A stretch of 64,000 nucleotides of DNA. Origin: Opitutaceae bacterium. GTDB lineage: Bacteria; Verrucomicrobiota; Verrucomicrobiia; Opitutales; Opitutaceae. The position numbers were made by a program, and so were the translations under genes. Location: NCBI GenBank assembly GCA_027490995.1, contig JAIXWY010000011.1, positions 496,001 through 560,000 on the forward strand, written 5' to 3'. This document shows, in pieces, positions 1 to 64,000 of this stretch. The notes under the pieces are model-generated. The model did no database searches, was not told the DNA's origin, and was given only the letters and a program-made list of their open reading frames with translations. Numbering within the stretch: position 1 is the first letter of the stretch; each line of letters opens with the position of its first letter.

Positions 1-2121
1 CTGCGCAGAACTGGACTGGGCGCCACGCCGGCCGCATCTACCCGCCGCACTCCCTCCGCCGAGCGATCTCTCACCGCTGCCGCGAGTGCGATGGTGGTCG
101 ATGGATCGGAACAGTTTCTCGCGATAACGCTCCCCTCGCGGGAACATGCCTCCTACGCGACCGTTCACGCCCTGCTCCGTACGCACGGCTTCGCGCTCGA
201 ACCATCGAACCGGCGCTGGTGGCTGCGCGATCGGCACAAGGTACTCAACTTTCTCGCCGAACACGGCCAGCAACTACGCGACGACTTTCGCGCCGAGTTC
301 ACCGAGAACTTCACCCGCAATACTGGCCGACTCATCCACGCCGGAGTTCTCACCGAGGCCCGCGCCACGGCAGACGGTTTTGAAGTCACGCTGGGCCTGG
401 ACGTTCCCGCCGCCGCCGCGGCCGCTGTCCAGGCGGCACTCGCCTCTCATCGCCACTATGTCGATTCCGGTTCGAGTGTCCTCATCCTTGAACCTCAGGT
501 CGTCGCGCGCGTCCGCGCCGCCCAGCAAGCCCTCGCGGGCGAGCGCGGCGCCGGCGGTACGGTGGCGCGCCGAACCCATCGGATCCTCGCCGCGCGGTTG
601 CCGGAGGTAGAATCAGTGCTCGGCGAGATCGCGCCCCACTTCGCACCCCCCGAGGCCTGGCGCGAACGCAGCGCCGCTCTGCGCGATCTCTCCATCCTAG
701 CACCGGTCCGCGTGCCCGAACCGCTGGGCGGCACGCTCCGACCTTATCAACGGTTGGGCGTCGCGTGGCTTCACCACCTGCACCGCCACGGCCTCGGCGG
801 GATCCTCGCCGACGAGATGGGTCTCGGCAAGACGCTGCAGGCACTCGGTCTTGCCTGCGCGACGCTCGCAGACGGCGGCGGAACCGTGCTTGTCGTCTGC
901 CCCGCCTCCCTGCTCGAAAACTGGCGACGCGAGGCCGCTCGGTTCGCGCCCCACCTGCGCGTCCGGGTGCATCATGGCCAAGGACGCCACGACACGCCCG
1001 ACGGATTCCATGGGGTCGACCTGATCATCACGTCCTACGGCACCTTGGTTCGGGACCAGGCGCGATTCACGGCGATCGAGTTCACCTGCGTGATCGGCGA
1101 CGAGGCGCAACACCTTAAGAGCCGGCGCTCCCAGAACGCCCAAGCCATGCGCTCGCTTCGGGCACGCGGCCGATTCCTCCTCACCGGCACCCCCGTAGAG
1201 AATTCACTCGAAGATCTACGTTCACTCTTCGAGGTCCTGATGCCCGGCCTGCTCAGTCGCCCCCCGACGGGAGCGAGGGGGGAGGAAAAGCAGTGGTATG
1301 ACGACCGCCTGCGGGCCCAGGTCGCGCCATACATCCTGCGTCGCACCAAAGCGGCGGTCGCACCCGAGTTGCCCGCCCGCATCGAACAGGTGCTGTGGTG
1401 CGAACTCACCGGTGCGCAAGCCGAGGCCTATCGCCGGATCCAGGAGGAGGGCGAACGTTCGCTCATGGATCTGCAAGCGGGCGGAGCCGGCGAGGCGACG
1501 CTACGCCTCGCGGCGCTGACTCAGCTGCTGCGTCTGCGACAAGCCTGCTGCGACCTTCGCCTGCTTCCCGAACCGAACCTCGGCGCGGCACCCAACGCGG
1601 CCGACTCCGCGAAACTCGAAGCGTTTCGCGAGCTGCTGGCCGAGGCACTGGATGACGGCCATCGCATCCTCGTGTTCTCCCAGTTCACCTCACTCCTCGC
1701 GCTCCTGCGCGCCGACTTGGAGGCACAGGAGATTCCCTACTGTTCGCTCGATGGCAGCATGTCGCCTTCGGAGCGCCAGGCGGCGGTAGACCGATTCCAG
1801 AACGATCCAGCAAAGGTCCCCGTTTTTCTCCTTTCCCTCAAGGCAGGCGGCACGGGACTGAACCTGACGGGGGCCGACACGGTCGTGCACTTCGACCCGT
1901 GGTGGAATCCGGCAGCGGAGGCCCAGGCGACGGACCGAGCGCACCGCATCGGGCAAACGCGCGTGGTCACGAGCTACAAGCTGATTTGCACGGGAACCGT
2001 CGAAGAGAAGGTTCTCGGTCTTCAGGAGCGCAAGCGCGCGCTCCTCGCGGATGTCTTCGAGGCCAGCGATGCGGCGGCCTCGCGGCTTTCCCTCGACGAT
2101 CTGCGCGATCTTCTACGGTAG
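1..2121 (+). CDS. SNF2-family DEAD/DEAH-box helicase (5' end probably outside the window)
   Basis: ATP-dependent SF2 helicase/translocase of the SWI2/SNF2 group, presumably acting on DNA-protein complexes. Visible motifs, numbered from the first ATG at 91: Walker A GLGKT with preceding ADEM near residue 240-250, a DEAQH motif II near 336, LLTGTPVENSL motif III, and the C-terminal DPWWNPAAEAQATDRAHRIGQT-type motif V/VI near 600-620. The first ~220 residues before the helicase core have no motif I recognise. The reading frame has no stop from base 1 to the ATG at 91, and relatives with this arrangement are often about 1000 residues with a SWIM zinc finger. The gene therefore probably starts before the window. 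If it does begin at 91 the protein is 676 aa. Confidence 0.85.
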   Translation: MRRTGLGATPAASTRRTPSAERSLTAAASAMVVDGSEQFLAITLPSREHASYATVHALLRTHGFALEPSNRRWWLRDRHKVLNFLAEHGQQLRDDFRAEFTENFTRNTGRLIHAGVLTEARATADGFEVTLGLDVPAAAAAAVQAALASHRHYVDSGSSVLILEPQVVARVRAAQQALAGERGAGGTVARRTHRILAARLPEVESVLGEIAPHFAPPEAWRERSAALRDLSILAPVRVPEPLGGTLRPYQRLGVAWLHHLHRHGLGGILADEMGLGKTLQALGLACATLADGGGTVLVVCPASLLENWRREAARFAPHLRVRVHHGQGRHDTPDGFHGVDLIITSYGTLVRDQARFTAIEFTCVIGDEAQHLKSRRSQNAQAMRSLRARGRFLLTGTPVENSLEDLRSLFEVLMPGLLSRPPTGARGEEKQWYDDRLRAQVAPYILRRTKAAVAPELPARIEQVLWCELTGAQAEAYRRIQEEGERSLMDLQAGGAGEATLRLAALTQLLRLRQACCDLRLLPEPNLGAAPNAADSAKLEAFRELLAEALDDGHRILVFSQFTSLLALLRADLEAQEIPYCSLDGSMSPSERQAAVDRFQNDPAKVPVFLLSLKAGGTGLNLTGADTVVHFDPWWNPAAEAQATDRAHRIGQTRVVTSYKLICTGTVEEKVLGLQERKRALLADVFEASDAAASRLSLDDLRDLLR

Positions 2122-2172
2122 AGGAAACTCGGAAAACGGACGCCGCAGGCGAGGTGTCGACCGATGCCCCCG

Positions 2173-3195
2173 TCACCCTTTGGTCCGCACTCCCTGCACA
2201 CCAAAAAGCTGCTGTAGGACCGTTTCCAGGTCTTCCCCGGGCACCGACTCTCCGCGACGTCGGACCACCAGCGAGCGGGAACGGGCGGCGGCGATCGCTC
2301 GCTCATCGAGATCGAACAGCCTGACCTCACCGGGCTTCCAGCCCTGCACGTCGGTGGTCTCAAGCGCCCGCCAGCGAAAAGGAAGACCCGTGGCGCTGAT
2401 CCAGATGTCCCACCCGCCCACGAAGGATCCGTCCCGCCGCTCGACGAGGCTCGGGTAACGCTCCGTAAAGTCCGGGATGCGGACCGAGGCGATACGCACC
2501 CGCAGCACCGGCTTGATCTCCGCAAAGTACTCCCCAAGGGAGTCCACTTCCTCGTCGCGGAGGGCGTTGAACAGATCCAAGGGATCAATGCCCATCAGGT
2601 TGAGGCCATTCCAGAGGCCGTGCTGATTGCGGGATCCGAATCCTCGACTTCCATACCACGCCGCAAAGTGCTGCGTCATCATCAACCCGATCTCCAAGTG
2701 CAGGTGCGCGCGTTCTCTCGGGATGGTGTACCCCCCGGCCGAACGTCCCATGACGCCGATCACTTGGCCGCGCTTGACCGAACCGCCCACCCGTAGCCCA
2801 GGATCGATTGACGCGAGGTGGGCATAAAGTGAGTACACCGCCGGTTTCGCCCCCGGATGCTCCAACACCACATACCGTCCGTAGCCGCTCGATCCAGCGC
2901 TCTTCGCGAGGTGCCTCACCACGCCATCCATCACGGCAAAAATCGGGTCCGTCGCCTCGCCCTTGGCATCCCGACGGATGGGCTTGAGATCAAGCCCCTC
3001 ATGGAACTGCCTCCCCCCACTCCGAGTCCCACCAAACAGACCGGACGCGATCTCGCCGGAGGCAGTCGGCTGGACATAGGTTTCCAGCGCGCGCTCCTGA
3101 GCCCAGGCGGGATTCGGGGTCGGCCACGTCAGGGGCAAATCGCCTGCCCGAGCGACCGTAACCCAGGCCAAGCAAGCGAGCAGCAAACGTCTCAT
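2173..3195 (-). CDS. M23 (LytM-type) metallopeptidase, secreted
   Basis: A 340-aa predicted exported peptidoglycan endopeptidase or LytM-domain protein. Residues 1-17 form a signal peptide (RR, then a hydrophobic run ending ARA). The M23 zinc-site signature is present: H65-x3-D69 (HEGLD), a YAH at about 124-126 and HLH at 164-166. About 170 residues follow the peptidase domain without a recognised motif. The start codon overlaps the stop of the upstream hemW-like gene in an ATGA, so the two are co-transcribed. Substrate specificity (amidase, endopeptidase or regulatory) cannot be read from the sequence. Confidence 0.85.
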   Translation of the reverse strand: MRRLLLACLAWVTVARAGDLPLTWPTPNPAWAQERALETYVQPTASGEIASGLFGGTRSGGRQFHEGLDLKPIRRDAKGEATDPIFAVMDGVVRHLAKSAGSSGYGRYVVLEHPGAKPAVYSLYAHLASIDPGLRVGGSVKRGQVIGVMGRSAGGYTIPRERAHLHLEIGLMMTQHFAAWYGSRGFGSRNQHGLWNGLNLMGIDPLDLFNALRDEEVDSLGEYFAEIKPVLRVRIASVRIPDFTERYPSLVERRDGSFVGGWDIWISATGLPFRWRALETTDVQGWKPGEVRLFDLDERAIAAARSRSLVVRRRGESVPGEDLETVLQQLFGVQGVRTKG

Positions 3196-4490
3196 CCGCG
3201 CACGTCCTCCAGCGCACCACCGCCCACCACCGCCGCCCGCGGGCGGGATGGCGCCACGTCCCCCGTCTCGGCCAACCCGAGGAATTCGCTACCCACCGCG
3301 TCCGCGAGCAATCGCCCACGATCCGTCAGGCACACCTGCTCGTTGTACCGCCGCAATAGGCCCTCCCTCTCCAAGCGCTCCAGCCGCTGCGCCACGTCGC
3401 GCCAAAGACGATCGCCCGCGTCCTCGGCGCGCAGCGTAGATCCGAATCGCGCTCGCAAGCGGGCCAACGATACCCCCGCATTCATCCGCAGGCCAAAGAT
3501 CAGAGAGTCCTCCAGCAGACGCGCGGCCGTCAGCGACTCTCGCTCCTCCTCAGCCCGCCGCCCCGCTTTGACATCATCCGACCACCGCGCGAGGTCCGCC
3601 GGGTTTCGCCCACGCCACCCATCCTGCTGCGATGCCGCCGCCGGGCCTAGGCCCACCCACTCACCCATTCTCCACGTATTCAAATTATGAACACACACGT
3701 GACCAGGCCGGGCAAAGTTCGAGACTTCGTACTGGGCGTAACCCGCGGCCGCCAGATGAGACCAGGTACGCTCGTAAAGCTTCGCCTCGCGTTCCGGATC
3801 AAGCTTCACCTTGCCTTGCGCGAGCCGCACCCACAGCGCGGTATCCTCCTCGAAGGTCAGGCAATACGTTGAGACATGGTCCGGAGCGAGGCCGATGACT
3901 TCGTCGAGGTCGGACAACCAGTCTTCCTCCGTCTGGCCCGGAAGGGCGAACATCAGGTCGAGATTCACGCTGGCGAAGCCCGCCACCCGAGCTCGCTCGT
4001 AGGCCAGCAGGGCCTGTTCGCGCGTGTGCAACCGACCGAGCGCATCGAGCAGCGAGGGCCGTAGGCTTTGCACGCCAATCGACACCCGCGTAACCCCGAG
4101 ATCGCGCAGGACACGAAGGCGGGCCGGGGTCACCGAAGCCGGGGCGAGTTCCACCGTCCACTCCACCCGGGGCGAAAGGGGCAATCGGCGGACCGCCGTC
4201 CCCAATCGCTCAAGTTGGCCGGGAGAGAGGAGGCCGGGAGTGCCCCCACCCCAGAACACCGTCCCCACCGGACGGCCAGACCAGTCGACCAGGCCGGTCT
4301 CACACTCGACCGCCTCAAGGTACCGGGCGATCTTCTCGGCATCGGGTTGCACCTGATAGAACGCGCAAAAGTCGCAGGTACTGGAACAGAAGGGAACGTG
4401 CACGTAGAGCCCCGCAAGCGTCTCCGGCTCGCTCGCGCAGCGACCCAACTCATGCGTTGCCAATGCAGGTTCTTTGTGTTCGTTTCCCAA
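3192..4490 (-). CDS. hemW: HemW-like radical SAM protein (coproporphyrinogen III oxidase family)
   Basis: Radical SAM protein of the HemN/HemW family. The N-terminal VHVPFC-SST-C-DF-C carries the CX3CX2C motif that binds the 4Fe-4S cluster, followed by the WGGGTPGLL SAM-binding glycine loop. HemW proteins are heme chaperones rather than true oxidases. Their HNxxYW heme motif appears here as HNLNTW (Tyr to Thr). No ATG exists near the N terminus. In-frame TTG codons lie at 4514, 4490, 4463 and 4448; 4490 is chosen because an AAGGA sits about 7 nt upstream. The gene is divergent from the lipoprotein at 4514, and its stop overlaps the M23 start by 4 nt. Confidence 0.82.
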   Translation of the reverse strand: MGNEHKEPALATHELGRCASEPETLAGLYVHVPFCSSTCDFCAFYQVQPDAEKIARYLEAVECETGLVDWSGRPVGTVFWGGGTPGLLSPGQLERLGTAVRRLPLSPRVEWTVELAPASVTPARLRVLRDLGVTRVSIGVQSLRPSLLDALGRLHTREQALLAYERARVAGFASVNLDLMFALPGQTEEDWLSDLDEVIGLAPDHVSTYCLTFEEDTALWVRLAQGKVKLDPEREAKLYERTWSHLAAAGYAQYEVSNFARPGHVCVHNLNTWRMGEWVGLGPAAASQQDGWRGRNPADLARWSDDVKAGRRAEEERESLTAARLLEDSLIFGLRMNAGVSLARLRARFGSTLRAEDAGDRLWRDVAQRLERLEREGLLRRYNEQVCLTDRGRLLADAVGSEFLGLAETGDVAPSRPRAAVVGGGALEDVRG

Positions 4491-4513
4491 TCGGTTTTCC
4501 TTTTCCCACGCCA

Positions 4514-5428
4514 ATGCACAACAGCCGCATCTCCCACGCGAGACGATTCTTCCTCCTGCTCGGCGCCGCCGTCGGGCTGCTCTTCTTGACCGGCTGCGAT
4601 GAGGTCAAGATCAACGATCTGACCCCGTCATCGCTGGCCGAGAATCCGTCCCAGATCTACACGGTCTCGGTGCGGGTCACGCCAAAGACCTCCGCCATCG
4701 TGCCCGGCAGTCTGGTCACGCGTCTGATCATCGATGGAAAGAACTTCGAGATGGAGCCAAGCTCCTTGGGTCAGGACATCTACGAATACGATTTCCCGCT
4801 GCCCCCGGGCCGCTCGCAGATCGCCTACTACTTCCTCGTCACCTACCAGATCGAAAACAACGGCGTGTTGGCTTCCCGGGAGGCCTACACCGGCGTTCGC
4901 TCGCTCGGCGTGGTGGGCCGCTATGTCCTGTCGCTGGAGGTTAATCGCGCGCCCGTCGGCGCCAAAGTGAGCGTACTGGGTCGTGGCTTCACGCCGAACG
5001 ACATCGTCTACTTTGACGATAACGCGGCCCGCACGGTCTACGAATCCCCGAACTCCCTCGGGTTCTTCGTGCCGCCCGTCGCCCCCAACAAGACCTACCG
5101 GGTGTCACTCGGTGGCGCCGCCGGTTCCCCCGTGGGCACCTTCCGCGTAGACGGCGGGTCCGTCAGCGTCTCACCCGCTTCGCTGACCTTGCGTCCGCGT
5201 GAGACTCAATCGCTCACCTTCACGATCCCGACTGTAGCCCCGGCCGGCGGCCTGCTCCTCGACGTCACCACCGACGTCCCCGAGAGCGTTGTCATGCCGG
5301 AGGTGCTGGTCCCGGCTGGCCAAACCACCGTCACCGTCAATGTCCAAGGCGGGCGACCCGGCACCGGCAGTCTGTTCCTCAAGGGCTACGGTTCCGGTGA
5401 GGTCACGGTCCCTGTGACCGTCAAGTAA
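4514..5428 (+). CDS. Putative lipoprotein with IPT/TIG-like and Ig-like C-terminal regions
   Basis: A 304-aa protein from the ATG at 4514. An Arg-containing N terminus and hydrophobic segment are followed by the lipobox LTGC (Cys about residue 28), so it is a predicted membrane-anchored lipoprotein. An upstream TTG at 4457 would put 19 extra residues before the signal peptide and is disfavoured. The rest is beta-rich. A middle segment (VGAKVSVLGRGFTPNDIVYF) resembles an IPT/TIG domain, and the C-terminal about 100 residues look like an Ig-like or BACON-type fold. No catalytic motif is visible and the function is unknown. Confidence 0.7.
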   Translation: MHNSRISHARRFFLLLGAAVGLLFLTGCDEVKINDLTPSSLAENPSQIYTVSVRVTPKTSAIVPGSLVTRLIIDGKNFEMEPSSLGQDIYEYDFPLPPGRSQIAYYFLVTYQIENNGVLASREAYTGVRSLGVVGRYVLSLEVNRAPVGAKVSVLGRGFTPNDIVYFDDNAARTVYESPNSLGFFVPPVAPNKTYRVSLGGAAGSPVGTFRVDGGSVSVSPASLTLRPRETQSLTFTIPTVAPAGGLLLDVTTDVPESVVMPEVLVPAGQTTVTVNVQGGRPGTGSLFLKGYGSGEVTVPVTVK

Positions 5429-5434
5429 CCGCCG

Positions 5435-5461
5435 TGCTGGCGCGAGATCATCGCGTCAGCA
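5435..5461. terminator. Hairpin between two convergent genes (possible bidirectional terminator)
   Basis: The arms TGCTGGCGCGA (5435-5445) and TCGCGTCAGCA (5451-5461) form an 11-bp stem with one G-T wobble and a 5-nt loop. It lies just after the lipoprotein stop and overlaps the stop of the convergent EEP gene. There is no T-tract, so an intrinsic terminator role is only a suggestion; an RNA-end-protecting stem is equally possible. Confidence 0.4.
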
Positions 5462-6446
5462 GGAGCCGCACTGGTCGGTGGTCACTGGCCACCGACACCT
5501 CCTCCCCGTCCAAGATCTCGGCTGGAATCAGCGTCGGCTGACGCCACAGCGTCTCAGAGACGAGAATGTAATCGACGCGCGTGTAGGAGTCCTCCCGGTC
5601 GAAGCGATAGGTCCATCGCTCGCCCCGAGAATCCGTCGCATCCACCGCGAAAAAGAGCTGTCGCTCGCCCTGCTGGCGGAAGCGCGCGAGCACCGGACTG
5701 CTCTTGGCGTCGTTAAAGTCACCCACCACGACCACGCGCGCGGCGGCGAGATCCTTGGTCCGTTCAAGAATGCGACGCCGGATCGCCTCCGCCTCCCCGA
5801 GTCGCCGGCGCGCCGCTTCGGGATCGTCGGGGTCCTGGGTCAACCGACTCTTAAGATGCACGCCGAACACGGTGATCGTGCCGCCCGGCTCGTCCCATCG
5901 AAGTTCAAGCAGCCCACGGCGTACGGGTTCCGTCCTTCCTGAGAGGGTACTGACCAGATCGGGGTGAGCCCGAACGTCCGCGGGACGCCTTCGAGAGAGC
6001 CACGCGAGGCACCGATCGGGATCGGCCGCCAGGACGACGCCGCCGTAGGCGTACTCGATGCCGTCCGAGGTCAGATCGCGCCGCAACTCGGCCAAAAATC
6101 CCTCGCCTCCCAGTTCCTGGAGAACGAGTACGTCGGCGTTGAGGCGCGCGATGACGGATCGCAACGCAGTTTTCTCACGTTCGGGCTTCGGGTAGGCGCG
6201 ACGAAAGACACCGTCCACCCGGCGATCGGCCAAGGTGTAATTGCCAACATTGTAGGTTGCGATGATCCACTCAGGTCGGGCGAGCAGCGCCGGCACTTCT
6301 TCGCGCGCGGTGGCGAGGGAACATAAACCCGCGAGCGCCACCGCTCCGACCCAGATCCATCGAACTCCGGGAGCTAAGCCGACTTGAGCAGCGCCCGCTC
6401 GCGCTCGACCAAGGTGGGGTGCGAATAGTGGAACCCGCTGTACCAT
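5448..6446 (-). CDS. Endonuclease/exonuclease/phosphatase (EEP) family protein, probably exported
   Basis: A 332-aa member of the EEP fold (DNase I, sphingomyelinase, inositol phosphatase relatives). Motifs in order: TYNVGN near the N terminus (metal-site Asn), LVLQELGG (catalytic Glu), VVVGDFNDAKSS (catalytic Asp/Asn) and SDHRPV at the end (catalytic His). A hydrophobic segment ending ATA at about residues 30-47 looks like a signal peptide, which suggests an extracytoplasmic enzyme. The only ATG that precedes it is at 6446, giving a 73-nt overlap with the upstream M48 gene. No better start was found. The substrate cannot be inferred. Confidence 0.78.
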   Translation of the reverse strand: MVQRVPLFAPHLGRARAGAAQVGLAPGVRWIWVGAVALAGLCSLATAREEVPALLARPEWIIATYNVGNYTLADRRVDGVFRRAYPKPEREKTALRSVIARLNADVLVLQELGGEGFLAELRRDLTSDGIEYAYGGVVLAADPDRCLAWLSRRRPADVRAHPDLVSTLSGRTEPVRRGLLELRWDEPGGTITVFGVHLKSRLTQDPDDPEAARRRLGEAEAIRRRILERTKDLAAARVVVVGDFNDAKSSPVLARFRQQGERQLFFAVDATDSRGERWTYRFDREDSYTRVDYILVSETLWRQPTLIPAEILDGEEVSVASDHRPVRLLLTR

Positions 6447-7627
6447 GGGTGCGGAGTCAGGTTGGACAAATTCTTCTCGGCCAGCTTCCGCAGCGCGGAC
6501 ACCAACGCGTCCGGACCGCGTGTCGCCTCACGGGCGAACGCATCTGCCTCGTACTCCTGAGCACGGAAAAGTCCGTTGGAAAGTGGGGAGAACCAGAAGG
6601 CCACCGGTCCACTGAGGAGTGAGAAAAGAAGAAACGCGGGAGCGATTTCTCCGGATGGGAAACCGAACGCCGGGTTAAACCAGTCACTGCGGGCCAGCAT
6701 GGCCACGACCCACAAGGCCCCGAACTGCGTGAGTGCGGAAATCGCGAGCCGCTTGGGGATGTGCCCGCGGCGATAGTGACCAACCTCATGCGCCAGCACC
6801 GCCTCCAACTCTGCCGGTGTAAGCTGGGCGATCAACGTGTCGTAGAGCACGATGCGCCGGAAGCGCCCGAAGCCAGTGAAGAAGGCATTGGAGTGCGCGG
6901 AGCGTTTCGATCCATCAATTACCTCGATCGTCGAGGCCTTGAATCCCGTGCGCTCCGAAAGCGCGAGTAGTCGGTCCCGCAGTTCGCCTTCCGGTAAGGG
7001 GGTGAGCCGATTGAACAGCGGAAGAATCAGTTTGGGATAGCCCACCAGCATGAGGAGCTGGAATGCGAACAGCGCCACGAACGCCCAAATCCACCAACTC
7101 TCCCCCACCCACCGGACCAGCGACAGCACGAGCCAGAGAATCGGGAAGCCGATCACAACCGTCAGCGCCAGCCCCTTGAGCTTGTCGGTCATCCAAAGTC
7201 CGGGCGTGCTCTTGTTGAAGCCGAAGCGCTGCTCCACGCGGAACTGCGACCACCATTCGAAAGGCACTCCCGGCACCGCCAGCAAGAGCCCGGCCACGAG
7301 AATGAACAAAGCGTCATCCCACTTCGGGGCGCCCGGCGCAAGGACCGCCACGTGCGCGAAGAGTAAGGGCAGGAAGCCTCCGAAGAGGACGAGAGCCAAG
7401 ACGCCCGCCTCGAAGAGGCTCTCCAGCACGTCGAGACGCTGATGAGCCAAGGTGTACTCGCTCGACCGCCGGAAAGTCGGCGCATCCATGATCGCAAGCG
7501 CGGCCGCAGGCGGCGAGCCCGCCGCCCGCCGGATCTCGCGCCGGTTGAGCCACTCCAGCCAAAGGTCCCCGGCAAGATGCAGCAAAATCAGCACCCCTAC
7601 CAACAACATCACCATCGTTGCACTCAT
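6374..7627 (-). CDS. M48-family membrane metalloprotease (Ste24/CAAX-protease-like)
   Basis: A 417-aa integral membrane zinc protease. HEVGH, the zinc-binding HExxH of family M48, lies at about residues 279-283, and the third ligand region EYEADAFA at about 359-366. Several hydrophobic segments precede and follow the catalytic region, and the GSKRSAHSNAFFTGFG-like segment before it is typical of Ste24-type proteins. ATG 7627 (MSATMVMLL) is preferred to the upstream start at 7690 because it leads directly into the first transmembrane helix. Bacterial members take part in membrane-protein quality control. It overlaps the downstream EEP gene. Confidence 0.85.
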   Translation of the reverse strand: MSATMVMLLVGVLILLHLAGDLWLEWLNRREIRRAAGSPPAAALAIMDAPTFRRSSEYTLAHQRLDVLESLFEAGVLALVLFGGFLPLLFAHVAVLAPGAPKWDDALFILVAGLLLAVPGVPFEWWSQFRVEQRFGFNKSTPGLWMTDKLKGLALTVVIGFPILWLVLSLVRWVGESWWIWAFVALFAFQLLMLVGYPKLILPLFNRLTPLPEGELRDRLLALSERTGFKASTIEVIDGSKRSAHSNAFFTGFGRFRRIVLYDTLIAQLTPAELEAVLAHEVGHYRRGHIPKRLAISALTQFGALWVVAMLARSDWFNPAFGFPSGEIAPAFLLFSLLSGPVAFWFSPLSNGLFRAQEYEADAFAREATRGPDALVSALRKLAEKNLSNLTPHPWYSGFHYSHPTLVERERALLKSA

Positions 7628-8043
7628 GCCTCCTAGCCAATCCCATTCCACCACGGCGTAAAGCTCGCAGCCCACATTACCCCGCCCCAATCAGTCCTTC
7701 TGGTCAGTCGCGCAGGCCCGAGCGCCGCGCCGCCCGGGTTCCAGGTACCGTCGCCCCCGCGGGGTGGCGCCGCATGGGCTGCCCTCCACCAACCACCGCG
7801 CGACCGCCGGGCTGGACACCCCCGGGCGGAGCGGGTACGCCAGCATGCCATATGGGTCCCTCAGCGGAACTGATTACGTGGCCAGCGTCACGAGCACTCA
7901 GCGGGGTGCACTCCCTCGGCCGGGAGGCGGTACCTAAGGCGACGCAGCAGCGGACGGGACCGAAGCGCGGAGCAACGCGCCGTACACCAACGCTGCTCGG
8001 ATTCGCCGTAACGGCACGGTGAGCCTCGGCACGTGGAGCGACT
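7628..8043. other. Intergenic region with no recognised feature
   Basis: 416 bp between the divergent M48 and glycosyltransferase genes. Small ORFs on both strands have low-complexity, Pro/Arg/Gly-rich translations without a recognisable start context. No tRNA, terminator or clear promoter was seen. It presumably holds the two divergent promoters. Confidence 0.5.
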
Positions 8044-9606
8044 GTGACTGATGGCGTGAACACCCACTCTAAGGAACGAGCGGTGGACTTCGGTCTGCGC
8101 AGCGGGCTCGCGTGGTGGCTGACGGCCGCCGCCGTGCTTTTACTGGGCTTCGGGCTGCGCGTCGCGTTCTACTGGGAAGGATATGGTCACCCCGATGAGG
8201 CCATCACCGTTGAGGTCGTCGGACAGATGCGGAGCTCAGGGGACTGGGATACAAATTGGGCCAAGGCCCCGAATCTCCCGGCCGAGTTTCGCTATAATCA
8301 GTACAATTTTTCTTCGCACCTGTATGCCACTTACTTCTTCTACCGTTGCGTCAAGCTGATCCCCGGGACGGAGCAATTCCGCGGGCGCGAAGGCGGTTTC
8401 TGGGTCTACCGACTCTTCTCGGTCCTGATGGCGACGGCGGCGCTGGGACTAACGATCGGGCTGGCTCGGCGAGCAGGCGGGGGCGGCGTGGCCCTGCTGG
8501 CGGGCGGAGCCACGGCGGTCGCGGTGCAACTCGTGCAGGACGCGCACTACTCGCGTCCCGATGCGTTCGTCACCGCCCTCACGGTAGCCACGGTGGCGCT
8601 CTGCTGGCCCACCGAGCGACTGCGGTCCGCGGCGGTCGCCTGCGGGGCGTTCCTGCTTGGGGTGCTCGTGGCTTGCAAGGTCTCGATGCTTCTACTCGCT
8701 TGGCTACCTCTGGTCCCGTTGCTCGCCGCAGCGGAGAATGTCCGGCGCCGCCTCGTTGGCGGGGGGCTGGCGTTTCTTGCCCTAGTCGTCGGCTTCGCGT
8801 GCGGAGTACCAGGAGCGGTCACCCAGCCGGAGGTGTTTCTCCATGGTGTTTCGCAGCTCATGGGACAATACTCTGGGGTGCACCCGCCGCACAGTCACCT
8901 CGACGGCGGGATGGTCGCGGATTTCATGGCGGCCTATTACATTGGTACGATCGGCTGGGCGGGACTGCTGGGCGGACTGCTGGGCGTCGTACTGCTGGCA
9001 AAGCAACGCCGGTGGGCGGTGCTGCTCCTCCTCGCGGGGCCCGTGGTCTTGTTCGTTGGATATTTCGCGACCCGCGGGGTGTTCTTCGAACGCAACGTGA
9101 GTCACGTCGTGCCGCTCTTCCTCATCCTCGCCGCCATGGGGATGATGGAGGCAGCTGGGTGGGCGTCACGTCGGGTGCGAAGCGGACAAGTGGCATGGGC
9201 AGGACTCGGCCTGCTCCTCCTGACGCTGCCGGCGCTCCGGCATACGTGGCCGCTGGTCATGGTGGAGTATTCCGGAGTCGGCGCGACGCGCCACGCCGCA
9301 TTTGAGGCGGACCTCCGGAGTCGCCATCCCGGGGCCGAGTGGCGGGAGGTGGGACTGCTCGACGCGGATCCCCTAGTGGGGATGGCGACCGACCTCGCGG
9401 CCGGCGGCCGGTCGTTGCTGGTGCGAGTAACGGACTTCGGCGATGAGTGGACGGCGTCGAACCTGCGTTTGTTCGACACTCGGTTTGAGTCAAAGCTTGT
9501 AGCGGACTCGCCGAGCATATTTCAGGGACTGCCGGTCTGCACGCTCCATACCTACAACAGCGCCCGCAACCGCTACTTTCTTGTCACGGGGTTACGCGGT
9601 CGTTGA
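8044..9606 (+). CDS. Family 39-type glycosyltransferase, polytopic membrane protein
   Basis: A 520-aa membrane protein with a GTG start. A first transmembrane helix is followed at once by a periplasmic HPDEA motif, the acidic D-E signature of GT39/ArnT/PMT-type enzymes that use lipid-phosphate-linked sugars. About ten hydrophobic segments follow, then a C-terminal soluble region (~130 aa). It probably transfers a sugar to a lipid or protein on the outer face of the cytoplasmic membrane. It stands next to GDP-fucose synthesis genes, but they are on the other strand and a substrate link is only a guess. Confidence 0.78.
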   Translation: MTDGVNTHSKERAVDFGLRSGLAWWLTAAAVLLLGFGLRVAFYWEGYGHPDEAITVEVVGQMRSSGDWDTNWAKAPNLPAEFRYNQYNFSSHLYATYFFYRCVKLIPGTEQFRGREGGFWVYRLFSVLMATAALGLTIGLARRAGGGGVALLAGGATAVAVQLVQDAHYSRPDAFVTALTVATVALCWPTERLRSAAVACGAFLLGVLVACKVSMLLLAWLPLVPLLAAAENVRRRLVGGGLAFLALVVGFACGVPGAVTQPEVFLHGVSQLMGQYSGVHPPHSHLDGGMVADFMAAYYIGTIGWAGLLGGLLGVVLLAKQRRWAVLLLLAGPVVLFVGYFATRGVFFERNVSHVVPLFLILAAMGMMEAAGWASRRVRSGQVAWAGLGLLLLTLPALRHTWPLVMVEYSGVGATRHAAFEADLRSRHPGAEWREVGLLDADPLVGMATDLAAGGRSLLVRVTDFGDEWTASNLRLFDTRFESKLVADSPSIFQGLPVCTLHTYNSARNRYFLVTGLRGR

Positions 9607-9790
9607 CGGACCTTCGAGAAGGAAGTGACGCGCGGAGCGCGCTGGCCCGTGCAACCGAGAATTCGAGGCTTTGCCGGGTGCGTTACCATCGACGCGTCAG
9701 GGCTCGCAGTCCGCTGCCCGCGCTGTGGGCTCGGTGGCCGATTGCAGACGCCCCCGTTTCACCCTTGGCCTCTCCGTTATCAGCGACCCG

Positions 9791-10780
9791 TCAGTGTCGC
9801 CAGATTCCCGCCGCGCGCTCCCTTCGATAGGCGGCGACCGTTTCCGACAGCCCTTGCTCCAGCGGAATCCGAGCCCGCCAGCCGAGCCGCGTCAGGAGCG
9901 AGACGTCGAGGAGCTTGCGCGGTGCTCCGTCCGGACGCGCGGTATCCCAGACAATGCGGCCGCGATAGCCGACCGCCTCCGCCACGCGCTCCGTCAGTTC
10001 CCGGATCGTCAGGTCTACCCCACTGCCCACGTTCACCCAGTCCGGCGGCTCCGCCAAGCGCAGGAGAAAGATCCCGGCGTCCGCAAGATCGTCGACATGG
10101 AGAAACTCCCGCCGCGGTGCTCCCGTGCCCCACGCGCCTACTTCCGGGGCACCCGTTCGAGCCGCCTCATCGAAGCGCCGGATGAGGCCGGGGAGCACGT
10201 GCGAATCCTCCGCGTGGTAGTTATCGCCGGGACCATAAAGGTTCGTCGGCATCACCGAATGATAGAGGAGCCCGTGCTGCCGCCGACAGGCTTGGGCGAG
10301 CTTCAGGCCCGCGATCTTTGCGATCGCGTAGGCCTCATTGGTAGGCTCAAGCGGTCCGGTGAGCAACGAGTCCTCCGCCATCGGCTGCGGCGCCAGCCGC
10401 GGGTAAATGCACGAACTGCCGAGAAAGAGCAGCCGAGATACTCCCGCGCGCCGCGCGCCCTCGATCAGGTTCAGGGCAATCGCGAGGTTCTCCCGCAGAA
10501 ACTCTTCCGGCCGGGTCGCGTTTGCCTGAATCCCACCCACCCGCGCCGCCGCCACAATCATGGTCTGGGGCCGGACGTCCGCGAGAAAACGATCCACCGC
10601 TGCTCGGTCCGTCAAATCCAAGCCATCGCGCCGGGAGCGGACCACGACGTCGGCGTCGGGCTCACGCGCGAGGCGGCGAACAAACGCCGCTCCGACCATT
10701 CCGGTGTGCCCAGCCACGAACACGCGCCCCATCGGAGCGCGGGAAAGCGCGGTCGTCGCCGGATGCCCCAGTCCCTCCAT
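9791..10780 (-). CDS. fcl: GDP-L-fucose synthase
   Basis: A 329-aa short-chain dehydrogenase/reductase of extended type that converts GDP-4-keto-6-deoxymannose to GDP-L-fucose (epimerase and reductase in one). Evidence: the N-terminal VAGHTGMVG nucleotide-binding loop, the AARVGGIQAN segment, SSCIYP and the YAIAK catalytic Tyr/Lys pair, all typical of Fcl/WcaG. The ATG at 10780 starts 3 nt after the gmd stop; a second ATG at 10732 sits right before the Rossmann fold, so the N terminus may be 16 residues shorter. It forms an operon with the upstream gmd. Confidence 0.93.
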   Translation of the reverse strand: MEGLGHPATTALSRAPMGRVFVAGHTGMVGAAFVRRLAREPDADVVVRSRRDGLDLTDRAAVDRFLADVRPQTMIVAAARVGGIQANATRPEEFLRENLAIALNLIEGARRAGVSRLLFLGSSCIYPRLAPQPMAEDSLLTGPLEPTNEAYAIAKIAGLKLAQACRRQHGLLYHSVMPTNLYGPGDNYHAEDSHVLPGLIRRFDEAARTGAPEVGAWGTGAPRREFLHVDDLADAGIFLLRLAEPPDWVNVGSGVDLTIRELTERVAEAVGYRGRIVWDTARPDGAPRKLLDVSLLTRLGWRARIPLEQGLSETVAAYRRERAAGIWRH

Positions 10781-10783
10781 GGG

Positions 10784-11800
10784 TCAGGGCGGCGGCAGGC
10801 GCGCGATCTGCGCCTCGCGCTTCGCCAATTCCAGATCGGCCTCGACCATTAACCGGACCAGTTCCTTGAAACGGACCCGAGGCTCCCAGCCCAGTCGCTG
10901 CCGCGCCTTGGTCGCATCACCGATCAGCAGATCGACCTCCGCCGGCCGCTCATACCGTTTGTCGTGCTGAACGTACCGCTCCCAGTCCAAGCCGAGCAGC
11001 GCGAATGCCTCCACGCAGAACTCCCGCACGCTGTGGGTCTCATTCGTCGCCACGACGTAGTCGTCGGGCGCGTCCTGCTGGAGCATCAGCCACATCACCT
11101 CGACGTACTCCTTGGCGTAACCCCAGTCGCGCTGCGCATCGAGGTTGCCGAGGTAAAGCGCGTCCTGCAGACCCACTTTGATGCGCGTCGCTGCGCGAGT
11201 GATCTTACGAGTAACAAAGGTCTCTCCGCGGCGTGGGCTCTCGTGATTAAAGAGGATTCCGTTACTCGCGTGCAGTCCGTAGCTTTCCCGGTAGTTCACG
11301 GTCAACCAATGCGCGTACACTTTCGCGCAACCGTACGGCGACCGCGGCCAGAAGGGCGTCCGCTCAGTCTGCGGCACCTCCTGGACCTTGCCGAACATCT
11401 CCGAAGACGACGCCTGATAAAAGCGCACTTTCTTCATCAGCCCAGCCTCGCGGATCGCCTCCAGGATGCGCTGCACGCCGAGGCCATCGACGTCACCGGT
11501 GTACTCCGGAATATCAAACGACACGCGGACATGCGACTGCGCGCCGAGGTTATAGACCTCGTCCGGCTGCAACTCATAAAGGAGCTTCACCATCTGCACG
11601 GAGTCGGCGAGGTCTCCATAGTGCAGGAAAAGTCGCACGCCGTTCACATGCGGATCGCGGTACAGGTGATCGATCCGCGCGGTGTTGAAGGTCGAGGCGC
11701 GACGGATCACCCCGTGCACTTCGTAGCCTTTCTCAAGCAGCAGCTCCGCCAGGTACGATCCGTCCTGACCCGTGATGCCGGTGATCAAGGCCTTCTTCAT
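10784..11800 (-). CDS. gmd: GDP-mannose 4,6-dehydratase
   Basis: A 338-aa enzyme, the first step from GDP-mannose to GDP-L-fucose. It starts with the Rossmann loop [16 protein letters not shown] and contains the RRAST segment, SSEMFG and the catalytic SPYGCAK Tyr/Lys motif, as expected for Gmd. It is somewhat shorter than the E. coli protein (about 370 aa). It is immediately upstream of fcl on the same strand, so the pair makes GDP-fucose for surface polysaccharides or glycoconjugates. Confidence 0.95.
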
Positions 11801-11913
11801 GGGTTGCTGTCGTCAAGAATGGCCGGCTTCCATCGTGCCGGCAAGCCCACAGACCTCCACGCTTGCACCCAAAGGGCGTTGCGGCGGCGCCGGAGGTTGT
11901 CACGCTGCTCGCC

Positions 11914-12443
11914 ATGGAGGTCACGCTGCTCGCCGCCCAATCGATCGATGGATTCATCACCCGTCACTTCGAGCCCGGCACCGCGTTCACGTCACCCGAG
12001 GATCAGCGGCACTTCAAAGCCGCCCTACGCACGTGCGATGCATCGATCATGGGCGGCGAAACGTACCGGGTCTCGCGCGACACGATTCGGGCGCACGTCG
12101 CGTCTCCGCGGCGGCGCGTCGTGTTGACGCGCACCCCGGAGCGCTTTGCCGACGATGTCGTCCCGGAGCGGCTTGAATTCACGACGGAGGATCCCGAGCG
12201 ACTCGTGGTCCGTCTCCGCGAGCTTGGCCATCGGCGCTGCGCCCTGCTGGGCGGCGCCCAGATTCACCGCTTGTTCCTTGAGCGCGGACTCGTCGACTTA
12301 ATCGAAGTCACGCTCGAGCCGCGGGTGTTCGGCACGGGCACGCCCCTCGTCGGCGGTCCCGTCGATCTGCGGCTACGCCTGCTGGGTTGCGCGCCGCTCG
12401 AGTCGAGCGACACGCTCCTCGCCCGCTACCAAGTTCTGCGGTC

Positions 12444-12447
<4 letters not shown>
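11914..12447 (+). CDS. RibD C-terminal / dihydrofolate-reductase-like protein
   Basis: A 177-aa protein with the fold of the RibD reductase domain. The N terminus MEVTLLAAQSIDGFI and the later MGGETYR and GGAQIH segments are typical of NADPH-binding DHFR/RibD-like enzymes. ATG 11914 is preferred over the upstream start at 11863 because it begins exactly at the conserved strand. A true riboflavin role is not implied, since no deaminase domain is attached. Its end overlaps the convergent deaD gene by 4 nt. Confidence 0.75.
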
Positions 12448-14207
<1,760 letters not shown>

Positions 14208-14318
14208 GGATAGACCATGCGCGGCAATCGACGCGGGACGAGCGCAATCTTTATGCGCGAGGTTCTCGCTCGGTTCGCTTTGTCTCGCTTTTCCGGCGGA
14301 TTGCGACGCACTGCGGAG

Positions 14319-15608
14319 ATGCCGTTTTCGCAGCTTGGCTTGCATTCTAGTCTGGTTCGTGGCGTCCAAGCCATGGGCTACGCCGATCCCACGCCCATCC
14401 AACTCCGTGCGATTCCAATCGTGCTCTCCGGTCGCGATCTGATCGCCTCGGCCCAGACCGGCACCGGCAAGACTGCGGCCTTCGCCCTGCCCGTGCTGAA
14501 TCGCCTCGGGCCGCACAAGGTCGGCTCACCGCGGGTCCTCGTCCTCGAACCCACGCGCGAGCTCGCCGCCCAAGTGGAGACGTCATTCCGCGACTTGGGG
14601 CGCTTTACCGATCTCCGCGCGACCGTGCTGCACGGAGGCGTGGGCTACGGGCGCCAGCGCAGCGACCTGCGCGCGGGTGCCGATATCGTCGTGGCGACGG
14701 TCGGCCGCCTGCTCGACTTTCTCAAGGAACGCACCCTCCGTCTCGACGATATCGAGGTGCTCATTCTCGATGAGGTCGACCGCATGCTCGACATGGGTTT
14801 CATCAACGACGTCAAGCGGATCGTCGAGATGTGCCCGAAGCAGCGCCAGACCCTCTTTTTCTCCGCCACCGTTCCTCCGGAGATCGAGGCCGTCGCGCGC
14901 TTCGCGCTTCGGGATCCTGCCCGCGTGGAAATTGGAGCAGCACGCTCGGTCAATGAGTCGGTTAAGCACGCCCTCTACCCCGTGCGCCAAGAGCAGAAGT
15001 TTGATCTGCTGGTCGCGTTGCTCGAGCGCACCGACTTCCAAAGTGTGATCATCTTCTCCCGCACGAAGCACGGCGCGGACCGCATCGCCCGCAAGCTCAA
15101 GGCGGCCAACCACTCCGTGGCGGTGCTCCACGCCAACCGCTCCCAGAATCAACGCATCGAGGCGTTGGCCGGGTTCAAGGCCGGACGCTACGAGATCATG
15201 GTCGCGACCGACATCGCCGCCCGCGGAATTGACGTCGCGGGTGTCTCGCACGTGATCAACTACGACGTGCCGGAGAATCCCGAGGACTACGTGCACCGCA
15301 TCGGTCGCACGGGTCGCGCGATGGCCGTGGGCGATGCCTTCACGCTCGCCGAGCCCGAGAACGCCAGCGATGTCCGCGACATCGAGCGATTCATCGGTCA
15401 GCGCATCCCGCAGCTCTCCCTCGATGGATTCCCGTACCTGGGATCGAGCGCACCGACGATCGATACCCAGCGACCGGGCCCCAAGGCTCCTCGTCAGCAG
15501 CGCGGCGGCCACCACGGACAAAACCGTGGTCATCGGCCAACCAGCGGTGGCGGCGGTGGCGGTGGCGGTCGGCCCGGCTTCCGCGGCGGTTTCCGCGGTC
15601 GCCGCTAA
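14319..15608 (+). CDS. rhlE: DEAD-box RNA helicase, RhlE type
   Basis: A 429-aa RNA helicase starting at ATG 14319 (MPFSQLGL). Motifs: Q-motif, AQTGTGKTAAF, PTREL, DEVD in place of DEAD (LILDEVDRMLDMGF), SAT, and HRIGRTGRA. The C-terminal tail (~60 aa) is Arg/Gly/His-rich with an eight-Gly run, the usual unstructured RNA-binding tail of RhlE-like proteins. The frame stays open upstream to 14217, but those residues do not match the family. It is divergent from deaD with about 110 bp between them, and convergent with purM (4-nt overlap). Confidence 0.9.
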   Translation: MPFSQLGLHSSLVRGVQAMGYADPTPIQLRAIPIVLSGRDLIASAQTGTGKTAAFALPVLNRLGPHKVGSPRVLVLEPTRELAAQVETSFRDLGRFTDLRATVLHGGVGYGRQRSDLRAGADIVVATVGRLLDFLKERTLRLDDIEVLILDEVDRMLDMGFINDVKRIVEMCPKQRQTLFFSATVPPEIEAVARFALRDPARVEIGAARSVNESVKHALYPVRQEQKFDLLVALLERTDFQSVIIFSRTKHGADRIARKLKAANHSVAVLHANRSQNQRIEALAGFKAGRYEIMVATDIAARGIDVAGVSHVINYDVPENPEDYVHRIGRTGRAMAVGDAFTLAEPENASDVRDIERFIGQRIPQLSLDGFPYLGSSAPTIDTQRPGPKAPRQQRGGHHGQNRGHRPTSGGGGGGGGRPGFRGGFRGRR

Positions 15609-16711
15609 CGCACCTGCAGGGTGTCACCCTCGAACGCGAGTCCGAGGGAGGGAACGACCACGGCCTTGCGATCGCCCTCGCGGCGCACGGTACCGGCGAT
15701 CCATGCCTCGTGACCAGCTTCCTCGGCCGCTGCCACCACCGCCGGCGCGGCGGCCGCGGGGACATAGGCGGCGAATCCCACGCCCATATTGAAGGTCGCA
15801 TAGGCCTCGCGCAGCGAAACCGGTCCGGACTCCATGATAAACCGGAACAGGGCCGGGATTCCACGCGGTGTGTGAATCTCGTAGACCCACGGATCCTCGG
15901 GACGCATGAGCTTGCGCCATCCGTGACCCGTGACGTGAGCGAGATAATGGAGCGGCAGACCGCGCTCGAGGCAGAGCCGAACGAAACGGACGTAGATCAC
16001 CGACGGCGCCAGCAACGCCTCACCGTAGGTCCGCCCGTCCCCGTGTCCAATCGGCGTATGATATCCGCGCGGCAGTCGCTCGGCGATCAAGCGACACAGC
16101 GAAAGACCGTTGGTCTGCACACCCGATGACGCGAGAAACACGATCGCATCTCCCTCCTTCACCTCGCTCGCAATGCGTCGCGACTTGGGCGCAATACGTC
16201 CCACCGCAGAACCGGCGAGCACGATGGTCTCGGGATTCACGACCCCCTTCAGCGTCGGCGTCTCACCGCCGCCCCAGACGGCTCCGGACTGGCGGCAGCC
16301 CTCGGCGAACCCATCGACCAGCAGCTGCATCCGCTCCGCATCGGCGAACCAGCCGGAGTCGCCCACGGCAGCGTGCATCGCCACGGAGACCGGCAACGCT
16401 CCGCACGTGATCAGATCGTTGACGATGGTCGCGACGGTATCGATCGCGATCTCGCGGTAGCAGCACCGGCCGCCCTCGCGCCGAAACGCGTCGGCCACGA
16501 GGTTTTTCGTGCCCAACCCCTCCTCGACGTGCGCGAGGAAATGATCCTCGCCCTCGAGCAAATAGGCGCTCTCGCCCCGGGTCGAGGCCGGCTCGCGGTA
16601 GCCGTGCGCGGTGAGCTCGCCGGCGGTCGTTCGGGCGGCGCGCTGGCACGCCCGCTTGAACGCGTCGAGCTGGTCGTAGCGAACGCCGGAGGACTCGTAG
16701 TTGAGGCTCAT
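15605..16711 (-). CDS. purM: Phosphoribosylformylglycinamidine cyclo-ligase (AIR synthase family)
   Basis: A 368-aa PurM-like ATP-grasp-unrelated synthase that closes the imidazole ring to give AIR in purine synthesis. The N-terminal GVRY-DQLDAFK region, the IVNDLITCGALPVSV segment, GGETPTLKGVV and GLSLCR / HVTGHGW motifs fit the AIR-synthase family. Its start overlaps the purF stop by one base (TGATG), and the pairing with purF supports the purine role. It is divergent from textbook PurM in several segments, so an AIR-synthase-related protein of other function is possible. Confidence 0.8.
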   Translation of the reverse strand: MSLNYESSGVRYDQLDAFKRACQRAARTTAGELTAHGYREPASTRGESAYLLEGEDHFLAHVEEGLGTKNLVADAFRREGGRCCYREIAIDTVATIVNDLITCGALPVSVAMHAAVGDSGWFADAERMQLLVDGFAEGCRQSGAVWGGGETPTLKGVVNPETIVLAGSAVGRIAPKSRRIASEVKEGDAIVFLASSGVQTNGLSLCRLIAERLPRGYHTPIGHGDGRTYGEALLAPSVIYVRFVRLCLERGLPLHYLAHVTGHGWRKLMRPEDPWVYEIHTPRGIPALFRFIMESGPVSLREAYATFNMGVGFAAYVPAAAAPAVVAAAEEAGHEAWIAGTVRREGDRKAVVVPSLGLAFEGDTLQVR

Positions 16712-18627
16712 CAGTAGGACCGTCCCTCGTTCCGCTCGTAGTAGTTCACGTAGGCTTGATTGACCACGCGGTAGCCGCCCGGCGTCGGATAGTTGCCGGT
16801 GAAGTACCAGTCGCCCGAACTGCCCGGTACCGCCGCATGTAGATTCTCAATGGTCTGGAAGAGGATCCGGATCTCGCCCTTCCACTCTGTGTCCTTGGGA
16901 CGCACCAACTCGGTGATCCGCGCCGCGATCTCGTCGTCGGAAAACGGGGCGTAAATGCGCCGCACGTGGTTCTCCAGTGCCGCGCCCGCTGGGCGCTCAA
17001 CCTCGGCTCGGCACGCTCGGTAGGTTTCCTCCAACACCTCGTTCATTCCCCGCTCCTTCAGGAGCGATACCGCCGCCTCAAAGGCGATGAACTTCCCGAG
17101 TTCCGACATGTCGATGCCGTAGCAGTCAGGATAGCGAATCTGCGGGGCTGTCGACACGATGACGATCCGCCGGGGCTGGAGCCGGGTGAGGATGCGCAGG
17201 ATCGACCGGCGCAGCGTGGTGCCCCGGACAATGGAATCATCGACGCAGACGAGATTGTCATTCGGCTGCACCGAGCCGTACGTGATGTCGTAGACGTGGC
17301 TCGCGAGCTGATTGCGGAAGTTCTCTTGGCCGATGAAGGTGCGAATCTTGACGTCTTTGCTCACGACCTTTTCGCCGCGCGGCCAATTGCGCAGAATCAG
17401 CTCGTCGAGCAGCACATCGGTCAGCGTCCCAGACCGACTGGCCTCCAGAATTGCATCTTTCACTTCGCTGCGGCGCCGCTCGCGGAGCGCCGACATGAGG
17501 CCGTAGTAAGCGGTCTCGGCAGTGTTAGGGATAAAGCTAAAAACGGTCCGATCCCAGTCATGCTCCACCGCCTGCAAGACCTGCGTCGACAACCGGGCAC
17601 CGAGCGCCTTGCGTTCCTGGTAGATGTCGACGTCGTTTCCGCGCGAGAAATAGATCCGCTCAAAGGAGCAACTCGCCCTCGGCAACGCCTCGGTGAATCG
17701 GGTCGAGCGCACTTCGCCGCGACGCTTGATCCAGATCACATGACCCGGCTCGACCTCGCGCACTTGGTCGACGCTGAGGTCGAATGACGTCATCAGCGGG
17801 GCGCGCTCGGACGCAAACGCGACCACCTCATCGTTCTGAAAGTAGAAGCAGGGCCGAATCCCGGCAGGGTCCCGCGCCACGAACGAGTCTCCGTTGCCTA
17901 CCATTCCCACCAGCGCGTATCCGCCATCCCACTTCTTGGAGGCGCGAGTGATTACCCGCCCCAAATCAAGTTGCTCGCTGATTTCGCGAGAAATCTCCGC
18001 TCCGCCGAGCCCTCGGGCGCGCAGCGTGCGGTAAAGCTCCTCGTGTTCCTCGTCGAGGAAGTAACCAATCTTCTCCAGGAGGGCCTGCGTATCGGTCGCG
18101 AAGATCGGATGCTGACCCATGGCAGTCAGCGAAGCGTTGAGCTCCGCTGTGTTCGTCATATTGAAGTTTCCCGCGAGGGCCAGATTGCGAGTGGGCCAAG
18201 GAGAGCGCCGGAAGAACGGATGGCAGGAGCTGAGGTTATACCCGCCGCTGGTTCCGTAGCGAAGGTGCCCCATCAGCACCTCGCCACCGAAGTCAAAGTG
18301 ACGCTTCACCGTCTCCGGAAACTCCGGATGAATCACACCCGTCGCAAGGTTCTCCTGATACTGCTGCAGCAGTGCCTTGAAGATCTTGTCGAGCGGGTTG
18401 GCCTTCACCTGCCGTTCCCGGAAGAGATAGGGCTCACCCGCCGGAACATCCAGCTTCACGCACGCCACCCCGGCACCATCCTGACCGCGATTGTGCTGCT
18501 TCTCCATCAGGAGAAAAAGCTTCGAGAAACCCCAGAGCGGGGTGCCGTACTTCTCCTGATAGTAGGACAGCGGCTTGAGCAGCCGAACCAGCGCGATACC
18601 GCACTCGTGGCGGAGCGAGTCACTCAT
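16711..18627 (-). CDS. purF: Amidophosphoribosyltransferase, long Bacteroidetes-type
   Basis: A 638-aa enzyme for the first committed step of purine synthesis (PRPP + glutamine to phosphoribosylamine). The sequence MSDSLRHE-C-GIALVR places the catalytic N-terminal Cys at residue 9 after a short propeptide. The PRPP-binding loop VDDSIVRGTT is intact. It is about 130-170 residues longer than E. coli/B. subtilis PurF, with extra segments in both the glutaminase and transferase halves, the form I associate with Bacteroidetes. ATG 18627 is chosen over 18642. It forms an operon with purM. Confidence 0.92.
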   Translation of the reverse strand: MSDSLRHECGIALVRLLKPLSYYQEKYGTPLWGFSKLFLLMEKQHNRGQDGAGVACVKLDVPAGEPYLFRERQVKANPLDKIFKALLQQYQENLATGVIHPEFPETVKRHFDFGGEVLMGHLRYGTSGGYNLSSCHPFFRRSPWPTRNLALAGNFNMTNTAELNASLTAMGQHPIFATDTQALLEKIGYFLDEEHEELYRTLRARGLGGAEISREISEQLDLGRVITRASKKWDGGYALVGMVGNGDSFVARDPAGIRPCFYFQNDEVVAFASERAPLMTSFDLSVDQVREVEPGHVIWIKRRGEVRSTRFTEALPRASCSFERIYFSRGNDVDIYQERKALGARLSTQVLQAVEHDWDRTVFSFIPNTAETAYYGLMSALRERRRSEVKDAILEASRSGTLTDVLLDELILRNWPRGEKVVSKDVKIRTFIGQENFRNQLASHVYDITYGSVQPNDNLVCVDDSIVRGTTLRRSILRILTRLQPRRIVIVSTAPQIRYPDCYGIDMSELGKFIAFEAAVSLLKERGMNEVLEETYRACRAEVERPAGAALENHVRRIYAPFSDDEIAARITELVRPKDTEWKGEIRILFQTIENLHAAVPGSSGDWYFTGNYPTPGGYRVVNQAYVNYYERNEGRSY

Positions 18628-18784
18628 GGTGTGAAAATCCAAACGCGGGACCGGCCGCGCAGGAACCCCGTCCGCCGCAGCGGGAGGCCCGGAAAGCGGC
18701 GTGGGAGGAGTTGCGGCACAGGCCGGAGACGGAGGTTTTCAAAGCCGTTGAAAGCGAATGATGACGGGCCGATCCGGAATCCGG

Positions 18785-19756
18785 TCAAGGGGTTTTTCCA
18801 GACTCCCGCACCTTCCCCCGCGATCCGCGGCCCCGGGGATGGAAGCGCGCATGCTCGTCCAAGAGACGATTCGCGGCCACCGCAGTGTAGATCTCGGTCG
18901 TGCCGAGATTGGCGTGACCGAGCATTTCCTGAATTGACCGGAGGTCGGCGCCTCCGGAAAGCAGGTGCGTCGCGAAGGAATGCCGCAGCATGTGGGGCTT
19001 CACCGGTCGCCTGATGCCGGCCCTTTGCGCATACTGCCGCACCAGCAGCCAGAGCGTCACACGCGAGAGCGCCGCGCCACGCTCGCTCAGGAACAGCACA
19101 TCCCCCGTCCTGCCGCTCCGCACCAGCCGCGGGCGTCCCGCCTCGAGGTAACGGACCAGCGCCGCCACGGCGCGACGACCCAACGGGACGAGTCGTTCCT
19201 TCGAGCCTTTGCCAAAGACGCGCAGGAATCCCTGTTCCAGATCGACGTTGGCCACCGTGAGAGACGCGAGCTCGGACACCCGCAGGCCGCTCGAGTAGAA
19301 GACCTCCAGGAGGGCCCGATCACGCAGCGCGCGCTCACCGCCGCCCGTCGGTGCCGCGAGCAACCGTTCCACCTCCTCAATGCTGAGCGTACCCGGCAGA
19401 CGGCGCGCGTGCCGCGCGCCCACGAGCAGGGCGGAGGGATCCTCGTCGCGCTTCCGCTCCCGCACGAGGTGCCGAAAAAAGGTACGTAGCGCCGCCAACT
19501 TGCGCGCCACGCTGGCCGAGGCTTGCCCCGCGTCGCTCAGCGCATGCACCCAGCTCGCCAGGTCATCTCCGCTCACGTCGGCCCAGCCCGCGCGCGCACG
19601 GGTGGCCGAAAGCCAACGCGCGCACTGATCGAGATCCCGCTGGTACGCTGCACACGTATGGCGCGAAAGCCCACGCTCCAGTTCGAGGAACGCGACGAAC
19701 TCATTTACGTCACCGGAGAAGTTCTCCGGTGCCCGGCTGGAGTCATCCCGCTTCAT
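18785..19756 (-). CDS. xerD: Tyrosine recombinase, XerC/XerD type
   Basis: A 323-aa site-specific recombinase. The N-terminal SAM-like core-binding domain (FVAFLELERGLSRHTCAAYQRDL) is followed by the catalytic domain with the complete residue set: Arg in SSGLRVSEL, Lys in GKGSKERLVPL, HMLRHSFATH (His and Arg), the LGH His and the Tyr of TTEIYT. Length and motifs fit chromosome-dimer-resolving Xer proteins, not integrases, and no phage genes are nearby. XerC versus XerD cannot be decided here. Confidence 0.85.
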   Translation of the reverse strand: MKRDDSSRAPENFSGDVNEFVAFLELERGLSRHTCAAYQRDLDQCARWLSATRARAGWADVSGDDLASWVHALSDAGQASASVARKLAALRTFFRHLVRERKRDEDPSALLVGARHARRLPGTLSIEEVERLLAAPTGGGERALRDRALLEVFYSSGLRVSELASLTVANVDLEQGFLRVFGKGSKERLVPLGRRAVAALVRYLEAGRPRLVRSGRTGDVLFLSERGAALSRVTLWLLVRQYAQRAGIRRPVKPHMLRHSFATHLLSGGADLRSIQEMLGHANLGTTEIYTAVAANRLLDEHARFHPRGRGSRGKVRESGKTP

Positions 19757-19803
19757 CGACCGGAGGACGCAACGGTTGCCCTCATCTCGGTCGCTCGGAG
19801 CGC

Positions 19804-20073
19804 TCAGTAGCGGCGCCGCTGCTGCGGACGACGCAGGCCTGGAGCCGCATTCGTGTCCTTCATGCGGTAGGTAATGCGTGCCTTATCCAAATCGTACGGA
19901 CTCATCTCCATCTTCACATTGTCGCCTGCGGCGATCTTGATGAAGTTCTTCCTCAGCTTGCCGGAGATGTGCGCCAGCACCACATGTCCATTAGCCAACT
20001 GCACCTTGAACATGGTGCCCGGGAGAACCGCGATGATTTTGCCCTCTACCTCGATCGATTTGTCGTCAGACAT
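19804..20073 (-). CDS. infA: Translation initiation factor IF-1
   Basis: An 89-aa S1/OB-fold protein that binds the ribosomal A site during initiation. The core ([29 protein letters not shown]...[11 protein letters not shown]) is typical IF-1. It exceeds the usual 72 residues by a 15-20-residue Arg-rich tail ending PQQRRRY. Confidence 0.93.
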
Positions 20074-20194
20074 GGGCTCAGGCGCGGAAACCAGAAAGTT
20101 TGGAAAATGACATGCGGGAACGAACCCTTGAATCGTTCATACCGGCCGCTTTAGTCAAGGCTTTCTTCCCTCCATCTTCCCTCCGCCACCGTTC

Positions 20195-20755
20195 ATGCCC
20201 CTTGGTCACGAGACGCCCCCGCCCTGCCCGTTTGAGAAGCGATTCCCTTCCCAATTGGTCCGCGACGATGCGTTTTACATGAGCCTGGCCTTCAATCAGG
20301 CGATCGATGCATGGCGCAGCGATGAGGTCCCGATCGGGTGTGTCATCGAACGGGGCGGAGAAATCATCGCCGCCGCCCACAATGCGGTGGAATCCTCCCG
20401 CGACCCGACCGCTCACGCCGAGGTCCTGGCCATCACCCAGGCCGCTGCAGCCCTAGGCGATTGGCGACTGGAGGGAGCCACGGTGTACGTGACGAAGGAA
20501 CCGTGCCCCATGTGCTCCGGCGCCCTCCTGATGTCCCGGGTTCGCCGAGTCTGCTACGCCGTCCGCGACCCCAAGATGGGGTGTCTTGGCGGGGCCACGA
20601 ACTTGAACGAGCTTCCCCGGATTAATCATCATGTGGAGTTGAGCCCGGGCGGTGAACTGGAATCAGACTGCCGGGAACTCCTCCAGACGTTCTTCCGCAT
20701 GAAGCGATCCAGCGGGCTACTCGCCGATCCTCCGGAACCCGGGGTCGCCAGTTGA
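20195..20755 (+). CDS. tadA: tRNA-specific adenosine deaminase (A34 to I34)
   Basis: A 186-aa zinc-dependent deaminase that makes inosine at the wobble position of tRNA-Arg(ACG). Zinc site: H74-A-E76 and P-C104-PM-C107; the EVPIGCVIE strand is at 44-52. The N-terminal ~28 residues before [12 protein letters not shown] are longer than in E. coli TadA; an internal ATG at 20279 is an alternative start. The last codons overlap an upstream frame of the following sod gene, but the likely sod start is 59 nt downstream. Confidence 0.9.
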
Positions 20756-20814
20756 CGCCGCCTCCGGACATACCCATCCTACCTCGGTCTCACACTTTTC
20801 CCACCCACATTACC

Positions 20815-21444
20815 ATGGCCTACGAACTACCGTCCCTGCCCTACGCCTACGACGCCCTCGCGCCGCACATTGATGCGCGAACGATGGAGATCCATCACAC
20901 GAAGCATCACCAGGCGTACATCACCAACGCGAACAACGCCCTCAAGGATCACGCCGCGCTCGCCGCCCTGCCGGTCGATTCCCTGATCGCGGACTTGTCC
21001 CAAGTTCCCGAGGCGATTCGAGGCGTCATCCGCAACAATGCGGGCGGTCACAGCAACCATGCCTTCTTCTGGACCATCCTTGGTCCGGGCAAGGGGGGCG
21101 CGCCCAAGGGCCGCCTCGCTGACGCCATCAACGCGTCGTTCGGCAGCTTCGATGCCTTCAAGGCTGAATTCGGCAAGGCGGCCACGACGCGCTTCGGCTC
21201 CGGCTGGGCCTGGCTCATCGTCGGTGCCGACAAGAAACTCGCGATCGGGTCCACTGCGAACCAAGACAGCCCTCTGATGGGTAAGGCCGTCGCCGGCATC
21301 GAAGGTAAGCCCGTCCTCGGCCTCGACGTCTGGGAACACGCCTATTACCTGAATTACCAGAACCGCCGGCCAGACTACATCGCCGCCTTCTGGAATCTGG
21401 TCGACTGGGACGCCGCCGAGAAGAACTACACGGCCGCCCTTTAA
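20815..21444 (+). CDS. sodA: Superoxide dismutase, Mn-type
   Basis: A 209-aa Fe/Mn superoxide dismutase. Metal ligands are visible in [10 protein letters not shown] (His), [10 protein letters not shown] (His) and the LDVWEHAYY signature (Asp and His). The [11 protein letters not shown] segment, with Gln in the second sphere, is the MnSOD pattern. There is no signal peptide, so it is cytoplasmic. ATG 20815 (MAYELP) is used; an upstream in-frame ATG-like extension from 20752 lacks homology. A strong terminator follows. Confidence 0.93.
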
Positions 21445-21470
21445 GCGCAGAGTTTAAACGAAACACCCCC

Positions 21471-21499
21471 AAGCCCCGCTCACCGCGGGGCTTTTTTTT
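21471..21499 (+). terminator. Intrinsic terminator after sodA
   Basis: A perfect GC-rich stem AAGCCCCGC/GCGGGGCTT with a 5-nt loop, followed by a run of eight T, 26 nt after the sodA stop. The convergent ymdB-like gene ends just beyond it. Confidence 0.92.
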
Positions 21500-21502
21500 G
21501 CC

Positions 21503-22291
21503 TCACGCCGCCCGCAGCGTCACCAATTCACAGGCCGTGCAACGGCGCGTCGCAGGGTCATAGTCGACCCTCACGCCGCTCAGCCGGACATCGCCGGTCG
21601 CCACATCAAATCGCCGCGGCATGCCGTCGAGAAACCGGCCGATCACCGGCGACACTTCTCTGCCCAAAACACTCGCATAGGGACCGGTCATACCCACGTC
21701 GCAACAGAACGCCGTCCCCCCCAGCAAGACCGCAGCATCCGCCGTCGGTACATGCGTGTGCGTACCGAGGACCGCTAGAGCTCGTCCGTCGAGGTGCCAC
21801 CCTAGAGCCTGCTTTTCGCTCGTCGCCTCGGCATGGATTTCCACGAAGAGCGCATCTGCCAAGCCCTTCCCGACCGTGCGTTGGTGCAGGGCATCCGCCG
21901 TCAGAAACGGGCAGTCCACCTTGGGTCCCATGAACTGGCGACCCAGCACGGTGCCGATCGCGAGGCGGAAGCCACCCGACTCCAAAATCAGGTGATCTCG
22001 GCCGGGGCAGGCCGCCGGAAGGTTGGCCGGACGACAGACCCGATCCAGGCCTTTGATCTCCTCTTCGAAACCGCGCTGGTCCCAGACGTGGTCGCCCAGC
22101 GTGATCGCGTCTACACCGGCACCGAGCAACGTGCGGGCAATCGTGCCGGTAAGGCCGGCCCCGGCTGCGGCATTCTCCGCATTGGCGACGATGAAATCGA
22201 GCCGCCACTCCCGCCGAAGGTCCCCCACTCGGGCCTGAACGATATCCCGTCCCGGACGCCCCACGATGTCACCGATGAACAACATGCGCAT
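21503..22291 (-). CDS. ymdB: YmdB-type metallophosphoesterase (TIGR00282 family)
   Basis: A 262-aa calcineurin-like phosphoesterase. Metal-site motifs: [10 protein letters not shown] (Asp) at the N terminus, ANAENAAAG (Asn/Glu), LGDHVWDQ (Asp/His), [10 protein letters not shown] (His) and [11 protein letters not shown] (His). B. subtilis YmdB hydrolyses 2',3'-cAMP and affects developmental gene expression; the same activity is plausible. The frame is open to 22411, but the conserved N terminus MRMLFIGD sets the start at 22291. Confidence 0.85.
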
Positions 22292-22422
22292 GCCTCGGAG
22301 ACAGCACGAGGCCGCGGCGGGAGACGAGCGCTTTTCCATGCGGGAGACGCGCCGCTTTCCGCTCTTGCGTCCCTGCCTTTGCTCACGTTTTCTCTTCGGG
22401 CCTTTGTCCACCGGTACACGCG

Positions 22423-24210
22423 ATGAAAAACACCTCCTCCCCTTCCCCGTTTCCCCAGCCTGAGCTCGGCCGAGAAATGAACGGCGCCGACTGCGTGGTG
22501 GAGTGCCTCGTGCGCGAGGGCGTGGATTCCATTTTCGCCTACCCAGGCGGCGCGTCCCAGGAACTCCATCAGGCCCTTGCCCGCTCGGGACAAGTCCGGG
22601 TCATCCTTCCCCGCCACGAGCAGGGCGGCTCATTCGCCGCGGAAGGCTACGCCCGCGCAAGCGGTCGCGTGGGCGTGTGCATGGCCACCAGCGGCCCGGG
22701 CGCCACGAATCTGGTCTCGGCGATCGCCGATGCCTACATGGACTCGACTCCGCTCGTCGCCATCACCGGGCAGGTTTACTCAAAGTACATTGGCAAGAGC
22801 GCGTTTCAGGAGACGGATTTCTTCGGGATGACCCTCCCGATCGTGAAGCACTCCTACTTGGTGCTGAGTGCCCATGACCTTCCCCGCGTGTTCAAGGAGG
22901 CATTCCACCTCGCCCGCTCCGGCCGCCCGGGTCCAGTGGTGATCGACATCCCGAAGGACGTGCAGCAGGCACGCTTTCGCCCGGTCTACCCGGGTTCGAT
23001 CGAGTTCAAGAATCCGTACATCAACGAGGTTCACCATGCCTCGGACGATCAGCTCAAGCAGGTCTTGAAGCTGATTGCAGAGGCCAAGCGACCGGTGCTC
23101 TACACGGGTGGCGGCCTGATCAGCGCCGAGGCCCACCGGGAACTCCGCGCGTTTGCCGAGAAGGTCAACGTGCCAGTCGCCACCACCCTCATGGGGGTCG
23201 GCGCATTCCCGGAGACCCACCCGCTGTCGATGCAGTGGTTTGGCATGCACGGCGCCGCCTACGGCAACTGGGCCGTCGACCAGTCCGACCTCCTTCTCTG
23301 CTTCGGTGCCCGCTTCGATGACCGTATCACCGGCGACGTGAACAAATTCGCGACCAACTCGAAGATCGTCCACCTCGACATCGACGCGTCCGAACACAAC
23401 AAGAACAAGCGCGTCCATCTGCCAATCGTCAGCGACGTGAAGTACGCCCTCGGGCGCCTCGTCGAGCTCGCCCAAGCCACGAAATTCACCCCGCCAGACA
23501 ACCAGGCCTGGCACGATCAGATCGCAACATGGAAGCGAGACCATCCGTTCGATAGCTCAGCCGGTTTCGGCAAGAGCAACCATATCCTCCCACAGGAAGC
23601 TGTCGCCACCCTCTATGAACTGACCAAGGGCGACGCGATCATCACGACCGGCGTCGGCCAGCATCAGATGTGGGCCGCGCAGTTCTACCGTTTTGACGAG
23701 CCCCGCCGCTACATCAGTTCGCTGGGCCTGGGCGCCATGGGCTACGGCTATCCCGCCGCGATGGGTGCGAAGGTGGCCTGCCCGGACAAACAAGTCATCG
23801 ACATCGACGGCGATGGATCGTTCGTGATGAACATCCAGGAACTGGCCACGGCCAAGATCGAGAAGATCGCGGCAAAGGCGATGATCCTGAACAACCAGCA
23901 CCTCGGCATGGTGGTGCAATGGGAAGACCGCTTCTACGGCAGCGTACGCGGCAACACGATCCTCGGCGACCAGTCGAATGTCGGCAGTCCGGACAATCCC
24001 AGCGGCCTCTACCCGGACTTCGTGAAGATCGCTGAGGGCTTTGGGGTAAAGGGCCGGCGCGTGATCCGGAAAAGCGAATTGCGCGAGGCCATTCAGGAAA
24101 TGCTCGATCACGATGGTCCGTACGTCCTCGATATCATCGTCCCCTACACGGAACACGTGCTCCCGATGATCCCGGCCGGCAAGACCGTGAAGGAAATGAT
24201 CCTGAGTTAA
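22423..24210 (+). CDS. ilvB: Acetolactate synthase, large (catalytic) subunit
   Basis: A 595-aa ThDP-dependent enzyme of branched-chain amino acid synthesis. The catalytic Glu lies in [16 protein letters not shown] (about residue 65), followed by the ALS-type FQE and K-H-SYLV region, a central FAD/regulatory domain, and the ThDP-binding GDGSFVMN...NNQHLGMV motif near 463-490. The small regulatory subunit gene ilvN is not adjacent, as would be usual. It is convergent with glnA across a shared terminator. Confidence 0.9.
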
Positions 24211-24275
24211 GCTTCGCCCCTTGGGGTGAGCCGATCGTCGCCGTTCCGCGAGGGTGTCCGGACCGGCGACCTTAG

Positions 24276-24322
24276 AAAACAACGAACGCCGTCCCGCGTA
24301 AGCAGGACGGCGTTCGTGTTTT
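24276..24322. terminator. Bidirectional intrinsic terminator between ilvB and glnA
   Basis: A 13-bp perfect stem, ACGAACGCCGTCC (24282-24294) with GGACGGCGTTCGT (24305-24317), flanked by AAAAC on one side and GTTTT on the other. This arrangement can terminate transcription from both convergent genes. Confidence 0.9.
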
Positions 24323-24338
24323 GAACAGAAACGGACTG

Positions 24339-25370
24339 TTAGGTGGTCGGGACCGTCTGGATCGTACGTAGGATCCGTCCGGCAACCAAGTAAGGATCGG
24401 CCGCGGAATTCGGGCGACGATCCTCGAGGTAGCCCTTGTAGCCACTGTTGACGAAGCTGTGCGGGATACGAATCGAGGCGCCGCGATCCGCGACGCCGTA
24501 GCTGAACTTGTCGATCGACTGCGTCTCGTGGAGACCCGTGAGGCGGAGGTGGTTCTCCGGACCATAGACGGCGATGTGCTCGTCGCGATACTTGTCGAAC
24601 GCCGCCATCAGCTTCTCGAAGTAGGCCTTACCGCCGACCTCGCGCATGTGCTTGGTCGAGAAGTTGGAGTGCATACCCGAGCCGTTCCAGTCGAGCGGAG
24701 AGTTGAAGGCGCCGAGGATGGGCTTACAGCGCCATTCGACGTCGATCTCATACTCTTCGCACAGACGGGAAAGGATGTAACGGGCCACCCACATCTGGTC
24801 CGCTGCGCTCTTCGAACCCTTGCCGAAGATCTGGAACTCCCACTGGCCCTTCGCCACCTCGGCGTTGATGCCCTCGAGGTTGATGCCGGCATCAAGGCAG
24901 ATGTCGATGTGGCGCTCGACGATCGTGCGCGCCACCGAACCAACGTTGGCGTAGCCCACGCCCGTGTAGTACGGACCCTGCGGAGCAGGATAACCGCCCT
25001 TCGGGAAGCCGAGGGGCGAGCCATCCTTGTAGAAGAAGTACTCCTGCTCGAAACCGAACCACGTGTCCGGATCATCCGGAATCGTCGCCCGCGAGTTCGA
25101 GGGATGCGCCACGCCGGTGTGCAGGAAGGTCTCGCACATCACCAGCACGCCGTTCTTCCGGGTCGAGTCCGGGAACACGGCCACGGGCTTGAGCACGATG
25201 TCCGAGCTCTTGCCTTCCGCTTGGCGGGTAGAGCTTCCATCGAAGCCCCAATTGGGCAGCTCCTCGAGCTTCGGGAAGCTGGCGAATTCCTTGATCTGCG
25301 TCTTGCTGCGCAGTCCAGCCAGCGGCTGGTAGCCGTCGAGCCAGATGTATTCGAGTTTGTATTTTGCCAT
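24339..25370 (-). CDS. glnA: Glutamine synthetase, GSII (eukaryote-like) type
   Basis: A 343-aa enzyme that makes glutamine from glutamate, ammonia and ATP. It belongs to the short GSII class: MAKYKLEYIWLDG start, NWGFDGSSTRQAEG (glutamate/ammonia region), GFEQEYFF (metal Glu), NGSGMHSNFSTK and RGASIRIP. GSII enzymes lack the adenylylation loop of GSI, so control is likely transcriptional. An upstream sigma-54 promoter (25447-25462) fits this. The ORF is open upstream to 25451, overlapping the promoter, and the conserved start at 25370 is preferred. Confidence 0.93.
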   Translation of the reverse strand: MAKYKLEYIWLDGYQPLAGLRSKTQIKEFASFPKLEELPNWGFDGSSTRQAEGKSSDIVLKPVAVFPDSTRKNGVLVMCETFLHTGVAHPSNSRATIPDDPDTWFGFEQEYFFYKDGSPLGFPKGGYPAPQGPYYTGVGYANVGSVARTIVERHIDICLDAGINLEGINAEVAKGQWEFQIFGKGSKSAADQMWVARYILSRLCEEYEIDVEWRCKPILGAFNSPLDWNGSGMHSNFSTKHMREVGGKAYFEKLMAAFDKYRDEHIAVYGPENHLRLTGLHETQSIDKFSYGVADRGASIRIPHSFVNSGYKGYLEDRRPNSAADPYLVAGRILRTIQTVPTT

Positions 25371-25446
25371 GAGGGTAAGGTTGTTAAGCGGATGGGGACG
25401 GTGGACCGGCGGCTGGGACCCCAGCAACCGAAAACAGGGCTGCAAA

Positions 25447-25462
25447 AGCACCTTACGTGCCA
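25447..25462 (-). promoter_or_regulatory. Sigma-54 (-24/-12) promoter of glnA
   Basis: On the minus strand, TGGCACG-TAAG-GTGCT matches the consensus TGGCACG-N4-TTGCW at all positions but one, with the correct 10-nt spacing between the GG and GC elements. It lies about 77 nt upstream of the glnA start and would begin transcription near 25436. The gene for sigma-54 is in the same window (61734-63227). Confidence 0.8.
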
Positions 25463-25533
25463 GCGCATTCCAGAAATCCTGTTCATGCGAGAATTTTCAG
25501 CCCGAGCCGTCACTCTGTTCAATTTCTACCAAC

Positions 25534-25547
25534 GGGCACCCTTGCCC
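25534..25547. repeat. Inverted repeat upstream of the glnA sigma-54 promoter
   Basis: GGGCA-CCCT-TGCCC, a perfect 5-bp palindrome with a 4-nt spacer, about 75-85 nt upstream of the -24 element and 35 nt before the divergent kinase gene. Enhancer-binding proteins bind at such distances, but the match to an NtrC site is poor. Confidence 0.3.
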
Positions 25548-25581
25548 TCGCGGCCAAAAAGCGCAAAAATGATCAACCTGA

Positions 25582-26007
25582 GTGATTCAACCGGTCAAAG
25601 ACACGCAGCGTGCCCTAGTGCGAATCGGCTACGATGGCCGGGTGCACAAGACGTTCCGCGGGCCTCTGGCCCAGGAACGTTTCACGAATGAGGTCCGGGT
25701 GCTCCGGCATCTGGAGTCCCGCGGCTGCGATTTCGTCCCCCGCCTGCTGGAGTCGGATCCCGACTCGCTCAAGATCGTCACCACCAACTGCGGCCGCATC
25801 GTTGAACACCTTGATCCGGACCGCATGCTGGCTCTCTATGCGTCGCTGCTGCCCTACGGGGTCCGGCATGAGGATCCTTTCCTGCGCAATGTGACCTACC
25901 GGACGTCCGATGGCCGGTTTTGTCTGATCGATTTCGAGTTCGCCACGATTCTCGACGACTCGGGACAACCCGCTCTGCCGTCGCCGACGCGTCCCGCGGA
26001 TGCGTGA
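25582..26007 (+). CDS. Very small protein-kinase-like protein
   Basis: A 141-aa protein with a condensed set of kinase-fold landmarks: K23 in VHKTF (beta-3 Lys), E37 in FTNEV (alpha-C Glu), H96-E-D98-x4-N103 (catalytic loop) and D117-F-E119 in place of DFG. Most kinases need about 250 residues; the intervening lobes are shortened here, and no clear glycine-rich loop is seen. The start is GTG 25582, directly after an in-frame stop; GTG 25618 is the alternative. Its end overlaps the following PP2C gene by 8 nt, so it may act as the kinase opposing that phosphatase. It could also be a small-molecule kinase or a pseudokinase. Confidence 0.65.
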   Translation: MIQPVKDTQRALVRIGYDGRVHKTFRGPLAQERFTNEVRVLRHLESRGCDFVPRLLESDPDSLKIVTTNCGRIVEHLDPDRMLALYASLLPYGVRHEDPFLRNVTYRTSDGRFCLIDFEFATILDDSGQPALPSPTRPADA

Positions 26008-26938
26008 TTCCTCCCCTTCTTTTCCAACCGTGTCTTTGGTCGACTCTCCCTCCTCCTCCGACAATCCAGCGCCTGCCGCTTCTGCGGTCCGCCCGAGCCA
26101 CCTTCGCTGGTCCGGACTCACCGATCGCGGACGGGTCCGGAGCAATAATGAAGATGCCTTTCTGGCCCTGACGTTCGATGGGCGCGAGGTGCGCTACCTC
26201 GGTAAGACGGGTGAGAGCCCGATCGACGGCCTCGAATTCATTTTCGCCGTCAGCGACGGAATGGGCGGCGCTAATTCGGGCGAGATCGCCAGCCGCATGG
26301 CCATCGACCGGATCACCCACCTGCTTCCTCAGCACCCGGTCGGAAGGACCGAGGACGAGAACGCAAGCCGCGCCGCGATCCTCACCCGCCTCTTCGCCGC
26401 CATCCACAAGGACCTCCTCGTCCTCGGCTCCAGCTACGAGGAGTGCGCGGGCATGGGAGCCACCCTTTCCCTGTGCTGGGTGACGGCTCGCGCCGTCCAC
26501 TACGCCCACGTTGGCGACTCGCGACTCTATGCCGTGCCACTCTCCGCACCCCTGCGGCAGCTGACCGACGACCACAACCATGTCGGCTGGCTCCGCCGCA
26601 AGGGTCAGATCAACGAACGTGAGGCCCGCAGCCACCCCCTCCGCCACTCCCTACACCGAGCCATGGGTGCCGGTTTGCGCGAGGCGGAGCCCGACGTCGG
26701 CTGCTGCCCGGTCGCGACGGGTGACCGTTTTCTGCTTTGTACGGACGGAGTGATCGACGGGCTCTGGGACCGGCATCTCGATGAACTGGTGCGCGACGAC
26801 GCAACGTTGCCGGAGGGTCAGTCCCTCGCGCAGCGGATCGTGCGGGAGGCCGTCGAGAAGTCCGGCCGCGACAACGCGACCGCGCTGGTCTTCGAGTTCC
26901 GCGGCGCCCCTCCCGCTAGCACCCCCACTCCACCATGA
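26000..26938 (+). CDS. PP2C-family serine/threonine protein phosphatase
   Basis: A 312-aa metal-dependent phosphatase (PPM/PP2C fold). Motifs: RGRVRSNNEDAF (motif 1 Asp), VSDGMGG (motif 2 Asp), GATLSL, HVGDSRLY, LCTDGVIDGL and the terminal GRDNATALV (Asp/Asn). The first ~35 residues are Ser/Pro-rich. There is no transmembrane segment, so it is a cytoplasmic enzyme that dephosphorylates phospho-Ser/Thr. It overlaps the kinase-like gene upstream (ATGCGTGA) and the GGCT-like gene downstream (ATGA), so the three form a tight operon. Confidence 0.9.
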   Translation: MRDSSPSFPTVSLVDSPSSSDNPAPAASAVRPSHLRWSGLTDRGRVRSNNEDAFLALTFDGREVRYLGKTGESPIDGLEFIFAVSDGMGGANSGEIASRMAIDRITHLLPQHPVGRTEDENASRAAILTRLFAAIHKDLLVLGSSYEECAGMGATLSLCWVTARAVHYAHVGDSRLYAVPLSAPLRQLTDDHNHVGWLRRKGQINEREARSHPLRHSLHRAMGAGLREAEPDVGCCPVATGDRFLLCTDGVIDGLWDRHLDELVRDDATLPEGQSLAQRIVREAVEKSGRDNATALVFEFRGAPPASTPTPP

Positions 26939-27300
26939 CGCACGTGTTCGTGTACGGCACGCTGAAGCGGGGGCAGCGTGCGGCGGAGCGACTTGTCGGC
27001 CAACATTTCCTGGGGCCAGCGCAGACCGGACCTGGCCTTGTGCTCTACGAACTCGACGGTTACCCGGGCCTGGTGCGCGAGCCCGGCGTAGCGAACGGCG
27101 TGAGCGGTGAGGTGTGGCTGGTCGATGCGGCGAGCCTGCGCGATCTCGACGCTTACGAGGGGGTCGCGGAGGGCCTCTATCGAAGGGAGTCGATCATCCT
27201 GGCCACCCCCGGGCTTCCAGAGACCGCCGAAGCCTACGTCTATAACCGCAGCCTAGCGGGACGCAGGCGAATCGGCTCGATCTGGCCCGCGGCCTGTTAG
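26935..27300 (+). CDS. Gamma-glutamylcyclotransferase-like (AIG2-type) protein
   Basis: A 121-aa protein. VFVYGTLKRG is the YGTL substrate-binding signature of the GGCT/AIG2 fold, and DAYEGV with the conserved Glu and the YVYNRS strand support it. Related enzymes cyclise gamma-glutamyl amines to release 5-oxoproline. The substrate here is unknown. It is translationally coupled to the PP2C gene (ATGA) and convergent with the dnaX extension, whose stop overlaps this stop. Confidence 0.82.
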   Translation: MTHVFVYGTLKRGQRAAERLVGQHFLGPAQTGPGLVLYELDGYPGLVREPGVANGVSGEVWLVDAASLRDLDAYEGVAEGLYRRESIILATPGLPETAEAYVYNRSLAGRRRIGSIWPAAC

Positions 27301-27800
27301 GACGCCGTCTTCGCAGCGGCAACGGGGACTCGCGCTACCCGCACGAACCGGGCCCGAAAGAGCTCTTCCATGGCCTCCTGAAGCACCGTCGGCACGCGCC
27401 CACTCAGCTCTCCCAGCGGTGGCGTCGGAAGTGCTTCATCCTCGTCCCGCGGCCGAATAGGTACCGAGCGTGCGGCCACTCCGGACGACTCGGACGACTC
27501 ATCCCCGGCGATGACCTCCAACGGTGGGCCCTCCTCATCGCAGGGAGCGCCTCCATCGGCGCCGGCCGCCTCGACCCCGCGTGCTGCCGGATCGGCGCCA
27601 GAACCCTCGCTCTCCAAAGCAGCCGGGGCGGTCGCTCCGGCGCCGTAGACACGACGCGGGCCACCCGTTTCCAGCGGTGGCCGATTAGCCCCCTGGCTGC
27701 GCGCCTCGGCCAGGGAGGCCTGGGACGCGGCGATGACGGACCGGAACTGCGCGGCGAGCCGCTGATTCAGCTCACCGACCGCCGTCAGGCTTTTTTTTTT
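27297..27800 (-). CDS. dnaX: dnaX tau-specific extension in the -1 frame
   Basis: The -1 frame relative to dnaX is open from the A10 run at 27791-27800 to the TAA at 27297. Its first start codon is far downstream (27617), so it is not an independent gene. After the slip it encodes about 164 residues: a [22 protein letters not shown] helix-like start, a Pro/Ala/Glu-rich acidic linker and an amphipathic end ([20 protein letters not shown]) that resembles the alpha/DnaE-binding end of a tau subunit. The combined protein would be 546 aa, in the usual tau range. A homopolymer sequencing error would be the alternative explanation. Confidence 0.7.
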
Positions 27801-27814
27801 GAGCTATCAGCCTC
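27753..27814 (-). promoter_or_regulatory. Predicted dnaX recoding signal: A10 slippery run with flanking elements
   Basis: On the minus strand TCA-AAA-AAA-AAA-GCC-TGA ends the zero frame 5 nt after ten A residues. A GAGG, resembling a Shine-Dalgarno stimulator, lies 10 nt before the run. A 7-bp stem with one G-U pair (27776-27770 with 27759-27753) follows 14 nt after it. These are the elements of the known E. coli dnaX -1 frameshift; in Thermus an A9 run works by transcriptional slippage instead. Confidence 0.6.
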
Positions 27815-28936
27815 GCCGGAGGTCGACTCCGCAAGCGCGGCGATCTCACGGATCAGGCTGTCGATCGCGCGCGCTCGGCTTGCTTCGACCGCCTTGAGCA
27901 ACGTGACCTCGAAGTTGATTCGCTCGGCAAGTCCCAGACGCACGCTGCTCTCGCCTTCGCGCAGAGCGTCGAGCATGCGGGTGATCTGCTCGGTGGTCAG
28001 GCTCGCGCCGCCGAGCTGCAGACTCTTTCCGCCGTGGCCGATTGCGTCGAGCAAGGCCATGCGGACCCGGCCCTGCAGATCCGCGAGCAACCGGACGAGA
28101 TCGCGCCCCGAAGCGTCGCACTCATCGACGATCCGCACGAGCGCGGCGTGATCGCCGGTCGCCAGAGCCGCCGCAAGTGCGGCGACCGTCGCCTCGGAAA
28201 CGAGCCCGTACACGTCGAGCACGTCTGCCTCGGCGATCGACTGCCCGCAGAACGAGATCATCTGGTCGAAGATCGACTGCGCGTCGCGCATGCCACCATC
28301 GGCCATGCGAGCGATGCACGCGAGTGCACCGTCCGTCACCTGAATCTTCTCGTCGGCTGCGATCTTCCGCAGACGCTCGACGATGAGGGGCGCGGGGATC
28401 GGCTTGAGGTCAAAGCGCTGGCAGCGTGACAGAATCGTCGGCAGCACCTTCTGGACGTCGGTCGTCGCGAAGACGAACTTCACGTGCGCAGGCGGTTCCT
28501 CCAGCGTCTTGAGCAGCGCGTTGAACGCCTGGTTCGAGAGCATATGAACCTCGTCGATGATGTAGATCTTGTACTTTCCCTGGGCGGGGGCGTACCGCAC
28601 GTCATCCCTAAGGTCGCGGATCTGATCGACGGAATTATTCGACGCACCGTCGATCTCGATGACGTCCATCGACGTGCCATCGGCGATGGCGCGGACAGCT
28701 GGGTCAGCGGGATCGAAGTCTGCCTTCGGACCGTCGGTGCAGTTCAGCGCCTTGGCGAAGATCCGAGCGGTCGACGTCTTGCCCGTGCCCCGGGGCCCCA
28801 CGAACAGGTACGCATGAGCAATCCGCCCCCGCGCGATGGCATTGCGCAGCGTGCGCACGACATGGTCCTGGCCGACGACATCGTCGAACGTCTGCGGACG
28901 CCACTTGCGGGCGATCACCTGATAGCCAGAGGACAC
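27785..28936 (-). CDS. dnaX: DNA polymerase III subunit gamma (zero-frame product of dnaX)
   Basis: A 383-aa clamp-loader ATPase. Start [22 protein letters not shown] is typical of DnaX; Walker [10 protein letters not shown], Walker B IIDEVHML with sensor SRC ([11 protein letters not shown]) follow. The usual four-Cys zinc finger of gamma/tau between Walker A and B is not present: the region after ALNCTDGP is short, with a single Cys. The frame ends with KKKA-stop at an A10 run, giving a gamma-like product that stops after domain III. Slippage to the -1 frame would give a tau of 546 aa (see 27297-27800). The downstream product lies 62 nt from glgP. Confidence 0.92.
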
Positions 28937-28998
28937 CTCCTCAGTCCATGGACGCGGCGCGCCTGCGCAACCGAAAACTCATCTGAGACGATCCCCGC

Positions 28999-31527
28999 CT
29001 AGCGCAGGGCCACGGCCGGGAGGCGCCAGATGTCCTCGGCGTACTCGCGAATCGTCCGATCGCTGGAGAACTTGCCCATCCGCGCCGTGTTGAGGATCGC
29101 CATGCGGGCCCAGCGCCGCCGGTCGCGGTACGCCTCGTCGACGCGGGCATGGGCCTCACAATAGGACCGGAAATCCGAGAGCACGAGGTACGGATCGCCT
29201 CCGTTCAGCAGGCTATGGTGCAACAGGCCGAACGCATGAGTCTCATCCGGCGAGAAGAAGCTGGAGCCAATCCAATCGACCACGGCCCGCAGTTCCTCGT
29301 CCTGCTCGTACTTCGACCACGGGTTATAGCCCTGAGCCTTGATCGCCACCACCTCATCGACCGTGTGCCCGAAGATGAAAATGTTTTCCGGGCCGACCTC
29401 TTCGCGAATCTCGACATTGGCACCGTCGAGCGTGCCGATCGTCAACGCGCCATTGAGCGACAACTTCATGTTGCCGGTACCCGACGCCTCCTTACCGGCC
29501 GTCGAGATCTGCTCGGAGAGGTCGGCCGCCGGGATGATCTTTTCCGCCAGCGAGACGCGGTAGTTCGGGAGAAACGCCACCTTGAGGCGGCCGCCGATCC
29601 GGGTATCGGCATTGATGCGAGCGCCGACAAGATTGATCGCCCGGATGATGTTCTTCGCGAGGTCGTAGCCCGGAGCGGCCTTCGCCGCAAAGACGAACAC
29701 CCGCGGCACGATGTCGAGCCCAGGATCCTGGAGCAGCCGCCGATAGAGGGCGAGGATGTGAAGCAGGTTCAGATGCTGCCGCTTGTACTCGTGGAGCCGC
29801 TTGATCTGCACATCGAAGAGCGCGTCGGGCGAGACCTCGAGACCGCACTGCTCGCGGATCACCGCAGCGAGGGCGACTTTGTTCTCCCGCTTGATCGCCA
29901 TGAACTCCTGCTGAAACACCGGGTCATCCGCGAAGCTCTCCAACGCCCGCAAGCGACCGAGATCTCGCACCCACGCGGACGAACCCAGACGGTGGGAAAT
30001 CAGCGCCGCGAGGCGCGGATTACAGTCGAGCAGCCAGCGCCGTGGCGTGATGCCATTCGTCTTGTTACGAAACTTCCCCGGATAAAGAGCGTCGAAGTCC
30101 GGAAAGAGGAATCGCTTCAGCAAATCGGTGTGCAACGCGGCGACACCGTTCACGGCGTGTGATCCCACAACGGCCAGGTTAGCCATCCGGATCGCCTTCG
30201 CACCACCCTCCTCGATCAGAGAGCAGGCCCGCTTCTTGGCATCATCCCCGGGCCAGCGCTGCTCCACTGCGGCCATCAGGCGATGGTTAATCTCAAAAAT
30301 GATCTGGAGGTGGCGGGGCAAGACCCGCCCGAAGAGCGGTACACCCCAGGCCTCCAACGCCTCCGGCAAGAGCGTGTGGTTCGTGTAGCCGAACGTTGCC
30401 ACCGAGATTTCCCACGCCCGGTCCCAGGGAAGGTCGTTCTCGTCAATCAGGATGCGCATCAACTCCGGCACCGCGACCGCCGGATGGGTGTCGTTCAACT
30501 GCAGCGTCACCTTCTCCGCAAAGTTCGACCACGAGTTGCTCGCCACCCGCAGGTGCCGGCGGATGATGTCTCGCAGCGAACACGCCACGAAGAAGTACTG
30601 CTGCACGAGACGCAGTTCCTTGCCGTTCTCCGTGCGATCGTTCGGGTACAGCACCTTCGAAACCGTCTCACCCACCGCCTTCTCCCGCACGGCATCGACG
30701 TAGCCACCAGAGTTGAACACCGCGAGGTCGAACTCCTCCGTGGATCGCGAGGCCCAGAGGCGAAGGAAGTTGACGGTCTTGGTGCCGTAGCCAGCGATCG
30801 GGATGTCGTAGGGAACGCCGAGGATCGCACGACTCCGAACCCACCGGGGTCGGTAGTGACCACGGTCATCGAACACATTCTCGACCTCACCGTACACGCG
30901 GACCTCGATCGCGTACTCGGGACGGATCACTTCCCAGGGCGTGCCGAAAATCATCCATGCATCGGGATGTTCAACTTGGTGCCCGTTGACGAATTCCTGC
31001 CGGAAAAGCCCGAACTCGTAATGGATGCCGTAGCCGATCGCCGGCAGATCGAGAGTCGCAAGCGAGTCCAAGAAGCAGGCCGCGAGGCGCCCGAGACCGC
31101 CGTTGCCGAGACCCATGTCGACCTCCTGCTCCAGCAGTTCGTCAAAATCGACGCCCAACTCCTGCAGAGCCTGCCGGGCCGGCTCGAGTAGGCCCGTGTT
31201 GGAAAGATTATTCTCCATGAGTCGCCCCATGAGATATTCGAGCGACAGGTAATACAGGCGACGGACGTTGCTCTGATTGTGCAACCGCTGCGTGGCGATC
31301 AGCCGCGCCAGAACGGCCTCGCGCACCGCCATGGCCGTGGCCAGCCACCAGTCCCGCGGCTGCGCCGTACTTGTGTCGCGCGCCAAGGTATACGTCAGAT
31401 GACGGAGGATCGCTTGCTTGAACTTAGCCGATCCACCCTCGCCGGCGGTCGCAGGAGCGACCTCGACCGGAGCAGTGGCCGGGGAATCCGAGTGGCGGCG
31501 TTTCGTGGTCTTGGTTGCGGCGGACAT
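28999..31527 (-). CDS. glgP: Glycogen/alpha-glucan phosphorylase
   Basis: An 842-aa PLP enzyme that releases glucose-1-phosphate from glycogen. The PLP-site signature [16 protein letters not shown] is intact with the Schiff-base Lys at about residue 688. The [15 protein letters not shown] and NDTHPA motifs are typical of the GT35 family. About 35 extra Lys/Ala/Pro-rich residues precede the conserved region. The start at 31527 (MSAATKT) is chosen over 31596. It lies downstream of mutL on the same strand (76 nt gap). No other glycogen genes are in the window. Confidence 0.94.
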
Positions 31528-31603
31528 GCGGTGAAGAGGAACCCGTAAACCAGAAACCGTGCCAGTCCCCATCCCGCTTGGCAATCTCGGGACCATCCGG
31601 CTC

Positions 31604-33448
31604 CTATTTGTGAAATCGACGTGCCAGTTCGCCGTGATTCAGCTCGATGTAGGTCGGGCGACCAAGCGGGCTGGTCAGCGGCGCACGCGTACCAAATAGC
31701 TGACTGACAAGGGCCGCGGCCTCCGCAGGACCACCGAGCGCCGGCAGGCGCACCCCTTTGGCCGAGGCCAGCCGAGCAAGCTCGTCCCGCGCCAATCCCA
31801 CATCAGTCTCCTGCAACCGATCCTCCCGCAACGCGCCAAGGACGTCGCGGAAGAAGCCCTCCGCATCTCCAGGTTCCAGCCAAGCCGGAGTCGCTTCCAA
31901 GCGGAAAAAGTTACGGCCGAACTCCGTCACCTCAAACCCGTGGCGGTTAAGGAAGTCGAGTCGACCCAGCAGCAGTGCCGACGACACCGGATCGAGCTCG
32001 ATCGGGATCGGCAGGAGAAGCCTCTGCGACGGCACGTCACCCGCCCGAAACTCGGCTTGAATACGCTCAAACCAAATCCGCTCATGAGCTGCGCGACGGT
32101 CCAGCAACACCAATCCCGCCGCCGTTTCGAAAAGGACGGTATTTCCATGCGCAATGCCGACAAAGCGCCACGCGGGAACGGCGGCGCGTGCGACATCGCG
32201 CAACGCCGGCGCCGACCCAGAGAGCGCTACGGGGGCCGTCGCCGTAGACGACGGAGGCGGCGCGAGGTTCGGACCGACCGGACGAAACACGGGCAACGGC
32301 GACTCCGCGCGCGGACCTAGACCGACCGGACGTGCCACCACCTGCGAAGAAACCGCCGGGGAGGCCGCTCCAACGGCCGGCGAACCGGCAGTCACGCTCG
32401 TTCCCGCCGCCGCGCTCGGCGGCGCCGCAGAGCCGACTCCGGAGGCCGGTTCGGCCGTCAATTCGCGCATTCGCTCCAGCACGCTGCGGATCACAAAGCC
32501 TCGCACCGCGGACTCGTTGCGGAAGCGCACCTCGCGCTTCGCGGGGTGGACGTTGACATCCACCGCCGCTGGATCGAGCTCCAGAAAGATGAACGCCAAG
32601 GGATAACGCCCCTTGGGCAGGGACTCCTGGTAGCTCTCGATGAGAGCAAAGTTGAGCGTGCGGCTATCCACCGGCCGCTGGTTCACGAAGGTGATCATCT
32701 CGTGCCGCGTCGAGCGCCCCACGCCGGGGCGCCCAATCAGTCCGTGCAGGCGGAGGCCCTCCTCGCCCCGAGCCGCAAGAGGCACCACCGAATCCGCGAT
32801 TTGCCGGCCAAAGATCTCGGCGATTCGCTCCTCGAGACGCGCACACTCCGGGGAGCGAAAAATGGTCCGGCCATCCTCGATCAAGCTGAACGCCACATCG
32901 GGGCGAGCCAGAGCATACAGCCGGACTCCCTGCACCAGATGAGCGGCCTCCGTGGCATCACTCTTCAGAAATTTCCGGCGGGCGGGGACCGAGTTAAACA
33001 GTTGCGCCACCTCAATCCGCGTACCCACTGGGCAGCCACAGTCGCGCACGTGGACGATCCGGCCGCCGTTGACCAAGATCTCCGTCCCCACCTCATCCTC
33101 ACGCCGCCGCGTCTGGAGTGTGAACCGGGAGATACTCGCGATGGACGGCAGCGCCTCACCGCGAAAGCCATAGGAACGCAGACGGTCTAAATCATCCGCT
33201 TCACGAATCTTGCTCGTGGCGTGGCGCTCAAGCGAGAGAAGCGCGTCGTCGCGGGCCATACCGTGACCATTGTCCTCGACCCGCATGAGGGCGCGGCCGC
33301 CGACACGAAACTCGACTTCGACACGCGTCGCTCCCGCGTCGAGCGCGTTCTCCACCAGCTCCTTCACGACTGCGGCCGGGCGCTCGATGACCTCGCCAGC
33401 GGCGATCTGGTTCGCAACGCGATCAGAGAGGATGCGGATCTGGCCCAT
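31604..33448 (-). CDS. mutL: DNA mismatch repair protein MutL (endonuclease motifs degenerate)
   Basis: A 614-aa GHKL ATPase. N-terminal motifs: [31 protein letters not shown] and [12 protein letters not shown] ~90-residue Ala/Pro-rich linker leads to the C-terminal dimerisation domain. There the metal-site motif DQHA-x2-E-x4-E reads [18 protein letters not shown] reads SPLGRP, and the SCKGS motif reads SAKG. Loss of these ligands suggests no nicking activity, as in E. coli MutL. ATG 33448 (MGQIRILSD) is chosen because upstream residues to 33583 do not match the family. Confidence 0.92.
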
Positions 33449-33506
33449 CGGCAGCGCCAGCGTCACCCAATCCATCGGGCGCGCCAAGCGCTTTCCACGC
33501 CCTGCC

Positions 33507-34943
33507 TCACGTCCGGCGATCGTCGACCGTGTCGTCTCCCGGAGACGGCGCGGGAGGCGCCGCGGAAGTGGACGACTCGCCACGGCGTACGTCCACCAGA
33601 TTCACCAAATACGTCATCGCCCGCATGGGACGAAGCACGGCGTTTCCGATCATCAAGGGCTCGACGGACACGGAACGATCCTCGGGGATTCGCGCCGCCA
33701 GCCACGAGAGAAAGCAAGCACTCACGAGGCCGGAGACAAAGAACCAGCCGAACACGGCCACGTCCAGCCCGGCTCCCGTCGTCGATTGAGTCCTCAGGAA
33801 CCAACCCCAGACAATCGGCGCGAGCCCGCCGCAGAGCGACGTGACTGCACCATGAATCGAGACCATGAGCGGACGCTCCGCCTCCGAAACGATCTTCGGG
33901 AGGTAGTTGAGGCTCGCAATTCCCCAGCAGGACGTGGCCACCCCCACGAGGAAATAGCTACCGAAGACGCCCCCCACCCACGCGCCGTCGAGGCGAAGAT
34001 AGAACCACCAAAAAGCCGCAACGATCGCGTAGATCGCGAGGCCCAGCAGCATGAAAGGCCGCGCTCCCGTCGCGTCGATGCGCCGCGCCAGCACCCACGC
34101 AGCGAGGATCACACCGAGGTAACGCACCACCTCAAAAAGCATGATCGCGCTCAAGGAAAGCCCCGGACCGACCTTCAGATAGTACGCGCCGAAAGGGGCG
34201 ATCGGCGTGGTGACCACGGAGAACCAGAGCGCAAGCAGCAGGTATCTGCGGAAGGGACTCGGCGTGAGGAGGTGGCGCGGGGTCGCTCGCGCTACCTCCG
34301 CGAGGCTGATCGGACGAGGACGCGGCGCATCCGGCAGCTGGCGCAGCGCCCGGTAGCTCAACAGAGATCCCGCCACGGCAATGCCATACTGGACCAGCAG
34401 AGCTGAATATACCGGCAGCAGCGCAAACAGCCCCGCACAGACCAGCAACGTCAACACGCCCGCGATACCGGCGAGGTACTGGTCGCTCGCGAAGTATCGT
34501 CCACGCACCGACGCGGGCACGATCGCATAAAGCCACGGTGTAATCGCCGAGACCCCGATCGCTCGGAAAAAGCAAAAGAGGAAAACGCTCCAGACCAAGG
34601 CCTGCACCATCCACGTCCGCGGGCCCCACATTCCCGCGATGACGGCCAAGACCATGGGAACCACGAGGAAGACGCTGCGCATGCGCCAGCCTCCGAGCAT
34701 CACTCGCTTGAAGCCGTAATGCGGCAGCAGCGCGGTCGAGAGCACCTGCACCGGCGTAAGAACAAACACCCAAGCGTAAGCGAGGCCCACCTGCGCAGGT
34801 GAGGCACCGAGTTGCTCGGCGAAGAGCACCATCGGGGTGCCAATGCCGATCTGCCACGTCAGGGCGTTAAAGAACGCGAACGACAGGCCCGGACGCACCG
34901 TCCGTAGGGCCGGGTCGTCCTGCGCACTCGAAAACCAGCGCAC
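33507..34943 (-). CDS. Major facilitator superfamily transporter
   Basis: A 478-aa membrane protein with about 12 predicted hydrophobic helices in two halves separated by a soluble loop (ALRQLPDAPRPRPISLAEVARATP) near residues 200-225. The last ~60 residues are hydrophilic and Pro/Asp-rich. A substrate cannot be assigned; the general look is that of sugar- or drug-type MFS carriers. Its start is 2 nt from the argH stop, so it is in an operon with argH and possibly mutL. Confidence 0.78.
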   Translation of the reverse strand: MRWFSSAQDDPALRTVRPGLSFAFFNALTWQIGIGTPMVLFAEQLGASPAQVGLAYAWVFVLTPVQVLSTALLPHYGFKRVMLGGWRMRSVFLVVPMVLAVIAGMWGPRTWMVQALVWSVFLFCFFRAIGVSAITPWLYAIVPASVRGRYFASDQYLAGIAGVLTLLVCAGLFALLPVYSALLVQYGIAVAGSLLSYRALRQLPDAPRPRPISLAEVARATPRHLLTPSPFRRYLLLALWFSVVTTPIAPFGAYYLKVGPGLSLSAIMLFEVVRYLGVILAAWVLARRIDATGARPFMLLGLAIYAIVAAFWWFYLRLDGAWVGGVFGSYFLVGVATSCWGIASLNYLPKIVSEAERPLMVSIHGAVTSLCGGLAPIVWGWFLRTQSTTGAGLDVAVFGWFFVSGLVSACFLSWLAARIPEDRSVSVEPLMIGNAVLRPMRAMTYLVNLVDVRRGESSTSAAPPAPSPGDDTVDDRRT

Positions 34944-34945
34944 GA

Positions 34946-36358
34946 TTAGCCCTTCGCGGAGCGCAGGATCCGGCGCCAGCGCGCGAGCTGCCGACGGACC
35001 TGAATCGGGCCGGGCATACCCGTGCCCCGACGCATCTGCATCGCGCGACGCAGATCGAACACGCCGCGCCAGTCTTCACCAAACTTCGGGTGAATCTGCT
35101 GCACGGCTGCGGTCTCGAGCGCGTTCAGGGCAACCCCCGAGCGTTCCGCCAACTTCACCACCGCACCCACGGCATGGTGCGCTTCGCGGAAAGGAACGCC
35201 TCGGATTACGAGGTAATCCGCGAGGTCGGTCGCAAGGAGCCCCGGATCCGCCACAACCAACGCGCAGCGTTCCCGACGGACCGTCATGCCCGCGAGGGTG
35301 CCCGCGAGGACGTCCAAGCAGATCGCGGTCTGATCGTAACTGTCGAATACCGGCGGCTTATCCTCCTGCAGATCGCGATTGTAGGTCAGCGGGAGTCCCT
35401 TCGCGAGCGTGAGCAACGTGTGCAGATTGCCCTGCAGTCGCGCAGACTTCCCGCGCAGAAGCTCACACGAATCCGGATTCTTCTTCTGCGGCATCAACGA
35501 CGAACCCGTGCAGAAGGCATCCGGAAGATCAACGAAACCAAACTCCATGCTGGACCACAGGATCAGGTCCTCCGCCATGCGCGAAAAGTGCACTCCGGCC
35601 GTCGCACAGGCCGCCGCGAAACCGATGAACAGATCGCGATCCGCCACCGTGTCCATCGAGTTCTGGGTCACTTGCGGGCGGCCCCGGGAATCGACAAAGC
35701 CGAGCGCACGCGCGGTGTACTCGCGATCGATCGGCAGCGTCGTGCCAGCGATCGCGCCCGAGCCCAACGGACACCAGTTGGCCTGCTCGCGTACGTCAGC
35801 CAAACGCGCGGCATCCCGATCCAACATCTCCATCCAAGCGAACAGGTGATGAGACAAGACGACGGGCTGAGCGCGCTGGAGATGCGTATAGCCGGGAATC
35901 AGGACATCGCCGTCTCGCTCCGCCACCGCGAGCAGCGCGCGTTGCGCGCCTCGAACGCGCGCCTCAAGGTCGGTCGTGACATGCTTAAACCAGAGCCGCA
36001 TGTCCGTCGCCACCTGGTCATTGCGGCTTCGAGCCGTGTGCAGGCGAGCCGCTGCCGGCACCCGGGCCGTCAGTGCCTGCTCGATATTCATGTGCACGTC
36101 CTCCAGCTGCGTGCGCCAGACGAAGGTACCCGCCTCGATCTCTTTAAGGATCTCATCGAGACCCTTGTGGATAGCATCCCGCTCCTTGCGCGTAATCAGC
36201 CCCACATGGGCTAGCATCGCCGAATGGGCCTTGCTGCCTGCGATGTCGAAACGCGCGAGCCGCGCATCGAAAGACACGCTCTCGCTAAACCGGAGCATGA
36301 GTTCTGCGGGGCCGGCAGAGAACCGACCACCCCAAGTCGCCTGAGCTTGCTTCGCCAT
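34946..36358 (-). CDS. argH: Argininosuccinate lyase
   Basis: A 470-aa fumarase/aspartase-superfamily enzyme for the last step of arginine synthesis. The signature [12 protein letters not shown] lies near residue 286. The N-terminal [30 protein letters not shown] and [11 protein letters not shown] segments are typical. The frame is open upstream to 36523 but family homology begins at the ATG at 36358. No other arginine genes are adjacent; MFS and mutL follow closely. Confidence 0.95.
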
Positions 36359-36701
36359 GAGGAAAGCAGCCACGAAACCCGAGCCCGCCAGACGGCGCAA
36401 CGCGAAACCAGACGCGCTTGAGTCCAACCACCGCGCGCCTTTCGCCCCTTGCCGCCCACGAGCCGCGCGCCGAGGCAGGGGCTCCGCCGTCCTGAGGCGT
36501 CGCGAGAGCGACAAAACGCCCACGTCGTTGGGCGCGTCCGTGATACAACCCCAACCTCTAGGTCGATCGAGCGGGTTGCGACCGCAACCAAGTCACCTCT
36601 CAGAGTCGGCCCCGCTGGCGCGATGCGGGAGGTACAACCTGCGCAGCGTCCCGCCACGGATTCCCATTGGCGCCCTGCCCTCGGCACGCCAGATTTAGGC
36701 G
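36359..36701. other. Intergenic region with a perfect palindrome
   Basis: 343 bp between divergent argH and a small exported protein. GGTTGCG-AC-CGCAACC (36574-36589) is a perfect 7-bp inverted repeat with a 2-nt centre, more like an operator than a hairpin. No convincing coding frame or RNA was seen. Confidence 0.45.
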
Positions 36702-37187
36702 ATGGCTGGCCCGCGCATTCTCCGTTTTTTGCTTCTGGTGACCATGGCGGCATCTCTACCTGCTCGCGACGCCGCCGCAACGAGGGTCGACCGCGTCGTC
36801 GTCGAACCGACCCGAACGTCAATTTACGTCGGCACTGTCTCGCTCACCATGCCTGCGTTCGTTCGCCAAGGCACCGCATTTGAGTCGACCTACGACTGCA
36901 AGGTATTCCCCTACTTCTTCTCCAACGAACACGGCACCCTGCGCATCGAAGTCTCGGACTCGGAACTGGAGACGCTACAGCGCGGTCAGCCGATCGACTT
37001 TCGTGGGGGGGCGAAGAACCACCGTGACGACGATCGCACCGTGGAGGGACGAGCGACCCCGGACTCGGCCACGGAGGGGCGCTTGAAGGTGCGGGTGCGC
37101 GTATCGCGACGAATCGAACTCATCTTCAACACCCGTTACCGCCTTGTCCTGAGCGCCCCTTCTCCGGGAGCCTTGGAGCGGCGGTGA
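36702..37187 (+). CDS. Hypothetical exported protein
   Basis: A 161-aa protein with a typical signal peptide (residues 1-26: Arg, hydrophobic run, ARDAAA). The mature part has beta-strand-like segments (SIYVGTVSLTMPAFVRQG, RLKVRVRVSRRIELIF) and a charged middle (AKNHRDDDRTVEGR). Two Cys-free halves and no motif were recognised. It starts at ATG and ends 10 nt before the tRNA-Arg gene on the opposite strand. The function is unknown. Confidence 0.6.
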   Translation: MAGPRILRFLLLVTMAASLPARDAAATRVDRVVVEPTRTSIYVGTVSLTMPAFVRQGTAFESTYDCKVFPYFFSNEHGTLRIEVSDSELETLQRGQPIDFRGGAKNHRDDDRTVEGRATPDSATEGRLKVRVRVSRRIELIFNTRYRLVLSAPSPGALERR

Positions 37188-37196
37188 GGGCACGCG

Positions 37197-37273
37197 TGGC
37201 GCGCCCGGCGGGATTCGAACCCACGACCGCCCGCTTAGAAGGCGGGTGCTCTATCCAGCTGAGCTACAGGCGC
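37197..37273 (-). tRNA. tRNA-Arg (TCT)
   Basis: A complete cloverleaf on the minus strand: acceptor GCGCCTG/CGGGCGC with one G-U pair, anticodon stem CCCGC/GCGGG with loop CTTCTAA giving anticodon TCT, T arm GTGGG-TTCGAAT-CCCGC, discriminator G and an encoded CCA. It reads AGA (and AGG) Arg codons. Confidence 0.96.
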
Positions 37274-37441
37274 GAACGAGAGGACCCGGCCGTCGGAGTT
37301 ACGACGGATCCCAGCGAGCGGAAGCTGACGCAATTGGCTAGCGGCGGCAAGCGGCGAATCCGTTCGGCGGTCCGCACCGCCAACATTTCACTTGAAAGGT
37401 TGGGGCGAGAGCGCACTCTTCCCAATCCGCGCTCGGCGCAC

Positions 37442-37516
37442 GCCCCGATCGTCTATCGGTTAGGACAGGAGATTCTCATTCTTCAAAGCGGGGTTCGATT
37501 CCCCGTCGGGGCACCA
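37442..37516 (+). tRNA. tRNA-Glu (CTC)
   Basis: Acceptor GCCCCGA/TCGGGGC, anticodon stem GGAGA/TCTTC (one G-U pair) with loop TTCTCAT giving anticodon CTC, T arm CGGGG-TTCGATT-CCCCG, and an encoded ACCA end. It reads GAG codons. It lies opposite in strand to the tRNA-Arg, 168 bp away. Confidence 0.93.
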
Positions 37517-37616
37517 CTCTCACCGGAAAGGGTCGCTTTATTGAGGTGGCTCGGGACAAGAGGCTCGCAACGGAACGCCGCCTCCGCATGTAGGGGAATA
37601 CCCCCTCGCGACGTCG

Positions 37617-38669
37617 ATGCCTCAACCCGCCGCCTCTTCTGGTTCTGCGTCCCGCTTATCTCCCCCCGCGCCCCGCGCCGTGCGCAGCCGCGTGCCGTCC
37701 GGGCGCATGCTCAGGATCTTCGAGCGCCTGAAACAGGACGACTACCCCAACTGTGCGAGTCTCGCCCGGGAGTTAGAAACGTCGTCGCGGACCATCCAGC
37801 GCGACGTCGACTACATGCGCGACCAGCTCGGGCTGCCGATCGAGTACGACGCATCACAGCACGGCTTCCATTTCACTCAGGAGGTCCACTCCTTCCCCAC
37901 CATCGCCGTAAGCCAGGGTGAACTGCTCGCTCTGCTCGTGGCCCAACGCGCGATCGAACAATATCGGGGCACACCCTACCATGGCCAGTTGGAGTCCGCC
38001 TTCGCAAAGTTGCTCGCGCCGCTGGACGAGATGACCGGCTACGCGCCCACTCGCGATCTCATCTCATTCAAGCTCATCGCCCCGGCCCTACATGAACTCA
38101 CCGTCTTCGATCTCCTGACCCGGGCGATCACTGAACAGAACGAGATCGCCTTCGACTACCGCAAACTCGGTGCTCCCTCACCTGCTGTGCGCCGCGTGCA
38201 GCCGCTACACCTGACCCATCGAGAGGGACGCTGGTATCTGATCGCGCAGGATCTCGAGCGCACCGCCATGCGGACCTTCGCGCTCGGCCGCATCGCCGAT
38301 GTCACACCGACAGGAAAGACCTTCGAACGCCCCCGAGATTTCTCGGTGGACCGCTACTTCGCCGCCGCGCTCAGCGTGATGAACGGGCGCGAGACTCACC
38401 ACGTCCGACTGCGCTTCTCCCGCCTCGCCGCCGACGATGTACGCGACCGGTTCTTTCATGAGTCGCAGGCCTTCCATCCCCAATCGGATGGTAGCCTCGA
38501 TCTGACGCTCACGCTCGCGGACCTCCTCGAGGTGCAGCGGATCGTGCTACAATGGGGTGGCCACGTGATCGCGCTGGAACCCGCGGAATTGCGCGAGCGC
38601 ATCCGGGTCCTCGGCGAGACGCTCGCGAAAAGCCACGAGTCACCGATCGCCGAGGGCCCAAGCCACTGA
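37617..38669 (+). CDS. WYL-domain transcriptional regulator
   Basis: A 350-aa protein. Residues ~30-80 hold an HTH of the HTH_11/DeoR type (ERLKQDDYPNCASLARELETSSRTIQRDVDYMRDQ). From about 150 on is a WYL ligand-binding domain (AITEQNEIAFDYRKL, RRVQPLHLTHREGRWYLIAQD, FALGRI) followed by a WCX-like C-terminal region (VRLRFSRLAADDVRDRFFHESQAF). WYL regulators respond to nucleic acid or nucleotide ligands, often in DNA damage or defence control, but no such genes lie beside it. The first ~28 residues are Ser/Pro/Arg-rich. It is convergent with lpdA. Confidence 0.85.
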   Translation: MPQPAASSGSASRLSPPAPRAVRSRVPSGRMLRIFERLKQDDYPNCASLARELETSSRTIQRDVDYMRDQLGLPIEYDASQHGFHFTQEVHSFPTIAVSQGELLALLVAQRAIEQYRGTPYHGQLESAFAKLLAPLDEMTGYAPTRDLISFKLIAPALHELTVFDLLTRAITEQNEIAFDYRKLGAPSPAVRRVQPLHLTHREGRWYLIAQDLERTAMRTFALGRIADVTPTGKTFERPRDFSVDRYFAAALSVMNGRETHHVRLRFSRLAADDVRDRFFHESQAFHPQSDGSLDLTLTLADLLEVQRIVLQWGGHVIALEPAELRERIRVLGETLAKSHESPIAEGPSH

Positions 38670-38675
38670 CGAAGC

Positions 38676-40073
38676 TTAGATGTGGATCGCCTCGCCCGTG
38701 GTGGCGGCGGCGGCTTCCATGCTCGCCTCGCTGAGTGTCGGGTGCGCGTGGATCGTCTGATGGATTTCCTCCACCGTCGCCTCGAGTTCCATCGCCAGAC
38801 CATACTCGGCGATCAGCTCGGTCGCCTCGCTGCCGATGATGTGGGCACCGTAAATCTCGCCGGTCCGCGCATCGCTGATCACCTTCACGAAGCCCTCGCT
38901 CTCGGCCGACGCGACGGCCTTGCCGGACGCAGTGAACGGGAACTTGCCCACCTTGAAATCGAGCTTCTTTTCCTTTGCCGCCCGTTCCGTCAGGCCGGTG
39001 CTCGCGACCTGCGGCTGACAGTAGGTGCAGCCAGGGAAATTGCGCACGCGCTTGGGATGACCATGACCAAACATGCCGTTGACGGCATTCACCGCCTCGA
39101 AGGTGGCAATGTGCGCGAGCCAAGGCGGCCCGATGATATCGCCAGCCGCATAGATACCCTTCACCGACGTCTGGTAATCGTCGCCGACCTTCACGTAATT
39201 GCGGTCGAGCTCAAGTTTGACGGCGGGGCCGAGTAGTCCGTCGAGATTGGCGACCACGCCAATAGCGGACAGCAACACATCGGCCTCCACCTCCTGTCGC
39301 TGATCACCCGTCACCAAGTCGACCTTCACGGATGCCGCGCCCACGCGGAAGTGTTCGCACTTCGTGCCGGTGAGGACACGGATACCCTGCTTTTCTAAGG
39401 AGCGCTGGAGAGTCTTGGAGACCTCCTCGTCTTCCACCGGAAGAACCGCCGGCAGCATCTCGACCAGCGTGACCTTCGTGCCGAAGGCGTTGTAGAAGTA
39501 AGCAAATTCCACTCCGATCGCTCCGGCGCCGACGATGACCACGGACTTCGGCAGCTGAGTGCCGGCGAGGGCCTCGCGCGAGGTGATTACGCGCTGGCCG
39601 TCATAGGCGAGATCGGGGATCCGGCGCATCTTGCAGCCCGTCGCGATCAGAACATTCTTTGCCTTGAGAAACTTTCCCCGGTGCTCGCCCTCGGTGATGC
39701 TGACCATCCCGGGCGCGGAGACCTGAGCCTTACCCACGAGGTAGTCGACCTTGTTCTTCCGGAACAGGAACTCGATTCCCTTCGCCATCTGTGCTGCCAC
39801 GCCGCGGGACCGCTCCATCACTTTGGCAAAGTCGAAGGAGACTTCCTTGGCGCTCAGGCCGTAGACCTCCGCCTTGCGCATCTTCTGATAGAGCTCCGCA
39901 CTCTTGAGGAGCGCCTTGGTGGGGATGCAGCCCCAGTTGAGACAGGTTCCCCCTGCTCGCTCCATCTCGATGCAGGCAACTTTCTTGCCCAGCTGCCCGG
40001 CGCGGATGGCCCCAGCATAGCCTGCAGGACCGCCGCCAATCACGATGAGGTCGTACTCGAGAGAATCAGCCAT
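38676..40073 (-). CDS. lpdA: Dihydrolipoyl dehydrogenase (E3)
   Basis: A 465-aa FAD disulfide oxidoreductase that reoxidises lipoamide in 2-oxoacid dehydrogenase or glycine cleavage complexes. The FAD loop GGGPAGY at 13-19, redox disulfide GGTC44-LNWG-C49-IPTK, NAD-binding GAGAIGVEFAYF and the catalytic H444-x4-E449 (HPTLSE) are all present. No E1/E2 genes are adjacent, so which complex it serves is open. Confidence 0.95.
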   Translation of the reverse strand: MADSLEYDLIVIGGGPAGYAGAIRAGQLGKKVACIEMERAGGTCLNWGCIPTKALLKSAELYQKMRKAEVYGLSAKEVSFDFAKVMERSRGVAAQMAKGIEFLFRKNKVDYLVGKAQVSAPGMVSITEGEHRGKFLKAKNVLIATGCKMRRIPDLAYDGQRVITSREALAGTQLPKSVVIVGAGAIGVEFAYFYNAFGTKVTLVEMLPAVLPVEDEEVSKTLQRSLEKQGIRVLTGTKCEHFRVGAASVKVDLVTGDQRQEVEADVLLSAIGVVANLDGLLGPAVKLELDRNYVKVGDDYQTSVKGIYAAGDIIGPPWLAHIATFEAVNAVNGMFGHGHPKRVRNFPGCTYCQPQVASTGLTERAAKEKKLDFKVGKFPFTASGKAVASAESEGFVKVISDARTGEIYGAHIIGSEATELIAEYGLAMELEATVEEIHQTIHAHPTLSEASMEAAAATTGEAIHI

Positions 40074-40120
40074 GCCCGAACTTTCGGCGCCGCCGCAAAG
40101 CCGGGCAAGTGGAAAACGGG

Positions 40121-40534
40121 TCAGACGTCGATCACGTCCCGGGCCGGTGGAGAGCCCCGGCGCGAGCCCGGGCGCGGCGGCCGCGGGCGAATCATCGAGG
40201 AAAGAATCAGATTCGTCAGGCTGACGATCACTGAACCACCCAGCGCGGACCAGAAGCTGCTGACCTCAAAACCATCGACCAAGCGTCCGACAAACAGAAA
40301 CAACAACGCATTGATCACGAGCACACCCAGCCCCATGGTCAACACGATGAAGGGCAGCGTGAACAACACCAACAAGGGCCGAAGGACCGCATTGAACAGG
40401 CTCAGGACAAGCACGACGACGAGCAAGGTGGTCGGAGAGTCATAGCGGATGCCCGGGACCAAATGCGACGCGAGCGTCACACCCAGCGCTAGGATGGACC
40501 AACGAACCAGGAGCTGCACCCATGGATGACTCAT
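40121..40534 (-). CDS. Small four-helix membrane protein (phage holin family 4-2 type)
   Basis: A 137-aa protein with four predicted hydrophobic helices and a Pro/Arg-rich C-terminal tail. It resembles the widely distributed phage-holin-4 superfamily membrane proteins (DxxxLLVVVLVLSLFNAVLRPLLVLFTLPFIVLTMGLG is the typical conserved core), whose role is unknown and not phage-related here. The start at 40534 overlaps the divergent GT4 gene start (40522) by 13 nt. Confidence 0.75.
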   Translation of the reverse strand: MSHPWVQLLVRWSILALGVTLASHLVPGIRYDSPTTLLVVVLVLSLFNAVLRPLLVLFTLPFIVLTMGLGVLVINALLFLFVGRLVDGFEVSSFWSALGGSVIVSLTNLILSSMIRPRPPRPGSRRGSPPARDVIDV

Positions 40535-41652
40535 CAGGCAACAATCCTGTGGCGGCGCGGCCGAATGGTCGAATGAAAATCCTCGTGGTGCAGGATCATC
40601 TGCGCAGCGGCGGCACCGAGCGCCAATCCTGCTTGCTGGCCAACGCCTTCAAGGCCGCCGGACATGATGTCACCCTGCTCACGTTCCGCCCCGGCGGTGC
40701 GCTCGCGCACGCGCCCGCGCCTGATGTCGGGCGAATCGGTCTCCAGAAAGTCGATTTTGGCTGGGATTGGTTCGCCCCGGGATTGATCCGCCACAGCCGG
40801 GCGGTCGCGCCCGATGTAGTGCTCTGCCTCGGGCGCATGGCGAATTGCTGGGCCGGCTGGATCGCGCAGCGACTGCCGGCGGCCCGGGTGGTCGCCACGG
40901 TGCGCACCGGAAAACCACTGCCGTGGACTTACCGTTGGTCTCTTCGGACCGTGAACCACGTGGTGGCCAATAGTGCCGAGACAGGGCGACATCTGGTTGA
41001 GTCGGGCGCCGTCGCGCGTGAACGCCTGAGCGTCATCCCCAATGCCTTGGTGTTTCCTCCGCTTGGGCAGCCCGACCCGGAGGAACGGCAAAATGTTCGC
41101 GACCTCCACGGAGCCAACCCAGCGACGCTGGTGTTCCTGTGGGTGGGAATGTTCCGCCCGGAGAAGAATCACCGCGCTCTGATCGAGCACCTGGCCCAGC
41201 TTCCGTCCACGATTCCGTGGCAGCTCTGGCTCGCGGGTGACGGCCCCACCCGAAGGGAAATCGAGCGTCTTGCCCGATCGCTGGGCATCCTCGAGCGCGT
41301 CCGCTTTCTCGGGTTCGTCGCTGATCCCACCCCGCTGTACCTCGCCGCCGACGCCGCGCTCATGACCTCGCGACGCGAGTCGCTCTCCAATTTCCTCATC
41401 GAGGCCCACGCGCACGGGTTGCCCTCGCTCGCTTGTGCCGCCACCGGTGTTCCCGAGTGCGGCGGGGTCACCGTCCCCATGGACGATGAGGCGTCGTTCC
41501 GTATCGAACTCCGCCGTCTGATCGACAACCCAGACTGGCGCCACCAGGAGGGTAAACGGCTCGCCGCGTTCGCCCGCGAGGAGTTCTCGACCGAAAGACG
41601 GACCAGCGCCTACCTTTCCCTGTTTTATCGTCTGATCTCCCCACCCGCATGA
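40522..41652 (+). CDS. GT4-family glycosyltransferase (GT-B fold)
   Basis: A 376-aa retaining glycosyltransferase. The N-terminal GT-B domain has the RSGGTERQ motif at ~27-35; the C-terminal domain contains VGMFRPEKNH and the E-x7-E motif ESLSNFLIE (about 290) that binds the nucleotide sugar. The ATG at 40522 has an AGGAG 8 nt upstream, which decides the start over the ATG at 40573. Substrate unknown. It is coupled to the DeoR-type gene by an ATGA overlap, so their products may act on the same pathway. Confidence 0.88.
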   Translation: MDDSSGNNPVAARPNGRMKILVVQDHLRSGGTERQSCLLANAFKAAGHDVTLLTFRPGGALAHAPAPDVGRIGLQKVDFGWDWFAPGLIRHSRAVAPDVVLCLGRMANCWAGWIAQRLPAARVVATVRTGKPLPWTYRWSLRTVNHVVANSAETGRHLVESGAVARERLSVIPNALVFPPLGQPDPEERQNVRDLHGANPATLVFLWVGMFRPEKNHRALIEHLAQLPSTIPWQLWLAGDGPTRREIERLARSLGILERVRFLGFVADPTPLYLAADAALMTSRRESLSNFLIEAHAHGLPSLACAATGVPECGGVTVPMDDEASFRIELRRLIDNPDWRHQEGKRLAAFAREEFSTERRTSAYLSLFYRLISPPA

Positions 41653-42494
41653 CCCAGAAGCAGCGAGTCGACCTCATCGAACAGTACATCCGGGCTCATC
41701 GCTACGCCGACCTGCACTCGCTCGCCCGCCGATTCGGCACATCGCTCTCCACGGTTCGCCGTGCACTCGACGAACTGGAGGGACGCGGAATCCTGCGGCG
41801 CCATCACGGTGGCGCGTCGCTGATCGAGACCGACGAACTCAATCGCGAGTACGACTTCATCGCCCGCGACCAGCGCATGGCCGACGAGAAATTCGCCATC
41901 GCCAGCCTGATCGCGGAGCGTGTCGAACCCGGCATGACCGTGATCCTAGACGGCGGCACCTCGACCTACGCCGTGGCGCGGCTCTTGACCAGCCGGCGAC
42001 TGCAGGTCGTGACCAACTCGCTGCCGATCGCAGCCCTTTTCGGTGAAGTGGGTTCGGTCGAGACCATCGTGACGGGCGGTTCCGTCTACAGCCGCATTGG
42101 AGTGCTGGTCGGTCCGCTCTGCGAGCAATCGCTCGCGAACATTCACGCAGATCTGGCGATCCTCGGCAGCGCGGGAATCACCGCCGCCGGGTTGTGGAAT
42201 CACAACGCACTCATCGTGTCTGCGCAAAGGCGCATGATCGCTGCCGCCGAGCGCTCGCTCTTTGCTTTGGACCACACCAAGTTCGGCCGCAAGGCACTCG
42301 CCCTCACGTGTCCCTTCGATTCACGGATGACCATCGTGACGGACACATTGCCCGCCGCCGAGGTGGTCAGTGCAATCGAGACGGCCGGAGCGAGACTCAC
42401 CCTCGCTCAGCCGCCGGGCGGACCGCACCGCGAGCCAGCGAAGGCCTCGGCGCCCGCGCGAAAACCGATTGCGCCGCGCCGTAATCGCGCGTGA
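41649..42494 (+). CDS. DeoR/GlpR-family transcriptional regulator
   Basis: A 281-aa repressor. The N-terminal HTH (residues ~5-55: RVDLIEQYIRAHRYADLHSLARRFGTSLSTVRRALDEL) is followed by the DeoR sensor domain with the MTVILDGGTSTYAVARLL and VVTNSLPIA segments, and a ~30-residue basic Pro/Ala-rich tail. Members bind phosphorylated sugars. It is co-translated with the GT4 gene and the DUF502 gene (GTGA overlap). The targets are unknown. Confidence 0.88.
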   Translation: MTQKQRVDLIEQYIRAHRYADLHSLARRFGTSLSTVRRALDELEGRGILRRHHGGASLIETDELNREYDFIARDQRMADEKFAIASLIAERVEPGMTVILDGGTSTYAVARLLTSRRLQVVTNSLPIAALFGEVGSVETIVTGGSVYSRIGVLVGPLCEQSLANIHADLAILGSAGITAAGLWNHNALIVSAQRRMIAAAERSLFALDHTKFGRKALALTCPFDSRMTIVTDTLPAAEVVSAIETAGARLTLAQPPGGPHREPAKASAPARKPIAPRRNRA

Positions 42495-43204
42495 ACTCCC
42501 GATCTCTCATGTCTGGTTCCTCGTCCACGTTCGCCTCCCTCCGCAATTCCTTTCTCACGGGGCTCGCCCTGCTCGCCCCGCTGGCGGTCACGTACATTGT
42601 GTTCGCATGGCTGGTGGACGCGGTGGGCGGCACCTTCCGCCCGCTGTTTTTCTTTGGCCTGCCGGAGCCCCTGCGCGATCACCCCAGCCTGCTGATCGCA
42701 TGGAACGTACTCTCCACGCTGCTGGTGCTGATCTTGGTGACGCTACTCGGCTACGTCTCCCGCTACGTCCTAGGACGCTTTTTCGGCCAGATCGCCGAGC
42801 GTTTCGTCCTGCGCATCCCCGGCGTCAGCATTGTCTACACGACCGTGAAGCAGGTTGTGGCTACCTTCAGCGCCCAGAACCGCAACGTGTTCTCCAAGGT
42901 CGTGATGATCCAGTTTCCCCGCCACGGGCTCTGGTCGATCGGCTTCCTCACCAACCGCAGCGTTGGCGAGCCTGCGGACCGACTGGGTCGCGAACTCTGG
43001 ACCGTGTTTGTTCCCACGACACCTAATCCGACCAGCGGGTTTCTCGTGATGGTTCCACGCGAGGAGGTCACCGAACTGGAGATGAGTGTGGGCGACGGCA
43101 TGAAAATGGTCATCTCCGGCGGCGCCGTGACACCTGTTGCCACGGCACCGGAGGCTGCGGCCACCGTACCGCCTGCCGCAGCCACGCCCGCGGGGCAACC
43201 CTAG
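42491..43204 (+). CDS. DUF502-family membrane protein
   Basis: A 237-aa protein, two predicted helices near the N terminus (SFLTGLALLAPLAVTYIVFAWLV and LLIAWNVLSTLLVLILVTLLGYV) plus the conserved DUF502 core (RIPGVSIVYTTVKQVVATF, VVMIQFPRHGLWSIGFLTN, VFVPTTPNPTSGFLVMVPREEV) and an Ala/Pro-rich tail. Its biochemical role is unknown. GTG 42491 overlaps the DeoR stop; ATG 42509 is an alternative start. Confidence 0.83.
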   Translation: MNSRSLMSGSSSTFASLRNSFLTGLALLAPLAVTYIVFAWLVDAVGGTFRPLFFFGLPEPLRDHPSLLIAWNVLSTLLVLILVTLLGYVSRYVLGRFFGQIAERFVLRIPGVSIVYTTVKQVVATFSAQNRNVFSKVVMIQFPRHGLWSIGFLTNRSVGEPADRLGRELWTVFVPTTPNPTSGFLVMVPREEVTELEMSVGDGMKMVISGGAVTPVATAPEAAATVPPAAATPAGQP

Positions 43205-43219
43205 TTCAGGCCCGTCGTC

Positions 43220-43834
43220 GTGCCGCATCCGACGCTCTCCACCGATGCTTGGATCCTCGGACGCCGTCCGGCGACGGACCGATTTCAGCCCCTGACCGTA
43301 TTTTCTGCGGATCGCGGGCGACTTTCCCTGTTCCATCGCCTAAGCCGAAAGGCTGACATTCCGAATCTGGATCTCTTCGATGAGGTCGCCCTCACCGCCG
43401 AATCGTCGAATCAGGGGCAAAGCTGGTTCATCCGCGACGTCAGATTGTTGCGCCGATTTCCGGAAATCGGGCGCGACTACGACCGCCTGCTCCACGCCTC
43501 CACCTTCGCTACCTTGGTGGCGCGAAATGAGGTGGTCGCCGAATCCCGCGCTGCTGTCTACCGACTGCTCGGCGACGCCTTTGCCGCCTTCGCTTCCGAT
43601 GCCCCTCCCGCAGTGGTGCGCCTGAAGGCGACCTACCGTCTCGCAAGGGACGAAGGTTATCCCGTCGCCCAGCACTGGTTCCCCACGTTGCCAAGCGAGC
43701 TACGGCAAGCCGCCGATCGCTTACTCCACCGTCCGCTGGCTGAGCTGGACCCCTCTGACACCCTGCGCACCGAGCGTCTGCTGTCACGGCTCCACGAGTA
43801 TCTCCAGGGACACACCGACCTCATCGTCGACTAG
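43220..43834 (+). CDS. RecO-like DNA repair protein
   Basis: A 204-aa protein. The N-terminal TDAWILGRRPATDRFQPLTVFSADRGRLSLFHRLSRK resembles the OB-fold start of RecO (T-A-I-V-L then an F-S-x-x-x-G-x-L motif), which anneals SSB-bound ssDNA and loads RecA in the RecFOR pathway. The C-terminal zinc finger of typical RecO is not evident and the protein is somewhat short, so the call is tentative. GTG start at 43220, 12 nt before the nuclease-helicase gene. Confidence 0.5.
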   Translation: MPHPTLSTDAWILGRRPATDRFQPLTVFSADRGRLSLFHRLSRKADIPNLDLFDEVALTAESSNQGQSWFIRDVRLLRRFPEIGRDYDRLLHASTFATLVARNEVVAESRAAVYRLLGDAFAAFASDAPPAVVRLKATYRLARDEGYPVAQHWFPTLPSELRQAADRLLHRPLAELDPSDTLRTERLLSRLHEYLQGHTDLIVD

Positions 43835-43845
43835 CGCGAGCCGGC

Positions 43846-46233
43846 ATGGACTTTGATCTCGATTCACGCTGCGCCCGCCTGTCAGTCGGTGAACTGGCCG
43901 ATTTTGCCGCGGAGCGGATCGGCCGCGCGGCGCAACACTCCGGGCCGTGGCGCGCGAAAGTCGGGACGCAGTGGCACGAGGAACTGAGAGCGCGAGAACG
44001 GGCGACGGAGAGCGGCGCGCTGTTCGAAGTTCCGATCCGCGCCGCCGTCATTCACCGCGGCTGGAGGATCGAACTCACCGGGCGGATCGATCAACTGGTC
44101 CCCGCCCAACCACCCCGGCCCGTTCTCTTGCGCGAGGTGAAAACCATCACCAGCGCGCTGCCCGCCAGCGCCGAGGCGCTTCGCGAGACCTACGGATCCT
44201 ACATCGTGCAGCTTGCCACCTACGCCGCGCTGCGGCGCATGGAAGCGAGCGAGACGCCCCTCTCGGCCGAGTTGGTATTCGTTGAGATCGCAACGGGTAT
44301 TCTCCAAACGCTGCCGCTCGATCGCACCGATGAACTCCTGTTTTCGCAGCGGCTTGAGCAGCTCACCGCCTTCCTCGACGAGCAACACCGCTCGCGCGAG
44401 CGCCTCCGTGGCCTGCACGTGCGCGCGCCGTTCAGCGAACTGCGACCCGGGCAAGCGGACGCCAGCCAGGCTCTCGCCGACGCACTTCAGCGCGCCCGCG
44501 TGATCGCCTTCGAAGCCCCGACGGGCTTCGGCAAGACCGGCATTCTCCTTGAGGCCGCGCTGCGCCGCCTCCAGCAAGGCCACCAGCGCCGTCTGATCTA
44601 CCTCACGAGCAAAGGCACCGGGCAACTGCAGGTCACACAAACCCTCGCCCGAATGACGGGCCACCGCGCCGGCGAACCAGCCTCCCCTAGTCCCGCGGTC
44701 TGGCAGGTTCGGAGCAAGAGCGAGCACTGCATCAACTCCCAGTTCGCGTGCAGCCCCGAACACTGCGACTACCTTCACGACCTCAAGGCGCGGTGGAAGA
44801 CCGGGGGACTCTCGCGCTTTTACCTGCTGGATCAGCATCCACGCGACCTCGAATCGCTTCGCCGCGCCGGACGCGATGCGACGGTCTGCCCTTATGAGAT
44901 CACGCGCACGGCACTCGCGTACAACGAGGTCTGGGTCGGTGACTACAACTACGTTTTCGGGACGGGCACGCGCGTCCTCTTTGACGAGCAGCCCGGCTTC
45001 GACCCCGCCCAAACCCTCCTCGTGATCGACGAGGCGCATAACCTGCCCAGCCGGGCCGCCGAAGCGCGTTCCCACGTCGTGTCGTTGGAACAGGCTCAGC
45101 GCGCGCTATCTGAGCTGGAACACGCCGAGGCTCCACGCGGACTGGTTCGCGCTTGGACCGCGTGGACGCAGTTGCTCGCGACGCTACCGGTGACCGACGC
45201 CGCCGACGCCGCGCTCGAGGACGATGTGGCGGATACGGTCCGCCGAGTGACTGACCAATTGGCGGCTGCGCCGTTGCCCGATCTGCCCCTAGACGTGACC
45301 GAGATTCTCTGGACCATGGCTGAGCTCGATGCGTGGCTGCACGACCCGGAGATCACCCGCCTGATCTGGAGCCCCCGTCCGGGTGAACTTCGCCTCACCT
45401 GCCTGGATGCCGCAGGCGCGATCAGCTCGATCCTCAGCCGCTACGGCGCCGTGATTCTCGCTAGCGCGACGGTTGGAGAGGTCAGCGACTTCGCCACCGC
45501 ACTCGGCTTGTCCCAACCAGCGACATTGGACGAGGGATCATCCCTGCTGAAAGTGACCGCACCGGCTCCGTGGCGCTCGGGTTCGTTTCGCGTCGGCTAT
45601 GACCTCCGTGTCGATACCCGGTTCCGGAAACGCGCGGAGACGGCCACGGAGACGGCGATGACCGTAGCCCGGCTTCGCGCGGCATCCCCAGCTGCGGTTG
45701 TGGTCTTTTTCCCGAGTTATCGTTACGCGGAGACAGTGACTCGTGAGCTTGAGCGCGTGCGCCCTGCATTGCGCGTGGCGCTCCAGCCTCGATCTGGCAC
45801 ACTCGCGGACCTTCAGTCGTGGATCGACGAGTCGCTACTCTTGGCCGACGCGCTCTTCCTCGTCCTCGGCTCGAGCTTTTCGGAGGGCATCGATTTTCTG
45901 GGTGGCCGCGTGACTCATGCGATGGTCGTAGGCCCCGCGCTGCCGGAGGTGAACGCCGTCCAACGCGCCCGTCTCGCCGCTCTGTCCAACGTACCGGCCG
46001 AATCTGCGTTTCGCCGCGTCTACCAAGTTCCGGGCATGCAGAAGGTCAATCAGGCCCTCGGTCGCTTGGTCCGTGCGCCCGGACAGCGTGCCGTGGTCCT
46101 CCTGCACTGCGAGCGGTTTGCGGACCGCACCTTCCAGGAACTCCTTGCCCCCGAATACCGCGGCGGTACCGCTCTCTGCACCGATGCTGAGCTGGACGCA
46201 TGGCTCGCGTCTCCTCCACCCTCGCCCGCCTGA
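43846..46233 (+). CDS. PD-(D/E)XK nuclease fused to an Fe-S XPD/DinG-like DNA helicase
   Basis: A 795-aa protein with two modules. Residues ~1-185 form a RecB/Cas4-like nuclease: D82 in TGRIDQ, E97-V-K99 (ExK) and the QLATY motif at 122-126. Residues ~200-795 are an SF2 helicase of the XPD/DinG group: APTGFGKT (Walker A, 224-231), four cysteines C295, C302, C307, C348 in the Fe-S position (the last in the VCPYE motif), IDEAHN (394-399) and a C-terminal motif VI region (NQALGRLVRAPGQR). A fused 5'-3' helicase with nuclease suggests flap or fork processing or end resection. Downstream TrhO is separate by homology, although its frame overlaps the end. Confidence 0.87.
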   Translation: MDFDLDSRCARLSVGELADFAAERIGRAAQHSGPWRAKVGTQWHEELRARERATESGALFEVPIRAAVIHRGWRIELTGRIDQLVPAQPPRPVLLREVKTITSALPASAEALRETYGSYIVQLATYAALRRMEASETPLSAELVFVEIATGILQTLPLDRTDELLFSQRLEQLTAFLDEQHRSRERLRGLHVRAPFSELRPGQADASQALADALQRARVIAFEAPTGFGKTGILLEAALRRLQQGHQRRLIYLTSKGTGQLQVTQTLARMTGHRAGEPASPSPAVWQVRSKSEHCINSQFACSPEHCDYLHDLKARWKTGGLSRFYLLDQHPRDLESLRRAGRDATVCPYEITRTALAYNEVWVGDYNYVFGTGTRVLFDEQPGFDPAQTLLVIDEAHNLPSRAAEARSHVVSLEQAQRALSELEHAEAPRGLVRAWTAWTQLLATLPVTDAADAALEDDVADTVRRVTDQLAAAPLPDLPLDVTEILWTMAELDAWLHDPEITRLIWSPRPGELRLTCLDAAGAISSILSRYGAVILASATVGEVSDFATALGLSQPATLDEGSSLLKVTAPAPWRSGSFRVGYDLRVDTRFRKRAETATETAMTVARLRAASPAAVVVFFPSYRYAETVTRELERVRPALRVALQPRSGTLADLQSWIDESLLLADALFLVLGSSFSEGIDFLGGRVTHAMVVGPALPEVNAVQRARLAALSNVPAESAFRRVYQVPGMQKVNQALGRLVRAPGQRAVVLLHCERFADRTFQELLAPEYRGGTALCTDAELDAWLASPPPSPA

Positions 46234-46271
46234 CCGTGCCACGGGGCGCGCCCGTGCCGCCCTCTTCGCGA

Positions 46272-47105
46272 ATGCCTCCCGTCATCAACGTTTCCGCCTA
46301 CCGCTTCGTGCCCCTCGATGGACTCGAGACATGGCGAGACACCCTCCGCTCCCTCGCGGAAGGGTCGGACCTCCGCGGCACGATCCTGCTTGGCGTGGAG
46401 GGCATCAATCTCTTCGTGGCGGGTACGCGTGAAGGTATCGATACCTTCGTCGCCCAACTCCGAGCGCTGCCGCCCTTCGTCAATCTGGAGACCAAGGAGA
46501 GCCCGGGAACCCTGCGCCCCTTTCGCCGCCTGCAGGTCAAAATCAAGCGCGAGATCATCGCGTTCGGTGCCGCCGGCACCGATCCGGCGGTGCACCCGGC
46601 CCCGCGCATTTCGCCCGAGCAACTGCGCGCCTGGCTCGATGAAGGCGAAGACGTGGTCCTGCTCGACACCCGCAACGACTACGAGGTGCAGATCGGCTCG
46701 TTCCGGGGGGCCCAGCACCTTGGCCTGAGTCACTTTCGCGACTTTCCCAAGGCCGCCGCCAAGATACCCGACGCATGGCGCATGGCCAAAGTCGTAACGT
46801 TTTGCACCGGCGGGATCCGCTGCGAGAAGGCCGCTCCGTTTCTGCAGCAGGCTGGTTTCAGCAACGTCTACCAACTCGACGGCGGCATCCTCCGCTACTT
46901 TGAACGATGCGGCGGTGCTCATTACGAAGGCGAGTGCTTCGTCTTCGATGAGCGTGTCGGCGTCCAGCCCGACCTCACACCCAGCGGCGCAATCCTCTGC
47001 GATCGATGCCAGCGCCCCGTAACCTTACTGGAGCAAAAGGCGCCTGACTTCACGCCCGGTACCGGGTGCCGGAGTTGCCGCTCGGCGAAGGCCGAAGGGT
47101 TCTAG
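46272..47105 (+). CDS. trhO: Rhodanese-domain tRNA hydroxylase TrhO (YceA type)
   Basis: A 277-aa protein: an acylphosphatase-like N-terminal domain, then a rhodanese domain (VLLDTRNDYEVQIGSFRGA) with the active Cys in CTGGIRCEKAA, and a C-terminal four-Cys region (CDRC and CRSC) that may bind zinc. TrhO makes 5-hydroxyuridine at wobble U34 in some tRNAs. ATG 46272 (MPPVINVSAYRF) fits the family; the ORF is open to 46200, inside the helicase gene. Its stop shares the CTAG with the convergent Nramp-like gene stop. Confidence 0.85.
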   Translation: MPPVINVSAYRFVPLDGLETWRDTLRSLAEGSDLRGTILLGVEGINLFVAGTREGIDTFVAQLRALPPFVNLETKESPGTLRPFRRLQVKIKREIIAFGAAGTDPAVHPAPRISPEQLRAWLDEGEDVVLLDTRNDYEVQIGSFRGAQHLGLSHFRDFPKAAAKIPDAWRMAKVVTFCTGGIRCEKAAPFLQQAGFSNVYQLDGGILRYFERCGGAHYEGECFVFDERVGVQPDLTPSGAILCDRCQRPVTLLEQKAPDFTPGTGCRSCRSAKAEGF

Positions 47106-48466
47106 CGCAGCCAGCGCGAGACCTCCGCAAATACTTGGTAGCCTCCCAAGGCGGTCATTGCGGTCGCCGCCAGCAGCAGACAAACAAAAGAGAAGCGGCT
47201 CGCTCTGAGTTCGCGATACGGTGAGGTCAGGTGAAAGTAAACAGCCGCGACGGCGAGAAACGGCAGCATGAGTCCCTGCGCGATCGCTCCGAAGAAGACG
47301 AGCTGCACGGGATTTCCAAAGCTCAGAAACACGGTGGTGAAGATAGCCGGAAGTACCACGCAGCTCACCTTTACCCAGCGCACGCGTTCCTCGTTGTTCT
47401 TCGGACGGAATGGGGTGAAGAGCCCAGCCGCATCCACCACCAAACGAGCATTCGAAGCCGTCGCTCCGAAGATCGTCGAATACAGGACCGCAATCGCACC
47501 CACCACGAACATCCAAAGGCTCCATTCTCCAAAGGTCTCACGGTACATGATCGAGAGGACCTCGATCATGCGCTGGTTCTCGACCAACAAGCCCTTGGCA
47601 TGCAGCACCGCCGCACCCAAGAGGTAGAACGCCACGGTCGTCGTCGTGTAGAGCGCGAAGCACACCCAGGCGTCGATCCGCATCACCCGCAGCCAACCCT
47701 GCGCACGGCGGCGCCACTCCTCGGTGCCGTCATCCGGACCAACCTTCGCACCATAGCCCTTCTCCAAGCACCAATACGGATAGTAGATGAGCTCCGTAGC
47801 TCCGACGCCAATGATCCCAAAAGCGCCGAACGCCGTCGCAACGTCGGCCGGTAGCCCAAACGTGAAGCCACTGGCCAACTGTGCGCCGGTGACGGCGTAA
47901 GGGGTGGTCTGCAGCACCGCGACGGCGACCAAGGTTCCGACCGTGAAGATGCCCACCATCACCATCGAGGCCGTCTCCACCAATCGGTACCGCCCCACCA
48001 CCAGCAACAAGGCGCAACTCGCGCCGATGCCCACCGCCAACGTCGAGACCGGAATGTCAATTCCACCCAGCCGAAGCGCCGTCGCCGTTCCTCCAACCAT
48101 GCCTGCCACCTGGGGCATCACGCAGACAAACATCGCCAGCCAGAGCCAGAGCAACCACGACACCACCAGCCTCGGACCCGGCAGTGAGTTCATTGCGTGC
48201 AATAGGGTCTGCCCGCGCGTGATCGCGTAGCGTCCAAACTCGATCTGCACAAAAACCTTCACGAGGCAGCCCAGAATAATGAACCAGAGCAACCGGAAGC
48301 CCACCTCCGCCCCCAGCTTCGGCGTCACGATGAGTTCACCGGAGCCGACGATGATCGACGAGACAATCAAACCCGGTCCCAGTTGCCGCAGCAGCGGACG
48401 GAGGCGGGTCGGCGCCCATTCAGGCGCAGAGACAGACTGAGACACGGAGTCCGAAGGGGTATTCAT
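47102..48466 (-). CDS. Nramp-like metal transporter lacking the canonical metal motifs
   Basis: A 454-aa membrane protein of about 11 predicted helices with an Nramp-type layout. The TM1 DPGN is replaced by GSGE (IIVGSGELIVTPKLG) and the TM6 MPH motif is absent (GIIGVGATELIYYPYW). These residues coordinate Mn/Fe in classical Nramps, so the substrate may be different. It is the last gene downstream of a Ytg-like ABC operon and may be co-transcribed (72 nt gap). ATG 48466 is chosen over 48517. Confidence 0.8.
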   Translation of the reverse strand: MNTPSDSVSQSVSAPEWAPTRLRPLLRQLGPGLIVSSIIVGSGELIVTPKLGAEVGFRLLWFIILGCLVKVFVQIEFGRYAITRGQTLLHAMNSLPGPRLVVSWLLWLWLAMFVCVMPQVAGMVGGTATALRLGGIDIPVSTLAVGIGASCALLLVVGRYRLVETASMVMVGIFTVGTLVAVAVLQTTPYAVTGAQLASGFTFGLPADVATAFGAFGIIGVGATELIYYPYWCLEKGYGAKVGPDDGTEEWRRRAQGWLRVMRIDAWVCFALYTTTTVAFYLLGAAVLHAKGLLVENQRMIEVLSIMYRETFGEWSLWMFVVGAIAVLYSTIFGATASNARLVVDAAGLFTPFRPKNNEERVRWVKVSCVVLPAIFTTVFLSFGNPVQLVFFGAIAQGLMLPFLAVAAVYFHLTSPYRELRASRFSFVCLLLAATAMTALGGYQVFAEVSRWLR

Positions 48467-48538
48467 GCGGGGCAACCGGACTGGCGCAGGGCGCACGCCG
48501 AACCGGCGCCACGACACTCGCCCGAGACGCTCGCGGGC

Positions 48539-49489
48539 TCAAGACTGAACCCGGTTACGCTCCCACAGTTGGATGAGCAGTCCACCCCGCGGCCCCATCA
48601 GCCAAGCCGCCACAAAGAGCGCAGCGCCCGCCACCACGATCGCGGGCGCCAGCGAGCAATCCAACCACACCGCGAGGCCCACGCCGAGCCACACGCTCGC
48701 GCCCGCATGCACCACGGCAATGCCATGCATCCGTGGGAGCCGTTCCGTGATCAGGGTCGCTGTCGCTCCCGGCAGGATGAGCATCGCGACCACCAGCACC
48801 GCGCCCACCGCCTCGAACGCACTCACCACCACCAGCGAAAGCAGAAGCATGAGTCCCAGCCGTACCCCGCGCACATGGACGCCGGCGGAGCGGGCGATTC
48901 CGGGATCAAAGGAGCTAACCAGGAGAGCGCGGTATCCCACGACAATGACCGCGATGACCAACGCGAGCACCGATGCCATGCGGATGACCGCCGGCGGAGC
49001 CAAGGTCAAAGAGCCCACGGCCACCGACGGTTCCAAAGCGACGAATAACAACTCCCCATTGAGCACGCAGTCCGGATCCAGATCGATCTGACCGGCAAAG
49101 GCGACGGCTAGGACCACTCCAATTGCGAAGAGTGTCGAAAAAACGATGCCGATCGCAGCGTCCTGCTTCAGCGGCGTCCGCGACTGCAGCAAATCAATAA
49201 TCAACGTAGCCACAAGTCCGGCGACCAATGCGCCTGCGAACATTGGGCCCGTGCCGCGCCCTCCCGACACCAGAAACGCAATCACCAAACCCGGCAGCAC
49301 GCTGTGACTCACGGCGTCGCCCATCAGCGCCATCCGTCGCAGCAGCAGATAGTTCCCGAGAAGACCGCAAGCCGCCGCGACACAAAACCCCATGACACCG
49401 ACCCAGCCGAAGGTATCCCGATGCTCGGTCCATGGCGCGACCAGAGCTGCGTGCGCATCGAATGCCGGTAGCACCCATTCCGGAGTCAT
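48539..49489 (-). CDS. Metal ABC transporter permease (YtgD/ZnuB/MntC-type)
   Basis: A 316-aa integral membrane protein of the ABC-3 family (zinc/manganese/iron), with about nine hydrophobic helices and the family motif GDAVSHSVLPGLVIAFL in the N-terminal half. Its ATG start overlaps the stop of the upstream permease::DtxR gene by 4 nt, so the two permeases are made together as a heterodimer. It carries no DtxR domain. Confidence 0.9.
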   Translation of the reverse strand: MTPEWVLPAFDAHAALVAPWTEHRDTFGWVGVMGFCVAAACGLLGNYLLLRRMALMGDAVSHSVLPGLVIAFLVSGGRGTGPMFAGALVAGLVATLIIDLLQSRTPLKQDAAIGIVFSTLFAIGVVLAVAFAGQIDLDPDCVLNGELLFVALEPSVAVGSLTLAPPAVIRMASVLALVIAVIVVGYRALLVSSFDPGIARSAGVHVRGVRLGLMLLLSLVVVSAFEAVGAVLVVAMLILPGATATLITERLPRMHGIAVVHAGASVWLGVGLAVWLDCSLAPAIVVAGAALFVAAWLMGPRGGLLIQLWERNRVQS

Positions 49490-50964
49490 CGCAGACCTCC
49501 TCCCTCGAGCGGCGCCGGACGTTCGAGCTCGCTGCTGCTTGGGATGATCCGGCCATGCGGGTCCCAGCGCGCGTGATTCAGCCGCCGCTCGAGCTCCCGC
49601 ACCACCGCCTCCCCGAGCACGTGCTCGATATTTTCCGCGTGATCATGCACGTGGTCGGGCGCGAAGTTCGCCGACTGCGTTAAATAAAGCTCCCAGAGTC
49701 GGTGATTCCGGACGATCTCTCCGGCCCGTCGCCGTCCCTCCGGCGTGAAGTAGAGCACCTCTCGCTCCAAACGCGCCAAGCCATGAGATCGCAGTTCCAC
49801 GCCGAGCCGGCGCACCTCCTCCACCGTCTCCCGCCGCCTCGCCGCAAGTTCCTCCAGCGTGACTCCTGCGCGCGCAAAGCCGTCGACTTCCGCAACATGA
49901 TACATCGACTTTAGCGTGTTCTCGCGACGTGTCCGTCCCACTCCCACTCGCCGCCGCCAGAGGCGAATACACCAGCCCTCCCGCGGACCGAACAGCACCG
50001 CCACTCCGAACCACACACTCGCGGCGATCACGATGAGCGGGCCCGTCGGTAAAGCGGGTCCCAGAAAGGATAGAAATGCCCCCGCCAAGCCCGCCGCGCC
50101 TCCGAGCAAGGCCGAGTAAAGCAGCAACCGAGGCAGGCTCCGCGTGAGCAAATAGGCCGTGGCGGCCGGCGTGACCAACAGCGCGGAAACCAGCACGACA
50201 CCGACCGCCTGCAACGCGATGACCACCGCTGCGGCGAGGAGAAACATGAAAGCATGGTGCACCACCGCCGCCGGCAGGCCCTGCGACCGCGCAAACGCGG
50301 CATCAAACGCCACCGCCACCAGTTCCTTGTAGAGGGCGAGAACGAAGAGAATCACCACCGCCGCCACTACTGCCATCACGCGGATATCCTCCGGACCAAT
50401 CGTCGCAGCTTGGCCGAACAGGAAGTGCGAGAGCCCCGCCGACTGCGCGGAGGGCAGCCGCTGGATCAGCGACAGCAGGCATAGGCCCACCGCAAAAAAG
50501 GAGGCCAGCACCAAACCCAACGCCGCATCCTCCTTCAATCGCGTCGTGCGCGTGAGGGCGGAAACGAAGGCGGTTCCAATCAGGCCGGCAATCGTCGCAC
50601 CGACAAAGATGGCCACCGGATCTCGCGACATGTTCCACAGAAAACCCACTGCCACGCCCGGCAGCACCGCATGCGACAGCGCGTCGCCCACCAACGCCAT
50701 GCGCCGCACCACCATAAAGCCGCCCAGAAGGCCGCACGTCGTGCCCAACAGCAACGTCCCCCACACCACGTACCGCACCGCCGGATCCTCAAGACGCAGG
50801 AACCGCCACGCCTGCGCCATCTCCCCTCCAAGGGCTCCCGCCGTTCCCTGCGCCTGCACCCACGGAACCAGGAGGGCTGCCGCAGCGAGTACCGCCAGCC
50901 CGCGACCGATCACCAGGGCCCCGAAGCGGCGTCCGGAAAAACCGCCGCAAACAGTCCGATTCAC
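49486..50964 (-). CDS. Metal ABC permease fused to a DtxR/MntR-type metalloregulator (YtgCR-like)
   Basis: A 492-aa protein. Residues ~20-330 are an ABC-3 permease with the GDALSHAVLPGVAVGFL motif. A basic linker (RRRVGVGRTRRE) leads to a complete DtxR module: HTH at ~348-405 and metal/dimerisation domain at ~410-475. By alignment with B. subtilis MntR, the ligands H77, E99, E102 and H103 correspond to H421, E444, E447 and H448, but the N-terminal D8 and E11 positions are not conserved. The same architecture is known in chlamydial YtgCR, which is cleaved to release the repressor. It overlaps both neighbours by 4 nt. Confidence 0.93.
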   Translation of the reverse strand: MNRTVCGGFSGRRFGALVIGRGLAVLAAAALLVPWVQAQGTAGALGGEMAQAWRFLRLEDPAVRYVVWGTLLLGTTCGLLGGFMVVRRMALVGDALSHAVLPGVAVGFLWNMSRDPVAIFVGATIAGLIGTAFVSALTRTTRLKEDAALGLVLASFFAVGLCLLSLIQRLPSAQSAGLSHFLFGQAATIGPEDIRVMAVVAAVVILFVLALYKELVAVAFDAAFARSQGLPAAVVHHAFMFLLAAAVVIALQAVGVVLVSALLVTPAATAYLLTRSLPRLLLYSALLGGAAGLAGAFLSFLGPALPTGPLIVIAASVWFGVAVLFGPREGWCIRLWRRRVGVGRTRRENTLKSMYHVAEVDGFARAGVTLEELAARRRETVEEVRRLGVELRSHGLARLEREVLYFTPEGRRRAGEIVRNHRLWELYLTQSANFAPDHVHDHAENIEHVLGEAVVRELERRLNHARWDPHGRIIPSSSELERPAPLEGGGLR

Positions 50965-51818
50965 CGCGAGCCCCCCTGCGCGCCCAAAGCCTGCGCCACT
51001 TCACTGAGCAAGGTCAGGCGCCCACCATAGGTGCGCTGCAACAAGTCGGCCGTGAACACCTCGGCCGTGGGACCAAACGCGACGACGTTGAGGTTGAGCA
51101 GGAGCAAGCGGTCGAAGTACTGACGCGCCGTGGGAAGATCGTGGTGCACGACGAAGAGCGTGCATCCACGGTCGCGCAGCGTTCGTAGCACCACCACAAT
51201 GGACGCCTCCGTCGCGGCATCCACGCCCGCAAAGGGCTCGTCCATGAAATACACCTCGGCCTCTTGCGCCAACGCGCGCGCCAGGAAGACGCGCTGCTGC
51301 TGACCGCCCGAAAGATTGCTGATCTGTCGGTCCGCATACGGTAGCAGCTGAACCTGCTCCAAGCAGGCCCGCGCGACCTCACGGTCCGCCCGCGAGGGAC
51401 GGCGAAAGAGTCCAATGCGGCCGTACCGGCCCATGAGCACGACGTCCATCACGCTCACCGGAAAATCCCAATCCACCGTCTCTCGCTGGGGCACATAACC
51501 GACCCGCGAACACACCTCGGCAAAGGGACGTCCCCAGAAACGAACCCAACCACCCTGCACCGGTGTCAACCCCATGCAGGCCTTGATGAGCGTCGATTTA
51601 CCCGCGCCGTTGGGACCGATGATCCCCACCAACTGTCCAGGCCCCACGGCGAGGTCCACGCCCCACAGCACCGGCTTGCGGCGATACGCCACCGTCAGGT
51701 CGTGGATCTCCAGGACCGGAGGAATCGCGGGAGTCGAAAGCGACGAAGGCAAAGAAGTCACGGGAAGATCGGAGACGAGATGCGCTTCATCGCAGCGCCG
51801 AGACCAGCGTACGAACAT
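50961..51818 (-). CDS. Metal ABC transporter ATP-binding protein (YtgB/ZnuC/MntB-type)
   Basis: A 285-aa ABC ATPase: Walker A GPNGAGKST, Q-loop (VPQRETVDWDFPV is typical of metal transporters), signature LSGGQQQR, Walker B VYFMDEPFAG and switch His VVHHDL. It energises import through the two adjacent permeases. ATG 51818 is used; it overlaps the binding-protein stop by about 30 nt. A GTG at 51761 is the alternative. Its end overlaps the permease::DtxR start (ATGA). Confidence 0.93.
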   Translation of the reverse strand: MFVRWSRRCDEAHLVSDLPVTSLPSSLSTPAIPPVLEIHDLTVAYRRKPVLWGVDLAVGPGQLVGIIGPNGAGKSTLIKACMGLTPVQGGWVRFWGRPFAEVCSRVGYVPQRETVDWDFPVSVMDVVLMGRYGRIGLFRRPSRADREVARACLEQVQLLPYADRQISNLSGGQQQRVFLARALAQEAEVYFMDEPFAGVDAATEASIVVVLRTLRDRGCTLFVVHHDLPTARQYFDRLLLLNLNVVAFGPTAEVFTADLLQRTYGGRLTLLSEVAQALGAQGGSR

Positions 51819-52710
51819 TATGCCGCACCATCCCCTCGTAGGTGCTAGGATCAGTGCCGTCGGCGGCAAGTCCCGGCGCACCCAGCGAGTCGGAATACAA
51901 CTCCCCCCCCACTCGCACCCCGGCATCCGCCGCAACACGCTGGATGGCTTTAGGTGAGACTGACGACTCGACAAAGATGGCCGGGATCCGACGCCGAGCC
52001 AGCAACTGCGTTAGCTCTGTCATCGCCGACAACGCGGCTTCCCCAACCGTCGAGATGCCCTGCAGTCCAATGACCTCAAAGTCATACGCACGGCCAAAAT
52101 AGCCGAAGGCATCGTGGCTGGTTACCAGCACCCGTCGCTCCTTCGGAATCACCGCAAGCTCGCGCCGCACCCATTCATCCAGAGCGACCAAGCGCGCCCG
52201 CAACGCCTCCCCTCGGGCTTGATAAGTCTCGGTACCCGCAGGATCGGCGCGGACGAGCGCTGCCACCACCGTGCTGATGCATTCCCGCCATAGTCCCACC
52301 TCAAACCACACGTGAGGATCATAGGCGCCTTCCCCTTCGCCGACGCGGCGCAACCGCGTCACCGGCAAGTCCGAGGTGATCGCCACCACCTGGGCGCGGC
52401 GCGACCGCAGGCGCTGGAGGACGTTCTCCATGCGCCCCTCCAGATGGAGACCATGAAAGGCCACCACGTCCGCGTCCTGCAGCGCGCGCAGATCCGACGG
52501 AGTCGGCTGGTAAGAATGCGGATCCACCCCCGGCCCCATGAGCGACTTCACGCTCACTCGAGTGCCTCCAATCTCGCGCACCAAATCAGCGACCAACGAA
52601 GTCGTCGCCACCACTCGCACCACCGCGTCGGCCCGGAGCGAAGAGCCCCCCGCCACGACCATCAGCAGAACACCCAGCAGGACCGACGGGACTGAACCCA
52701 GCGAAGTCAT
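51787..52710 (-). CDS. Metal ABC transporter substrate-binding protein (YtgA/ZnuA/MntA-type)
   Basis: A 307-aa cluster A-I metal-binding protein. A signal peptide (VPSVLLGVLLMVVAGGSSLRADA) is followed by the ligand regions: DPHSYQP (His), DPHVWFE (His), FVESSVSP (Glu) and SDSLGAP (Asp). This His/His/Glu/Asp set is the Mn/Fe(II) pattern, and the His-rich loop of zinc-specific ZnuA is missing. ATG 52710 has a GGGG upstream; TTG 52749 would begin inside the operator. It is the first gene of a four- or five-gene operon behind a DtxR-type operator. Confidence 0.9.
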   Translation of the reverse strand: MTSLGSVPSVLLGVLLMVVAGGSSLRADAVVRVVATTSLVADLVREIGGTRVSVKSLMGPGVDPHSYQPTPSDLRALQDADVVAFHGLHLEGRMENVLQRLRSRRAQVVAITSDLPVTRLRRVGEGEGAYDPHVWFEVGLWRECISTVVAALVRADPAGTETYQARGEALRARLVALDEWVRRELAVIPKERRVLVTSHDAFGYFGRAYDFEVIGLQGISTVGEAALSAMTELTQLLARRRIPAIFVESSVSPKAIQRVAADAGVRVGGELYSDSLGAPGLAADGTDPSTYEGMVRHNVRTLVSALR

Positions 52711-52749
52711 AACCCCACTAAAAATCGAGTCGGAATTTGTCGCAACCAA

Positions 52750-52768
52750 AAAGATTAGCCTAACCTAA
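52750..52768. promoter_or_regulatory. DtxR-type metal-responsive operator
   Basis: AAAGATTAGCCTAACCTAA agrees with the DtxR/IdeR box TTAGGTTAGCCTAACCTAA at 16 of 19 positions. Its central 15 bp are an inverted repeat (AGATTAG-C-CTAACCT) with one mismatch. It lies 40 bp upstream of the metal-binding protein ATG (minus) and 65 bp upstream of the divergent iron-type permease ATG (plus). The permease::DtxR fusion in the first operon is the likely binder. Confidence 0.78.
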
Positions 52769-52832
52769 TTTGTGACGGGGCCACGCTACTCCGACCTTGC
52801 CGCCGTTCCGCGGCATGCGAGACTCCCGCGCC

Positions 52833-54527
52833 ATGTCGCAGTCCTTCGCTCGTGCGGTCTTCGCGCTGACCGCGGTGTTCTTCGCCGCGTTCTTCGTGTG
52901 GCCGATCTTTCAGATCGTCAAAGGCGGTTTCATGGACGCGGACGGACGACTGACGTTAGTCTATGTCACGACGCTGCTGGCGGACCCGGTCTATCAAGAG
53001 GGTCTGCTGAACTCGTTTCTTCTGACGTCCGCGACGACCAGCCTGGCTCTCCTGATCGCGGTGCCGTTGGCTCTCGTCGCAGACCGTTACGCGTTCCCGG
53101 GCAAGACGCTACTCACCTCGGTGATTCTGGTCCCCATGCTCTTGCCGCCGTTCGTGGGCGCGATCGGCATCAAGCAGATTTTTGGCCAGTACGGCGCATT
53201 CAACTCCCTGCTGATTGCGCTGGGAGTTCGCCCCGAGGGGTGGACCTTCGACTGGTTCGCGCTGCATCAGTTCTGGGGCATCGCGATCGTCAACGCGCTC
53301 TCCCTCTATCCGATCATCTACCTCAATGCCGTCGCTGCCCTGGCGAACATCGACCCCGCCATGGAGGAGGCGGCATCGAACCTCGGCTGCACCGGATTCC
53401 GCCGCTTCCGGCGCATCACGCTGCCGCTCATGCGATCCGGATTGTTCGCCGGTGGCACCATCGTTTTCATCTGGGCCTTCACGGAACTGGGCACGCCCTT
53501 GGTCTTCGACTATCCCCGGGTAACCAGTGTCCAAATCTTCTACGGATTGAAGGACATTGGCGCTAATCCCTTCCCCTATGCGTTGGTGGCGATCATGCTC
53601 GTCGCAACGACGTCACTCTACGCGATCGGCAAAGGACTATTCGGACGGCAGAGCTACGCCATGATGGCCAAGGCCACCGCCGGGGGCGGTCCGCGTCGGC
53701 TTCCCCTGGGACGCGGGCTCCTCTGCACCGCCGCGTTCGGCGGGGTGTTCTTCCTCGCGGTACTCCCTCACCTCGGCGTGCTGCTCGTCGCGTTTTCCAA
53801 CGATTGGCACGCGACGATTGTTCCGGACTCGCTGACGCTGGACAACTTCAAGCTCGCCCTCGGGCACGATCTCACCGTCTCAGCGATCGCCAACAGCCTC
53901 CGGTTCGCCAGCATCTCGACGGTGGTGGACCTGATCCTCGGCGTGGCCATCGCCTATGTGGTCGTGCGCTCGCGCGTACCGGGGCGGCAGGTGCTGGACT
54001 TTCTCGCGATGCTGCCCCTCGCCGTGCCCGGGCTCGTCCTGGCGTTCGGCTACCTCGCGATGTCTCAGGACGGAAAGTTTTTCGAGTTTCTTAACCCCAC
54101 GCGCGATCCAACCATCCTGCTCATCATCGCTTACTCGGTGCGGCGGCTTCCGTACGTCGTCCGCTCGGCGGCGGCCGGATTCCAGCAAACCAGCGAGACG
54201 TTGGAAGAAGCCGCGCAGAATCTCGGCAGCCCTCCGCTGAAGGCCATGATCCGAGTGACGCTTCCGCTGATCACCGCGAACCTGATTGCCGGCGGCCTGC
54301 TCGCGTTCTCGTTTGCGATGCTGGAGGTCAGCGACTCGTTGATCCTTGCGCAGAAACAGGCGTATTACCCGATCACGAAAGCCATCCTCGAACTGTTCCA
54401 GTTGCTCGGTGACGGCAAATTCATCGCGAGCGCGCTCGGCGTGTGGGCCATGCTCTTCCTCGGCGTGACGATTGTCGGCCTGAGCCTCCTGCTCGGCAAG
54501 CGGCTGGGAGCAATCTTCCGCGTTTAA
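52833..54527 (+). CDS. Double-domain iron(III)-type ABC permease (FbpB/AfuB-like)
   Basis: A 564-aa protein made of two homologous permease halves, each with about six helices and an EAA loop: EEAASNLGCTGFRRFRRITLPL near residue 180 and EEAAQNLGSPPLKAMIRVTLPL near 460. This fused form is usual for ferric-binding-protein-dependent (FbpABC) transporters. No ATPase or binding protein gene is next to it. ATG 52833 is selected; ATGs at 52797 and 52815 are alternatives. The DtxR box in front supports an iron role. Confidence 0.85.
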   Translation: MSQSFARAVFALTAVFFAAFFVWPIFQIVKGGFMDADGRLTLVYVTTLLADPVYQEGLLNSFLLTSATTSLALLIAVPLALVADRYAFPGKTLLTSVILVPMLLPPFVGAIGIKQIFGQYGAFNSLLIALGVRPEGWTFDWFALHQFWGIAIVNALSLYPIIYLNAVAALANIDPAMEEAASNLGCTGFRRFRRITLPLMRSGLFAGGTIVFIWAFTELGTPLVFDYPRVTSVQIFYGLKDIGANPFPYALVAIMLVATTSLYAIGKGLFGRQSYAMMAKATAGGGPRRLPLGRGLLCTAAFGGVFFLAVLPHLGVLLVAFSNDWHATIVPDSLTLDNFKLALGHDLTVSAIANSLRFASISTVVDLILGVAIAYVVVRSRVPGRQVLDFLAMLPLAVPGLVLAFGYLAMSQDGKFFEFLNPTRDPTILLIIAYSVRRLPYVVRSAAAGFQQTSETLEEAAQNLGSPPLKAMIRVTLPLITANLIAGGLLAFSFAMLEVSDSLILAQKQAYYPITKAILELFQLLGDGKFIASALGVWAMLFLGVTIVGLSLLLGKRLGAIFRV

Positions 54528-54542
54528 AGGAACCCGCTTCCG

Positions 54543-55412
54543 ATGCTGCGGCTGCTGCTGGTCTCGGTGCTCTGGGCACTGTCGTTCGGGCTGATCAAGC
54601 AGGAGTTGGCCGGTCTGGATCCGGTCGCAATCGCCACGCTCCGACTCGGACTCGCCGCCATTCTTTTCGTCCCATGGCTGCGGTGGCCACCCGGCGGCGC
54701 ACGGCTCGCCACCGTCTTCATGGGAATCGGCGCGGTGCAGTTTGGCCTCATGTACGCCGCCTACCTGGGTGCGTTCCGTCACCTCGCGGCCTACGAAGTG
54801 GCCCTATTCACGGTTCTGACCCCGCTCTACCTCGCGGTCTTCGAGGCCGCGGCGGATCGACGCTGGAGTGGGCGGCACGTCTTTGCGGCCACGCTGGCCG
54901 TGACCGGAGCCGCGATCGCGATCTGGAGCGACCGCCCGATCGCCGCCAAGCTCTCGGGACTCCTGCTCATTCAGCTATCCAACCTGTGCTTCGCCGCCGG
55001 TCAGGTCGCCTATCGTCGGGCGCGCCCACGTCTCACCGGCGCCACGGCGGATCGCTCCGCCTTCGCGTGGTTGATGCTCGGCGGCCTAATCGCCACGGCG
55101 CTCCTCTCGCTGGCGACCACGGACTGGTCGGCGTTCCAGCCGACTCTACGCCAAGTGGGAGTCATCGGCTACCTCGGCGCGGTCGCGACCGCCCTCGGAT
55201 TCTTTCTCTGGGCCCAAGGCTCCCTTCAGGTCAATGCAGGCGTCCTCGCCGCCTTCAACAATGCAAAGGTCCCGCTAGGAGTAGCCTGCTCGCTGATCGT
55301 CTTTGGCGAGCAAGCGCACCTCGGACAACTCGTCTTGGGCTTCGCGCTCCTCGCCGCGGCCGTGGCGCTCGCTGCGACACGAACGCCCCCTTCAGGTAAG
55401 GCCCAGTCTTAG
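54543..55412 (+). CDS. EamA/DMT-family transporter
   Basis: A 289-aa protein with ten predicted helices in two EamA repeats (VLWALSFGLIKQELAGLDPVAIATLRLGLAA and the second around LGAVATALGFFLWAQGSLQVNAG). The drug/metabolite transporter family exports amino acids, sugars or drugs; the substrate is unknown. It starts 15 nt after the iron-type permease gene and may share its transcript. It is convergent with the GMC subunit-3 gene. Confidence 0.82.
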   Translation: MLRLLLVSVLWALSFGLIKQELAGLDPVAIATLRLGLAAILFVPWLRWPPGGARLATVFMGIGAVQFGLMYAAYLGAFRHLAAYEVALFTVLTPLYLAVFEAAADRRWSGRHVFAATLAVTGAAIAIWSDRPIAAKLSGLLLIQLSNLCFAAGQVAYRRARPRLTGATADRSAFAWLMLGGLIATALLSLATTDWSAFQPTLRQVGVIGYLGAVATALGFFLWAQGSLQVNAGVLAAFNNAKVPLGVACSLIVFGEQAHLGQLVLGFALLAAAVALAATRTPPSGKAQS

Positions 55413-56053
55413 GCCAAACCGAGACGCTGCAGCACCTCGAGAGGCGGCCCTTCAAATGTCGGAATGGGCACGTTCCCCACGTAACCGACATCGCGAGCGC
55501 CCTCCGGCGTGGTGAAAAATCCACCCGCGGTGAGGTCGCGGAAGCGGCGGAAGAAATGTGACGGCTCGTGCAGCGGCGAATCAGCCGGAGCCACACGACA
55601 GATGTCATCGCAGAGAGCGGTCTGTTGCGCCTCCGCGAGGTCCGCGAAGTCACGCTGGAAACGACGCTGACTCTCCTCATTGATCCATTCGAGGCCGCCC
55701 AGAATCCGGGGCCGATCGGCTGCCTGAGCCGGGTACGGCGAACTGATCCACTCGTCGATAAAGTCCTGCACCTTGAGATCGCCGGCGCTGGGAACGGACC
55801 CTTCGGCCGGAATGATCACGTTGCACAGTGCGGTCGCGGTGCGCCGCTGGTGATCGTTGAACGAAAGCGGCCACAGCTCTCCCGGCTGGTAGGAGCGCAC
55901 CAGATCAGGGTCCGTGCCGTATCCGCGTGCGGCTGGACTGGTGACACCCTGCGCTAGGGCTGCCCGGTCGGTCACCATCAGGGCGGCAGTGCCCGTCATC
56001 ATCCACTTGAGTGCGGCGCGACGATCGAGGCGCCCGGAGTCAGAGCCATTCAT
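55409..56053 (-). CDS. Gluconate 2-dehydrogenase subunit-3-like protein (GMC partner), Tat-type signal
   Basis: A 214-aa protein. A twin-Arg N terminus (DRRAALKWMMTGTAALMV) suggests Tat export. The mature part (FNDHQRRTATALCNVIIPAEGSVPSAG...FIDEWI and the HFFRRFRDLTAGGFFTTPEG region) matches the gluconate 2-dehydrogenase subunit 3 family, the small partner of GMC-type periplasmic dehydrogenases. It starts 2 nt after the GMC gene's stop, so the pair is translationally linked. Confidence 0.86.
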   Translation of the reverse strand: MNGSDSGRLDRRAALKWMMTGTAALMVTDRAALAQGVTSPAARGYGTDPDLVRSYQPGELWPLSFNDHQRRTATALCNVIIPAEGSVPSAGDLKVQDFIDEWISSPYPAQAADRPRILGGLEWINEESQRRFQRDFADLAEAQQTALCDDICRVAPADSPLHEPSHFFRRFRDLTAGGFFTTPEGARDVGYVGNVPIPTFEGPPLEVLQRLGLA

Positions 56054-56054
56054 A

Positions 56055-57857
56055 TCACAGATTCCCCTTTCGCATTTCTTCGAGAATGTAGTCAGCCGCT
56101 CGCCAAGCGAGGGCCATGATGGTGAGCGTCGGATTCTTGTCGGCGTTTGAGCAGAACGGCGCGCCGTCAGTCAGGAAGAGGTTAGGCACGTCCCAAGTCT
56201 GGCACCACTGATTGGTCACCGACTTACGGCGGTCGGTGCCCATGATTGCACCGCCGACTTCGTGAATGATGCTACCCGCGGCCTCGATCGCCTTCGCACC
56301 GTCAGTCGCAGGCTTGCGCCCAATGCGACCTCCCATCGCGGAGATCAAGTCCGCGAACGTGCGCTCCATGTGTACCACCTGCTTCAACTCATGATCGGAC
56401 CACTTCCAGTGGAAGCGCAGGACTGGAACGCCCCACTTATCCTTCACCGTCGGATCCAGGTCACAGAACGAGTCCTCGTTGGGAATCATCTCTCCGCGTC
56501 CCGCGAAGCCGACCGATGAGCCGTAGTACCGACGGGCGTCTTCCTTGAAGCGCTTTCCATAGGTGCCACCGGTGAGCCACTCCAAGCCGCTGAACATCGT
56601 GGCCGCCGGAAGATGGCGCCCCGTCTGGAACTCGATGTGGTAGCCGCGCGCGAAATCGAGCTTGCCCGCATGCTGCTCCTGGTAGAGCCACCACGGGATG
56701 TAGACATGCCCGCCACCGGCGCCGTCCTCATTATGCAACGGCAACCCCTCCAGCGCCGGGATTTGGCCGCCGAGGCGGCCACCGACCGTATCCATGATGT
56801 ACTTACCTACTTTGCCGCTCGAGTTGGCGACGCCGTTGGGGTACCGCGCCGAGCGCGAATTGAGCAGAACGCGCACCGACTCGCAGGCGCTCGCCGAAAG
56901 CACCACGATCCGCGCCTTGGCCTTCAACTCGCGACCCTTGCGCCGATCGATGAACGCCACGCCGGTGGCCTTGCCTGCGTCGTCCATCAGCACCTCGCGG
57001 ACCATCGCGTCCGAAAGGATGTCGAGGTTGCCGGTGGCCATCGCCGGCGGGAGGTGCACGGTGGTGGACTGGTAATTGGCCTTGGTGGAGCAACCGCGGA
57101 CGCAATTGGTCGCCCAGAAACACGCCGCGCGCTCATCCATCGCTTTCGCGAGAATACGCTGGGCGCGCGGATTACGAGGGTGGAGCCGGGCGGGAATCGT
57201 CTTTGAATCCTGCCGCACGCTGAGCACGGCGCGGTGGATTGGAATCACCGGTAACCCGAGCTTCTTGGCATGCTTCTGAGTGTAGAGTTCTCCCGCCCGG
57301 GCCTTGGGGGGCGGCAGGAGCACCCCGGGTGACGAGTTCGGCGTGTTCTCCAGGCCTTCGTTGGAGCCGTAGACCCCGATCAGCATCTCCACCCGGTCGT
57401 AGTACTCCGCCAAATCCTCGTAGCTCAGCGGCCAGTCAAAGCCGAGGCCATCGCGGCTGTAGGGCTTAAAGTCGTACGGTCCGTTGCGCAGGGAAATGCG
57501 GCCCCAATGGTTGGTGCGTCCGCCCAGCATACGGGCGCGCCACCACTCAAAACGCCGCGACGGATCCGAGGAAGCCATCGTGTAGGGCTCGCCCTCGATC
57601 TTCCATCCCCCGTCCACCGTGGCATCATAAAACCCGAAAGGCTTATCCGGCGTGCTCACGCCGCGCAGCGGAGCCCGCGAGTGATCCTGAAACATCGGCG
57701 TCTCGCTCAGGGGGTCGTAGTAGCGTCCCGCCTCCAACATGAGGACCTTTACGCCCTCCATGGCCAACGTGTAGGCAGTTTGCCCGCCAGCTGCGCCAGA
57801 ACCGACAACAATTACATCATACTGAGACTGAAGCTGTTCCGGGGTAATGTAGGCCAT
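56055..57857 (-). CDS. GMC-family oxidoreductase (large subunit)
   Basis: A 600-aa FAD enzyme. The dinucleotide loop IVVGSGAAGG lies at about residues 16-25, then a conserved GGRTNHW segment. The C-terminal domain ends with HEVGGAIMGTD and the GAPFCSNADKNPTLTIMALAWR region, which carries the catalytic His/Asn of the GMC fold. It oxidises an alcohol or sugar and passes electrons on, together with the subunit-3 partner. ATG 57857 (MAYITPEQLQ) is used; upstream residues to 57947 are Arg-rich and not family-like. The substrate is not determinable. Confidence 0.92.
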   Translation of the reverse strand: MAYITPEQLQSQYDVIVVGSGAAGGQTAYTLAMEGVKVLMLEAGRYYDPLSETPMFQDHSRAPLRGVSTPDKPFGFYDATVDGGWKIEGEPYTMASSDPSRRFEWWRARMLGGRTNHWGRISLRNGPYDFKPYSRDGLGFDWPLSYEDLAEYYDRVEMLIGVYGSNEGLENTPNSSPGVLLPPPKARAGELYTQKHAKKLGLPVIPIHRAVLSVRQDSKTIPARLHPRNPRAQRILAKAMDERAACFWATNCVRGCSTKANYQSTTVHLPPAMATGNLDILSDAMVREVLMDDAGKATGVAFIDRRKGRELKAKARIVVLSASACESVRVLLNSRSARYPNGVANSSGKVGKYIMDTVGGRLGGQIPALEGLPLHNEDGAGGGHVYIPWWLYQEQHAGKLDFARGYHIEFQTGRHLPAATMFSGLEWLTGGTYGKRFKEDARRYYGSSVGFAGRGEMIPNEDSFCDLDPTVKDKWGVPVLRFHWKWSDHELKQVVHMERTFADLISAMGGRIGRKPATDGAKAIEAAGSIIHEVGGAIMGTDRRKSVTNQWCQTWDVPNLFLTDGAPFCSNADKNPTLTIMALAWRAADYILEEMRKGNL

Positions 57858-58038
57858 ATACGCGACGGTTAGGGTAAAACGAAGGGCTCGGGGGCCGAAA
57901 AGGGACCGAAACAGAGCTCTGGGCCCAAGTCCAGCGCAGCTTCGCACTGCGCCGCCCCAATGCTACAAATCGCTCACGCTAGGGGATTTTTCTCAGGTCT
58001 GCTCCGGTTGCGCCGATCCCGAGAGTTGCTCTCCCGTT

Positions 58039-58488
58039 ATGCCCAAAGCCAATCCCACCGCTCCGAGCGCCGAGGCGACCGCGGCGCGCCGCACCCCCTC
58101 GGGCCCCTCCGGCATCCTTGTGATCGACGACGAGGCTCTGATCTGCGGCTTGGTCCATGACGCGCTCGCTCCTCGGGGTTACACCGTGTGGCAGGCGCCC
58201 TCGGCCAAGCGCGCGCTGGAGCTCTTGAACGCCCAAGGGCCGAAAATCGGGCTTATCCTGCTCGATGTCGTCATGCCCGGGACCGATGGTCTCACGTTTC
58301 TTGGCACGCTGCGCCGTCTTCCCCTCAACGCAGAGATTGTGCTGATGAGTGGCCGACTCGACGCCGACACCCGGTGGGTCGCGAGCGAGAGCGGATGCCG
58401 CTACCTGTGCAAGCCCTTCGAACGGGATGAACTGTTCCGCCTCGTCCATGAGGTGGTCGGCTCGCCCCCGTCGCCAGCGATCGGATAA
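58039..58488 (+). CDS. Single-domain response regulator
   Basis: A 149-aa CheY-like receiver: acidic pair D30-D31, phosphorylation site D76 in LLDVVMPG, S104 (LMSGR) and K125 (CKPF). The first ~25 residues are a Pro/Ala-rich extension and there is no output domain. The next gene, 12 nt downstream, is a membrane protein with tandem cNMP-like domains, so they are probably co-expressed. No histidine kinase is nearby. Confidence 0.9.
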   Translation: MPKANPTAPSAEATAARRTPSGPSGILVIDDEALICGLVHDALAPRGYTVWQAPSAKRALELLNAQGPKIGLILLDVVMPGTDGLTFLGTLRRLPLNAEIVLMSGRLDADTRWVASESGCRYLCKPFERDELFRLVHEVVGSPPSPAIG

Positions 58489-58499
58489 ACCGCTCCCCC

Positions 58500-60431
58500 A
58501 TGGACGAGAACTACCTGCTCACCCTCGCTGAGCTTTCTTTGGAGAAAGATCTCGTCCGTGGCGTTTCCATCCGAGGCGTCTTCGCGTTGCGCCGGAGCGG
58601 TTCGACGGACCACATCCTGATCGACGACGTCCAGTACGCGGTCCTCGAGGCCTTTACGACCCGCCAGACCGTCCCGCAAATGCTCACCCAGGCGATCTTG
58701 GCGGGCAACCAAGTCTCGCTCTCGGAGTTCTACGAACTGATCCTCAAGGCCTGCCGAGTGGGTATTCTGACGTCGGCGGAACCCAGCGGCGATCCACGTT
58801 CCGCCGCCGCAGGACCCGATCGAGATTTCCCGTTCCTTTCGGCGGCTGCGATCGGTTTCGGTCTGGTCGGACTCACCCTCTTCACCGTCGCGGCCCTTGC
58901 TCGGCCTCCGGTACATCTGCCCGGGTGGGAAGAGCTCCTGATCGGCTGGGTCGCTCTCTCCTGCGCGCTGAGCGCGGGCGCTCTCTGGGCGACCGTGGTG
59001 CTCAAGGCCACCGGCGCACGACCCGGAGATGCCGTCATCTACTGGAAAACCATCCTTCCGCGGATGCGCGTGGATCTTCGCGATGTCCATCTTCGCCCAC
59101 CGTCCGAGCAGTTCGCCGTTGCCATCGCGCACCTGACGCCCGCCGCATCGCTGGCGGCCTTCGCGCTCGCCGCCGGGGCAAGTTGGTCCGTGGTGCCAGT
59201 CTGCGGAATGCTGGTCGGCCTCGCCCCGCACAGCTGCGTCGTCGATGCGATCCGCCTGCTCTTCGGGGAAACGCCCCGGTTGGACACGGAACGTGCCTTC
59301 ATCTTCTCCGCCAACCGCCTCCCGCACCGTCGTCTGCGAGCGGTCCTGAGCTTCGACAACCGACCGTACGTGCTCCAGTTCCTCCTCGGCGTGGCCTGGA
59401 TTCTCCTCATCTTCCAGCTCGGTTATCCGCTCATCGGATTGAACCTTGTGGATGTGGTGGCGCAGCCCCACTTCCTGCTCCATATCCTGATCGGGAGCGC
59501 GGGCACGTTCGCGGGCGCATCACTCCTCGCGTTCCTCAGCCTCGCGCTTTTTGCCGCCTGGCGACGCGGCCGACGCGCCGTGGTCCGCCTCGCGCGACGC
59601 CTTGGTCGCTGGCGGGCCATGATGGGTGCAGTCCTCAGCGAAAAGGAAATCCAACGCGTCATCGGCGACAGCGCGCTCTTCCGGGCCCTCGCGCCAGCGG
59701 ATCGTCTCGGCCTTTCGAACAAGATGGGGATCGCCTGTTACCATGCGTGGGAGGTCGTCTACGATCCCAGCGATCGCCAAGCTCCGATCTCGCTGATCGC
59801 GCGCGGCAGCGCCCGAACCTTTCACAAGGGTTCCGACGGCCGTCGCTACCCCGTCCAACCCCTCATCGAGGGCGACCTCATCGGTGCACAGACACTCCTT
59901 GAACCGAACCTGCCCGCTCTTCCCGTCGAGAGTCGGACGCCGTTGATTACGCTGACCCTCGATCGCCGCCAGTTCGAGGAGGACATTCTGCAACGCTTGG
60001 GCCTGCAACGCGTCGAGCGACTCACCCACGTGTGCTCGTTTCTGCGCTCCACCCCACTCTGCCGGGGCTGGAACCTTTCGGCAATCATTCGCCTGTGCGA
60101 ACTGGTCGACATCCGCAGGCTGGAGGCCGACTCACGCGTCGCCTCCTTCGGCATGGAGCCCATTTTCACGATTGTGTGGAGCGGCGAGTGCGAGTTTATC
60201 CGGCAGGGGGCCTCGGACGGGCTTTTCAAGGCAGGTCAACACTACGGCGAGGCGGAATTGCTCACCGCCCGACCTCTGTCCGTCGACATCATCACGCGCA
60301 AGCCGACCCGCCTTCTCGTGGTTTCACGAAGCGATTTCCTGCGTTTCGTGACCCACAACCATGGGGTCGCGCTCGCCATCGAGCGCATTGCTTCGCAACG
60401 GCTCAGGCAGCCCGTGTTCCCTGTCGCCTAA
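58500..60431 (+). CDS. PqqD-like / M50-like membrane protein with two cNMP-binding-like domains
   Basis: A 643-aa protein in three parts. Residues ~1-95 look like a PqqD/RRE-type winged helix (LIDDVQYAVLEAFTTRQTVPQML). Residues ~110-365 hold five or six hydrophobic segments; the order ALWATVVLKATGARP then PRMRVDLRDVHLRPPSEQFAVAIAHLTPAASLAAF parallels the M50 peptide-zinc-protease pattern, but the HExxH is lost. Residues ~395-640 contain two cyclic-nucleotide-binding-like domains (LFRALAPADRLGLSNKM and LCRGWNLSAIIRLCELV). Possible roles are ligand-gated membrane sensing or RiPP-linked transport. The M50 relation is my inference. Confidence 0.6.
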   Translation: MDENYLLTLAELSLEKDLVRGVSIRGVFALRRSGSTDHILIDDVQYAVLEAFTTRQTVPQMLTQAILAGNQVSLSEFYELILKACRVGILTSAEPSGDPRSAAAGPDRDFPFLSAAAIGFGLVGLTLFTVAALARPPVHLPGWEELLIGWVALSCALSAGALWATVVLKATGARPGDAVIYWKTILPRMRVDLRDVHLRPPSEQFAVAIAHLTPAASLAAFALAAGASWSVVPVCGMLVGLAPHSCVVDAIRLLFGETPRLDTERAFIFSANRLPHRRLRAVLSFDNRPYVLQFLLGVAWILLIFQLGYPLIGLNLVDVVAQPHFLLHILIGSAGTFAGASLLAFLSLALFAAWRRGRRAVVRLARRLGRWRAMMGAVLSEKEIQRVIGDSALFRALAPADRLGLSNKMGIACYHAWEVVYDPSDRQAPISLIARGSARTFHKGSDGRRYPVQPLIEGDLIGAQTLLEPNLPALPVESRTPLITLTLDRRQFEEDILQRLGLQRVERLTHVCSFLRSTPLCRGWNLSAIIRLCELVDIRRLEADSRVASFGMEPIFTIVWSGECEFIRQGASDGLFKAGQHYGEAELLTARPLSVDIITRKPTRLLVVSRSDFLRFVTHNHGVALAIERIASQRLRQPVFPVA

Positions 60432-60489
60432 GCCGACGCGTCGGGTCCGGAGTTGCGTTGGCGTTCAAATCCCGTTCGGTAAGGCCCTC

Positions 60490-61188
60490 ATGCCTGATCC
60501 GACCGCAGTCCACTCCATGTTCGCGCGCATCGCGCGGCGCTACGATCTGGCTAACCGGCTGCTCAGCGGCGGCGTCGATCTCTGGTGGCGTCGGCGTCTG
60601 GTCAGGGCCGTCGCCCACACTGAGCCGCGCGCCGTCCTCGACCTCGCGACAGGGAGCGGAGATGTCGCGTTCGCACTCAGCCGGAAACTACCTGCCTCCA
60701 CCGCGATCATCGGCATGGATTTCTGCCAGCCCATGCTCGACGAAGCCGAGATCAAGAAGGCGACCTCCGCCGGCACCTACGCCAACGTCGCGTTCCGCCA
60801 GGGCGACGGCCTCGCCCTGCCTCTCGAAAAGGCGCAGTTCGACGCCCTCACCATCGCCTTCGGCCTGCGCAACATGGCGGATCGTCCGCGCGCCCTCGAC
60901 GAAATGCGGCGCGTGCTACAACCGGGCGGCCATGTGTTCATCCTCGAGTTCTCCCAGCCTTACCGCTGGTTCCGACCGATCTACGCGCTGTACCTGCGCC
61001 ACATTCTTCCGCGCGTTGCTGCTTGGGTCACCGGAGATCGCAGCGCTTATGACTACCTGGGAGTCTCGGTTGAAGGGTTCCCATCCAGCAACGCCCTCTC
61101 GGACGAACTGCGTCGCGCGGGCTTCCGGCAGGTGACCGCCCAGCGGCTCACGTTCGGGATTGTCGCGCTGCACCACGCGACCGTTTGA
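60490..61188 (+). CDS. menG: Demethylmenaquinone methyltransferase (UbiE/MenG)
   Basis: A 232-aa SAM-dependent methyltransferase for the last step of menaquinone (or ubiquinone) synthesis. The family-specific start VHSMFARIARRYDLANRLLSGGVDLWWRR is followed by motif I LDLATGSGDVA and the GLRNMADRPRALDEMRRVLQPGG segment. The ATG at 60490 has AAGG 5 nt upstream, preferred to the frame opening at 60361. It is the only quinone gene in the window. Confidence 0.92.
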   Translation: MPDPTAVHSMFARIARRYDLANRLLSGGVDLWWRRRLVRAVAHTEPRAVLDLATGSGDVAFALSRKLPASTAIIGMDFCQPMLDEAEIKKATSAGTYANVAFRQGDGLALPLEKAQFDALTIAFGLRNMADRPRALDEMRRVLQPGGHVFILEFSQPYRWFRPIYALYLRHILPRVAAWVTGDRSAYDYLGVSVEGFPSSNALSDELRRAGFRQVTAQRLTFGIVALHHATV

Positions 61189-61215
61189 GCCGCCCGGGCG
61201 TCGCTGGTCGGCGCC

Positions 61216-61536
61216 TCACGCAAACGACTTCCCGCAGCCACAGGTGCTCTGGGCGTTGGGGTTCTTAATCTCGAAACCCTTACCCTGTAGGCCGTCGTCG
61301 AAATCGACGCTCGAACCGCTGAGGTACGCCAAGCTGGTCGGGTCCATCAGGAACGAGACGCCTTCGCTCTCCAGTCGCTGGTCGTCGGGCTTCGGCAGGT
61401 CAAACGACATGCCGTATTGGAAGCCTGAACACCCGCCCGACTCAACAAACACGCGCAACAGACGCCCGTCAGAGGCTCCCAACTCACTCTGGAGCAAACG
61501 AACTTGGGCAGCGGCCCGGGGCGTCAATGAAATCAT
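61216..61536 (-). CDS. A-type Fe-S cluster carrier (IscA/ErpA/HesB family)
   Basis: A 106-aa protein with the three conserved Cys: C36 in GGCSGFQYG and C99/C101 in STCGCGKSF near the C terminus. It carries and inserts 4Fe-4S clusters into apoproteins. It is convergent with the menG gene; no isc/suf operon is beside it. Whether it is IscA, SufA or ErpA cannot be decided. Confidence 0.93.
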   Translation of the reverse strand: MISLTPRAAAQVRLLQSELGASDGRLLRVFVESGGCSGFQYGMSFDLPKPDDQRLESEGVSFLMDPTSLAYLSGSSVDFDDGLQGKGFEIKNPNAQSTCGCGKSFA

Positions 61537-61733
61537 CTCTAACCGCTACGCCCACCACGCCAGCTGTCAATCCGGCGGACCAGTGAAGCAATTTCCGTGC
61601 TAGCCTGGATTTCTCCTCTTGCCACCCCTCCGCCCGACGATTCTGCTTTCATGATATGTTCCGCGCCCGCCGTAGCCTATCGCCCGCTCTCGGGCTGCTG
61701 CTCCCTGCCGCGAGCGTCGGCGGCTGATTTGCC

Positions 61734-63227
61734 ATGGCTGGACCGGGATTCAGTCAGGACTTGCGCCAGCGGCAGACCCAGTCGCTCGTCCTTGCCCCCC
61801 AACTCCGACAGTCGCTGAAGATCCTCCAGGTCGCCGCCCTCGACCTGCGATCTGTCATTCAGGAGGAACTGCAGGCCAACCCGATGCTCGAGGAGTTGCC
61901 GATGGACGGGCCGAGCCTCGATGGCGAACCCGCTGAGCCCTCCGCCGATGACGGACTCGAACCAGAAGAGCGGGAGCCAACCGCACCCGGGGACGTGGAC
62001 GATAACCCGCGCGAGCCGATGGACTTCTCAAAGGAGTTTGAGATTCTCACCAAGCTGGATGAGGACTGGCGGACGCATCTCAACCAAGCGGGTGGCCAGC
62101 CCTACACCGGAGAGGACGCCGAGCGCCGCCAGCATTTCCTCGACTCGCTTGTCGCGGAGACGTCGCTTCAGGAGCATTTGATGCGGCAGGCGAAAATGTC
62201 GGACCTCTCCGGTTCCGTAATGGCAGCCATGGAGCATTTGGTCGGTAGCCTCGATGACCGCGGCTTCCTCACCCAATCCATCTCAGACATCGCGCTCCAC
62301 GCCCTTCTCCCGCTCGACCAGGTCCAGGCAGCACTCCGCATCCTGAAGGGATTCGAACCGGCCGGGATTGCCGCGGGTGACCTGACGGAATGCCTGCTCC
62401 TGCAGCTTCAGGCGAAAGGCCGCGCCGACTCACTGGCCGCGCGGATCATCCGAGACCATTTCAACCTGCTCACGCGGCGACGCATCCCCGACATCGCCCG
62501 TAAGCTCGGCGTCCACATGGATGATGTGCAGGAGGCCATCGAGGAGGTCGGAACCCTCGACCCAGCCCCTGGACGACGCTTCGCCGAGGACACCAATCGC
62601 GTCGTGGCGCCCGACGTGACCGTCGAGGAGGACCGCGGCGAATGGAAGATCTCGCTGAACAGCGATTACATTCCCCGGCTGCGCATTTCGAGCACCTACA
62701 AGGAGATGATCGCCAAGGGCACGCTCTCGCGTTCCGAGCGCGACTATATCCGCGAGCGAATGCGCTCGGGAAAGTTCCTGATCAACTCGATCGAGCAGCG
62801 GCAGCAGACAATCGAGCGGATCACACGTGAGATTATCCGCGTGCAAGAGGAGTTTTTCCGCGAGGGTGTCGCAAAGCTGCGACCGCTCACTATGACCCAG
62901 ATTGCTGACGCGGTCGGGGTGCACGAAACCACCGTGAGCCGGGCGATCGCCAACAAGTTTATCCAGACGCCGCACGGGGTGTTTGAGATGAAGTTCTTCT
63001 TCACCCCCGGCTATCAATCCCAGGGAGGCGAGTCTGTTTCAAACACCAGCGTGAAGGAGATGATCGGCGAGCTCATCACGCTCGAAGACCGCAGCCGGCC
63101 GCTGAGCGATCAGGAATTGGTCGCGAAGCTGCAGGAAAAGGGGATCAAGATCGCCCGCCGAACCGTGGCCAAGTACCGGGAGGAACTGGGCCTGCTGCCC
63201 AGTAACCTTCGCCGCGACTACACCTAG
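61734..63227 (+). CDS. rpoN: RNA polymerase sigma-54 factor
   Basis: A 497-aa sigma-54. The N-terminal Gln/Leu-rich activator-interaction region (QRQTQSLVLAPQLRQSLKILQ) and an acidic region II (residues ~55-95) are followed by the core-binding region, an HTH-like segment (MTQIADAVGVHETTVSRAIANKF) and the diagnostic RpoN box ARRTVAKYRE at 474-483. It recognises -24/-12 promoters such as the one found before glnA (25447-25462) and depends on enhancer-binding ATPases, none of which lie in the window. Confidence 0.96.
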   Translation: MAGPGFSQDLRQRQTQSLVLAPQLRQSLKILQVAALDLRSVIQEELQANPMLEELPMDGPSLDGEPAEPSADDGLEPEEREPTAPGDVDDNPREPMDFSKEFEILTKLDEDWRTHLNQAGGQPYTGEDAERRQHFLDSLVAETSLQEHLMRQAKMSDLSGSVMAAMEHLVGSLDDRGFLTQSISDIALHALLPLDQVQAALRILKGFEPAGIAAGDLTECLLLQLQAKGRADSLAARIIRDHFNLLTRRRIPDIARKLGVHMDDVQEAIEEVGTLDPAPGRRFAEDTNRVVAPDVTVEEDRGEWKISLNSDYIPRLRISSTYKEMIAKGTLSRSERDYIRERMRSGKFLINSIEQRQQTIERITREIIRVQEEFFREGVAKLRPLTMTQIADAVGVHETTVSRAIANKFIQTPHGVFEMKFFFTPGYQSQGGESVSNTSVKEMIGELITLEDRSRPLSDQELVAKLQEKGIKIARRTVAKYREELGLLPSNLRRDYT

Positions 63228-63238
63228 TCAGCTCGACG

Positions 63239-64000
63239 TCACCCGGACGACTCCCCGACGGGCAGTTCATCCAGCGACAGACCAGGATGAATGCCTAGGG
63301 CCGTGAGTGGCGAGGACTCCACGCGCGGATCACACCACGCCGCGAACGCCATCATGCCGGCATTGTCTCCCGTGTGTTCCGGCTGCGCCGCGAGCAAGGG
63401 AACACCATGGCGGCGCGCCAGATCCGCGAAGGCAGCCCGTAACCGGCGGTTGTTTGCCACGCCGCCCGACAGACCTAGGCTCCGGAATTCACCGGCCGCC
63501 AGGGCGGCGTCGGTCTTGCGGAGGAGCGTGCTGATCACCGCCTCCTGGTAACTTGCACACAGGTCGCTCCGCCGCGAAACGATCTCCTCCGGGGTCATGC
63601 GCTCAAGGCGATAGCGCAGACTCGTCTTCAAGCCTGAGAAACTGAACTCGAGCTCCGTCTTCGCGCCCAACCCGCGGGGGAAATCATACGCCGCGACGTT
63701 TCCCGCCACCGCTTCGCGCTCAACCAGCGGTCCGCCAGGATAGCCCAGACCCAAAAGCTTTGCGCCTTTGTCGAGCGCCTCGCCCGCCGCGTCGTCCCGC
63801 GTGCTCGAGATCTCCGCGATCCGCCGGTCCTCGCCGATCCGCAGGAGGAGTGTATTGCCACCAGAAACAATCAGGCCGAGGTGCGGCGCCAAGGAGGACC
63901 AGCGCTGCGTAAAGACCGCCGGATCGGCCGCGTGCACCGGAATGAACGGAGAATAGGCATGGCCGCGCAGGTGATTCACGCCCAGGAGCGGGCGCCGCAA
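63239..64000 (-). CDS. tsaD: tRNA threonylcarbamoyladenosine synthase TsaD, 5' part outside window
   Basis: The C-terminal 253 residues of TsaD (Kae1/YgjD family), which makes t6A37 in tRNAs reading ANN codons. NHLRGHAYSPF carries one of the metal-binding His motifs; the VSGGNTLL, DDAAGEALDKGAKLLGLGYPGG and LSGGVANNRRLR segments follow. The missing N terminus lies past base 64000. The gene is convergent with rpoN, 11 nt away. Confidence 0.94.
   Translation of the reverse strand: MRRPLLGVNHLRGHAYSPFIPVHAADPAVFTQRWSSLAPHLGLIVSGGNTLLLRIGEDRRIAEISSTRDDAAGEALDKGAKLLGLGYPGGPLVEREAVAGNVAAYDFPRGLGAKTELEFSFSGLKTSLRYRLERMTPEEIVSRRSDLCASYQEAVISTLLRKTDAALAAGEFRSLGLSGGVANNRRLRAAFADLARRHGVPLLAAQPEHTGDNAGMMAFAAWCDPRVESSPLTALGIHPGLSLDELPVGESSG

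Follow-up and report, generated by a model that had tools for sequence, protein, structure and literature searches.

A DtxR-type domain fused to the permease of a metal importer raises the question of what it controls: the genes of its own operon, or the transporter to which it is attached. To our knowledge, chlamydial YtgCR is the one experimental case of a permease-repressor fusion, and no such fusion outside Chlamydia was found in the literature, judged by titles and abstract openings. YtgR is reported to undergo cleavage and, with Fe2+ (or Zn2+), to bind at the promoter of ytg (PMC5599777, PMC7755916). We followed up a fusion of this kind in an Opitutaceae bacterium, in a window (the whole stretch of DNA analysed) of 64,000 nucleotides, for which the initial annotation had proposed a repressor of its own operon.

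The operon and the spread of the fusion

The genes occupy positions 48539-52710 of the window (Table 1). Open reading frames and Pfam matches bear out the Ytg-like order of solute-binding protein (SBP), ATPase, permease-DtxR fusion and second permease, with 4-nt overlaps between ATPase and fusion and between fusion and second permease. The best NCBIfam models are AztC/MntC for the SBP and MntA for the ATPase, all under the cut-offs. The fusion is like YtgCR (CT069, ytgABCD) in the C-terminal DtxR-type domain on a permease and in gene order, as far as the available parts of PMC5599777 and PMC7755916 describe it; the relation is one of architecture. The supposition of a verrucomicrobial host is supported: the nearest named match among the best 80 of 549 relatives, with 95% identity across 112 residues, is from an uncultured Opitutaceae bacterium. 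Three ABC-3 genes in all and two PF02742 genes are seen in the genome, which is 94.67% complete (3.47 Mb in 15 contigs). One PF02742 gene is the fusion; the other, at C14:1291140 and so at a different place on this contig, encodes a plain MntR of 158 aa (PDB 6kta, E 3.1e-32; 1on1, E 3.4e-32). A permease fold of the PsaBC kind and an MntR, the marks by which we judged a Mn(II) importer, are both present.

Table 1. Features of the fusion operon, in window coordinates
Feature	Position	Strand	Evidence or remarks
Solute-binding protein (SBP), ZnuA type	51787..52710	-	PF01297 E 3.9e-78; ATG at 52710, ORF to 52749
ABC ATPase	50961..51740	-	PF00005 (ABC_tran) E 4.1e-26; ORF to 51974 (start codon putative)
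Fusion protein, 492 aa, ABC-3 permease + DtxR-type domain	49486..50964	-	Pfam and AlphaFold2 model
Permease part of fusion, residues 63-325	49990..50778	-	ABC-3 E 1.8e-67
Junction helix, residues 331-360, running unbroken from the end of the permease into the first DtxR helix	49885..49974	-	AlphaFold2 model
Winged-helix half of fused domain, residues 348-406	49747..49923	-	
Recognition-helix region, residues 375-387 of fusion	49804-49842	-	
Metal-binding and dimerisation half, residues 407-475	49540..49746	-	PF02742 (Fe_dep_repr_C) E 2.8e-21
Second permease, without DtxR domain	48539..49489	-	PF00950 (ABC-3) E 2.4e-49
Operator, imperfect palindrome ACAAATTAGGTTAGGCTAATCTTT	52750..52773	-	~40 bp upstream of SBP ATG

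The computed architecture recurs well beyond the window. Of 40 stretches fetched from the same family and chosen around long or middle-sized open frames, 23 carry the fusion in a single frame, one (L041) ends at a contig edge and 16 carry different PF02742 proteins; one frame of 413 aa (L055) encodes some other protein, so open-frame length alone is no marker of the fusion. The fusion recurs in many Verrucomicrobiota: among the best 80 of 549 relatives it lies in a single frame in 78 named loci, the two exceptions (L126 and L172) beginning at a contig end, and 56 of the 80 show the full order SBP-ATPase-fusion-permease within the stretch available. The fusion was not lost in close relatives on frame correction, being intact in the 23 from the family, and these together with the 78 loci rule out a frame error or assembly artefact as its source. 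The 80 loci are named Opitutaceae, Pedosphaera, Chthoniobacterales, Verrucomicrobiales, Akkermansia and Rubritalea, among others; the record title of one of them (L153) says Klebsiella. No chlamydial relative was found among the best 80 of the 549 genome-contig relatives, on plasmids (3 matches) or on viral contigs (no relative of any kind). Some PF02742 protein is present in 136 of 150 same-family genomes, and the profile of the fused domain has matches in 93 of 288 genomes of the phylum (E <=1e-6; stand-alone proteins counted too).

The domain can also be carried twice. Eight stretches were sampled, seven with at least two profile matches and one (L318) with a single match, and in all seven of the former (L311-L317) both permeases are fused to the domain. 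Each of these seven has a stand-alone DtxR-type regulator less than 2.5 kb from the SBP gene, directly adjoining it in five (L311, L312, L313, L314 and L316); the distance is 1.4 kb in L315 and 2.4 kb in L317. A 63-row tree (16/105, 14/18 and 9/15 fused domains; 14/54 DtxR-FeoA and 10/59 MntR) places the 39 fused domains apart from the 24 stand-alone ones with a support of 100/99 on the dividing branch, in an unrooted tree that drew a long-branch warning from the program, for L084 foremost.

Fold, ligands and constraint of the fused domain

In the AlphaFold2 model (m93f658749bd0, residues 45-492; pLDDT 92, pTM 0.84), which used 88 alignment rows (24 rows gave a pLDDT of 67 only), the fused part has both domains of a full DtxR fold, the winged helix as well as the half for metal binding and dimerisation, and the permease leads into it through one continuous helix (model helix 287-316, block pLDDT 94-96). 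Fold and metal half are the same as in DR2539, DtxR, IdeR and SloR; unlike in these proteins, the domain is fused to a permease, and its N-terminal DNA-binding part is seldom recognised, PF01325 matching 2 of 24 fused domains (family fusions, E <=0.1) versus all 24 stand-alone MntR proteins picked from those fetched. The description of the repressor as complete therefore holds for the modelled fold but not for PF01325, which has no match in the fusion protein of the window. No conserved start codon was found by eye (A1) that would give an internal start ahead of the DtxR part.

The metal ligands had been said to be kept, and an alignment of 88 fusions agrees. H421, E425, E447 and H448 are invariant in all 88; H438 is found in 84, position 440 is H in 77 and D in 11, and at position 444 there is E in 73 fusions and D in the other 15. 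The N-terminal MntR ligands D8 and E11 are replaced, as had been noted, but the replacement occurs in part also in DtxR-FeoA proteins that stand alone and so is not specific to the fusion. Among the matches listed, helix 1 of such proteins in the phylum reads E-N-x-L-K or E-D-x-L/I-K; like the fusion they have K in place of E11, and N is frequent in place of D8. Since the change is partly common to these proteins, we rejected the idea that it marks a loss of metal sensing. An acidic recognition helix was likewise set aside as an argument against DNA binding because the same segment contains RRR.

Conservation was computed over 48 genomes. The mean identity is 0.46 for the fused helix-turn-helix (HTH), 0.76 for the fused metal half and 0.67 for the permease; the stand-alone MntR has 0.59 in the HTH and 0.49 in the metal part. 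The six metal ligand positions of MntR are invariant in 24 of 24 proteins.

Which regulator fits the operator

A promoter site had been proposed upstream of the SBP gene, and a motif across 63 dereplicated SBP promoters indicates that a conserved palindrome lies there, at 52750-52773. The refined motif is aAAAgTTAGcCnnGgCTAAcTTTt, and the site scores 25.3 bits; 53 of the 63 promoters score above 9.8 bits, the 99% level of mononucleotide shuffles, with a matrix trained on the same 63 promoters, two of which (L029 and L106) belong to stretches that do not show the fusion itself. In the whole genome the pattern AWTTAGN6CTAANNTTT has its exact match only at this site. TTGAC starts 3 or 4 nt past the operator in 20 of 50 operons, and occurs anywhere in 2 of 200 background 40-nt stretches.

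We then asked which protein the operator follows. Sixty genome entries were searched for PF02742, covering the genomes of 56 of the best 80 named loci and four family genomes; G123 equals G418 by the tables, so that 59 fusion genomes were counted. A short MntR-type protein stands alongside the fusion in 51 of them, one has a DtxR-FeoA protein and seven have neither. Operators and recognition helices were compared in the 50 operons for which a regulator (48 MntR-type, two DtxR-FeoA) as well as a site was available, leaving out L132, in which no site was found, and L179 and L074, whose sites are ambiguous.

The computed covariation points to the stand-alone regulator. Operator distance correlates with distance between stand-alone recognition helices (Mantel r=0.610, p=0.0005; regression beta 0.685) versus r=0.086 (p=0.16; beta -0.07) for the fused recognition helices and r=0.210 (p=0.027) for the permease. 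The 31-residue fused HTH gives r=0.223 (p=0.008) alone and a beta of 0.018 (p=0.44) beside MntR and permease. Regulator and fused HTH have betas of 0.426 and -0.114 after removal of nine sites picked by eye (41 rows), and of 0.633 and 0.015 with matrix-picked sites for all 50 operons. Without L145, L146, L156 and L187, which have two short regulators each, one of which was used, the values for regulator versus fused domain are r 0.619 and 0.099 and beta 0.697 and -0.086 (46 rows). In a site-blind control that took the most palindromic 24-mer, the same as the chosen site in 32 of 50 operons, the signal is weaker and its direction unchanged, in favour of the stand-alone regulator (r=0.125, p=0.078, beta 0.24, p=0.011; the fused helix gives r=0.021, p=0.39, beta 0.097, p=0.15). 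Permutation tests of the Mantel kind leave some shared ancestry in these values.

Individual helices pair with individual half-sites. The MntR helix G[QK]PSVTS goes with the half-site GTTC[GA] facing CAAAC in four of four rows, and [TS]HVTV with TGTAGC in all four retained rows (the fifth, L132, having been dropped for want of a site), while RRET is present in the fused helix of all eight. We had at first favoured the fused helix as reader of the operator because lineages of the NSNLPATE type differ in their operators, and rejected it after comparing the stand-alone regulators.

Ten same-family genomes whose single PF02742 match is a short protein, and which have no fusion, served as natural controls. 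The operator pattern (<=2 mismatches) occurs in two of the ten, G097 and G130, with two mismatches each; the reversed control pattern has matches in one other genome, G028, four times. In G097 the operator lies ahead of an unfused SBP-barrel-ATPase-permease-permease operon, and in G130 it is flanked on one side by a barrel gene, after which comes an Nramp gene (PF01566, E 1.9e-59), and on the other by the ortholog of the window gene at 52797. The one PF02742 protein found in each (L306 and L307) is of the MntR type.

These results weigh on the proposal that the fused domain, released by proteolysis or tethered, represses its own operon when metal-bound, as YtgCR is described to do. The shared gene order and fusion (available parts of PMC5599777 and PMC7755916), the full modelled fold with its kept ligands, the conserved operator and the seven fusion genomes that show no stand-alone regulator all speak for it. 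Against it, the operator varies along with the stand-alone regulator but not the fused helix, is retained in two genomes without the fusion, and faces a domain in which PF01325 is rarely matched. The covariation thus does not suggest a fused domain that reads its own promoter, and unlike the chlamydial case, the verrucomicrobial fusion is accompanied by a stand-alone MntR that fits the operator. We regard repression by the fused domain as unlikely here. Cleavage itself is a separate matter: the reported YtgCR fragment is of 28-30 kDa (PMC5599777 and PMC7755916, in the parts available), versus some 17 kDa estimated for the ~150 residues of the fused domain, so a YtgCR-like cut would fall inside the permease, and the continuous junction helix is no argument against it.

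A proposed transport sensor on the permease

If a separate protein regulates the genes, as suggested above, what the fused piece controls is probably the pump; given its kept metal-sensing residues and continuous link to the permease, transport feedback would be its simplest role. We lean towards a Mn-type importer with the stand-alone MntR as transcriptional regulator and the fused domain as a metal sensor that regulates transport. The operon would encode a Mn(II)-type ABC importer, PsaBC/MntBC-like, and the 158-aa MntR would control its transcription in trans by binding the palindrome; in some lineages DtxR-FeoA, not MntR, would take this part. The metal is likely Mn, as we infer from transcription lying with MntR, whose metal ligand positions are invariant. 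The fused domain would be a metal sensor on the cytosolic side, tied to the permease through the continuous helix, and not the operon's repressor, and at high cytosolic metal it would most likely lower transport, a substrate feedback as in trans-inhibited importers.

We know of no DtxR domain on the permease of MntABC, PsaABC or troABCDR, which have stand-alone regulators, nor of a DtxR-like regulatory domain in MetNI or ModBC. The latter two are trans-inhibited importers with a ligand-binding regulatory domain on the transporter, according to the part of a review available (PMC10710835). The present fusion is like them in that the regulatory domain belongs to the transporter, and differs in that theirs sits on the ATPase and this one on the permease; DtxR is nowhere mentioned in that review (PMC10710835). 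The domain and its ligand positions are there on the fusion permease, and binding of metal is predicted from them; an allosteric action on transport is what we infer in addition.

Two further roles would fit parts of the evidence. The fused domain might be a second, membrane-bound regulator that binds other DNA sites or assists MntR at the operator, as the intact winged helix of the model and an RRRET-like motif conserved in the fused domains of the focal clade would allow; with a DNA-binding half less conserved than the metal half and no second exact operator match in its own genome, we consider this improbable. It might instead accept or relay metal from the permease, or serve as a scaffold, with no feedback control, in keeping with the metal half as the most conserved of the parts compared and with the helix that joins it to the permease, yet a simple acceptor would hardly need the whole two-domain repressor fold that is kept, and this role too seems doubtful.

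The analysis places the YtgCR architecture widely in another phylum, where repression of the operon does not seem to be the task of the fused piece. Tentatively, the DtxR-type domain on the permease may be an ancient, dedicated feedback valve of a metal importer in the Verrucomicrobiota, present on one permease or on both (a form in which the two copies might dimerise beneath the pump), with transcription left to a separate MntR or DtxR; YtgR may then be a special case that kept or regained DNA binding, perhaps after the separate regulator was lost. Free-living bacteria and purified protein both lend themselves to a test of the valve. If this reading is true, metal ABC importers would have a feedback control of a new kind, which would hint at a role that YtgCR had before its study as a repressor.

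The fused domain and a second group of DtxR-type proteins

Within the recognition-helix region of the fused domain, residue 377 (window 49834-49836) is an Arg in 81 of the 88 aligned fusions; this Arg377 may contact the ATPase or permease. A fusion operon of the verrucomicrobial type is also present in a record titled Klebsiella pneumoniae (L153, CALQJI020000132.1), a bin that is probably mislabelled.

Other proteins encoded in same-family stretches (L055, L056, L057, L063, L064, L065 and L069) carry Fe_dep_repr_C and two FeoA stretches in an open frame of about 320-410 aa, with no match to PF01325, and in several of these loci a normal DtxR-FeoA gene adjoins the gene in question. They make up a second offshoot of DtxR, one in which no DNA-binding half is recognised.

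Genes flanking the operator and operon

On the other side of the operator, an ABC permease gene points away from the operon. In two same-family genomes lacking the fusion, its ortholog lies next to the operator (G130) or next to the importer (G097). Downstream of the window's ABC permease, the next gene, which we take to resemble an EamA-type exporter, does not look like its partner.

Features of the window and of related loci
Feature	Location	Strand	Remark
ABC permease, two BPD_transp_1 stretches	window 52797-54527	+	divergent from operon across operator
Nramp-like transporter	window 47102-48517	-	downstream of operon; PF01566 E 5.3e-18, distant match only
Outer-membrane barrel-like gene	L108:3404-4249		between SBP and ATPase; PF13557 match
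Outer-membrane barrel-like gene	L125:3351-4232		between SBP and ATPase
Outer-membrane barrel-like gene	L186:3107-4051		between SBP and ATPase

Barrel-like genes within importer operons

The SBP and ATPase genes are separated by >500 bp in 43 of 76 operons, and the three gaps whose content was read (in the relatives' loci L108, L125 and L186) each hold a barrel-like gene, the product of which is a candidate outer-membrane metal channel.
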